Positions 1 through 37,491 of a DNA stretch of 37,491 nucleotides are shown here, piece after piece. This stretch comes from Polyangia bacterium. GTDB lineage: Bacteria; Myxococcota_A; Polyangia; Fen-1088. The notes under the pieces are model-generated. The model had not been told where the DNA came from, did no database searches, and saw only the letters and a list, made by a program, of their open reading frames with translations. Every line of letters starts with the position of its first letter. The first letter of the stretch is position 1. The DNA is taken from positions 1 to 37,491 of the forward strand of contig DATATI010000073.1 of the NCBI GenBank assembly GCA_036268875.1, in the 5' to 3' direction. Made by a program: the position numbers and the translations under genes.

Positions 1-91
1 CTCACCACGTGTACTTGATCCATCCTCAGCATCCTCCAGCGGGACGCCCAGTCTGCCGACCGAGCAAATTCCGCGATTTGGACCCCTGGGG

Positions 92-135
92 TGGATCAGT
101 TTCCGAGCGGCGTTTGGATCACTTTCCGAGCGGCG
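92..135. repeat. Two 21-bp direct repeats resembling an IS end
   Basis: Two near-identical 21-mers occur at 92-112 and 115-135. They read TGGATCAGTTTCCGAGCGGCG and TGGATCACTTTCCGAGCGGCG, differ at one base and are spaced 23 nt apart. Closely spaced terminal repeats of this TGGATCA-type are characteristic of IS21-family ends, so this may be the scar or outer end of such an element. No istA or istB coding sequence is present in the window, and the left part may lie outside it. The IS assignment is inference; the repeat is directly visible. Confidence 0.45.
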
Positions 136-322
136 CGATCAGATGGCCGACCTCCTTATTTGCCATTGTCATCGCCCGATCCAATTCGTCTGTGATTTTC
201 GGCGTCGACCAAGCCGATACCCCATCGATGAAGTCACGGGCGATCACGTCGGTGTCCTGCAGGTTGGAAGGATAGAAAAAGAAAATCAGAGTGCGGCTAT
301 GAATGACCAAGCTTCCGATCAC
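119..322 (-). pseudogene. Truncated ORF fragment of unknown function
   Basis: This is a 67-codon reading frame on the minus strand whose last residues (IAPLGK) and stop codon are encoded inside the right-hand 21-bp IS-like repeat. The frame therefore appears to read out of a broken gene into element-end sequence. Base composition is less GC-rich than the neighbouring genes. The segment LIFFFYPSNLQDTDV recalls methylglyoxal synthase-like folds only superficially, and I do not assign it. It is either a decayed C-terminally truncated gene or a chance ORF. Confidence 0.25.
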
Positions 323-513
323 GGCGTTTACCTCCTGTGCAGACGTGGGTGGCCAGGGCGCACGAGCGAGGTGGAGCTGCTGCGCGAGATCTTGCAGCGG
401 ATGTGAAGGCGATCGCAGGGGTCTGGGCGGTCACGCCCGGGCCAGCCGAAACAAAGTTTAGTTGTTTCGGCAAAGCACCTGTATGGGGTAGGTTCGTCGA
501 TGAAGCGTGTCCC

Positions 514-3500
514 GTGAATGATTCATCTCTGTGTGAGCGGCTGGTTCGCAGGGGGTTGGCTCTGCTGCTCGTGGCGGCGGCGTGTAGCGGCGGACCGCCC
601 GGCACGATGCCGGTTCGGCGCGGGGATCCCACCTGTCTGGCCGCGGCGGCACAGCGCAAGACGCTCGGCGCCGCGTGTGGATGCGACTCGGATTGCGACA
701 GCGGATTCTGCGTCGACGGATTTTGCTGTGCATCGGCCTGTCAGGACGTATGCAAGGCCTGCAACGTCCCGGGCATGATGGGAACCTGCACCTTTGCTCC
801 GTCCGGCATCAAACCTCGCGACCCGAACACCTGCAAGACGTCCGACGCCAGCACCTGCGGGCTTGACGGCACCTGCGACGGCAGCGGCGCCTGCCGCCAG
901 TACCCCACCGGCACGATCTGCACGCCGGGCACCTGCGATCACGCCTCGGTCACCGGGATCAATGTCTGCGATGGCACGGGCCGTTGCGTGCCCGGCAGCC
1001 TGAAGATCTGCGTCCCCTACAGTTGCAACCAGGCGCAGAAGGACTGCGCTTCCGCCTGCACCACCAGCGCCGACTGCTCGACTGGCCATTCCTGCGTCGG
1101 CGGAAGCTGCGGCCCGAAGCCGACCGGCGCCGTCTGCACCAAGGACGCAGAGTGCGAGCTTGGGCACTGCTTCGATGGCGTCTGCTGCGAATCTGCCTGC
1201 AACGGTGCCTGCGTCTCCTGCAACCTGGTCGGCCACCAAGGGACGTGCTGGCCGATCGCCGCCGGCATCCTCGATCCGCGCGGGATCTGCAAGGACAGCG
1301 GCCCCGCCAGTTGTGGCCAGACGGGAAGCTGTGACGGCGAGGGGAGCTGCGATCTCTACTCGCGCGGCACCGTCTGTTTGCCGCCCATCTGTTCGGGCGA
1401 TCGTCTGCTTAGCGCCGCCACCTGCGACGGCAACGGGACCTGCGGCGAATCCGACGTCAATGATTGCCCGCCCTATCGCTGCATTAACGGCGCTTGCAAG
1501 GCTCCGTGCACGCAGGACAGCGACTGCGTGGCCGGTCACGTCTGCGTCAACCAAAGCTGCGGTCCCCGGCAACTGGGCCAGGACTGCAAGGCGAACACGG
1601 ACTGCGCGTCGAACTTCTGCGTGGACGGCGTCTGCTGCGAGAATGCCTGCCAGGGAGCCTGCCGGAGTTGCGCCCTGGCGTCGTCGAAGGGCAGTTGCAC
1701 GAACCTGGCCGCGAACGCGCTGGATTCGCGCAACGTTTGCAAGGACCAGGGCGCCAATAGCTGCGGCGCCAACGGCAAGTGCAACGGGGGGGGCGGCTGC
1801 CAGAAGTACGCGAAGAACACCCAGTGCGCGGGGGAGGGCTGCGCGAACAACGTCTATTCGCCGCCGTCGACGTGCGACGGCAACGGCGCTTGCATCTTCG
1901 CCGGGACGCGGTCGTGCGCGCCCTTCGCCTGCAACGGCGCGAAGTGCTTCGACCGCTGCACGCAGGATCAGAACTGCGTGCCGCCGACCATCTGCAACGG
2001 TAACTCGTGCGGCAAGAAGAACCCCGGCGCCACGTGCAACAACAACACGGAGTGCCTCTCCAACGTCTGCGCCCAGGGCGTCTGCTGCTCGTCCCCCTGC
2101 GATGGCTTATGCAAGTCGTGCGCGCTCGCCAATTCGCGCGGCACCTGCACCAACCTGCCGGCGGGTTCGCCCGACATCACCAACACCTGCATCAACCAGG
2201 GCGCTCCCACCTGCGGCAGCAACGGCAAGTGCGAAGGGGGCGGCTGCCAGAAGTATGCGGCTGGCACGCCGTGCAAGGCTGCGACCTGCCCGACCGGGAC
2301 CGCCAATTTCATTCCGGGCGCGGCCTGCGATGGCGTGGGCAACTGCGTGACGCCAGCCTCGATGTCGTGCGTCCCATACAAGTGCGGCACGGCCGCTTGC
2401 AGGGCCACCTGTACCGCGGACGCCGACTGCTCGGGCGGGAACGTGTGCACGAACGGGTCCTGCGGCCTCGGGCCGCCGGGCGCGCGGTGCTCGAGCGGCA
2501 TGGAATGCGCCAGCGGCAACTGCGCCCAGGGCGTCTGCTGCAACAGCGCCTGCAACACAGGGTGCGTCTCCTGCAACCTTCAGGGCAACGCCGGGACCTG
2601 CAAGCCGGTCGCGATCAACACCCCCGACGCGCGCTGCATGGACAACGGCGCCGCTAGCTGCGGCACCGACGGCAACTGCGACGGCAATGGCGCCTGCCAG
2701 AAATACCACGCCGGCACTGAATGCATGGCCGCGTCATGTGCGAAGGGGAGCTCGACGCTGAACCCGGCCAAGCAGTGCGACGGCAACGGCGCCTGCCAGC
2801 CGACCGGAATGACGAGGTCATGTGGGGCCTTCCTTTGCGACGCCAATGGCGACGCCTGCCTGACGAATTGCCAGGGCGATGCCGACTGCGTGAAGCCTAA
2901 CCTCTGCAACCAAGACAACAACCGGTGCGGCTCGCAGGCGCCTGCCGGGCAGACGTGCGCCAGGACCGATGAGTGCCAGGCCGGATTGTCTTGTGTCGAT
3001 GGTGTGTGCTGCACGACCAACGGTTGCCCGACGTGCCAGGCCTGCAACCTCTCCGGCAATGGCCAGTGTGCCAACGTTCACGCCAGCGACCCCGACCCGC
3101 ACGGCGGCTGCCTGGCCGAGAACCCTCTGGTCTGCGGGCTGACCGGCAAGTGCGACGGCGCTGGCAAATGCGCGAACGTCATGGCCCGTGCCTCCTGCGG
3201 CGCGGGTTGCATGCCCGGCTCCTGCAACGGCACGGGGATGTGCACGGGGCAGATGCCGATCAACTGCGATGACGGCGATCCTTGCACGGCGGACGCCTGC
3301 GGGTCCGACGGCAAGTGCGTTCACACGCTGGCCGCCGACGGCACGGGCTGCGACGACGGCAACGCCTGCACGCAAACGGACGCCTGCCAGGCTGGAAAAT
3401 GCGTGGGCGCCAATCCGGTCCAGTGCTCGGGCGCATCGGCCTGCACCTCGGCCGGCACCTGCAACCCGAAGAACGGCATGTGTACGGGCGGAGCGCCCAA

Positions 3501-4557
3501 GCCCCCCGGAACACCGTGCGATGACGGGCGCAAGTGCACGACCGGCGACGTGTGCGACGGCAAAGGAACCTGCGGCGGAACCCAGATGATCTGCCCACCG
3601 GTCGCGGACGCCTGCCACACGGCGGGCACTTGCTCCGAGACCACCGGCGCCTGCCCCGCTCCGACCGTCGTATCAGACGGCACGCCCTGCAACGACAACA
3701 ACGCCTGCACGAAGACCGACAGCTGCCAGGGCGGCATCTGCACGGGGACCAGCCCGGTCCAGTGCTCGGGCGTCGCGGCCTGCGCCTCCGCCGGCACCTG
3801 CGATCCCAAGACTGGCGTGTGTTCGGGTGGCGCGCCCAAGCCTGCCGGAACCGCGTGCGATGACGGCCTCAAGTGCACGACTGGCGACGTGTGCGACGGA
3901 AAAGGAACCTGCGGCGGCACGCTGGTGACCTGCTCCGGTCCCGTGGACGCCTGCCACCTAGCGGGCGTCTGCGACGCGACCACGGGCGCCTGCCTGTCGG
4001 CCCCCGCCAGGGACGGCTCACCTTGCAACGACGGCAACGCCTGCACGCAGACCGACACCTGCCAGGGTGGCAAGTGCGTGGGAACCAAGCCGGTCTCTTG
4101 CGCGACGCCCGATATGTGCCACGTAGCCGCAACCTGCAACCCGACCACCGGTATGTGCGCGAGCGCGGTCGCTCCCGACGGAACCAACTGCGACGACGGC
4201 AATCTCTGCACGGCCGGCGACAAGTGCCTGGGCGGCACCTGCATCGGAGGAACGCCCAAGGTCTGCCCGGCCTCCGACCAGTGCCACGTGGCGGGAACCT
4301 GCAACGCGAAGACGGGCATGTGCACGAATCCGGAGGCTCCCAAAGGAACGCCCTGCAACGACGGCAATGTCTGCACGACCGACGACAAATGCCAGGGCGG
4401 CAGCTGCAGCGGAACAGCGAAGACCTGCGCAGCGCCCGACAAGTGCCATATGCCGGGGAGTTGCGATCCGTCGACCGGCGTATGCACGAATCCGAACGCT
4501 CCCGACGGAACCAAATGCGGCGGCAAACAGACCTGCACCCTCGGCGTATGCATTTGA
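514..4557 (+). CDS. Giant Cys-rich repeat lipoprotein
   Basis: A secreted, probably surface-anchored lipoprotein of about 1347 residues. The GTG at 514 is chosen because it gives a short positively charged segment, a hydrophobic stretch (LALLLVAAAC) and a lipobox Cys at residue 24; the frame stays open upstream but that part does not look like protein. The first two thirds holds six repeats of about 150 residues, each opening with C-x-x-D-x-x-C...C-x-x-G-V-C-C and continuing with a C-x-S/A-C-N/A segment. The last third holds about eight copies of a CDDGNxCTxxDxCxxGxC unit, a DxDG-type, possibly calcium-binding, disulfide-rich repeat common in myxobacterial exported proteins. No catalytic domain is seen. 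It may act as an adhesin or matrix protein. Oddity: an ATG at 500 with a GGGGTAGG SD-like sequence opens a five-codon frame that would join this gene if the CCC run at 511-513 had one more C. Confidence 0.85.
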   Translation: MNDSSLCERLVRRGLALLLVAAACSGGPPGTMPVRRGDPTCLAAAAQRKTLGAACGCDSDCDSGFCVDGFCCASACQDVCKACNVPGMMGTCTFAPSGIKPRDPNTCKTSDASTCGLDGTCDGSGACRQYPTGTICTPGTCDHASVTGINVCDGTGRCVPGSLKICVPYSCNQAQKDCASACTTSADCSTGHSCVGGSCGPKPTGAVCTKDAECELGHCFDGVCCESACNGACVSCNLVGHQGTCWPIAAGILDPRGICKDSGPASCGQTGSCDGEGSCDLYSRGTVCLPPICSGDRLLSAATCDGNGTCGESDVNDCPPYRCINGACKAPCTQDSDCVAGHVCVNQSCGPRQLGQDCKANTDCASNFCVDGVCCENACQGACRSCALASSKGSCTNLAANALDSRNVCKDQGANSCGANGKCNGGGGCQKYAKNTQCAGEGCANNVYSPPSTCDGNGACIFAGTRSCAPFACNGAKCFDRCTQDQNCVPPTICNGNSCGKKNPGATCNNNTECLSNVCAQGVCCSSPCDGLCKSCALANSRGTCTNLPAGSPDITNTCINQGAPTCGSNGKCEGGGCQKYAAGTPCKAATCPTGTANFIPGAACDGVGNCVTPASMSCVPYKCGTAACRATCTADADCSGGNVCTNGSCGLGPPGARCSSGMECASGNCAQGVCCNSACNTGCVSCNLQGNAGTCKPVAINTPDARCMDNGAASCGTDGNCDGNGACQKYHAGTECMAASCAKGSSTLNPAKQCDGNGACQPTGMTRSCGAFLCDANGDACLTNCQGDADCVKPNLCNQDNNRCGSQAPAGQTCARTDECQAGLSCVDGVCCTTNGCPTCQACNLSGNGQCANVHASDPDPHGGCLAENPLVCGLTGKCDGAGKCANVMARASCGAGCMPGSCNGTGMCTGQMPINCDDGDPCTADACGSDGKCVHTLAADGTGCDDGNACTQTDACQAGKCVGANPVQCSGASACTSAGTCNPKNGMCTGGAPKPPGTPCDDGRKCTTGDVCDGKGTCGGTQMICPPVADACHTAGTCSETTGACPAPTVVSDGTPCNDNNACTKTDSCQGGICTGTSPVQCSGVAACASAGTCDPKTGVCSGGAPKPAGTACDDGLKCTTGDVCDGKGTCGGTLVTCSGPVDACHLAGVCDATTGACLSAPARDGSPCNDGNACTQTDTCQGGKCVGTKPVSCATPDMCHVAATCNPTTGMCASAVAPDGTNCDDGNLCTAGDKCLGGTCIGGTPKVCPASDQCHVAGTCNAKTGMCTNPEAPKGTPCNDGNVCTTDDKCQGGSCSGTAKTCAAPDKCHMPGSCDPSTGVCTNPNAPDGTKCGGKQTCTLGVCI

Positions 4558-4660
4558 TCCGTCGACGCCCTGGGCTGATGCCCTCTGTCGGTCGCCAGGC
4601 ACATGGGGGCACGTCGTCGTGTCGGTGTCGACGCGCTTCGACCGATTGGCGGCGCAGCGA

Positions 4661-5701
4661 TCAGGGAGGCGTGGCGGCAAAGTGGCAGGCGGCCTGGTGC
4701 GCCTCTGCGGCCAGCGCGCGCAGCATGGGGCGCTCGCGGCGGCAGAGATCGGTGGCGATGGGGCAGCGGCCGTCCAGGCAGCAGACGTTCGGATCGGGAT
4801 CGATCGGGCTGCGCGGCTCGCCATCCAGTCGCCGCCGGCTCGCGGCGACGCCATGATCGAACGACGGGATCGCGGACAGCAGCCCCTGGGTGTACGGGTG
4901 CGCCGGCTGCGCGAAGACGGTCTGGACCGGCCCGGTCTCGACGACCCGCCCCAGGTACATGACGATCACCCGATCGCACAGCAGCTTGACCACGCTGAGA
5001 TCGTGGGTGACGAACAGGTACGTCATGCCCAGCCGGCGCCGCAGATCGTCCAATAGCTGCAGGATCACCGCCTGCACCGACACGTCCAGCGCCGACGTCG
5101 GCTCGTCCAGCACCAGCAGCGACGGTGAGATGGCGATGGCCCGGGCGATGCCCACGCGCGCCTTCTGGCCTCCCGACAGCTGATGCGGAAAACGCGACAG
5201 CAGCGGCCGCGGCAGAGCGACCTGATCGGCCAGCTCGTTGACCCGGGTCGACAGAGCTTCGCCGCGCTGGTGCAGGATCCGGCGCAGCGGATCGGCGATG
5301 GCATCGAACGCCGACCAGCGCGGGTTCAGGCTGTCGCTGGGATCTTGAAAGACCTGCTGGACCGCAAAGCGTTTGCGATCGCCGCTGGCGTGAAGCGCGC
5401 TCAGTTCCTGCCCGTCGAACAGGATTCGCCCGGACGTCGGCGTGATCAGGTTGGTCAGGAGACGGGCCAGCGTCGATTTGCCGCAGCCGGATTCGCCGAC
5501 CAGGCCGACGCTTTCGCCGCGACGGATTTCAAACGACACGTCGTCGACGGCGTGCAGCCACGAACCAAGCTTGGCAGCGGCGCCGCCGCGCGGTTTGAGG
5601 CGATTCTCGAGCTGGCGCAGCAGACCGGGGCTTCCTTGCTGAAAGCGCCGGCTCAGCGACTCGGCCTGGATCAACGGAACGGTTTCCGCCTCGACGGTCA
5701 T
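4661..5701 (-). CDS. Peptide-type ABC transporter ATPase (OppF/DppF-like)
   Basis: This is the second ATP-binding subunit of a peptide/nickel-type importer, which hydrolyses ATP at the cytoplasmic face to power uptake. The 346-residue protein has Walker [10 protein letters not shown] (69-77), signature LSGGQ (175-179), Walker B LLVLDE (195-200) and a switch His in FVTHD. The C-terminal oligopeptide-transporter extension carries the spaced cysteines (CC...RCP...C...C) that this subfamily often uses for an iron-sulfur site. An insertion of about 25 residues separates the first two strands of the nucleotide-binding domain, as in many OppF proteins. The ATG at 5701 overlaps the upstream ATPase stop by 4 nt (ATGA), indicating translational coupling. 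It is the last gene of the five-gene operon and converges on the Cys-repeat gene across a 103-nt gap. Confidence 0.93.
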
Positions 5702-6666
5702 AACGGATTTCCGCAGGCCACGCGGTGGTGCGCTTGCACCTGCGTGATCTTGAGAGGGCTGGCATGGCAGGTCGGCAGCATCCGATCGCAGCGGCCGCTA
5801 TAGCGACAGGGCGGCAACACCCCGCGCAGATCGGGCAGGGTGCCGGGGATGGCCGACAGCTGCGCCAGCGTCTGGGCGCGCGCCGGAACGGCGGCGATCA
5901 ACCGGGCGGTGTACGGGTGATGCGCCTGCGCGAACAGCGCGCTGGTCGGGGCCTCCTCGACGACGTGACCGGCGTGCATGACCACGATCCGATCGCAGGC
6001 TTCGGCGGCCAGCGACAGATCGTGGGTGATGAAGAGGACCGCCATCCCTTGCTTGCGCGCCAGGTCCTTCAGCAGGTCCATGATCGATGCCTGGGTGGTG
6101 ACGTCCAGGCCGGTGGTGGGCTCGTCAGCGATCATCAGCTTTGGCTGGCACGCCAGAGCCAGGGCGATCAGCACCCGCTGGCACATGCCACCCGACATCG
6201 AAAACGGATAAGCGTGCAGGCGTTTTTCCGGATCAGTGATGCGCACCTGGGTCAAAAGCTCCAGCGCGCGCTGACGGGCGGCCGCTCGATCCAGCCCAAA
6301 GCGGCGCCGCAAGACATCTTCGATCTGCCGCCCGACGGGGCGGATGGGGTTCAAGGACGTGCGCGGGCTTTGAAAGATGACGGCGATGTCGCGCCCGCGG
6401 CTTTCCCGGCGCTGGCGTTCGTCCATGGCCAGCAGATCCTTGTCGCCCAGCAGGGCGCGACCAGCGGTGACCTTGCCGGCGCGATCCAGGATTCCGGCGA
6501 CGGCAAAAGCCATCACCGACTTGCCCGAGCCGCTCTCGCCGACCACGCCCACGAACTCGCCGGCGCCGACGGTCAGACTGACGTTCTCCAGTGCGTGAAC
6601 GGTTCCCTCGCGGGTGCGAAAGTCGACCGACAGGCCGCGCAGATCCAGCACCGGATCGGGCGTCAC
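5698..6666 (-). CDS. Peptide-type ABC transporter ATPase (OppD/DppD-like)
   Basis: First ATP-binding subunit of the importer, 322 residues. Walker A is GESGSGKS (43-50), the signature is MSGGM (157-161; Met in place of the usual Leu), Walker B is LMIADE (177-182), followed by ITHD. The C-terminal oligo_HPY-type extension has cysteines in [11 protein letters not shown]...C...C. The frame is open much further upstream, but the GTG at 6666 is chosen because it starts immediately before the nucleotide-binding fold ([11 protein letters not shown]) and overlaps the preceding permease stop in a 4-nt GTGA. It pairs with the adjacent ATPase as a heterodimer. Confidence 0.92.
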
Positions 6667-7580
6667 GTGCGCCTCCGCGGATCGACGATGTCGCGTAGGC
6701 CATCGCCCAGCAGGTTGAAGCACAGCACCGCCGCCATCAGCGCGAACCCGGGGAACAGCGCGATCCACCATTCGCCCGAGACGATGAAGTTGGCGCCGTC
6801 CGACACCATGATTCCCCATTCCGCCGTCGGAGGCCGCACGCCCAGGCCGATGAACGACAGTCCGGCCGCGTTCAACATCGCCCAGCCCATGTTCAGCGAG
6901 ATCTGCACCACCATGGGCGGAATGATGTTGGGGTAAAGGTGCCGGAACAGGATCGACGCCCGGCTGTTGCCGCTGAGGCGCGCCGCCTCGACCATGCCCG
7001 ACTCGCGCAGCACGCTGATCTCCGCGCGGCCGAGGCGCGCATAGAAGGGCAGGTTGATGATGGCGGTGGCGTAGACGATGTTCGAGACGTTGTTGCCCAG
7101 CGCCGCCACGATGGCCATCGCCAGCACAAACAGCGGAAACGCCATGATGGTATCGACCACCCGCCCAACGATGCGATCCGTCCAGCCGCGGTAAAACCCG
7201 GCGCACGCCCCCGCCACGCTGCCGACGACGAAGGACAACCCGACCGCGCCCACCGCCATCGCCAGATCCAGGCGAACCGCCGCCAGCACCCGGCTGAAGA
7301 TGTCGCGCCCCAGCTGATCGGTGCCGAACCAGTGATGGCGCGACGGCGCCTGCAACGCGTCCTGCGTGTTGCTGGCCAGCGGATTGTACGGAACGACGGC
7401 GTTTCCAAAGAGGGCGATCAACAGCAGCAGGCAAAAAAACAGCAGCGACACCAGCGTGACCGGATTTTCGCCAAGCACGTGGCGCGCGTGTCGCAGCAAG
7501 CTGGAGCGCCCGGCGCGGGCCGGTTTCCCCACGCTGCCGGCGGCGACCGCGGCTGGCGCCACGCCGGACGTCTCGCTCAC
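6663..7580 (-). CDS. Peptide-type ABC transporter permease (OppC/DppC-like)
   Basis: Inner-membrane permease of 305 residues. A hydrophobic N-terminal helix (LVSLLFFCLLLLIALFG) is followed by the OppC_N-type loop ending HHWFGTDQLGRDIFSRVL, and then the binding-protein-dependent permease domain. The coupling motif for the ATPases is the EAARLSGNSRASILFRHLYPNI region (EAA loop). It overlaps both the upstream permease (7577-7580) and the downstream ATPase (6663-6666) by 4 nt. The substrate cannot be read from the sequence; peptide, nickel-chelate and glutathione importers share this architecture. Confidence 0.93.
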   Translation of the reverse strand: MSETSGVAPAAVAAGSVGKPARAGRSSLLRHARHVLGENPVTLVSLLFFCLLLLIALFGNAVVPYNPLASNTQDALQAPSRHHWFGTDQLGRDIFSRVLAAVRLDLAMAVGAVGLSFVVGSVAGACAGFYRGWTDRIVGRVVDTIMAFPLFVLAMAIVAALGNNVSNIVYATAIINLPFYARLGRAEISVLRESGMVEAARLSGNSRASILFRHLYPNIIPPMVVQISLNMGWAMLNAAGLSFIGLGVRPPTAEWGIMVSDGANFIVSGEWWIALFPGFALMAAVLCFNLLGDGLRDIVDPRRRT

Positions 7581-8605
7581 GCCGACACCTTGGCGCGCGG
7601 ATCAACCAGACCGTACAGCAGATCGATGAACAGATTCAGCAGCACGAAGACCGTACCCATCACCAGCACGAATCCCTGTACCGGCGCGTAGTCCGAGGAG
7701 ATCAGCGCCTCCAGCGCGAACGAGCCCAGGCCGGGCCAGGCGAACACCTTCTCCACCAGCACGTTGGCGCCCAGCAAGAACGAGAACACCATCCCCAGCG
7801 TGGTCAGCACCGGCAGCAGCGCGTTTCGAAACCCGTACACCACCAGCACCTGAAACCGACTGAGCCCGGCGGCGCGCGCCGTGCGGATGTAATCGCTGGA
7901 CAGCACTGACAGCATCGCCGCCCGGGTCATGCGCGCCAGCGGCGCCATCGCGAACAAGGCCAGCGTCACCGCGGGCAGGGTCAGTTGCTTGGCGCTGCTC
8001 CAGAAGACCGAAAGGTTGCGCGCCAGCAAGCTGTCCAGCAGCAGAAAACCAGTGATCTGGCGGGGCGCTTCGGTGAACGAATCCAGGCGGCCCATCGGCG
8101 CCGGTGCCCAGCCCAGCTTGAAATAAAAGACGTAGATCAGCAGCAGGCCGGTGAAGAACGTGGGCAGCGAAACACCGGCGGTGCTGACCAGCCGCGAAGC
8201 ATGATCAAACAGCGACCCCGGGCGCGTCGCCGCCAGCACGCCCAGCGGCACGCCGACCAGCACCGCCAGGAACAGGCCCGCCAGCGTCAGCTCCAGCGAA
8301 GCTGGCAGGCGGTTGATGAGCTCGGTGCGCACCGGCTGACCGGTGGTGATCGACGTCCCCAGATCGCCGTGGGCGAGATCGCGCAGATAAATGGTCAGCT
8401 GCGCGGGCAGGCTGCGATCCAGTCCCAGCTTGTGGCGGACCTCCTCGACTGCCTGGGGCGTGGCCGCCGGGCCGGCGAAGAAGGCCGCCGGATCGCCGGG
8501 CAAGGCGCGCATCAGCAGGAAGGTGATCACCACGACGCCGAGAAGACTGGGCAGCGCTGCCCCCAGCCTTCCCGCCAACAGTCGCAGCGTTCGTCCGTCG
8601 CGCAT
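7577..8605 (-). CDS. Peptide-type ABC transporter permease (OppB/DppB-like)
   Basis: Inner-membrane permease of 342 residues and partner of the OppC/DppC-like permease. The N-terminal helix and LMRALPGDPAAFFAGP segment are the family hallmark, followed by five further hydrophobic segments and an EAA-type loop (RTARAAGLSRFQVLVVYGFRNA, near residue 220). The ATG at 8605 lies 7 nt after the binding-protein stop. The gene order binding protein - B - C - D - F is the classic dpp/gsi operon order. Confidence 0.93.
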   Translation of the reverse strand: MRDGRTLRLLAGRLGAALPSLLGVVVITFLLMRALPGDPAAFFAGPAATPQAVEEVRHKLGLDRSLPAQLTIYLRDLAHGDLGTSITTGQPVRTELINRLPASLELTLAGLFLAVLVGVPLGVLAATRPGSLFDHASRLVSTAGVSLPTFFTGLLLIYVFYFKLGWAPAPMGRLDSFTEAPRQITGFLLLDSLLARNLSVFWSSAKQLTLPAVTLALFAMAPLARMTRAAMLSVLSSDYIRTARAAGLSRFQVLVVYGFRNALLPVLTTLGMVFSFLLGANVLVEKVFAWPGLGSFALEALISSDYAPVQGFVLVMGTVFVLLNLFIDLLYGLVDPRAKVSA

Positions 8606-8612
8606 CCTGGGC

Positions 8613-10214
8613 TCAGTTCTTGGTCAGCTGCCGGAAATCCAGCTGGCGGTGGAACCAGTACTCATAGCCGCCAACGTTGCTTTGCATGGCCAGGTCCTGC
8701 ACCGGCTGAAAGATGGGGATGCGCGGCACCTCGTCGAAGGCGATCTTCACGAACTGCTTCACCTCGGTGGAATACTTTTTCGGGCTGGTCTCGAAGCGGG
8801 CGGCGTCCACCAGCTTGTCCAGCTCCGGGTTCTTGTACGACATGGTGTTAAAGACCGCGTTCTGGCCGTGATACGACCAGAAGAAAAAATACTCTGGATA
8901 GTTCAGCCATCCCGACATGGTGTTGATGATGAGGGGCATGTCTTTCTTCAGCAGGGCGGCGCGCCAGTTGGCGCCCGGGATCTTGTTGATGGTGACCTTG
9001 ATGCCGATCTGGGCCAGCGACTCTTGCAGCAGCACCGCCAGCGGCTCGCCGATGGCGGCGTAGCCCTGGTCCAGCGACAGTGTGGTCTCGAGGCCTTTGC
9101 CGGCGCCGGCCTCGGCCATCAGCTTCTTGGCCTTCTCGATGTCGGTGGCGTACCCGTGCGGCTGCGGCCAGCTGTCGTCGCGGGGAACCGTGCCGGTGGC
9201 GCCGTACAGCTTGATGCCCCGGCCGTACATCACCGACGACATGATCTTGTCGTACGGCATCGCATAGGCGATGGCCTGTCGGATCTTGAGGTTGTCGAAC
9301 GGCGGCTTGCTGACGTTCATGCCGACGTACCAGGTGGCGTTCTCGATCGGCGTGGTCACCACCTTGAACCCGGCACTGGTCAGCGTCTGGGCGTCCTTGG
9401 GCGCGATCCCGTACGTCATGTCGGCGTCGCCGCGCTTTAGCAGGGCCAGCTGCGCGGAGGCCGACGGGACCTCTTTGACGATCACCCGTTTGATCTGCGG
9501 CAATGGTCCGCTCTTCCAGTCGTCGTTTCGATCGAAGACCATCTCTTGCCCCGGCTTCCACGACGCCACCTTGTAGGCGCCGCCAGCGGCAGTGTTGTTC
9601 TTCAGCCAATCAAGCGCCCAGGGATCCTTTTCGGTGGCGTGGGACTTGGCCAGCTTGGAATTGATCACCACCGCCACCGGCACTGCCAGGTCGGGCAGGG
9701 TCATCTTGTCCTTGCGCAGGAGGTTGATCTTGAACGTGTTGGCGTCGACGACCACGAACTGCTCCGGTTTCTCCAGCGAGCCGGCCTTCATCTGAAACGT
9801 GGGAAACCCGCCCACGATCACCGCGCGATCGAACGACCATTTGACGTCGTCGGCGGTCACCGGCGTGCCGTCGTGAAACTTGGCGTCCTTGCGCAGGTGA
9901 AAGGTGACCGACAACCCGTCGGGCGCGACTTGCCAGCTGGTGGCCAGCTCGGGGGCCAGCTTGCTGTAGTCGTACGAGGTCGTTCCGTCCTTCAGCTTCT
10001 TGCTGCCATAGCTGAGCAGCCGGTCGTAGACGTTCCACGACGCGCCATAAGCGGGACGGTTGGTGCCGACGCCGTGAATATCCAGGCTGTTGGGGCCGGA
10101 TTCCAGCAGCACCACCAGCGTTTCTTTTCGGTCGGCGGCGTGCGCGGTGTCGGCCAGGAACACAAATGCCAGCGTGCTGGCGACGACCGCAAAAGAGGGA
10201 TGAGGTGCGCGCAA
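8613..10214 (-). CDS. Periplasmic solute-binding protein, family 5 (DppA/OppA-like)
   Basis: Binding protein that captures substrate in the periplasm for the importer encoded downstream. The 533-residue protein begins with an export signal (cleavage probably after THA, residue 26). It has family-5 features: ELATSWQVAPDGLSVTFHLRKDAKFHDG and VTADDVKWSFDRAV near residues 100-150, and a C-terminal lobe with a long string of conserved aromatics. The start is a TTG at 10214, supported by an AAGGAG SD 7 nt upstream; no better ATG or GTG precedes the signal peptide. It is the first gene of the operon. The ligand is unknown: dipeptides, oligopeptides, glutathione and metal chelates are all possible. 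Confidence 0.92.
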   Translation of the reverse strand: MRAPHPSFAVVASTLAFVFLADTAHAADRKETLVVLLESGPNSLDIHGVGTNRPAYGASWNVYDRLLSYGSKKLKDGTTSYDYSKLAPELATSWQVAPDGLSVTFHLRKDAKFHDGTPVTADDVKWSFDRAVIVGGFPTFQMKAGSLEKPEQFVVVDANTFKINLLRKDKMTLPDLAVPVAVVINSKLAKSHATEKDPWALDWLKNNTAAGGAYKVASWKPGQEMVFDRNDDWKSGPLPQIKRVIVKEVPSASAQLALLKRGDADMTYGIAPKDAQTLTSAGFKVVTTPIENATWYVGMNVSKPPFDNLKIRQAIAYAMPYDKIMSSVMYGRGIKLYGATGTVPRDDSWPQPHGYATDIEKAKKLMAEAGAGKGLETTLSLDQGYAAIGEPLAVLLQESLAQIGIKVTINKIPGANWRAALLKKDMPLIINTMSGWLNYPEYFFFWSYHGQNAVFNTMSYKNPELDKLVDAARFETSPKKYSTEVKQFVKIAFDEVPRIPIFQPVQDLAMQSNVGGYEYWFHRQLDFRQLTKN

Positions 10215-10245
10215 GAATCAGCTCCTTGCCGGCTGAAAAGCCGGC
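10215..10245 (-). promoter_or_regulatory. SD and abutting hairpin in importer leader
   Basis: Read on the minus strand, a perfect 7-bp stem GCCGGCT/AGCCGGC with a 4-nt TTTC loop (10228-10245) ends directly at the SD AAGGAG (10222-10227). The SD is followed 7 nt later by the TTG start at 10214. A hairpin touching the SD can modulate ribosome loading or protect the 5' end of the message. There is no T-run in the sense direction beyond UUUC, so a terminator is unlikely. Confidence 0.5.
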
Positions 10246-11033
10246 TTTGGGTTTGACGGATCGGCGTTTGGCCCCTGCATCCTCGGTCCACCCATGTTTC
10301 GGGGACTTATCCAGTTGGAAGTTTATCCGTAACTTCGGTTGGTGCGCGGCGATGAACGCCGGTCATCGCTGGAAGCCGAGCGCCAGCGACGACGGTTTCA
10401 AACGCGTCGTCGTTCAACAGTCCTTCTTCAGGCTGATAAAACGAGTCTTCGAAATGGAAGAAGAGCGTCCACCTTCTCGTCACGCCCCATCGCGCCGGGC
10501 GCCGAAGTTTTGATAGCCCAAATTCGCTGGGAACCGATAGACGCTTATCAAACCCGTCGGTCGGCCGACGTGGGGAACAGTGACCGGTGGACACACTTTT
10601 GCATTGTGACAGTCGCGTTTGTCAAAAAGTCTCTTGGCTGAAGGCCATCGGTCCCGGCGTGGCTCGGTGCAACCGGCGGAATTCCAAGGACTCCGTTGGC
10701 TTTTAACGAATTGCGATGGGCGGTTCGATGGGTGGTCGACCCTCCCTCGGGTCACGCCACTGTGGGGGCTCGTGACCCCAATCAGCCGGCGCGTATCAAG
10801 CCTGTGGAGGCAACTGGCGATGCTGATCGGAAGTTTCCGACACCAATAACCGAAATCAAAATCGGCTTGCGTGAATTGACAAGATGGAGGCCGTTCTCTT
10901 TCCGGTCGATCAAGCATTTCCAGACACTCGCCTTCCCGCTGAGCTTTCATTTCTGTTTTGCGGTCCCAAGGCAGAGCACCTTTCCTTCAGTTCCTAAAAG
11001 GCCAAGACGCGCCAAGAAAGCAGTCAATTATTC
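10246..11033. other. Divergent intergenic region without a supported gene
   Basis: This 788-nt gap separates the importer operon (minus) from the asnB operon (plus). Several short frames are open on both strands, but none has an SD, a recognizable domain or convincing composition; the sequence is less GC-rich than its surroundings. Visible elements are a CGTCGG/CCGACG stem with TCGG loop (10555-10570) and a TTGACA hexamer at 10876-10881 pointing toward asnB, with only a poor -10 match 17 nt later. Promoters for both operons must lie here, but their exact position is not evident. Confidence 0.4.
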
Positions 11034-12731
11034 ATGTGCGGCATCCTCGCTCTGCTCAACCTCGACCCCACCCAGGCCCCTCACGTCGATCTTCGCCGCC
11101 AGGCCCTCGGCCAGGCGAAGAAGATTCGCCACCGAGGCCCCGACTGGAGCGGCATTCACGCCGACGCCACCGCCATCCTGATCCATGAGCGTCTGGCCAT
11201 CGTCGACGTCGAACATGGTGCCCAGCCTCTGGTCGACGTCCGAACGGGCGCGGTGCTGGCGGTCAATGGCGAGATCTATAACCACCAGGAGCTGCGCCAG
11301 GGACTCAAATCCGATCACGTCTTTCAGACCGACTCTGATTGTGAACCGATCCTGTACCTCTACGATGAAGAGTCGCCCAAGACCTTCCTCGAGCGGATGA
11401 ACGGCATCTTCGCCTTCGTGCTTCACGATCCGCGCCGGAAGACATTTCTTGTCGCCCGCGATCCGCTCGGCGTGGTTCCGCTTTATATGGGGTGGGATCG
11501 GCAAGAACGCCTCTATGTCGCCTCGGAGATGAAGGCCCTCGTCGGCGTTTGCGAGCGCATCAAAGAGTTCCCTCCCGGCCACTACTATCTCGGGCACGAG
11601 GCGAACAAGGGTTTCCAGCGCTACTACCAGCCGGCCTGGGCAGCGGAGGGCGCGCTGCCATCCGTTGCTTACGATCCGGCCACGCTGCGCGACGCGCTGG
11701 AGGCCGCCGTCCATCGCCAGTTGATGAGCGACGTGCCCTACGGCGTTCTCGTCTCCGGCGGAATCGACAGTTCGATCATCGCTGCGATCACCGCTCGCTA
11801 TTGCCAGCGGCGGATCGAAAGCGGCGACAAGGAGGCTGCCTGGTGGCCCCGGCTTCACTCGTTTGCCATCGGCCTCAAAGGAGCGCCCGACCTGGCGCCG
11901 GCGAAAATGGTGGCCGATCACATCGGCTCCGTACACCACGAGATGCACTTCACCGTGCAGGAGGGGCTGGACGCCCTGTCCGACGTCATTCAGCAGCTCG
12001 AGACCTTCGACATCACGACCATCCGGGCCTCGACTCCCATGTACCTGCTCATGCGCAAGGTGCGGGCGATGGGAATCAAGATGGTCCTTTCGGGCGAGGG
12101 CGCGGACGAAATCTTCGGCGGGTACCTTTACTTTCACAAGGCTCCCGACGGCGCAGAACTCCACGCCGAAACGGTGCGGAAATTACAGAAGCTGCACCTT
12201 TATGACTGCGCCCGAGCCAACAAATCCTGCGCTGCTTGGGGCGTCGAGGCGCGGGTGCCGTACCTGGATCGGGATTTTCTCGATGTCGCGATGATGCTCG
12301 ACCCGAAGGTCAAGATTCCCAGGAACGCCCCGCGACCGCGGCCGATCGAGAAATGGCCGCTGCGCGAAGCCTTCCAGGGCTACCTCCCCGACGAGATCCT
12401 CTGGCGCCAGAAGGAGCAGTTCTCCGACGGCGTCGGCTACGGCTGGATCCAGGCGCTCAAGGACACCGCCGAACAAGAGGTGAGCGATGCCGTGCTGGCG
12501 AGCGCGGCCGAGCGCTTCCCGCTCAAGACACCGGAGACCAAGGAGGCCTACCTCTACCGGCGCATCTTCGAGCAGCACTTTCCTCAGGGGAGCTGCGCCG
12601 CCTGCGTGCCCTGGGAACGCAGCGTCGCCTGCAGCACGGAGACCGCCCTCAAGTGGGATTCCGCTTTCCAGAAAATGATCGATCCCTCGGGGCGGGCCGT
12701 GATCGACGTTCATGAGGGAGCCCATGGTTAA
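11034..12731 (+). CDS. asnB: Asparagine synthetase B, glutamine-hydrolysing
   Basis: Makes L-asparagine from aspartate, ATP and glutamine in the cytoplasm. The 565-residue protein starts MCGI, leaving the catalytic Cys2 of a class II glutaminase after Met removal. RHRGPDWSG and VNGEIYNH (glutamine-binding) follow. The synthetase half has the PP-loop SGGIDSS starting at residue 241. The C-terminal region (WRQKEQFSDGVGYGWI, EAYLYRRIFEQHFP, WDSAFQKMIDPSGRAV) matches the E. coli AsnB type, not the longer exosortase-associated amidotransferases. The SD is weak. It heads a four-gene operon; its end overlaps the acyl-CoA dehydrogenase start by 8 nt. Because the NRPS two genes downstream appears Asn-specific, this copy probably feeds that pathway rather than general metabolism (inference). 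Confidence 0.95.
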   Translation: MCGILALLNLDPTQAPHVDLRRQALGQAKKIRHRGPDWSGIHADATAILIHERLAIVDVEHGAQPLVDVRTGAVLAVNGEIYNHQELRQGLKSDHVFQTDSDCEPILYLYDEESPKTFLERMNGIFAFVLHDPRRKTFLVARDPLGVVPLYMGWDRQERLYVASEMKALVGVCERIKEFPPGHYYLGHEANKGFQRYYQPAWAAEGALPSVAYDPATLRDALEAAVHRQLMSDVPYGVLVSGGIDSSIIAAITARYCQRRIESGDKEAAWWPRLHSFAIGLKGAPDLAPAKMVADHIGSVHHEMHFTVQEGLDALSDVIQQLETFDITTIRASTPMYLLMRKVRAMGIKMVLSGEGADEIFGGYLYFHKAPDGAELHAETVRKLQKLHLYDCARANKSCAAWGVEARVPYLDRDFLDVAMMLDPKVKIPRNAPRPRPIEKWPLREAFQGYLPDEILWRQKEQFSDGVGYGWIQALKDTAEQEVSDAVLASAAERFPLKTPETKEAYLYRRIFEQHFPQGSCAACVPWERSVACSTETALKWDSAFQKMIDPSGRAVIDVHEGAHG

Positions 12732-13974
12732 GGACGAAATTGCGAAGACCCTGGCGCCGGCACGTTCAAGTGATGCTGTGAGCAAAGATCACCCGTCGTC
12801 TCTGCCGTCATCAGCCGCGCGCGCCAGCGGGCGGTCTAACGAATCGGCCTGGATGAACGACGAGCTGCGAATCTTCCGCTCGACCGCCCGGCAGTTCATC
12901 GCCAGGGAGTTCGTGCCGCACCAAGCCCGCTGGCGCGAACAGCATCGCCCGGACGCCGAAGCTTGGCCGGCCGCCGGGCGCGTCGGCCTGCTACTCCCCG
13001 ACGTTCCCCAGGAGTACGGCGGCGGTGGCGGGACCTTCGCCCATGAGGCCATCGTCCACGAGGAGCTCGCCCGCGCGGACGTGCGCTTCGGCTCCATCGT
13101 GCAGAGCATCGTCGCGCACTACATCCTCGACTACGGCAACGAGGCGCAAAAGCGCAGATGGCTGCCGCGTATGGCGCAGGGCGAGCTGGTGGCGGCGATC
13201 GCGATGACTGAGCCGGGCGCCGGCTCCGACCTGCAGGCCATGCGGACCACCGCCCGCCGCGAGGCGGACCAATACATCGTCAATGGCTCGAAGACCTTCA
13301 TCACCAATGGCTTTCATGCCGGCCTTTTGTGCTTGGCGGTCAAGACCGATCCCAAAGCCGCAGGTCCAAGCGGCATCTCGATGATCGTCGTCGAGACCAA
13401 GGACCTGCGCGGTTATCACGTCGGGCGTTCGCTGGAAAAGCTGGGCCGGCACGGACAGGACACCTGCGAGCTTTTCTTCGAGGACGTGCGGGTGCCAGCG
13501 GCGAACTTGCTCGGGCCGGTCGAAGGAAAGGGCTTTTCTCAGATGATGAAGCAGCTCCCTTACGAGCGGGTCTCCATCGCGGTGGGAGCGATGGCGACCA
13601 TCGAGCGAGCGGTGGCCATCACCACCGAGTACGTCAAGGAGCGGACAGCGTTCGGCAAGCCGCTCATCGAGCTGCAGAACACGCGCTTCAAGCTGGCCGA
13701 GTGCAAGACGGAGGCGCACATCAGCCGCGTCTTCGTCGATGACTGCATCCAGCGCTTCGTCGCCGGGCGGCTCGACGCTGTCACCGCGGCGATGGCCAAG
13801 TACTGGCTGACCGATCGGCAGAGCCGGATCATCGACGAGTGCCTGCAGCTACACGGCGGATACGGCTACTTGACCGAGTTTCCGATCGCTCGCATGTGGG
13901 CCGACAGCCGCGTCGAGCGGATCTACGCCGGCTCGAACGAGATCATGAAAGAAGTGATCGGATGGTCTTTATGA
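12724..13974 (+). CDS. Acyl-CoA dehydrogenase family flavoprotein
   Basis: FAD-dependent alpha,beta-desaturase family, 416 residues. The ATG at 12724 is preceded by GAGGGAG (12714-12720); an in-frame ATG at 12712 lies before this SD. After an unusual N-terminal tail of about 40 residues rich in Ser and Ala come the helical domain, the flavin-binding strand (AMTEPGAGSDL, TFITNG) and the C-terminal helices (ERTAFGKPL, QLHGGYGYLTEFPIARMWAD). The C-terminal motif is IYAGSNEIM, lacking the Glu of the medium-chain enzymes (YEG). A Glu in QLPYERV (residue 281) aligns with the catalytic base of the long-chain/isovaleryl type, so the enzyme is probably active. NRPS-linked members of this family can oxidise carrier-bound aminoacyl thioesters. 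Its stop overlaps the NRPS start (ATGA), suggesting a tailoring role on the NRPS substrate (inference). Confidence 0.92.
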   Translation: MVKDEIAKTLAPARSSDAVSKDHPSSLPSSAARASGRSNESAWMNDELRIFRSTARQFIAREFVPHQARWREQHRPDAEAWPAAGRVGLLLPDVPQEYGGGGGTFAHEAIVHEELARADVRFGSIVQSIVAHYILDYGNEAQKRRWLPRMAQGELVAAIAMTEPGAGSDLQAMRTTARREADQYIVNGSKTFITNGFHAGLLCLAVKTDPKAAGPSGISMIVVETKDLRGYHVGRSLEKLGRHGQDTCELFFEDVRVPAANLLGPVEGKGFSQMMKQLPYERVSIAVGAMATIERAVAITTEYVKERTAFGKPLIELQNTRFKLAECKTEAHISRVFVDDCIQRFVAGRLDAVTAAMAKYWLTDRQSRIIDECLQLHGGYGYLTEFPIARMWADSRVERIYAGSNEIMKEVIGWSL

Positions 13975-16900
13975 ACGCCGTCGCTCTGACGCTCGAAGAC
14001 CGTCTGTCATTTTGGAAAGAGGCGCTCGCCGGGGCGCCGGTCAAGCTCGAGCTGCCGACCGACAAGCCGCGCCCGGCGACACAGAGTCCGTTTCGCGCGC
14101 GCGCCAGCTTCGCGGTCTCGGGCCCGGTCTTTGAACGGCTGAAGGCCATCGGCGCAGCGGAGCAGGCCGGGCCGTTCGTGATCCTCGGCGCCGCGTTTCT
14201 GGTCTTGCTGAACCGATACACCGCCCAGGACGACATCCTGCTCGCGGCGCCGCTCGGCCCGGCGGATGGAGAGGACAGAGGGACGCGGACGGTGGTCATC
14301 AGGGCGCGGTTCACCGACGCCCTGTTGTTTCGCTCGCTGCTTCAACAAGTGCGGGACTGGACGCTGGACGCCGAGGAGCATTCCGAGATCAGCTTCGAAG
14401 AGCTGGTCGCCGAGCTGGCTCCCAGGCCCGACCCCAGCCACGCGCCTCTCTGCCAGGTCGGCTTCGTCCTCGAGCAGGCGGAGAACGGGGTCGGCGCTGC
14501 CGCCGTCGCGCGGCGCGAGGCAGCCCACCGCGCCGCCGACCAGGCGACCGCCCTCTGCGATCTCACGCTCTTCTTTGCCGAAGGACTCTCCGGTCTCGAA
14601 GCGTCGATCGCCTACAGCCCCGATCTGTTCGATGCCGACACCATCCGGCGGATGTGTGGGCACTACGGTGCGTTGCTGGAGGCCGTGGCCCAAGACCCGC
14701 AGCAGCCGGTGAAAACGCTGTCGATGCTCACCGCACGCGAACGAGCGCAACTGCTGGACGAGTGGAACGACACCGCGGCGGCGTTTCCGTCGACCTGCGC
14801 CCACCAATTGTTCGAACAGCAGGTCACCCAGCATCCCGACACCGTCGCCTTGCTGTTCGAGGGGCAGTCATCGAGCTATCGCGAGCTGAACGAGCGGGCG
14901 AATCAGATCGCCCATTTGCTGCGCAAGAAGGGCGTCGGCCCGGACGTGCTGGTGGGCGTATGCCTCGAACGTTGCCCGCAGATGGTGGCCGCGCTGCTCG
15001 GCGTCTGGAAAGCCGGCGGGGCGTACGTGCCGCTCGATCCCGCCCATCCCAAAGATCGACTGGCTTACACGCTCACGGACGCTGCCGCAAAGGTGTTGAT
15101 CACCGACGACGCGCACCGCCCGCTGTTCCCGTCCGAAGTCGACGCCGTCTGCGTGGACTCCGACGCGGCGGTCATCGCCGCCGAGAGCACCAGCGATCTC
15201 GGTGCGACGCAGACGCCGGCGGATCTGGCCTACGTGATGTACACGTCGGGATCGACCGGTCAGCCCAAGGGGGTGATGGTCTTGCAGCGGGGCCTGGTCA
15301 ACTATCTCTGCTGGGCGATCAAGACCTATCGCGCTGATGCGGGCGGTGCCGTTCCCGTGCACAGTTCGATCGGGTTCGATCTGACGGTCACCGCGCTGTT
15401 CGTGCCGCTCGCTGGAGGGATCAGCATCGAGATCCTTCGTGAGGACGTGGCCGGGCAGAAGCTGGTGGCGGCGATGCGAGAAGGGCGCGACCGCAGCCTG
15501 GTCAAGATCACGCCGGCTCACCTGGCGCTGCTCTCCGACCAGCTCGGCGCCAATGGCGTGCCCGATCGGACCAGGCTGTTCGTCATCGGTGGGGAGAACC
15601 TGACCGCCGAGAGCCTGTCGCTGTGGCGCGACCACGCGCCGCGAACCCGACTCATCAACGAATACGGCCCGACGGAGACGGTGGTCGGCTGCTGCGTGCA
15701 CGAGGTGGCAGCGGGCGATCCGCGCAGCGGTTCGGTGATCATCGGGCGGCCGATCGCCAACACCCGGCTTTACGTGCTGGATCGCCACCTCAATCCATTA
15801 CCGGTGGGCGCGGTGGGCGAGCTTTACATCGGCGGCGCCGGCGTGGCGCGCGGGTACCTCAATCGACCGGACTTGACCGAGGAACGGTTCCTTCCCGATC
15901 CGTTCTCGACCGAGCGCCAGGCGCGCATGTACAAGTCAGGTGATCTGGCGCGCTATCGGCCGGACGGCGCGCTCGAATACCTCGGCCGCGTCGACAACCA
16001 GGTGAAGGTTCGCGGCTATCGGATCGAGCTCGGCGAGATCGAGGCGACGCTGGCCGATCATCCGGCCGTGAAGGCCTGCGCCGTGCTGGCCCGCGAGGAC
16101 ACGCCGGGGAACAAGCACCTCGTCGGCTATGTCGTCGCCCTGGCCGATGGTCCCGATGTTCACAACCCTCCCGCCGTCGAGGACCTGCGCCAGTTCCTGC
16201 GCGGCCGCTTGCCGGAGTACATGGTCCCCGGGCAGTTCGTGTTTCTAGATGCGATGCCCCTCACCGGCAACGGCAAGGTCGATCGAAAGGCGTTGCCGGT
16301 CCCTTCGCCCGAGCGGGCGACGCCGGCCGCCCGGGTGGCGCCCCGAAATGAGATCGAGGACAAGCTGAGCGCCATCTGGCAGGAGATGCTCGCCCTCCAG
16401 AACATCGGGGTCGACGACAATTTCTTCGAGCTCGGCGGACATTCCCTGCTGGCGATCAAGGTCGTCACGCGCATACGCAAGGTCCTGGACGTCGACCTGC
16501 CGCCCCAGGCGGTGATCGACGACCCGACCATCGCGGCGCTGGCGCGGACGGTCTCGGCGTTGCTGGGTCCCGTCGCCGAGGAGCCGGCGACGACCGTCGT
16601 CGCCGCCCGCCACGCCCGCCGTGGGCCTTGCTTCTTCGGCGAGCCGCCGCTGTTTGGCGTCTACCACCCGCCGACGTCCGGTCCCCGGCGCGACACCGCG
16701 CTGCTGGTGTGTCCATCGATCGGTCACGAGCACACCCGCGGTCACCACGCGATCCAGATCCTGTGCGACGCGGCGGCGCGGGCCGGCTTCGCGGCGCTGC
16801 GCTTCGACTATACCGGCGTGGGCGATTCGGCCGGCACCCTGAGCGATGCCAGTCCTGACGGATGGTGCGCCGACATCCAGCGCGCAATCGAGGAGCTGAT

Positions 16901-17441
16901 CGCGCGCTCGGGGGCGCGCGCGGTGCACCTGGTTGGCCTTCGACTGGGGGCGGTCCTGGCTGTGGCGGCTTTGCAGCGCGGGGGACCGGCTTTTTATCGC
17001 AAGATTCAGTCTGTCTGTCTTTGGGATCCGTTGCCTTCCGGCGAGGCGTTCTTCCGGCAGGCGCGCACCTTCCAGGACCGTTTTTTGCGCGACCGCGGTC
17101 GGTTCTCGGCAAAGACCATTCGCCGGCGGCCGCCCCGGGGAGCCGGCGACTATCTCGTGGGCTACGCGTTCCCCGACGCGGTGACGCGTTCGATCGGGCA
17201 GCTCGGCTTGCCGGGCGCGGAAGACTGGCCGCCGGTCACCATGCGGGCGGTGCTGTCCGAGGGCTCGCCGGTCTGGGACGGCCTGGCGGCACGGCTGGTG
17301 TCGGCCGGCCGCGCCATCTCGTCGGAGGTGGTGAAGGGCGCGCCCGGCATCTGGGGCGACTACGTCCAGCACGAAAAGACGCTGCGTGCAGGGCCCGTCA
17401 CAGCGCGCATCGTCGACCAATTGGCGGAGGATGACCGATGA
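13971..17441 (+). CDS. NRPS: half C - A (Asn-type) - PCP - alpha/beta-hydrolase
   Basis: A 1156-residue single-module nonribosomal peptide synthetase. Residues 1-255 match only the C-terminal lobe of a condensation domain; the HHxxxDG active site is absent. The adenylation domain (about 271-790) has YTSGSTG (from 424), FDLT with the carboxy-anchoring Asp470, NEYGPTE and the catalytic Lys769 (TGNGKVDRK). Reading the ten specificity positions gives D-L-T-K-V-G-E-V-G-K, differing from published Asn codes only at position 5 (L or I). The carrier domain has GGHSL with the phosphopantetheine Ser825. Residues 885-1156 are an alpha/beta-hydrolase resembling exosortase-associated hydrolase 2, with LRFDYTGVGDS but GLRLG at the nucleophile elbow (Arg991 where Ser is expected). 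The ATG at 13971 overlaps the upstream stop as ATGA; an in-frame ATG at 13962 is the alternative. No separate thioesterase or epimerase domain is present. Confidence 0.93.
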   Translation: MNAVALTLEDRLSFWKEALAGAPVKLELPTDKPRPATQSPFRARASFAVSGPVFERLKAIGAAEQAGPFVILGAAFLVLLNRYTAQDDILLAAPLGPADGEDRGTRTVVIRARFTDALLFRSLLQQVRDWTLDAEEHSEISFEELVAELAPRPDPSHAPLCQVGFVLEQAENGVGAAAVARREAAHRAADQATALCDLTLFFAEGLSGLEASIAYSPDLFDADTIRRMCGHYGALLEAVAQDPQQPVKTLSMLTARERAQLLDEWNDTAAAFPSTCAHQLFEQQVTQHPDTVALLFEGQSSSYRELNERANQIAHLLRKKGVGPDVLVGVCLERCPQMVAALLGVWKAGGAYVPLDPAHPKDRLAYTLTDAAAKVLITDDAHRPLFPSEVDAVCVDSDAAVIAAESTSDLGATQTPADLAYVMYTSGSTGQPKGVMVLQRGLVNYLCWAIKTYRADAGGAVPVHSSIGFDLTVTALFVPLAGGISIEILREDVAGQKLVAAMREGRDRSLVKITPAHLALLSDQLGANGVPDRTRLFVIGGENLTAESLSLWRDHAPRTRLINEYGPTETVVGCCVHEVAAGDPRSGSVIIGRPIANTRLYVLDRHLNPLPVGAVGELYIGGAGVARGYLNRPDLTEERFLPDPFSTERQARMYKSGDLARYRPDGALEYLGRVDNQVKVRGYRIELGEIEATLADHPAVKACAVLAREDTPGNKHLVGYVVALADGPDVHNPPAVEDLRQFLRGRLPEYMVPGQFVFLDAMPLTGNGKVDRKALPVPSPERATPAARVAPRNEIEDKLSAIWQEMLALQNIGVDDNFFELGGHSLLAIKVVTRIRKVLDVDLPPQAVIDDPTIAALARTVSALLGPVAEEPATTVVAARHARRGPCFFGEPPLFGVYHPPTSGPRRDTALLVCPSIGHEHTRGHHAIQILCDAAARAGFAALRFDYTGVGDSAGTLSDASPDGWCADIQRAIEELIARSGARAVHLVGLRLGAVLAVAALQRGGPAFYRKIQSVCLWDPLPSGEAFFRQARTFQDRFLRDRGRFSAKTIRRRPPRGAGDYLVGYAFPDAVTRSIGQLGLPGAEDWPPVTMRAVLSEGSPVWDGLAARLVSAGRAISSEVVKGAPGIWGDYVQHEKTLRAGPVTARIVDQLAEDDR

Positions 17442-19387
17442 AAGAGCAGGTGGTGGCCTTCGGAACCACGGACAGCATCGTCGGCGTATTGACCGAGCCG
17501 GCCGTGGCGGCGAACGCGCCTCACCTCGTCATTTTCAACTCGGGATTCGTCCATCACGTCGGTCCCGGCCGCCTGGCGGTGGACATCGCCCGGCGCGTGG
17601 CCGGCCTGGGCATCTCGACACTGCGGTTCGATTTCTGCGGCATCGGCGACAGCGCCGCCCACGCGACCTCCCTCGACTCAATCGCCAGCGGGATCGCCGA
17701 CGCACGCGAAGCGATGGATCGCCTTTCGGCCACGCATGGCGCGCGTACATTCGTGGTGCTGGGGCTCTGCTCGGGGGCCCGGTACGCCCACCACGTCGCC
17801 CTGGCCGACCCACGCGTCGTCGGGGCGGTGATGTTCGACGGCTACGCGTTTTCCACCGTCCGCTCGCGAGCAATGGAGGTGCGCGAGCGGCTAGAGGAAC
17901 CGCGCGCCCTTCTGACCGGAGCCTACCGGCGGGCGCGGCTCCTGATCGACGGCCGGGCGGCGCCGGCGGCTGCTCCATCGGTCTTCAGCCGCGAGGGTTT
18001 CTTCCCTGAAGACATCAGCCGAGCGCAGATGGCGAGTGATCTCCAGACGCTGGCAGAGCGCGGTGTCGCCATGCTGAACATCTACTCGGGCGAGTGGAAG
18101 ACCTATACCTACGAAGGCCAGTTGCAGGGAGCGTTTCCCGAGGTACGGCTTGCGCCGGTCCTGACCGAGCGGCTCATCGAATCGGCCGATCACCTCTACT
18201 TCACGCCTGGGGAGCGGGCGACCATGCTGCAGACACTGACCAGCTGGCTGCGCCAGCGCTTTGTCCAAGTGTCTTCATCACCAGCGCCGACCGCGCGCCC
18301 CAGCGACGCTGCCGCCCAGCCGCTCGCGCCCAAGCTTGTCGGCGCGTCCATGGCTCGCCGAGCAGAGGGGGGAGCGGTCGCGCTGTCGAAGCGAGAACAC
18401 GCCGCCAGGATCCTTTCGGCGCCCGGGCTCGGGCGCCTGATGGCCTGGCTCGGGCGCTGGGACGGATTGCTGGTCCTCAACTATCACCGGGTGGGACATG
18501 CCGCGGAAAGCATGGGCGACGATGCGTTGTTCAGCGCGACGCCGGAGGCCTTTGATGCGCAGATTCAATCCCTCGTCGCGAACAGCGACCTGATCGGCCA
18601 CGATGATCTCGACTCTGTTCTGGAGGGAAAGCGGCGCGGGCGCTTTGTGCACATCACCTTTGACGACGGCTACCAGGACAACTTTACCGAGGCGCTTCCG
18701 GTGTTACGCCGGCACGGCGTGGGGGCTTCGTTTTTCGTCACCACGTCGTTCTTGGACGATCGTGGCGCCTCGTGGTGGGACCAGATCGCCTGGATGGTGA
18801 AGGGCAGCGTCCGCGAAGCGATCGCTCCCAATCAGTTCTTCTCCGAGCGGCTGCTCCTCGGCGAACCAGCCCAAGGCGCCGCCATTCGCTTTCTACTGCA
18901 GATCTACAAAGGACTTCCCAGCGCCGCGGGGCCGAGTTTTCTCGAATTTCTTGCCGACGCGACCGGCAGCGGTCGATGTCCCGAGGGTAGCGGTGACTCG
19001 ACCTGGATGACGTGGGACATGGTCCGGCAGGCCGCCGCTGCTGGCATGGGCATCGGCGGCCACACCGTCACCCACCCGATCCTCGCCCGACTGTCACGCG
19101 AGGAGCAGGAATGGCAGGTCGGGCACTGTGGAGCGCGCCTAGAGCAAGAGCTGGGGCGGCCGATGACGCTCTTCAGTTACCCCATCGGCGGGCGGACCTC
19201 CTTCAACGCCGATACGCACGCCGCCCTGGCTCGCAGCGGCGTGCAATATGCCTTCAGCTATTACGGCGGCTACCAGAGCACGCAGCAATGGAACCGCTAC
19301 GACATCAAGCGCGTCGCCATCGAGGCGGCCCTCAGCCCGGATTCATTCGAGAGTCTCTTCAGGTTTCCCCAGCTGTTCGCGAGCTGA
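17438..19387 (+). CDS. Alpha/beta-hydrolase fused to NodB polysaccharide deacetylase
   Basis: A 649-residue two-domain fusion. Residues 1-270 form an alpha/beta-hydrolase like exosortase-associated hydrolase 1: LRFDFCGIGDSA near the oxyanion region and a nucleophile elbow GLCSG with Cys111 in place of Ser, as in dienelactone hydrolases. A Pro/Ala-rich linker (about 275-320) leads to a deacetylase domain with NYHRV, TFDDG (Asp409, Asp410), HTVTHP (His542, His546) and SYPIGG, so the metal triad and catalytic Asp of carbohydrate esterase family 4 are intact. That family removes N-acetyl groups from amino sugars. No signal peptide is seen, so it is probably cytoplasmic. Its ATG overlaps the NRPS stop as ATGA. 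It is the last gene of the operon. Confidence 0.9.
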   Translation: MKEQVVAFGTTDSIVGVLTEPAVAANAPHLVIFNSGFVHHVGPGRLAVDIARRVAGLGISTLRFDFCGIGDSAAHATSLDSIASGIADAREAMDRLSATHGARTFVVLGLCSGARYAHHVALADPRVVGAVMFDGYAFSTVRSRAMEVRERLEEPRALLTGAYRRARLLIDGRAAPAAAPSVFSREGFFPEDISRAQMASDLQTLAERGVAMLNIYSGEWKTYTYEGQLQGAFPEVRLAPVLTERLIESADHLYFTPGERATMLQTLTSWLRQRFVQVSSSPAPTARPSDAAAQPLAPKLVGASMARRAEGGAVALSKREHAARILSAPGLGRLMAWLGRWDGLLVLNYHRVGHAAESMGDDALFSATPEAFDAQIQSLVANSDLIGHDDLDSVLEGKRRGRFVHITFDDGYQDNFTEALPVLRRHGVGASFFVTTSFLDDRGASWWDQIAWMVKGSVREAIAPNQFFSERLLLGEPAQGAAIRFLLQIYKGLPSAAGPSFLEFLADATGSGRCPEGSGDSTWMTWDMVRQAAAAGMGIGGHTVTHPILARLSREEQEWQVGHCGARLEQELGRPMTLFSYPIGGRTSFNADTHAALARSGVQYAFSYYGGYQSTQQWNRYDIKRVAIEAALSPDSFESLFRFPQLFAS

Positions 19388-19390
19388 GGG

Positions 19391-19410
19391 AAGGCCGACT
19401 ATGCGGCCTT
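19391..19410. terminator. Possible weak bidirectional hairpin terminator
   Basis: A perfect 7-bp inverted repeat, AAGGCCG-ACTATG-CGGCCTT, sits between the convergent ends of the deacetylase fusion and the LysR gene and includes the LysR stop codon (19399-19401). There is no T-run on either side, so intrinsic termination would be weak. Confidence 0.35.
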
Positions 19411-20382
19411 GGATCGTCGGCTGGCCTGTCGGCGCTGAACGCGCTTTCGCCGTGCGTGGGCGTCCTGGCAATCGTCGCTGATGCTCTCCTTGGTCAGGTT
19501 GGTCTTGGCCCAGGCCGCCACGGCGTCGACGAAGGCGCGCACCGCCGGCGGCACGAATTCGCGTTCGGGGTAGACCACCGCCACGTGGCTCTCGCCGCCC
19601 AGCGCGCCAGGAAGCACGTGGACCAGCTCGCCTGAATCGACCAAGGCGCGCACCAGCAGGCTGGGCACGAGGGCGATGCCCAGCCCTTGCAGCGCCGCCG
19701 CACACAAAAGCGTCATGTCGTTGGTGAAGAACGCGCCCTCGACGTGCAGGAGGCCGCGGCCCACCGGCCAGTGCGTCTGCGGGACCTCGCCGCGCGCGAA
19801 ACCCATCAGGCAGCGGTGGTCACGCAGATCGCGGCGCGTGCGCGGGACGCCCTCGTTCGCCAGGTACGCCGGCGACGCTACGGCGATGACCGGATCGCGG
19901 ACCAACGTGCGGGCCACCAGCCCGGGCTGGATCTGCGTCCCCGCTCGAATGGCCACGTCATAGTCGCCGCGCGCCAGGTCGACGACCTGGGTCGACAGGT
20001 GCACCTGCAGGCGGACGGCGGGATAGCGGCGGGCAAAGTCGACGAACAGGTCGTGAAAGCTTTGGTTCAGCATCGGCGGGGCCGATACGCGCAGGTCGCC
20101 GCGGATGACGTCGTCGGTGCGGCGCACGCTGGATTCGGCGTGCGCGACAGCGTCCAGGACGATGCGGGCGTGGCGGTACAGGGCATCGCCGGCGTCGGTC
20201 AAGACCAGGCTGCGCGTGGTCCGGCGCAGAAGGCGCACGGCCAGCCGCTCTTCCAGGCGGGCCAGACGACGGCTGATGGTCGCCCGGGGAACGCGCAGCT
20301 CGGCCGCAGCCCGGGACAGCGACTTGGCCTCGACGGTCTTGGCAAAGGCCAGCAGCTCGGCGGTTTCCAAGGGTTCGTTCAT
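19399..20382 (-). CDS. LysR-family transcriptional regulator
   Basis: A DNA-binding regulator of about 327 residues. The N-terminal winged helix-turn-helix reads LLAFAKTVEAKSLSRAAAEL...RATISRRLARLEERL. The substrate-binding region follows, with GDLRVSAPPMLNQS, YDVAIRAG and a C-terminal basic tail (RRKRVQRRQASRRSKAA) that extends past the usual LysR end. The ATG at 20382 is preferred to an in-frame TTG at 20391; neither has a good SD. It is transcribed divergently from a DoxX-like gene across a short region carrying a palindrome, the usual arrangement for a LysR protein controlling its neighbour. The closest type is the AaeR/DmlR-like group that often sits beside NAD(P)H- or quinone-linked genes. 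Confidence 0.93.
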   Translation of the reverse strand: MNEPLETAELLAFAKTVEAKSLSRAAAELRVPRATISRRLARLEERLAVRLLRRTTRSLVLTDAGDALYRHARIVLDAVAHAESSVRRTDDVIRGDLRVSAPPMLNQSFHDLFVDFARRYPAVRLQVHLSTQVVDLARGDYDVAIRAGTQIQPGLVARTLVRDPVIAVASPAYLANEGVPRTRRDLRDHRCLMGFARGEVPQTHWPVGRGLLHVEGAFFTNDMTLLCAAALQGLGIALVPSLLVRALVDSGELVHVLPGALGGESHVAVVYPEREFVPPAVRAFVDAVAAWAKTNLTKESISDDCQDAHARRKRVQRRQASRRSKAA

Positions 20383-20407
20383 TTGGATCAAATACTAGCA
20401 TATGCAT

Positions 20408-20435
20408 CCCATTGTTGACCCATTGTCGCCAATGG
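20408..20435. promoter_or_regulatory. Palindromic operator candidate between LysR and DoxX genes
   Basis: The intergenic stretch has CCCATTG at 20408-20414, repeated directly at 20419-20425. The second copy is the left arm of the palindrome CCATTG-TCGC-CAATGG (20420-20435). Three half-sites on one face of a divergent LysR/target promoter fit a LysR-type operator. No protein data support this; it is inferred from position and symmetry. Confidence 0.5.
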
Positions 20436-20480
20436 AATTGGGGCCCATGTTCAACGGCGAACCAAACAAGGAGCTCACCA

Positions 20481-20924
20481 ATGGACACGACAGCGCAGGC
20501 CACGAGCACGAGGACGAAGACCATGACCACGGCAACCAAGCGCACCGGGGCTCGGACCACCGCTTACTGGATCACCACGGGCCTGGTGACCCTGGTTTTC
20601 CTGGCCGGCGGCATCACCGACGTGGCCCGGCCCGCGAACGTGGTGGCCATCATGAACCACCTCGGATACCCGCTTTACTTCGCGACCATCCTTGGGATCT
20701 GGAAGCTTCTGGGCGCGGCGACGGTGGTGGTGCCGGCGCCGGCGCGATTGAAGGAGTGGGCGTACGCCGGGATGTTCTTCGATTTGACCGGCGCGGCCTT
20801 CTCCCATGCCGCCAGCGGCGATCCGGCCAAGGCCATCCTCACGCCGTTGGTGATCCTGGGGCTGGTGATCGCCTCGTGGGCGCTGCGCCCAAGCGCCAGC
20901 TATGCCCTGGCCCATTCGAGCTAG
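20481..20924 (+). CDS. DoxX-like family membrane protein
   Basis: A 147-residue inner-membrane protein with four hydrophobic segments: TTGLVTLVFLAGGI, YPLYFATILGIWKLLGAATVVV, WAYAGMFFDLTGAAFSHA and LTPLVILGLVIASWAL. These match the DoxX_2-type subfamily (ITDVARP, LGYPLYFATILGIWK). Its biochemical role is not established; relatives occur in redox or quinone-linked operons. The ATG at 20481 has AAGGAG at 20468-20473, which decides the start over an upstream in-frame TTG. The N-terminal tail is rich in Thr. It is probably controlled by the divergent LysR protein. Confidence 0.87.
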   Translation: MDTTAQATSTRTKTMTTATKRTGARTTAYWITTGLVTLVFLAGGITDVARPANVVAIMNHLGYPLYFATILGIWKLLGAATVVVPAPARLKEWAYAGMFFDLTGAAFSHAASGDPAKAILTPLVILGLVIASWALRPSASYALAHSS

Positions 20925-20949
20925 AAAGCGCGCAGAAATGTCGCTGGTC

Positions 20950-20992
20950 TGCGGCCGCCCCTCGGCGGTCGCACCGGCCACGCACTTTTTTT
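20950..20992 (+). terminator. Hairpin and T-run after the DoxX-like gene
   Basis: A 10-bp stem, TGCGGCCGCC/GGCGGTCGCA with one G-T wobble and a CCTC loop (20950-20973), is followed about 12 nt later by seven Ts (20986-20992). The offset T-run makes this an imperfect intrinsic terminator, but the position just after the DoxX stop is suitable. Confidence 0.4.
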
Positions 20993-21068
20993 GCAAGAAA
21001 CCGGCGCCGGCGCATCGACAAGGGCAGGCAGCGGTGGTCGCTGCCCGTCCACATCGCCGGAGGCCCGA

Positions 21069-21677
21069 ATGCACGCTCAACTGCCATGCGCCACCTCAGA
21101 TCTCCTGTCACGGATGGTCGCTCTTCGTCCCGTCTTGCTGCGCAGCGCCTGTCAGACCGTGGGCCTCGCTGATGCGGAGGACCTGGTCCAGGGCACCATC
21201 GAGCGCTGCCTGACTCATCTTGATCGCTTTCGCCCTGACACCAACCTGCTGGCATGGCTGCGGCGGATCATGTCCAATCTGATGGTCGATGGCTGGCGAC
21301 GCCAGGGCCGGGTGCTGTTTGATGATCAGGCGGAACACGATCTGGTCGCCCCGGAACCGTATCAACCGCCGCCCTGGGGAGAGCTGGACATAGAAGACGT
21401 CCGGAAAGTGGCCGCCGAGCTGCCGGAGAAGTTCCGTGTCGTGTTCAAGCTGCACTATTTCGACGGTCTGACGTATGCCTCGATCGGTGCCCGCCTGAAC
21501 ATGCAACCGAACACCGTCGGCACGCGCCTCCTGCGCGCGCGCCGCCAGGTTCACGCCCGGTTGCTGGCGGCGCGGACGCACCAGGAGGCGTCCACGGCGC
21601 CTGAGCCGATCGTCCCGGGACCAACCGCGCCACTGGACCGAGCGCCACGGCGGCGATTGGGGCTTTCTGTCATTTAG
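21069..21677 (+). CDS. ECF-type RNA polymerase sigma factor
   Basis: A 202-residue sigma-70-family factor with only regions 2 and 4. Region 2 reads ADAEDLVQGTIERCL...NLLAWLRRIMSNLMVDGWRR, and region 4 reads ELPEKFRVVFKLHYFDGLTYASIGARLNM followed by NTVGTRLLRARRQV. The ATG at 21069 is preceded by GGAGG with 5-nt spacing, which sets the start; the frame is open upstream without an SD. It has a C-terminal tail of about 35 residues rich in Pro and Thr. No anti-sigma factor is adjacent in the same direction. Its 3' end overlaps the convergent lipoprotein gene by 8 nt. Confidence 0.93.
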   Translation: MHAQLPCATSDLLSRMVALRPVLLRSACQTVGLADAEDLVQGTIERCLTHLDRFRPDTNLLAWLRRIMSNLMVDGWRRQGRVLFDDQAEHDLVAPEPYQPPPWGELDIEDVRKVAAELPEKFRVVFKLHYFDGLTYASIGARLNMQPNTVGTRLLRARRQVHARLLAARTHQEASTAPEPIVPGPTAPLDRAPRRRLGLSVI

Positions 21678-22728
21678 AGTCAGCGGAAAAAGGCAGGCCA
21701 AAACACTCGTCAGTGCAAGTGTTCGGCGCCAAGAACTGACACAGTCCAGGGTCGACCAAGATATCGAGGATGTGACCGAATCTGCAGATAATGTAATCGT
21801 CGCCAAAACTGCGCGCGGGATACATTTGCATATCTGCTTCCCGTTGGTCGCTGCACCTCTTCAAACAGTCGTTGAACTCTGGAAAATAGGAAGGGCACAG
21901 CTTTGTTCCGGTGCGACAGTAGACTCCGCACACATCGCCACAGTACCCAAGGCCGAATACTTCGGCGTTCGGGCAGTCATTGCTGCTCACTGCGGCCTGC
22001 CTCGCCCAGGCGGTTCGGCATTCAAGCGTATCGCCGCTCTGCGCGCCCGTATCCCAATCAAGCGTGGCGCAGGCCAGGTTGCAACGGTCTGGAGACCCAT
22101 ACGATTCTGGACAATTTTGGGTCATCAGCGCGCAGTACATTTCGCAACCGGCAGGAGGCGTGGGCAGGGGCGAAGGCAAGGGCCGCGCGCTGGCGTCGAG
22201 GTTGTCCACACACGGGACGGGCGCCCAGACCTCCGCGTCCGCTTCGGCGTCGAACGCGTCCCGGGATCCATCCATGCCGGCGTCCGCGACTGGACTGTCC
22301 ATCGGCGCGCACTGTCCAATCTGATCATCAGGGAAGGGCGACGCGCAGGCAATCAGATCGACCGTCACCACCGGCGGTCCGCCGTCCACCAGTTGCCGGC
22401 TGCCGTCGACGTTAAAGTCGTCGCTCTGTGCCACCACGTTCATTGCCTGAATGGCTTGAAGCCGCAACTTATCGCTCGTGCCCCGGCCCAGCATCAGGCC
22501 GGCGGCATGCATCGATAGGCTTTTCATCTCACCGACGTCCCACTCATGGACGAGCTTGGTCTCCGTGGCGGACAACACGCGTAAGAGACGCAGGTGATCG
22601 TATCTGACCGCAGATGGGATGGAGATGGTGAGATTCACCTGAACCGAAGGCGCCTGACAAGAGCCCGTGGCCAGCAGAACCAACGCCAAGGCCAGGCAGC
22701 CATCCCAACGCGCGATCTTGTCGATCAT
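21670..22728 (-). CDS. Cys-rich putative lipoprotein
   Basis: A 352-residue exported protein with an N-terminal hydrophobic segment ending LLATGSC (lipidation candidate Cys24, somewhat weak lipobox). Residues about 28-150 may form a beta-rich domain, followed by an Asp/Ala-rich linker (DSPVADAGMDGSRDAFDAEADAE) and a C-terminal domain (about 195-345) with roughly 16 cysteines, including CEMYCALMTQNC and CGDVCGVYC. This pattern of Asp/Gly linker plus Cys-rich tail recurs in myxobacterial surface lipoproteins, but I do not recognise a named family. It converges on and overlaps the ECF sigma gene by 8 nt, and is divergent from the next sigma gene across 166 nt. Confidence 0.8.
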   Translation of the reverse strand: MIDKIARWDGCLALALVLLATGSCQAPSVQVNLTISIPSAVRYDHLRLLRVLSATETKLVHEWDVGEMKSLSMHAAGLMLGRGTSDKLRLQAIQAMNVVAQSDDFNVDGSRQLVDGGPPVVTVDLIACASPFPDDQIGQCAPMDSPVADAGMDGSRDAFDAEADAEVWAPVPCVDNLDASARPLPSPLPTPPAGCEMYCALMTQNCPESYGSPDRCNLACATLDWDTGAQSGDTLECRTAWARQAAVSSNDCPNAEVFGLGYCGDVCGVYCRTGTKLCPSYFPEFNDCLKRCSDQREADMQMYPARSFGDDYIICRFGHILDILVDPGLCQFLAPNTCTDECFGLPFSADSK

Positions 22729-22894
22729 TTTTGTGGACCATCCGGCTCGAGCCTTGTGATCTGCAGCGCTCTTGATAGGGAACGCGGGCCGCGAAAACTA
22801 TTCCAGAGTGGCAGAGGTTCGGAAATATCCGGTATTTGTTTTTTTGTGTGCAAGATTCGCCGCGCCAATCATCCATATAGCGGAGGAGGGGCGA

Positions 22895-23833
22895 ATGACC
22901 GACGTCGGTTCCGTGTTCCTGAGCGAGCTGCGCGACCGCCACGTCAGCCTTGCCCCCTTCGTCGATCCGGTGGCGCTGCAGGCGGGGCTGGTCGAGATTC
23001 TGGGTGCTGCCCACGCGGTTGGGGCGGAGGCGTGGGCGCCGATCCAGCTGGGACGCGAGGAGTTCGTGCGTCACCTGGCCGGATGCGTGGCGCGCACGGC
23101 GAACCCGGGCGACGCTGCCGCCGCGCTGAAGACCTTGCACCTGACCGACCTGTACCTGGCCTGCGCGGCCGGCCTGGGCGTGGCGCAGGCGCGCGAGCGA
23201 TTCGTCAGCCAGTTTCTGCTGCCGATCGAAAGCGCGGTCCGCGCGATCGGCAACAGCGCAGGTTTCGTCGAGGACGTGCGCCAGGAGATTCACGAACGAT
23301 TGCTGTTGCCGTCCAGCGGACCGCCGAAGATCTTGCAGTACGGAGGGCGCGCCGCCCTGGCGTCGTGGGTGGGCGTGGCGGCGCGGCGAGCGGCGCTGCA
23401 GGTCCTCCGCGAAAGGGGGGCCCGACAGCGCCTGGCCCAGGACACCGCGGACGAAGAGCTGGGCGTTCAGCTGGATCCCGAGCTGGAGTACGTCAAGAAC
23501 CGTTACCGGGAGGCGTTCAAGGTTGCGGTGAGCGGCGCCATCGCCGCGCTGTCCACCCGCGAGCGAATGATCCTGCGTCTCCATTGCGTCGGGGGGCTGT
23601 CGCTGGCGCGCATCGCCACCATGCTGGCGGTGGACGAATCCACGGTTTCGCGCTGGGAGAAACGGGCGCGCGAAACCATCTTCGGTGGCACCAACGTCCG
23701 GCTGAGCGAGAACCTGGGTGTGGCACACGACGATCTGCCGTCGTTGGTTCGGCTGGTCAGCAGTCAGCTGCAGCTCAGCGTGGCCCGTTTGCTGGCCAGT
23801 GACGCCGAAGGTGCGCGCCCTCGATCAAAGTGA
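22895..23833 (+). CDS. Sigma-70-like factor, Myxococcales family
   Basis: A 312-residue protein with the layout of the Myxococcales-type sigma-70 factors: a poorly conserved N-terminal half, a region-2-like helix (FVEDVRQEIHERLLLP, ALASWVGVAARRAALQVLRER) and a clear region 4 (LSTRERMILRLHCVGGLSLARIATMLAVDESTVSRWEKRARE). The start at 22895 is set by a strong GGAGGAGGGG 4 nt upstream; the frame is open before it. In myxobacteria these factors often neighbour a Ser/Thr kinase, as here: the kinase gene is convergent and the coding ends overlap by 9 nt. A signalling pair is inferred from that recurrent pairing, not shown by the sequence. Confidence 0.87.
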   Translation: MTDVGSVFLSELRDRHVSLAPFVDPVALQAGLVEILGAAHAVGAEAWAPIQLGREEFVRHLAGCVARTANPGDAAAALKTLHLTDLYLACAAGLGVAQARERFVSQFLLPIESAVRAIGNSAGFVEDVRQEIHERLLLPSSGPPKILQYGGRAALASWVGVAARRAALQVLRERGARQRLAQDTADEELGVQLDPELEYVKNRYREAFKVAVSGAIAALSTRERMILRLHCVGGLSLARIATMLAVDESTVSRWEKRARETIFGGTNVRLSENLGVAHDDLPSLVRLVSSQLQLSVARLLASDAEGARPRSK

Positions 23834-25543
23834 ATCGACCAGATCGTGGGGAACGACCGCCGGCTTGCCGGGGTGAGACGACGGGTCCGGTGCGGCGACG
23901 GTCGTCACCTGATTCGCCGCGGGCAGCGCAGGGGGCGGCCCGGCTAATGGATCAACCTCCGTCGGTCGCGCGGCACCTTGGGGAGGATGGGCGCTGGACA
24001 ACTTCGGGCGCGCTGGGATGACGAGCCGTTTCGAGGGCACGCCGGCGACTGTCGGCGGCAGATCGGCATGCGCCGCGTGGTCTCGCCGGGCCGGGACCGG
24101 GGCGATCGCCAGAGGTGCCGGTGAATCAATCACCGCCTCGCCGGTCAGCCGAGTCGGCGGCGAACCGGGGGTGGAGGCCGGATCGATCGACGAGACGTGG
24201 ATGCCGGCTGAGCGTCGCGCGAGCCACCCGGACAGGACCAAGACCGCCAAGACGACGACCGCGACGGTCGGCACGGCGAAGGACCGCCGGCGGCGTCGAG
24301 GCGGAGTGACGGCGGCAAGCACCGCGGGCGCAGCAACCGCCATCTCCACCGCCTCGACGAACTGCCGAACGGACTGATGACGCTCTGACGGCTCTTTGCT
24401 GAAGGCACGCTCGATCGCCGAGGCCACACCGGCGGGAACGTCGGGTCGGAAGGTGGAAAGAAGGGGCGGCGTCTGATAGGCGATGGCGTGCAAGACATCT
24501 GTCAAGCGTTGGTCAGGGAAGGGCCGCCGGCCCGTCAGCATCTCGAAAAGCAGCACCGCCAGGGCGTACTGATCGGTCGCCGCAGAGAGCTTGTGGTTTT
24601 GCGCCAGCGCTTGCTCGGGCGCCATGTAAAGCGGCGTTCCGATCAAGGCATCTTCATGCGAGTAGGCCACCGAGGTGACCAGCTCGGCGCTGCGCTTTGA
24701 CAGTCCAAAGTCCACCAGCTTGATCCGATCCCCCGTCGTTCCCTCCCCCTCGCCTTGCACGACAAAGACATTCCCCGGCTTCAGATCGCGGTGAATGATC
24801 CCGCGGCTGTGGGTGGCCGCCAGCGCGGACGCGATCTGATTGATGATCGCCAGCGCCCGCGCCAGAGGCAGCGGCCCTTCGCGCTTGATGAGATCGGCCA
24901 GATCGCCGCCGGCCAGAAATTCCATTGCCAGGAACCACTGCCCATCGGGCGTCCGATTGAAGTCGAACACCTGGACGATATTGGGATGAGCAAGGGCCGA
25001 AGTGATCTGGGCTTCGCGCCTGAAACGGGACAGCAACTCTTCGTTGCGGGAAATGTCCGCTCTCAGCACCTTGACGGCGTAGCGGCCCGCCAGCCGTACG
25101 TTTCGCACCTCGTAGACCTCGCCCATTCCGCCTCGGCCCAGAAGGCGCACGACCTCGTAGGTGTCATTGAGGCGTGCGCCAGGGCTCAAGCTCCCGGGCC
25201 TGTTTCCCGGCGGCGCGGGCGTCGTTGTGGGCGGCGCCAGTGCCGGCGCGGGGAGCTCAAGTCTGGCGGCGCCGGCATGGTGCTCGGTGTCGACAGTCGC
25301 TGGCTTGATCGGAAAATCGGCGTCAGCGAGGCCGATCAGGCGGGCGCACCAAGGGCATTCGTGCAGGTGTTCTTCGACCGCCGGCGCATCAATCCGCATT
25401 CGCCCGGCCAGGAGATCCGCAACCGTGTCCTCGTCGAGGCAATCCAAACCGTCCTCCTGCTGTTGCGACAGTATCACGGAGGACGCCGACGATCGTGAAT
25501 GGGTTCGTGGCTGGCTGTCAGTGAAGGCGGACTTGCGAGCCAT
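23825..25543 (-). CDS. Membrane Ser/Thr protein kinase with N-terminal zinc-finger-like domain
   Basis: A Hanks-type kinase of about 572 residues. An N-terminal domain CLDEDTVADLLAG...HLHECPWC (His59, Cys63, Cys66) resembles the anti-sigma zinc-finger module seen on myxobacterial kinases. The kinase domain spans about 130-400: GRGGMGEV, VKVL (Lys158), HRDLKPGN (Asp253), DFG (Asp278) and GTPLYMAPEQ, so it should be active. A basic stretch (RRRRR) precedes one transmembrane helix (about 423-441), and a Pro/Ala-rich periplasmic tail without a recognised domain follows. Start uncertain: ATGs at 25561, 25558 and 25543 are in frame and none has a clear SD. 25543 is given because it avoids overlap with the divergent gene; a later GTG at 25477 is possible. 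Confidence 0.9.
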   Translation of the reverse strand: MARKSAFTDSQPRTHSRSSASSVILSQQQEDGLDCLDEDTVADLLAGRMRIDAPAVEEHLHECPWCARLIGLADADFPIKPATVDTEHHAGAARLELPAPALAPPTTTPAPPGNRPGSLSPGARLNDTYEVVRLLGRGGMGEVYEVRNVRLAGRYAVKVLRADISRNEELLSRFRREAQITSALAHPNIVQVFDFNRTPDGQWFLAMEFLAGGDLADLIKREGPLPLARALAIINQIASALAATHSRGIIHRDLKPGNVFVVQGEGEGTTGDRIKLVDFGLSKRSAELVTSVAYSHEDALIGTPLYMAPEQALAQNHKLSAATDQYALAVLLFEMLTGRRPFPDQRLTDVLHAIAYQTPPLLSTFRPDVPAGVASAIERAFSKEPSERHQSVRQFVEAVEMAVAAPAVLAAVTPPRRRRRSFAVPTVAVVVLAVLVLSGWLARRSAGIHVSSIDPASTPGSPPTRLTGEAVIDSPAPLAIAPVPARRDHAAHADLPPTVAGVPSKRLVIPARPKLSSAHPPQGAARPTEVDPLAGPPPALPAANQVTTVAAPDPSSHPGKPAVVPHDLVDSL

Positions 25544-25546
25544 CAA

Positions 25547-26242
25547 ATGAAAGTCCATCATGCGGTCCGCAGCGGAAAAGGGGGGCCACTGTCGCCAAAA
25601 ATTGTCCTGTTGGTCATGGCGCTGCAACAGGCGACGCCGGCTCGGTTCCAGGCGCAAGCGCACCTGCGTCTGGGGAACGAGGCGTTTGTGTCCGGGCGGG
25701 TGGCGGAGGCCATCACCGAGTACGAAACCGCGGCGCAGCTGTTCCCCAGCCCCGGTGTCTACTACAACCTGGGACAGGCCTACGAAGTTGGCGAGCGGCC
25801 GAAGGACGCGCTGGCGGCTTATGAGTCCTTCGTTGCCGGGTCGACCAGCGGAACGGGTGACATCACCAATGCCCCGTTGACGGAAGAGCAGCGCCATCGA
25901 CTGGATGACGCTCGACAGAGGATCACGGTGTTGCGTGGCGGGCTTGGCCCGTCGGCCGCCGCCCCGTCGCCCAGCGCCACCAGCTTGCCGGCCTCGCAGA
26001 GCCAGGGTGTCGTTCAAAAGCCGCTGACGCTGGCGGCGCGGGACCCGTCTTCTACGCGGCCGGCGAACCCGAGAATCGATGTGGCCCCGGCCGCCGCGAG
26101 CGTGAACCCTTCCCGCAAGACCTGGTGGCTGGTGGGCATCGGCGCCGTGGTTGTGGCCGGTGCGGTGACGGCCCTGATCATTGTCCGCTCACGGCACCAG
26201 AGCTGTACGGGAAGCCCCGATCTGTCGTGTGTCTCTTTGTAG
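25547..26242 (+). CDS. TPR-type protein with C-terminal membrane anchor
   Basis: A protein of about 231 residues. A hydrophobic N-terminal stretch (PKIVLLVMAL) may be a weak export signal. One or two TPR-like helical pairs follow (HLRLGNEAFVSGRVAEAITEYETAAQLFPSPGVYYNLGQAYEVG), then a Pro/Ser/Ala-rich low-complexity region, then a transmembrane helix (WWLVGIGAVVVAGAVTALIIV) near the C-terminus. Similar TPR-linker-helix proteins sit beside kinase genes in myxobacteria and may relay envelope signals (inference). It is transcribed divergently from the kinase with essentially no gap, so their promoters must lie inside one another's 5' coding regions unless both start later (an ATG at 25616 is available here). 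Confidence 0.72.
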   Translation: MKVHHAVRSGKGGPLSPKIVLLVMALQQATPARFQAQAHLRLGNEAFVSGRVAEAITEYETAAQLFPSPGVYYNLGQAYEVGERPKDALAAYESFVAGSTSGTGDITNAPLTEEQRHRLDDARQRITVLRGGLGPSAAAPSPSATSLPASQSQGVVQKPLTLAARDPSSTRPANPRIDVAPAAASVNPSRKTWWLVGIGAVVVAGAVTALIIVRSRHQSCTGSPDLSCVSL

Positions 26243-26293
26243 CGCGATCGAATAATTGCGTCGCTCCCCGTTTTATTCGCACAGGGGGCAAAA

Positions 26294-27544
26294 TTGAATC
26301 CACGTCGCGCAATAACCGTATTCGGTCTGGCCGTGTTCATTGCGGCCGGCTGTTCTCAATCGAACGCTCCGTCCACGACGCCGGGAAAGGCCGGTGCGGC
26401 CGGTGCGGGCGGCGACTCGGGCACCGACGGATCAGCCGCCGTTTCTGACCAGGCGCTGCCGGAGCAAAAGATCGGGCCGCCAAAGACGTTGGTCGATTTC
26501 AGCAGCAGGACCGTAGCCAGCGAGATCGGTTCGATCGATGCCTCCGATGATTCGGGCGATTCCGACGGCGCCGATGACTCCGTGACAGAGCCGGCGGTGA
26601 GCGACGGTGGCGTTGACTCCGCAGCAGAAGCGGCGCCCGACGACGACGGGAATGGTTCGCCTGATGACGGATCGCCTTCCGAAGTGGACGGCCCGGCCCC
26701 GTCGTGCCCGGGGCCAGACTGCCCCTTGGCTCTGGCCGCCGGCCATTTGCAGTTGTGGTTGCGCGGCGACCAAGGGGTGTCCTGCGACGGCGGACGGGTC
26801 ACGCGATGGACCGATCTGTCCGGGCGCCACAACGACGCCTCGCCGCCGGCGGGACAATGGGGGCCGATCTGTGGTGCCAGCGCGGGACAGCTCAATGGGC
26901 GTGACGTGATCATGTTTCCGCGCGGTACCGAACCCGACGCGGTCGCCGCTGAACATCTGGAAGTCGACTTCCGAACCCTCGCCCAAAGTTCTTTGACGAT
27001 CGCGGTGGTCGAAAAACGAGACGACGCTCCGGTCACGGCCAGTTGGATGATCGGGACGCCGCTGCCATTCCCGACGGCAATCTTTTGCGATGACAGTGCC
27101 AGCGTCAATCAAACCCTGGGAATGGTTCTGGGCTATCTGACGCCGGACCATCTAATCGGCTCGTTTTGGGGCGACTCTTGTCAGGGGCCGGGCGAGTCAG
27201 TGTCGCCACCCCCGGTCAGCAAGCCCAGCACCACCATCATGATCTTCCAGCCCAGCACCGGCATTTCGCTGTTCATCAATGGCAAGCAAGGGGAGGGCGA
27301 CGGAAGCGGCTTCATCAAAGAAGACGGCCTGGGGCCGTTGGACACCAACACGGCCGACGCCCACCCCGCGGCGTTTATGGGTCGGGGCCTCATCGGCCGT
27401 GGTTTTGAGGCGACGGAGAGTGGGGTCGACTCTCGATATAAAGGCCTGATCGCCGAAGTTATTATTTACAACGCACCAATGGTCACATCGGATCGCAAGC
27501 TCCTGGAGGCTTATCTCACCGATCGCTGGAATACCGATCAATGA
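26294..27544 (+). CDS. Lipoprotein with LamG-like jellyroll domain
   Basis: A 416-residue exported lipoprotein starting at TTG 26294. An AGGGGG SD lies about 6 nt upstream and no ATG or GTG precedes the signal. The lipobox is IAAGC (Cys20). Residues about 25-135 are an acidic, Ser/Asp/Gly-rich linker. The C-terminal domain (about 145-415) begins LQLWLRGDQGV and includes VTRWTDLSGRHNDA, ISLFINGKQGEGDG, and YKGLIAEVIIYNAPM...RKLLEAYLTDRW, which is the pattern of a concanavalin/LamG-like carbohydrate- or surface-binding jellyroll. The binding partner is unknown. It stands alone between the TPR gene and a pair of small secreted proteins. Confidence 0.85.
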   Translation: MNPRRAITVFGLAVFIAAGCSQSNAPSTTPGKAGAAGAGGDSGTDGSAAVSDQALPEQKIGPPKTLVDFSSRTVASEIGSIDASDDSGDSDGADDSVTEPAVSDGGVDSAAEAAPDDDGNGSPDDGSPSEVDGPAPSCPGPDCPLALAAGHLQLWLRGDQGVSCDGGRVTRWTDLSGRHNDASPPAGQWGPICGASAGQLNGRDVIMFPRGTEPDAVAAEHLEVDFRTLAQSSLTIAVVEKRDDAPVTASWMIGTPLPFPTAIFCDDSASVNQTLGMVLGYLTPDHLIGSFWGDSCQGPGESVSPPPVSKPSTTIMIFQPSTGISLFINGKQGEGDGSGFIKEDGLGPLDTNTADAHPAAFMGRGLIGRGFEATESGVDSRYKGLIAEVIIYNAPMVTSDRKLLEAYLTDRWNTDQ

Positions 27545-27618
27545 GCCGGTTTCGCGGATGGGGGCTCTCGACTGAGCGCGGGCGAGCGCAATTTACCGAT
27601 AACTGAAAAGAGGCGCCG

Positions 27619-28335
27619 ATGAAGATCTTGGGACCAGTCATATCGCTCTTGTTCGCTGTTACAGCTATCGCGTTTTCCGGCTTGGCCTGCCAGCGCTCGG
27701 TCGCAAGCGCCGGTCCTGCCCCCCAGGTGGCAACGCCGCGGATTTCCGCTAGCGATGCGGGAAAGCCGGCACATCCAGCCATGGCTCCGGTCGCGCCGGC
27801 GACGCTCGAGGTGGTCAAGCAAGACACCTTTCAACAGAGCCTCCTCGATCGCCTGAAAAAGTCCGGGACCTCGGCGCCGACGCCGAATCCTGCGGGTGTC
27901 GCTCTGGCGAACACGTTCGTCAAGCCGCTGCCGAACGGGGTCACGGTGGACGGCCCGGTGAAGTGTTACGGCGAGGCACACCATGCCTTGTTCGAGAAAC
28001 GCCAAGCCCAGGAGAGAGCGCGATTTGATAAGGCCAAGACAGACGACGGCCGCAAAGACGTCCTGTCGAACTGGCCGATCCAGGGCTGTACGGTCGATGT
28101 TCGTTATGGGGACGTCTCGTCGGTGGTTGCGCTTGATGAAACCATCTTCCGCAACCGCGATTCTTCCTTTAACCGGTGGACGGGGTCGAACGGTCGCACC
28201 GCGCCTCGCTGGGACAAGACACAGCATCGGAACGCCATTGTGACGACCTGGTACTTCTTACAGCCGCCACCGCCCAATCCGTACGGTGGTATCGAGCCAA
28301 CCGTTATTTGCAAACTCTTCGGGAACTGCCCATGA
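27619..28335 (+). CDS. Secreted/lipoprotein of unknown function
   Basis: A 238-residue protein with an N-terminal hydrophobic export segment ending SGLAC (possible lipid Cys24, imperfect lipobox). A Pro/Ala-rich spacer to about residue 85 is followed by a compact C-terminal region with four cysteines (CYGEAHH, GCTVDVRYGD, CKLFGNC) and many aromatics. I do not recognise a family. An AAGAGG SD lies 5 nt before the ATG. Its stop overlaps the next start in a 4-nt ATGA, so the two genes form a translationally coupled pair. Confidence 0.75.
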   Translation: MKILGPVISLLFAVTAIAFSGLACQRSVASAGPAPQVATPRISASDAGKPAHPAMAPVAPATLEVVKQDTFQQSLLDRLKKSGTSAPTPNPAGVALANTFVKPLPNGVTVDGPVKCYGEAHHALFEKRQAQERARFDKAKTDDGRKDVLSNWPIQGCTVDVRYGDVSSVVALDETIFRNRDSSFNRWTGSNGRTAPRWDKTQHRNAIVTTWYFLQPPPPNPYGGIEPTVICKLFGNCP

Positions 28336-28772
28336 AAAAATCACTTCGTTTCTGGTTGGTCGTTTCTTTCGTGCTCTTGGCGGCCGCCGTCGTCTACGCC
28401 GGCCAGACAGTCACGTACTCGCCATTTCAGCCCGATCCCGGGGACAACCTGTCACATGGAGAGCATGTCGGCGCTCTGAGCGCCGCCTTCAACACAATGG
28501 ATGTCGTGGCGGGCGGAATCCCGTTCTCCAACCTGACCAAATGCTCGATCTTGTTTGAGGGGCCAGCCGCAAATCCCGCCGCCATGCGGGTGCCATTGCA
28601 GTTCTTGCATCGAGAGGCAATGACGGATCGAATCTGCGGTTTCAACTACCTCGTCAGCGGCATAGTTGTTCTTCCAGATAGCAAGCAGACGGTCATGTGC
28701 AGGACCAATCCCAACCCGGATCCCCCGGGCGCGATCAGCATCCGCTATACGTTCATGGACTATTGCCCCTGA
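28332..28772 (+). CDS. Small secreted protein of unknown function
   Basis: A 146-residue protein with a classical signal peptide (MKKSLRFWLVVSFVLLAAAVVYA, cleavage after YA) and a mature part of about 120 residues containing four cysteines, probably two disulfides. No family recognised. The start at 28332 overlaps the preceding stop (ATGA); the longer frame upstream lies inside the preceding gene and is discounted. Coupling suggests the two proteins act together outside the cytoplasm, perhaps as an envelope complex (inference). Confidence 0.78.
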   Translation: MKKSLRFWLVVSFVLLAAAVVYAGQTVTYSPFQPDPGDNLSHGEHVGALSAAFNTMDVVAGGIPFSNLTKCSILFEGPAANPAAMRVPLQFLHREAMTDRICGFNYLVSGIVVLPDSKQTVMCRTNPNPDPPGAISIRYTFMDYCP

Positions 28773-28805
28773 GCCTTCTCGTTCGTCAGTGACGCCCGCC
28801 GATCC

Positions 28806-29420
28806 TCATCCCGGATCGACGCGCCAGCGAACCGGTTGTGGGGACGTCCCGCCTTCGCCGCCGCCGCGCAAGACCCCCAGCGCGCTGGCCCAGCGGAACA
28901 GCTCGTCCAGCATCACGGTGCCGGCTTTTTCATGGGCCTCGGTGCCGGCGAAGACGCCGTCTTTCAGATGTTGCGAGAACATCGGGATGGCCACCGCCTC
29001 CGGCAGCGGCATCATGCGCAACGACGTCACCAGCATCTTGGTCATCTGCACCGAACGGATGCCGCCGGACACGCCGCCGTAGCTGACGAAGCCGACCGGC
29101 TTGTAGTGCCATTCGTGAAACAGGTAGTCGAGCGCGTTGAGCAGCGCCGGCGGCGCGCTGTAGTTGTACTCCGGCGTAACGAACACGAAGGCGTCGGCGG
29201 CCGAGACGGTCGCGCTCCAGGCCTTGGTGTGGGCGTGTTCGTATTTGCGCAGGCGGGGGTGCGCCGGCTCGTCGATGAGCGGCAGGCCCACCGCCGCCAG
29301 ATCGACCAGCGTCACGTTGAAGCGACCGTCGCGCGCGGCGAAGTCGTGAAACCAGGTGCCGATCGGAAGACCAGCCCGCCCCGGTCGGGTGCTGGCGATG
29401 ACCACGTGCAATTGCGGCAT
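28806..29420 (-). CDS. NADPH-dependent FMN reductase family protein
   Basis: A 204-residue flavodoxin-fold oxidoreductase. The N-terminal FMN phosphate-binding loop is VIASTRPGRAGLPIGTWF, the FMN-ring loop is FVTPEYNYSAPPALLNALDYL (about 80-100), and FVSYGGVSGGIRSVQ follows. This matches the family that reduces FMN, quinones or azo dyes using NAD(P)H. Members are usually cytoplasmic dimers. It is a single-gene unit on the minus strand; an AGGA lies about 7 nt before the ATG at 29420. The exact substrate is not readable. The 324-nt region between this gene and the following plus-strand lipoprotein contains the leader ORF described separately. Confidence 0.93.
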   Translation of the reverse strand: MPQLHVVIASTRPGRAGLPIGTWFHDFAARDGRFNVTLVDLAAVGLPLIDEPAHPRLRKYEHAHTKAWSATVSAADAFVFVTPEYNYSAPPALLNALDYLFHEWHYKPVGFVSYGGVSGGIRSVQMTKMLVTSLRMMPLPEAVAIPMFSQHLKDGVFAGTEAHEKAGTVMLDELFRWASALGVLRGGGEGGTSPQPVRWRVDPG

Positions 29421-29691
29421 GGCTCATTCCTATCACCGCTGGCCGGCGACTGCCTGCCCCGGTCTGCGGCCAGCGTCTAAGTTCTCAGCGGCCCGAGTTT
29501 GGCCCAGCCAGCAAGGAAATCACCCGCGCGGCCATATGAATGCTGAGCTTTGCGGGCCAGTCCGGGGAGCCTGCTCGGCCTCTCGGAGATCCAGTTTTGA
29601 CTTGCCTTCTTCGCAATGTTAGCGGTATCAAATGCTGCTGGCGCTGACCTTTTTGGCGCGCCAGAAAACGTCACTCCTCTGGGAGGTTCCG

Positions 29692-29748
29692 ATGAAGAGC
29701 GCGTTGTTTCCGGCTGCGGCTATGTTTTCGCGTGGAGGCCCCCAATGA
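29692..29748 (+). CDS. Coupled 18-residue leader ORF
   Basis: A small ORF encoding MKSALFPAAAMFSRGGPQ starts at ATG 29692, has a strong SD (GGGAGG, 29681-29686, 5-nt spacing), and ends with TGA at 29746-29748. The stop overlaps the lipoprotein start at 29745 in an ATGA. This geometry fits a leader peptide that couples translation to the downstream gene, which has its own SD (TGGAGG) inside this ORF. No amino-acid run suggests attenuation. A possible -35 element TTGACT lies upstream at 29597-29602. Whether the peptide is made is unknown. Confidence 0.45.
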   Translation: MKSALFPAAAMFSRGGPQ

Positions 29749-30815
29749 GGCGATCTTTTCTGGCAGCGTCTATCGCGTCCGTTTGTCTGGTCGCGTCCGG
29801 CGTTGGCTGTTCTAGTTCAGACCCAATGTTTCATCCGGCCGACGCAGGCGGCACGGGCGGCAGCAACGGCAGCGGCTCCGGCGGAATGACGACCACCGGA
29901 TCGGGCGGAGCCGCGGCCACCGGGACGGGCGGCATGGCGACCGCCGGGACAGGTGGAAGCACCACGCCTGACGGCGGCAACGACACGTCGGGCGGGACCG
30001 GCGGGATGATGGGAACCGGCGGCGCCGCGCCGACCGCCATCTGCACGCAGCAAGGCGACTGCACGGCGGTGCTCAAGATGGACGGTGCGTACAATATCAA
30101 CCCGCCGGAGAGCCGTCAGATGTCTGATGGTCTGGAGGGACCGACCGGCAATGACGGCGTCCCCGGCGTTGTCTGCGTGCCCACCGACGACAGCAAGCTG
30201 GACACCAGTACGCCGTTCAAGCAGTGGCACTGGCAGCTGATGGGCCCCGGGATCACCATGGGCACGAACTACATGGTGACGATCCACATCACCGGCGTGC
30301 TCGAGTGCAAGACGTACAACGGCGGCTGCACGCGACCGGCGGACCAGGGCCGCGACGGCACTTACGACATGTGGTGCCCCAACGGCGTCGATCCGCCGGA
30401 TCACTGGAACACGGAGATGCTGTCGGTGACCGCGGACAAGAGCTCGACCGCGGCCGGCATCGGCCAGAAGAACGGCGCGATGCCGGCGATGGGCAGCTGG
30501 TGGGATCTCAACGAGTGCCCGCAGGCCGTGATCGAGAGCCACCAGACGTGGAAGGCCGACTACGAGAAGACCATCACCGTCCCCGGCGGCTCGTGGATCA
30601 ACTACCTTGAGTTCGACACCAACTGCCGCGAGATCGTCAACTGCGGCACGTCGGTCGACGCGGCCCAGGTGTGCACCAGCCAGTTCTCGATCACGCCGCC
30701 CGCGACGTCGGTACCGGCACCGCCCGCTTCGATCACGACGCAGCCGGCGGCTTCCGGCGGCGGTGCCTACGGCCAGTGGGTGTTCTTCGACATCAAGAGC
30801 ATCGTCCCCATGTAG
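29745..30815 (+). CDS. Gly/Thr-rich lipoprotein of unknown function
   Basis: A 356-residue exported protein. The start at 29745 follows TGGAGG by 6 nt; a longer in-frame extension contains the leader region and is not supported. The signal ends GVGCSSS (possible lipid Cys22). Residues about 30-95 form a Gly/Ser/Thr low-complexity tether typical of myxobacterial surface lipoproteins. The remaining domain of about 260 residues has four or more disulfide-capable cysteine pairs and many Trp/Tyr residues (QWHWQLMGPGI, HITGVLECKTYNGGCTR, YDMWCPNGVDPPDHWNTE). It looks like a beta-rich extracellular domain of unknown fold. The next gene is an outer-membrane porin 149 nt downstream. Confidence 0.83.
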   Translation: MRRSFLAASIASVCLVASGVGCSSSDPMFHPADAGGTGGSNGSGSGGMTTTGSGGAAATGTGGMATAGTGGSTTPDGGNDTSGGTGGMMGTGGAAPTAICTQQGDCTAVLKMDGAYNINPPESRQMSDGLEGPTGNDGVPGVVCVPTDDSKLDTSTPFKQWHWQLMGPGITMGTNYMVTIHITGVLECKTYNGGCTRPADQGRDGTYDMWCPNGVDPPDHWNTEMLSVTADKSSTAAGIGQKNGAMPAMGSWWDLNECPQAVIESHQTWKADYEKTITVPGGSWINYLEFDTNCREIVNCGTSVDAAQVCTSQFSITPPATSVPAPPASITTQPAASGGGAYGQWVFFDIKSIVPM

Positions 30816-30963
30816 CGCGATGGTCACCGTCGCCACCCACGCACCTTGGGCGCGCGCGGACCCGGCCATTTTCTGATACGAGAGGCATCTCCGCGAAGGC
30901 CGCCCAACGGCGGCTTCGCGGGGACCTGTCTGCTGTTTCTCCCGACCAAGAGGAAGGTGATCC

Positions 30964-32322
30964 GTGAAACGACTGTCCCCGTGGCGCAAAGCCGTGACCG
31001 TTTCCCTGGCCGGTGCCATCGCGTCGGTCTGCGCGAGCAGCGTCGCCTTGGCCGAAGTCACGCTGGTGAAATCCGACGGCGGCTGGGAGTTCTCCACCAC
31101 CGGCCGTTTGAACTCGTTCCTCAGCTGGGCCAAAGGCGACAATATGCCGGTCGCGCCGCTCAGCACGAATGGGACCGGGCCGCTCTATCAATTCAAGAGC
31201 GCGGGCGGGACCGGCGTTCCGGACACGCCCGGCAGCTCGGACAACATCTACGGGCCCGACGGGATGACGGTGATCGGTCATACCCAGGGGACCGTGGACG
31301 CCATGCGCGTGCGCAGCGGGTTCGTGGGGAACGTGCTCGGCTTCGGCCTGCATCGGAATCTGACCGAGACCACGCGGTTCACGGGCGTCATCTCGATCTG
31401 GTCGATCGTCGAGAGCGTCGATCGCAGGAAGTACTTCCCCGATTACGGCGACGTGCGGGAGGGCTACATGAAACTGGAAGGCAACTGGGGCAGCTTTCTG
31501 GCCGGCAAGGCGCTGACGCTGTTCGATCGCGGCGCGACCGAAGCCGACTTCCTCTACATGCACGGCTATGGCCTGGGATATCCCGGCAGCATCGGCGTCA
31601 GCGGGCCCGCCGCCGGCATGATCGGCTTCGGCGTTCTGGCCAGCACCTTCTCCGGCGGGTTCGTCTACGCGACGCCGCACATTTATGGCGTCCAGCTGTC
31701 GGTCGGCGGGTACGACCCGGCGTCACTGGTCGGGTCACGCCTGGAACGAACCGGCGCCGTGCGTCCCGAGTTCGAGTTGACCGTCGACGAGGCGCTGGGG
31801 ACGGTGGGCAAGGTTCACCTGTTCTTCAACGGCACGTGGCAGAAGCTCTACGCGCGGCAACAGCCGGATTCGTTCTCGGCGACGGCCGAGGGCGTGGGCT
31901 TCGGTGGGCGGGTCGAGCTTGGCCCGGTGCACCTGGCCGCGGGCGGCCACACCGGCAAGGGCCTCGGTCTGACGTTTGCCCTCGAGCCGTCGGAGTCGAC
32001 CTACAGCGACAAATCGGAGCTGCGCACGTCTCGCGGCTTTTTCGGCATCGGCCAGGTCGTGCTAGCGAAGTTCGACGTCAACCTCGGCTTCGGGCAGACC
32101 AAGGTCGTTCCCCTCGCCGACGACCTGGTAGCCAACGCGATGACGGGCTACCCGACGTACAGCCTCATCTACACGCAGACCGGTTATTTCGGCGCGGTGG
32201 TCTATCACGCCGCCGACTGGCTGCACTTTGACGCCGACTTCATGTACGCCGACTTCAAGTGGACGGCCGGCGATCGGCAGAAGATCAGCTTCATCAACGC
32301 CGGCACCACCGTCACCTGGTGA
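30964..32322 (+). CDS. Outer-membrane porin-like beta-barrel
   Basis: A 452-residue protein starting at GTG 30964 with GAGGAAGG just upstream and a Sec signal peptide (cleavage after VALA). The mature sequence alternates short polar and hydrophobic strands rich in Gly and aromatics throughout ([56 protein letters not shown]) and ends with a C-terminal aromatic residue (TVTW), the usual outer-membrane insertion signal. It resembles gram-negative general porins, but the substrate is not known. It suggests the host has a conventional outer membrane. Confidence 0.87.
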
Positions 32323-32362
32323 CGGCGCGCCGGCGCGGATCGGAAGTCAGATCGACCGCGGC

Positions 32363-33127
32363 GCATGTCTGCACGGTCGATCGCGGAAAGACCGCCTCGA
32401 TGGCCTCCGGAAAGCCTTTCAAACCGTCGCAGCACACCAAGAGCATGTCGGCCACGCCGCGGTTCTTCAGCTCGGTCATGATCTTCAACCAGGATTTCGC
32501 GCCCTCATTGCTCTCCAGCCACAAGCCCAAAACCTCTTTCGTCCCTTGCAGGTTCACGCCCATCGCCAGATACGCCGACTTGTTCATCACCGTCCCTTGG
32601 TCTCGGATCTTCACCACCAGCGCATCCAGGTAAACGATCGGCCACAGCGCATCCAGCGGCTGGTTCTGCCACGCTTTGACCTCTTCGTGGACCGCGTCGG
32701 TGACGCGCGAGATCAGGTCAGGCGGCGCCTCCGTCCCCGTACAATTCCTTCAAGTGCCCCTGGATTTCCCGAACCGTCATCCCGCGGGCGTACATCGAGA
32801 TGATCTTGTCGTCGAAGCCATCGAAGTGGGTCTGATGCTTGACCAGTCTCGGTTCGAAGCTGGCGTTTCGCTCTCGCGGACCTTCGATCGCCACCTCACC
32901 TGATTCGGTCTTCAGCGTCTTGGGGCTCGCACCATTGCGCGAATTTCCAGAACCCCGACCGGCGGCATCGTTTTCTCGTAGCCCAGATGCTCCGTTAATT
33001 CTGTCTGCAACGCTTTCTCGACCAGCGCGGCCGTGAGCCGCTTGAGCAGCCCATTCGGCCCCAGTAGATCTTCCGGTTTCTTGTACTCGGCCAGCAATTC
33101 TTTCAGCAGTTCGTCTCATATTGCCAT
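32363..33127 (-). pseudogene. Decayed IS256-family transposase
   Basis: The minus strand encodes IS256-type transposase sequence in three successive frames: [20 protein letters not shown], then [20 protein letters not shown], then [20 protein letters not shown] and [18 protein letters not shown]. Lesions are a TGA four codons after the ATG at 33127, a one-A deletion after LGYEK, and a one-G insertion at ELYG/TE. Homology stops at VQTC (about 32363), before the catalytic Glu. The first two catalytic Asp positions remain (YLDALVV and CDGLKG). It is inactive. The short indels could partly be sequencing error, but the nonsense codon and truncation are not. Confidence 0.85.
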
Positions 33128-33178
33128 GGTGTCCCTCCCTCACCGGCGGGACCCATCTTCGGCCTTTCAGATCCAGCT

Positions 33179-33366
33179 GCACAGACTTTCGGACAGGCTC
33201 CGGTCTACGCGACGCTGCTCAGCCGCGGCGTCTACCTGGCCTCCATTCGCACGATGTACCGGGTTCTGGCCGCGCGAGGAGAAACGAAGGAGCGCCGAAA
33301 TCAGCGACGTCCTCACGTGTATGCGAAGCCGTCGCTGACGGCCACGGCGCCGAACGAGTTTACAAT
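33179..33366 (+). pseudogene. Fragment of IS3-family transposase OrfB
   Basis: On the plus strand one frame reads [19 protein letters not shown], then SIRTMYRVLAARGETKERRN and HVYAKPSLTATAPNEF. This is the conserved stretch before the first catalytic Asp region in IS3-family OrfB proteins (…VYATLLDEG…SVRTMYRVL…AKPELLAT.PN). It is broken at both ends and lies directly upstream of the IS256 remnant, head to head. The stretch 33128-33178 joins the two remnants and shows no gene. Confidence 0.75.
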
Positions 33367-33414
33367 TACAGTTTGGTTCTGCGCCGGCTAAGCTGCGTGG
33401 TATAGGCTCGATTC

Positions 33415-34425
33415 ATGGAGTTCGTGCGCGGGACCGCGATTGTCGTGACCTTCGGCCTTCTGGTCGCCGCTTCCCCTGCGGCCGCGGATGATCCAGAAGC
33501 ATTGATCCATCAGGGCAACGACCTGCGCCGCAAGGGCGATGACCTGCGCGCGGAGGGCTACATCAAGCGTGCCTACGAAATCGCCCACACACCCCGCGCC
33601 GCCGCCCAGGTTGGCCTGGTCGAACTGGCGCTGAGGTCCTACGTCGAGGCGGAGCAGTACCTGGCCGAGGCCCTGGCGGCGCCCGACCGTTGGGTGAAGG
33701 AGAATGCCGACGTCCTCGAGAAGGCGCTCGGTCAGGCCCGCGCCCACCTTCTTCGAGTCGAGATCGTTGGGGCCCCACCCAGGGCGACCATCACAACGGC
33801 CGCCCGAGCACCCGTCAAGCTCGATGCCGACAGAATGCTTTGGCTGCCGCCCGGAGATCACGCCCTGCGCGTCGAAGCGCCCGGCTACGAGGTGGCCATC
33901 GTCAGCGTGAGCGGCGCCGCCGCGGAAACCCGCCGGGTGCTGGCCAAGATGCAGTCGGAACGCCCTCCGGCCTCCGATCCAGCGGGGCCGCCGGTCGCCC
34001 CGCCAGTGGCCGCGGGACAGCTCGACGGGACGGGCGCGGGAGGCTCCTCGCCGGCGGTGCCGGATTCAACCCGGGAGGGACGGGGCCGAGGGTTGCGCTG
34101 GGCGGGGATCGGCGTGGGCGCGGTGGGTGCAGCGGCGGCAGCGGTCGGTGCCACCCTGGCGATTCAGGGGACGTCGAAGCGAAACAGCATCGAAAACGCG
34201 GCCGGCATGGGCGGACCCTACAACCCCGCTGACGGAAACTGGCAGACCCTGGAGCGCGCGGGCGTCGGGCTGATCGTCGGCGGTGGCGTCCTGGTCGCGG
34301 GCGGGGTGACGATGTTCCTGCTCGGACGATCGTCAGGCAGCGCAGCCGGCGAAACAAATCAGGTGGCGGTGTCGATAGCAGGGGGGCGCGGATTCGGCTT
34401 CCTTCAATGCCAGCGCCGATTTTGA
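33415..34425 (+). CDS. TPR/PEGA-type envelope protein with C-terminal helices
   Basis: A 336-residue protein with a Sec signal peptide (cleavage after AAA-D), a TPR-like helical region (HQGNDLRRKGDDLRAEGYIKRAYEIAHTPRAAAQVGLVELAL), and a PEGA-like beta segment (about 112-180: RVEIVGAPPRATI, WLPPGDHALRVEAPGYE). A Pro/Gly-rich linker and two C-terminal hydrophobic segments follow (GIGVGAVGAAAAAVGATLAIQG and GVGLIVGGGVLVAGGVTMFLLG). It resembles the TPR protein at 25547 in layout. The SD is weak. It lies 11 nt upstream of the next Cys-repeat lipoprotein and is probably co-transcribed with it. Confidence 0.8.
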   Translation: MEFVRGTAIVVTFGLLVAASPAAADDPEALIHQGNDLRRKGDDLRAEGYIKRAYEIAHTPRAAAQVGLVELALRSYVEAEQYLAEALAAPDRWVKENADVLEKALGQARAHLLRVEIVGAPPRATITTAARAPVKLDADRMLWLPPGDHALRVEAPGYEVAIVSVSGAAAETRRVLAKMQSERPPASDPAGPPVAPPVAAGQLDGTGAGGSSPAVPDSTREGRGRGLRWAGIGVGAVGAAAAAVGATLAIQGTSKRNSIENAAGMGGPYNPADGNWQTLERAGVGLIVGGGVLVAGGVTMFLLGRSSGSAAGETNQVAVSIAGGRGFGFLQCQRRF

Positions 34426-34436
34426 GGGTTCAAACG

Positions 34437-37193
34437 ATGGATCTCCTTAAATTGTCTTCTATTGCGGCCCTGGTCGTCCCGCTCCTCGCGGCGGCCGGGT
34501 GTCGCGGATTGTCGATCAAGGACGGCACCCTGGCCTGCTCCGCCAAAGGCGAATGCCCGGGGGGCTTCCTCTGTGGCGCCGACCGCAAGTGCTGGCGCAT
34601 GGACGGGGGCGCCAGCGACGCGGGCGCCAGCAAGGACGCACCCGCCGACCCGCATCCTCTTGACGGCCCCAAGACCGACATGGCGGACGTGCCTGTCGAT
34701 GGGGCCGACGGAGGGTCCCAGGACGCGGTCAGGTGTCCCAATGGCAGCGCCCCGCCCTGTTTGATCCAGTGCCCGCCGGAGAACCTGGGCGGCCCCAAGC
34801 CGCGCGATTGTGCCTCGCCGCTGGACAACGACTGTGACGGCGTGCCCGACAACTCCGTCGACGCCATCTGCAAGTGCGCCGTCGGCGCCAAGCAGATATG
34901 CAACATGCATCCAGGGGCGGACGGCAAGGGACCATGCCAGGCGGGCGGGCAGACTTGCGTCGCCAGCACCGGCAGTCCGGGAAGCGATTGGGGACCCTGC
35001 ACCGGCGCGGTGGCGCCGGCGGCCATGGACCTGTGCACCACCAAGGGTGATGATTCCAACTGCAACGGACAGCCCAACGACGGCTGCCCCTGCGTCGATG
35101 GCGAGGCCCAGCCCTGCGGTCCCGCCAACCCTCAGGGGATCTGCAAGGCGGGCGTTGTCCGTTGCCAAGGCCAGCGCTGGACTGCGTGCGACGCCACGTT
35201 CCCGGCGACGCGCGACTGCTCGTCCAGCGCGGACAATGACTGCGACGGCAAGCCCGACAACATGGTCGACAGCGTCTGTCAGTGCGCGGTCGGCACGTCC
35301 CAGGCGTGCCAGACGCATCCGGGATTGGACGGCCACGGCGCCTGCCAGGCCGGGGCGCAATCCTGCGTGGCCAGCGCCAACAAGACCACCAGCGCGTGGG
35401 GTGCGTGTGCCGGCGCCGTAGGACCGGGAGGCCGTGACTGCACCTCGTCGCTGGACAATGATTGCAATGGGGTTGCGGACAATGCCGTCGACGCCACCTG
35501 CAAGTGCCAGGCGGGTTCGATGCAGGCGTGCGACACGCATCCGGGCAGTGACGGCAAGGGGTCCTGCCAAGCAGGCTCGCAGAGCTGCACGGTGGCGGCC
35601 GACAAGAAGAGCAGCAACTGGGGCGCCTGCTCGGGGTCGGTGGGGCCAGCGCCGGCCGACAGTTGCACCATCAAGGGTAACGACGCCAATTGCAATGGCC
35701 AGCCCAACGACGGCTGCCCCTGCGTCGAGGGCGAGCCCCAAGCCTGCGGTCCGCCCAATCCCAAAGGGATCTGCAAGGCCGGCGTCGCTCACTGCGTGAA
35801 CCAGCAGTTTACCGGGTGCGATGCCATCTTCCCTGGGGCGCGCGATTGCACGTCCGCCAATGACAACGACTGCGATGGCAAGCCCGACAACACGGTCGAT
35901 GGCTTCTGTCGGTGCGCCGTTGGCACATCACAAGCCTGCCAGGGGCACCCAGGCCTGGACGGCCACGGGCCTTGCCAGGCCGGCTCACAGACCTGTGCGG
36001 CCAGCGCGGACAAGACGACCAGCGCGTGGGGGGCGTGCTCGGGATCGGTCGGGCCTGGAACGCGCGACTGCACCTCTTCGCTGGACAATGATTGCAGCGG
36101 ACAGCCCGACAACACTACCGACGGCACCTGCGTCTGCGCGGCGGGTTCCAGCCAGCCTTGTCAGACCCACCCAGGCCAGGACGGCCACGGGCCTTGCAAG
36201 GCCGGCTCGCAGAGCTGCGCGGTCGCGCCCGACAAGCACAGCAGCAACTGGGGCGTCTGCTCGGGCTCGGTTGGTCCGGCGGCGGCCGACACCTGCGATG
36301 CGAACAACGACAACAATTGCAACGGCACCTTCCACGATGGCTGCATCTGCGTCAACGGGCAAACGCAAGGGTGCGGCAACTGCGGCACCCAGACTTGTAC
36401 GAACGGCAACTGGGGAGCCTGCGGCGGCGAGTGCCAGGCGCCGCGACCGACCTGCAGCGGCGGCGTGTGCGTCTGTCAGGGGACGATCTGCAACAACCAG
36501 TGCGTCAATACCTCCAACGACAAACAGAACTGCGGGGGCTGCAACAACGTCTGCTCTCACTTTGGAACGACGGCGACCTGTTCGAACAGCACCTGCGCCT
36601 ACCAGTGCACCAACACCAGCCACGCCGCCCTCAGTTGCAGCACCAGTACCGCTCCCTCATGCGGCTCCTGGGATTTCGAGAGCGGTACCCTCGAAGGGTG
36701 GCGTCACGAGGTGCCCTCCAACAGTGAGTGCTTCGTGGGATCGCTGGACCCCAACGCCACCGCTCATGCCTATACCGGCACACATTCCCTGGCGGTGAGG
36801 TGCAACTTCCCCTTCAATTCCAATGGATTCTCTACCGGGATCTTGGCGCTTCAGGTGCCCCTGTGCGCCAACAACTCGTCGATCCTTCTGGGAGGCGCGA
36901 CCTTCCGCTTTCGGATCCTTGCTGTCGTGAACAGCGGCCCCCCACTCTTGATAGGCAATGACACCGATTCACTTGGCCTTTTCTTCCATGCCACGAATTC
37001 GTCGAACGGAAGCACCGACGGCATCCACCTGTTCAACCCCGACGGGAATGGCTGGACCACCTTTGAGGGTCATCTCCCCGGTGATGGGAACAGTTTCGAC
37101 GCCGCCGGGTTCTACATCCAGATTGGCAAGGACGGCCCCACCTCTGGCTCGTGGGACGCGACCTTCTACATCGACGACGTGCAAATCTTCTAG
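34437..37193 (+). CDS. Giant Cys-repeat lipoprotein with C-terminal jellyroll-like domain
   Basis: A 918-residue surface lipoprotein starting at ATG 34437 (GAGGG SD 8 nt upstream). The lipobox is LAAAGC (Cys22). An Asp-rich linker reaches about residue 100. The repeat region (about 105-690) is built of DNDCDGKPDN-type, probably calcium-binding, loops alternating with CQTHPGxDGxGxCQAG segments. A 630-nt (210-residue) super-repeat recurs from about 35061 to 35691 and again, partially, near 36317. Residues about 740-918 form a different domain (SWDFESGTLEGWRHEV...FYIDDVQIF), a carbohydrate-binding-like jellyroll. No catalytic motif is seen. It likely binds a glycan or matrix through its C-terminus while the Cys repeats form a rigid stalk (inference). 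Confidence 0.87.
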   Translation: MDLLKLSSIAALVVPLLAAAGCRGLSIKDGTLACSAKGECPGGFLCGADRKCWRMDGGASDAGASKDAPADPHPLDGPKTDMADVPVDGADGGSQDAVRCPNGSAPPCLIQCPPENLGGPKPRDCASPLDNDCDGVPDNSVDAICKCAVGAKQICNMHPGADGKGPCQAGGQTCVASTGSPGSDWGPCTGAVAPAAMDLCTTKGDDSNCNGQPNDGCPCVDGEAQPCGPANPQGICKAGVVRCQGQRWTACDATFPATRDCSSSADNDCDGKPDNMVDSVCQCAVGTSQACQTHPGLDGHGACQAGAQSCVASANKTTSAWGACAGAVGPGGRDCTSSLDNDCNGVADNAVDATCKCQAGSMQACDTHPGSDGKGSCQAGSQSCTVAADKKSSNWGACSGSVGPAPADSCTIKGNDANCNGQPNDGCPCVEGEPQACGPPNPKGICKAGVAHCVNQQFTGCDAIFPGARDCTSANDNDCDGKPDNTVDGFCRCAVGTSQACQGHPGLDGHGPCQAGSQTCAASADKTTSAWGACSGSVGPGTRDCTSSLDNDCSGQPDNTTDGTCVCAAGSSQPCQTHPGQDGHGPCKAGSQSCAVAPDKHSSNWGVCSGSVGPAAADTCDANNDNNCNGTFHDGCICVNGQTQGCGNCGTQTCTNGNWGACGGECQAPRPTCSGGVCVCQGTICNNQCVNTSNDKQNCGGCNNVCSHFGTTATCSNSTCAYQCTNTSHAALSCSTSTAPSCGSWDFESGTLEGWRHEVPSNSECFVGSLDPNATAHAYTGTHSLAVRCNFPFNSNGFSTGILALQVPLCANNSSILLGGATFRFRILAVVNSGPPLLIGNDTDSLGLFFHATNSSNGSTDGIHLFNPDGNGWTTFEGHLPGDGNSFDAAGFYIQIGKDGPTSGSWDATFYIDDVQIF

Positions 37194-37348
37194 CCGTCGT
37201 CGTCCGCCGAGCGGCGCCCCAGGCGGGCCACTGTGGCCACCAGGGTGCCGGATTCGACCGGGTTGCTGATGTGCATGGAGAAACCGGCTTTGAGCGCGGC
37301 TAGGCGATCCTCGGCGCGCGAAAACGCGTAACCGTTCAGGCCCAGAAA
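37190..37348 (-). pseudogene. C-terminal fragment of a response-regulator receiver domain
   Basis: The minus strand encodes NGYAFSRAEDRLAALKAGF followed by SMHISNPVESGTLVATVARL, ending at a TAG whose bases overlap the Cys-repeat gene end. This is the last third of a CheY-like receiver, as found at the C-terminus of hybrid histidine kinases. The usual Lys of the KPV motif is Asn here. No upstream part is present: the frame ends at an abrupt junction at about 37349 with transposase-bearing sequence. Confidence 0.7.
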
Positions 37349-37358
37349 AAGGGCTCTC

Positions 37359-37491
37359 CTAACATTCGAGTGGGTGTGAAACGGGCGTCTTGAAGACGGG
37401 ACGGAGGATGAGCCCGGTGCAACAGAGGAAGATGAAGGCGATGAGGTTGCCGGCGTTGTGAAAGCCGTAGGCGCGGCGGGTAATCGTTCTG
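37359..37491 (-). mobile_element. C-terminus of a transposase, truncated by the window edge
   Basis: The minus-strand frame RTITRRAYGFHNAGNL, IAFIFLCCTGLILRPVFK, ending HPLEC then TAG, resembles the C-terminal end of ISL3-like transposases (RRAxGFHxxxNxIAxIFLCCxG). The remainder lies outside the window. The insertion site appears to be the truncated receiver gene, and GGGCTCTCC at 37351-37359 may be near the element end. The family assignment is from recall and should be verified. Confidence 0.6.

Follow-up and report, generated by a model that had tools for sequence, protein, structure and literature searches.

The window analyzed here, a stretch of 37,491 nucleotides, carries a sigma factor gene on the + strand (positions 22895 to 23833; 312 amino acids) that was assigned by its open reading frame (ORF) and profile score to the Sig-70_gmx1 family, reaching 208.2 bits against the TIGR03001 cut-off of 154.6. 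Facing it on the − strand is a Hanks-type Ser/Thr kinase gene with its stop codon at 23825-23827, whose catalytic domain (24377 to 25159; HRDLKPGN and DFG motifs) scores 167.3 bits with Pfam Pkinase. A hydrophobic segment C-terminal to that domain (24218 to 24274, residues 430 to 448; 19-residue Kyte-Doolittle mean of 2.4) probably forms a transmembrane helix and is followed by a Pro-rich tail that runs to the stop. Thus, the original prediction of a Myxococcales-type sigma factor converging on a membrane Ser/Thr kinase held, as did the 9-nt overlap of the two 3′ ends (23825 to 23833).

Kinase residues are numbered here from an ATG at 25561, the longer alternative; relatives begin a few residues ahead of the first Cys, which favors a GTG start at 25477 (gene 23825 to 25477), and third-position GC did not discriminate between the two starts. 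Divergent from the kinase lies an ORF on the + strand that opens at an ATG at 25499, ends at 26242, and encodes a TPR protein with a C-terminal hydrophobic segment. Since third-position GC in this frame is low before about 25560, the start is more likely the ATG at 25547 (gene 25547 to 26242) or a later one. The favored starts (25477 for the kinase, 25547 or beyond for the TPR gene) would place roughly 70 bp or more between the two genes, and the earlier statement that there is no room for separate promoters, which rests on the choice of start codons, is not established. A consensus scan of positions 22700 to 26400 yielded one promoter-like match, located within the kinase gene (shuffle mean, 0.3), and one terminator-like match (shuffle mean, 2.5); both were set aside.

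The predicted structure of the sigma factor (model pLDDT, 90.3) consists of a helical N-terminal extension (about residues 1 to 80), sigma2 (about 81 to 180), sigma4 (about 205 to 262), and a conserved C-terminal helix (about 263 to 308). In the model, residues 83 to 180 superimpose on region 2 of sigma-E (4lup_A; Z, 11.4; rmsd, 2.4; 91 residues aligned) and residues 203 to 272 on region 4 of sigma-E (2h27_D; Z, 7.3; rmsd, 2.2; 69 aligned), as expected of an ECF sigma. Residues 1 to 80 and the C-terminal helix are additions to the ECF layout; the VIA-align 2 rows for this protein mainly cover residues 82 to 280, and folds resembling residues 1 to 80 fall outside that coverage.

The N terminus of the kinase reads C-x23-H-x3-C-x2-C, in which C41 (25439-25441), H65 (25367-25369), C69 (25355-25357), and C72 (25346-25348), all on the − strand, are the putative zinc ligands; the last three lie in the stretch HLHECPWC (residues 65 to 72). 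This module (25304 to 25447, − strand) scores 55.4 bits with a profile built from 48 modules, 47 of which were recognized by an HxxxCxxC motif preceding the kinase domain at gmx1 loci, and the 48th with a first profile. When the profile was compared with the PDB, its relatives were anti-sigma domains, namely, RslA (E value of 2.9e-7), DdvA (1.3e-4), ChrR (0.007), and RsiW (0.15), in agreement with the anti-sigma-like HxxxCxxC module originally noted at this position. RslA, ChrR, and RsiW, which are class I anti-sigma domains (ASDI), and the zinc anti-sigma factor DdvA share with the kinase module an Hx3Cx2C motif across helices 2 and 3, seen here in 110 of 111 sigma-paired kinases and at that place in the module model, together with a further Cys/His ligand. 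The module differs from them in being fused to a kinase, in its size of about 50 residues, and in lacking a fourth helix in its model. There is a precedent for joining such a domain to an effector: the PDB matches to DdvA include a 991-residue chain with a CHAT domain. The model, covering 102 residues, shows three helices followed by coil to its end; the fourth helix, which binds sigma2 in ASDI according to PMC7406223, is absent from it. This counts against an anti-sigma reading, and we thus term the module anti-sigma-like and do not file it as an ASDI. In the same direction points a Foldseek search with the module model, which returned a single meaningless match (E value of 8.4). As for Pfam zf-HC2 (PF13490), the window module reaches 15.2 bits against a gathering cut-off of 22.2, and 40 of the 48 profile members match at E<=0.1.

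The original prediction called for a survey of the sigma-kinase pairing in relatives, and this bore the pairing out. From 142 gmx1 sigma ORFs, six duplicates were removed to give 136 distinct loci, and a kinase with the zinc module was found near 111 of them, a gene linkage to sigma that is likewise characteristic of ASDI. The 136 loci comprise a first group of 61 and a further 75 that are independent of the module profile. Because the profile was built from gmx1 loci, the counts for the first 61 loci and the conservation of three ligands there are partly so by construction; independent evidence comes from the 75 later loci, 63 of which have a zinc-module kinase nearby, from the first of the four ligands (Cys/His) in the initial 61 loci, and from genomes without gmx1. 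The sigma set from the first loci used 50 of the 61 sigmas, and one module set comprised 32 modules. The second sigma sample is biased, as it consists of the best 80 of 143 matches and selects for sigmas with VHRAT[AI]ARW, and the loci are related to each other and do not represent independent events. Two groups of loci count against an anti-sigma role: 18 of the 136 sigmas have neither a kinase nor a module nearby (the wider flanks of three of these likewise contained neither), and another four neighbor a kinase without the module.

Among the 111 pairs, 63 are divergent, 18 convergent, and 30 tandem (16 kinase-then-sigma and 14 sigma-then-kinase). With orientation free across the family, it is the linkage that is conserved, and the overlapping convergent ends, once proposed as a control device, appear incidental. 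A search for a promoter motif by dyad and k-mer counts in 61 of the 63 divergent pairs, on stretches that include coding sequence and with mononucleotide shuffles as a weak control, yielded nothing but GC-rich words. The divergent placement of the TPR gene is likewise not the rule: a TPR ORF resembling that of the window or of its paralogue occurs at 12 module-kinase loci, and at 8 of them it lies directly downstream of the kinase on the same strand. Within this branch, the kinase and the TPR protein are probably partners.

Conservation of the Cys/His residues, which the original prediction had made its test, was borne out in the paired kinases: HxxxCxxC is present in 110 of the 111, and a fourth ligand stands at the expected spacing in 109 of these 110 (Cys in 106, His in 3). 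Their C-terminal parts vary, including TPR, WD40 with nSTAND1, C-type lectin, phosphonate-binding, and PD40 domains; only 61 of the 111 kinase ORFs, some of which are cut by contig ends, pass the threshold for a membrane segment.

The module could instead serve the kinase itself, in dimerization or in metal or redox sensing, with the gmx1 linkage reflecting shared regulation and no contact. Redox sensing is possible for zinc anti-sigma domains, as stated in PMC7406223, and 13 of 60 strong modules (44 bits or more; 12 of 16 other gmx1-bearing relatives) lie more than 10 kb from any gmx1 sigma, which counts against the anti-sigma reading. Likewise, the module profile finds two strong matches in the window's own genome (6.15 Mb), at 55 bits each and both kinases (the next scores 32), and the second of them, on contig C72, has no gmx1 sigma nearby; no sigma was found in six frames between its flanking genes or by profile over 13.5 kb. 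Strong modules are nevertheless almost confined to gmx1 neighborhoods: the same genome has 103 Pkinase matches, and the 14 relatives examined among 22 without gmx1 gave three module matches at E<=1e-7, namely, a kinase and a pair of anti-sigma-like proteins encoded next to sigma genes. Furthermore, module distances track those of the sigma more closely than those of the kinase, the correlations over the 111 pairs being 0.428 for sigma-module, 0.322 for sigma-kinase, and 0.317 for module-kinase. Sigma-module codivergence was also seen inside single genomes (0.34 for 13 pairs, P = 0.005; 0.71 for 7 pairs, P = 0.001). The difference between the sigma-module and module-kinase correlations is modest (95% range, −0.001 to 0.219), and the 16 kinase-then-sigma pairs show the opposite order (0.61 versus 0.76). 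These distances suggest that sigma and module diverge somewhat more closely together than the module does with the kinase of its own polypeptide, and we consider a role confined to the kinase improbable.

It is also conceivable that the window module acts on another sigma, gmx1 being a bystander. A second ECF sigma ORF (20991 to 21677) lies about 1.2 kb upstream, with no recognized anti-sigma gene beside it, and the paralogous kinase has no sigma neighbor. Given that the window holds the only gmx1 sigma of its genome above the cut-off and that pairing with gmx1 is the rule in the family, we regard this as very improbable.

A stronger, though still unlikely, alternative is that the kinase activates the gmx1 sigma by direct phosphorylation, the zinc module being a mere docking site. 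Kinase-linked ECF sigmas have been published as phosphorylation activated, and such gene pairs are known in PknT/EcfP and PknS/EcfK (PMC13147305 and PMC8999054). The gmx1-paired kinases look active, with HRDxxPxN in 103 and a DFG-like motif in 108 of 111, and the sigmas offer conserved Ser/Thr residues: T250, S283, S290, and S295 of the window protein are shared by 130, 112, 120, and 109 of the 136 sigmas, respectively. However, EcfP-type activation replaces missing acids of region 2.2, and one position of that region, the second, is acidic in all 134 ungapped gmx1 sigmas. Both positions are acidic in 103 of the 136, including the window sigma (E-D), and Ser or Thr occurs at either one in only six. 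The acids it keeps make the gmx1 sigma look competent, which would call for an inhibitor. The sequence relatives of the module are inhibitors, and one locus (L065) retains sigma and module and shows nSTAND1 but no recognizable kinase.

The reading we favor, and consider probable, is that of a receptor kinase into which a zinc anti-sigma module is built, the module holding a dedicated sigma factor and the kinase activity probably controlling release. We infer that the cytoplasmic N terminus is a minimal three-helix, zinc-occupied module that would bind and silence its gmx1 sigma, most likely via sigma4 and the sigma C-terminal helix; direct contact between module and sigma is a prediction and the best reading of these data. 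The middle of the receptor would be an active Ser/Thr kinase and its C-terminal part an exchangeable sensor, in many members behind a membrane segment. Once the sensor fires, kinase activity would free the sigma for RNA polymerase, probably through autophosphorylation of the module or linker, where a putative acceptor would lie, or otherwise through phosphorylation of the bound sigma.

The mechanism proposed here has a counterpart in RshA-SigH and PknB of Mycobacterium tuberculosis, where the kinase phosphorylates the zinc anti-sigma and sigma is freed (PMC8999054); there, anti-sigma and kinase are separate proteins, whereas here they form one polypeptide. The ECF43 pairs, EcfK-PknS of Xanthomonas citri and EcfP-PknT of Vibrio parahaemolyticus, likewise combine an ECF-type sigma with a neighboring membrane Hanks-type kinase, and PknS also has C-terminal periplasmic TPRs and an N-terminal segment of 83 residues (PMC13147305, in which the word "zinc" is absent). 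In contrast to gmx1 sigmas, which keep their acids, ECF43 sigmas lack the acidic region-2.2 motif, uncharged Ser/Thr-bearing residues standing in its place, and sigma genes of ECF59, ECF61, ECF62, ECF217, and ECF283 are usually accompanied by a kinase gene and no anti-sigma gene (both from PMC8999054). In the literature covered, which did not extend to most subscription journals or to the main ECF classification, neither gmx1 nor a sigma-paired zinc-module kinase turned up as a described system.

Judged from sequence, these features suggest that sensor, kinase, and sigma inhibitor merged into one protein in myxobacteria, joining two otherwise separate modes of ECF sigma control in a large family. 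We are evenly divided on whether this is a distinct Myxococcota layout, with sensing, phosphorylation, and sigma release in one polypeptide, that multiplied into sets of matched pairs inside one genome while C-terminal sensors were exchanged. To our knowledge, few targets are known for myxobacterial Ser/Thr kinases, and the mechanism, if true, could assign targets to part of this very large repertoire. The pairs could also become insulated parts for engineered circuits. Single genomes can hold many paralogous pairs, making partner specificity directly testable; one relative genome has 18 gmx1 sigmas.

The gmx1 sigma gene (22895-23833, + strand; 208.2 bits with the Sig-70_gmx1 model, TIGR03001, for which the cut-off is 154.6) and the membrane Ser/Thr kinase gene (- strand) are convergent. 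Their stop codons, at 23831-23833 and 23825-23827, respectively, gave a 9-nt overlap, confirming the arrangement described in the original prediction; the weight that it placed on the overlapping 3' ends was not supported. The kinase consists, in order, of a zinc module, a Pro-rich linker, the catalytic domain, one hydrophobic segment (residues 430-448, numbered from ATG 25561), and a Pro-rich tail. The TPR protein gene is divergent, running away from the kinase 5' end, and the start codons of both genes are uncertain. Third-position GC gave no decision between the two candidate kinase starts, ATG 25561 and GTG 25477, and GTG is favored because relatives start a few residues ahead of the first Cys. 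Since, in addition, third-position GC in the TPR frame goes up only past about 25560, ~70 bp or more may lie between the two genes, and the proposed lack of room for separate promoters was thus not established. Upstream of the gmx1 sigma gene lies a second ECF sigma ORF (20991-21677, + strand) with no recognized anti-sigma adjoining it; it is convergent, with an 8-nt overlap, with a gene for a Cys-rich lipoprotein-like protein (21670-22728, - strand).

The TIGR03001 search of 39 genomes, the source genome included, yielded 61 matches in 17 positive genomes at E ≤ 1e-20, and the flanks of 60 were fetched. A pattern search in public genomes added 80 named loci, the best 80 of 143, after which the combined set comprised 136 distinct sigmas, 75 of them from this second source. 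The predicted co-occurrence of this sigma family with zinc-module kinases held in the survey: a module-bearing kinase was present in the fetched stretch for 111 of the 136 sigmas (75 being from the best 80 of 143), and for 63 of 75 loci outside module-model building (from the same best 80 of 143). Four of the 136 had a kinase without the module, and in three the module lay in an ORF that did not score as a kinase. Neither was seen in the fetched stretch for 18, of which 7 are near contig ends. Among these 18, a module kinase was found 7.8 kb off at one locus (L078), and wider flanks of three others (L058, L064, and L069) still contained neither kinase nor module. In an even draw across the phylum, gmx1 sigmas were found at E ≤ 1e-40 in at least 13 of 143 genomes, the source genome included, with at most 17 candidates scored per genome. 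The best relative of the window sigma (at locus L057) was 38.5% identical, so the window pair lacks a close orthologue among the fetched loci.

The Cys and His residues of the kinase N-terminus proved to be conserved in homologues, since HxxxCxxC was present in 110 of 111 kinases and the further ligand in those 110 was Cys in 106 and His in 3, with one not at the expected spacing; the first locus set was not selected for this ligand, which lies 25 residues ahead of the His in 99 of 110 and 24 in the window kinase. Searched against the PDB, the module profile matched the anti-sigma factors RslA (E = 2.9e-7), DdvA (1.3e-4), ChrR (0.007), and RsiW (0.15), together with a 991-residue CHAT-domain chain of DdvA (0.005); matches from E = 0.34 onward were collagen chains, clearly chance. 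Of 48 module members, 40 matched zf-HC2 at E ≤ 0.1; the score of the window module (15.2 bits) is under the cut-off.

The module is rare among kinases. The source genome has 103 Pkinase matches, or an estimated 95 or so kinases because some match twice, against two strong module matches, located in the window kinase and on contig C72; weaker matches on three contigs (C10, C34, and C91) adjoin sigma matches, as expected of ordinary anti-sigmas. In two relatives, all strong modules lay within 10 kb of a gmx1 sigma (3 modules against 58 kinase matches in G006; 1 against 111 in G019), as did 47 of 60 across 12 gmx1-bearing genomes. The other 13 included cases in which the adjoining ORF matched a sigma weakly (2), cases with a weak match several kb off (3), and cases near contig ends (6), groups that overlap. 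In the 14 of 22 gmx1-less relatives examined, three matches were found at E ≤ 1e-7: two in anti-sigma-like proteins, one encoded by an ORF that overlaps that of an ECF sigma (G005, 48.7 bits) and the other adjoining a sigma ORF (G032, 40 bits), and one in a kinase (G003, 43.8 bits). No weight was placed on either Fisher test, both being partly circular. The C72 match belongs to a paralogous cluster (L134:4198-8395) of a Cys-rich protein, a zinc-module kinase, and an overlapping TPR membrane protein; no sigma gene adjoins this kinase, and the cluster might depend on the sigma of the window or else be an orphan.

Distances among 111 pairs correlated at 0.428 for sigma and module, 0.322 for sigma and kinase, and 0.317 for module and kinase, none attained in 2,000 shuffles. 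The partial correlation was 0.363 for sigma and module given the kinase and 0.209 for module and kinase given the sigma. The sigma-module value exceeded the module-kinase value in 97.2% of 1,000 subsamples (95% range of the difference, -0.001 to 0.219, touching zero) and in 56 of 60 draws trimmed to 49 columns each. Shared species history does not account for the sigma-module correlation within single genomes: it was 0.34 (p = 0.005) against -0.10 for module and kinase in G030 (13 pairs), and 0.71 (p = 0.001) against 0.45 in G026 (7 pairs). Physical closeness could add to it in divergent pairs. In these (n = 61), the stretch from module to sigma domain is mostly 120-290 bp, coding sequence included, placing the two starts near each other. 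Where the module-encoding end of the kinase gene is the distal one, the outcome was mixed: sigma-module 0.88 versus module-kinase 0.82 in convergent pairs, and 0.61 versus 0.76 in kinase-then-sigma pairs.

The window sigma was modeled with pLDDT 90.3 and pTM 0.71, with ECF sigma2 and sigma4 recognized. A helical domain of about 80 residues ahead of sigma2 (residues 1-80, 22895-23134) was confidently modeled, and past sigma4 lies a conserved C-terminal helix (residues 263-308, 23681-23818) with Ser at window residues 283 (112/136), 290 (120/136), and 295 (109/136). EcfP-type sigmas, as described in PMC8999054, lack the acidic residues of region 2.2, the charge being supplied by phosphorylation. 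In gmx1 sigmas, in contrast, one of the two positions is acidic in all 134 ungapped sequences, and both are acidic in 103 of 136. Judged by these residues, the gmx1 sigmas seem competent for core polymerase binding and hence would need an inhibitor, for which the zinc module is the candidate. The original prediction of a possible contact between the kinase N-terminus and a sigma is supported as far as sequence allows. The kinases look active from their motifs (HRDxxPxN, 103/111; DFG-like, 108/111) and might free the sigma as in RshA/PknB, where the kinase is described as phosphorylating a separate zinc anti-sigma; in gmx1 pairs, both would be one polypeptide. This would be kinase-linked ECF control, already known, with an anti-sigma-type module inside the kinase as the new part. 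Our literature search, which did not extend to the main ECF classification paper, found no description of it, and an earlier published mention may exist. An ORF adjoining a gmx1 sigma (L065:2420-4342, - strand) carries the module and, after it, an nSTAND1 NTPase, with no kinase recognized at E ≤ 0.001, which is consistent with the sigma being contacted through the module.

In the AlphaFold2 model of module and linker (mean pLDDT, 74.7; about 85-92 across residues 11-50), the module has three helices, the fourth being absent. In class I anti-sigma domains, as PMC7406223 describes, sigma4 is bound by helix 1 and sigma2 by the fourth helix, so a contact directed at sigma4 would be likelier here. 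Module distances, which correlated at 0.39 with the sigma C-terminal helix, 0.38 with sigma4, 0.33 with sigma2, and 0.21 with the N-terminal extension, also point weakly to the sigma4 side; the top correlation of kinase-domain distances was likewise with the C-terminal helix (0.33).

Five of six module kinases examined had a C-terminal domain match, namely, TPR (L060), nSTAND1 with WD40 (L061), C-type lectin (L068), PD40 (L075), and phosphonate-binding (L066), and the one at L057 had none. Of the 111 ORFs, 61 had a membrane-type segment scoring above threshold; contig ends truncate some of the ORFs. TPR ORFs resembling that of the window or its paralogue occurred at 12 of 111 loci. At 8 of these 12, the TPR ORF immediately follows the kinase on the same strand, an order also seen in the paralogous cluster on C72, so the TPR protein is plausibly a partner of the kinase in this branch.
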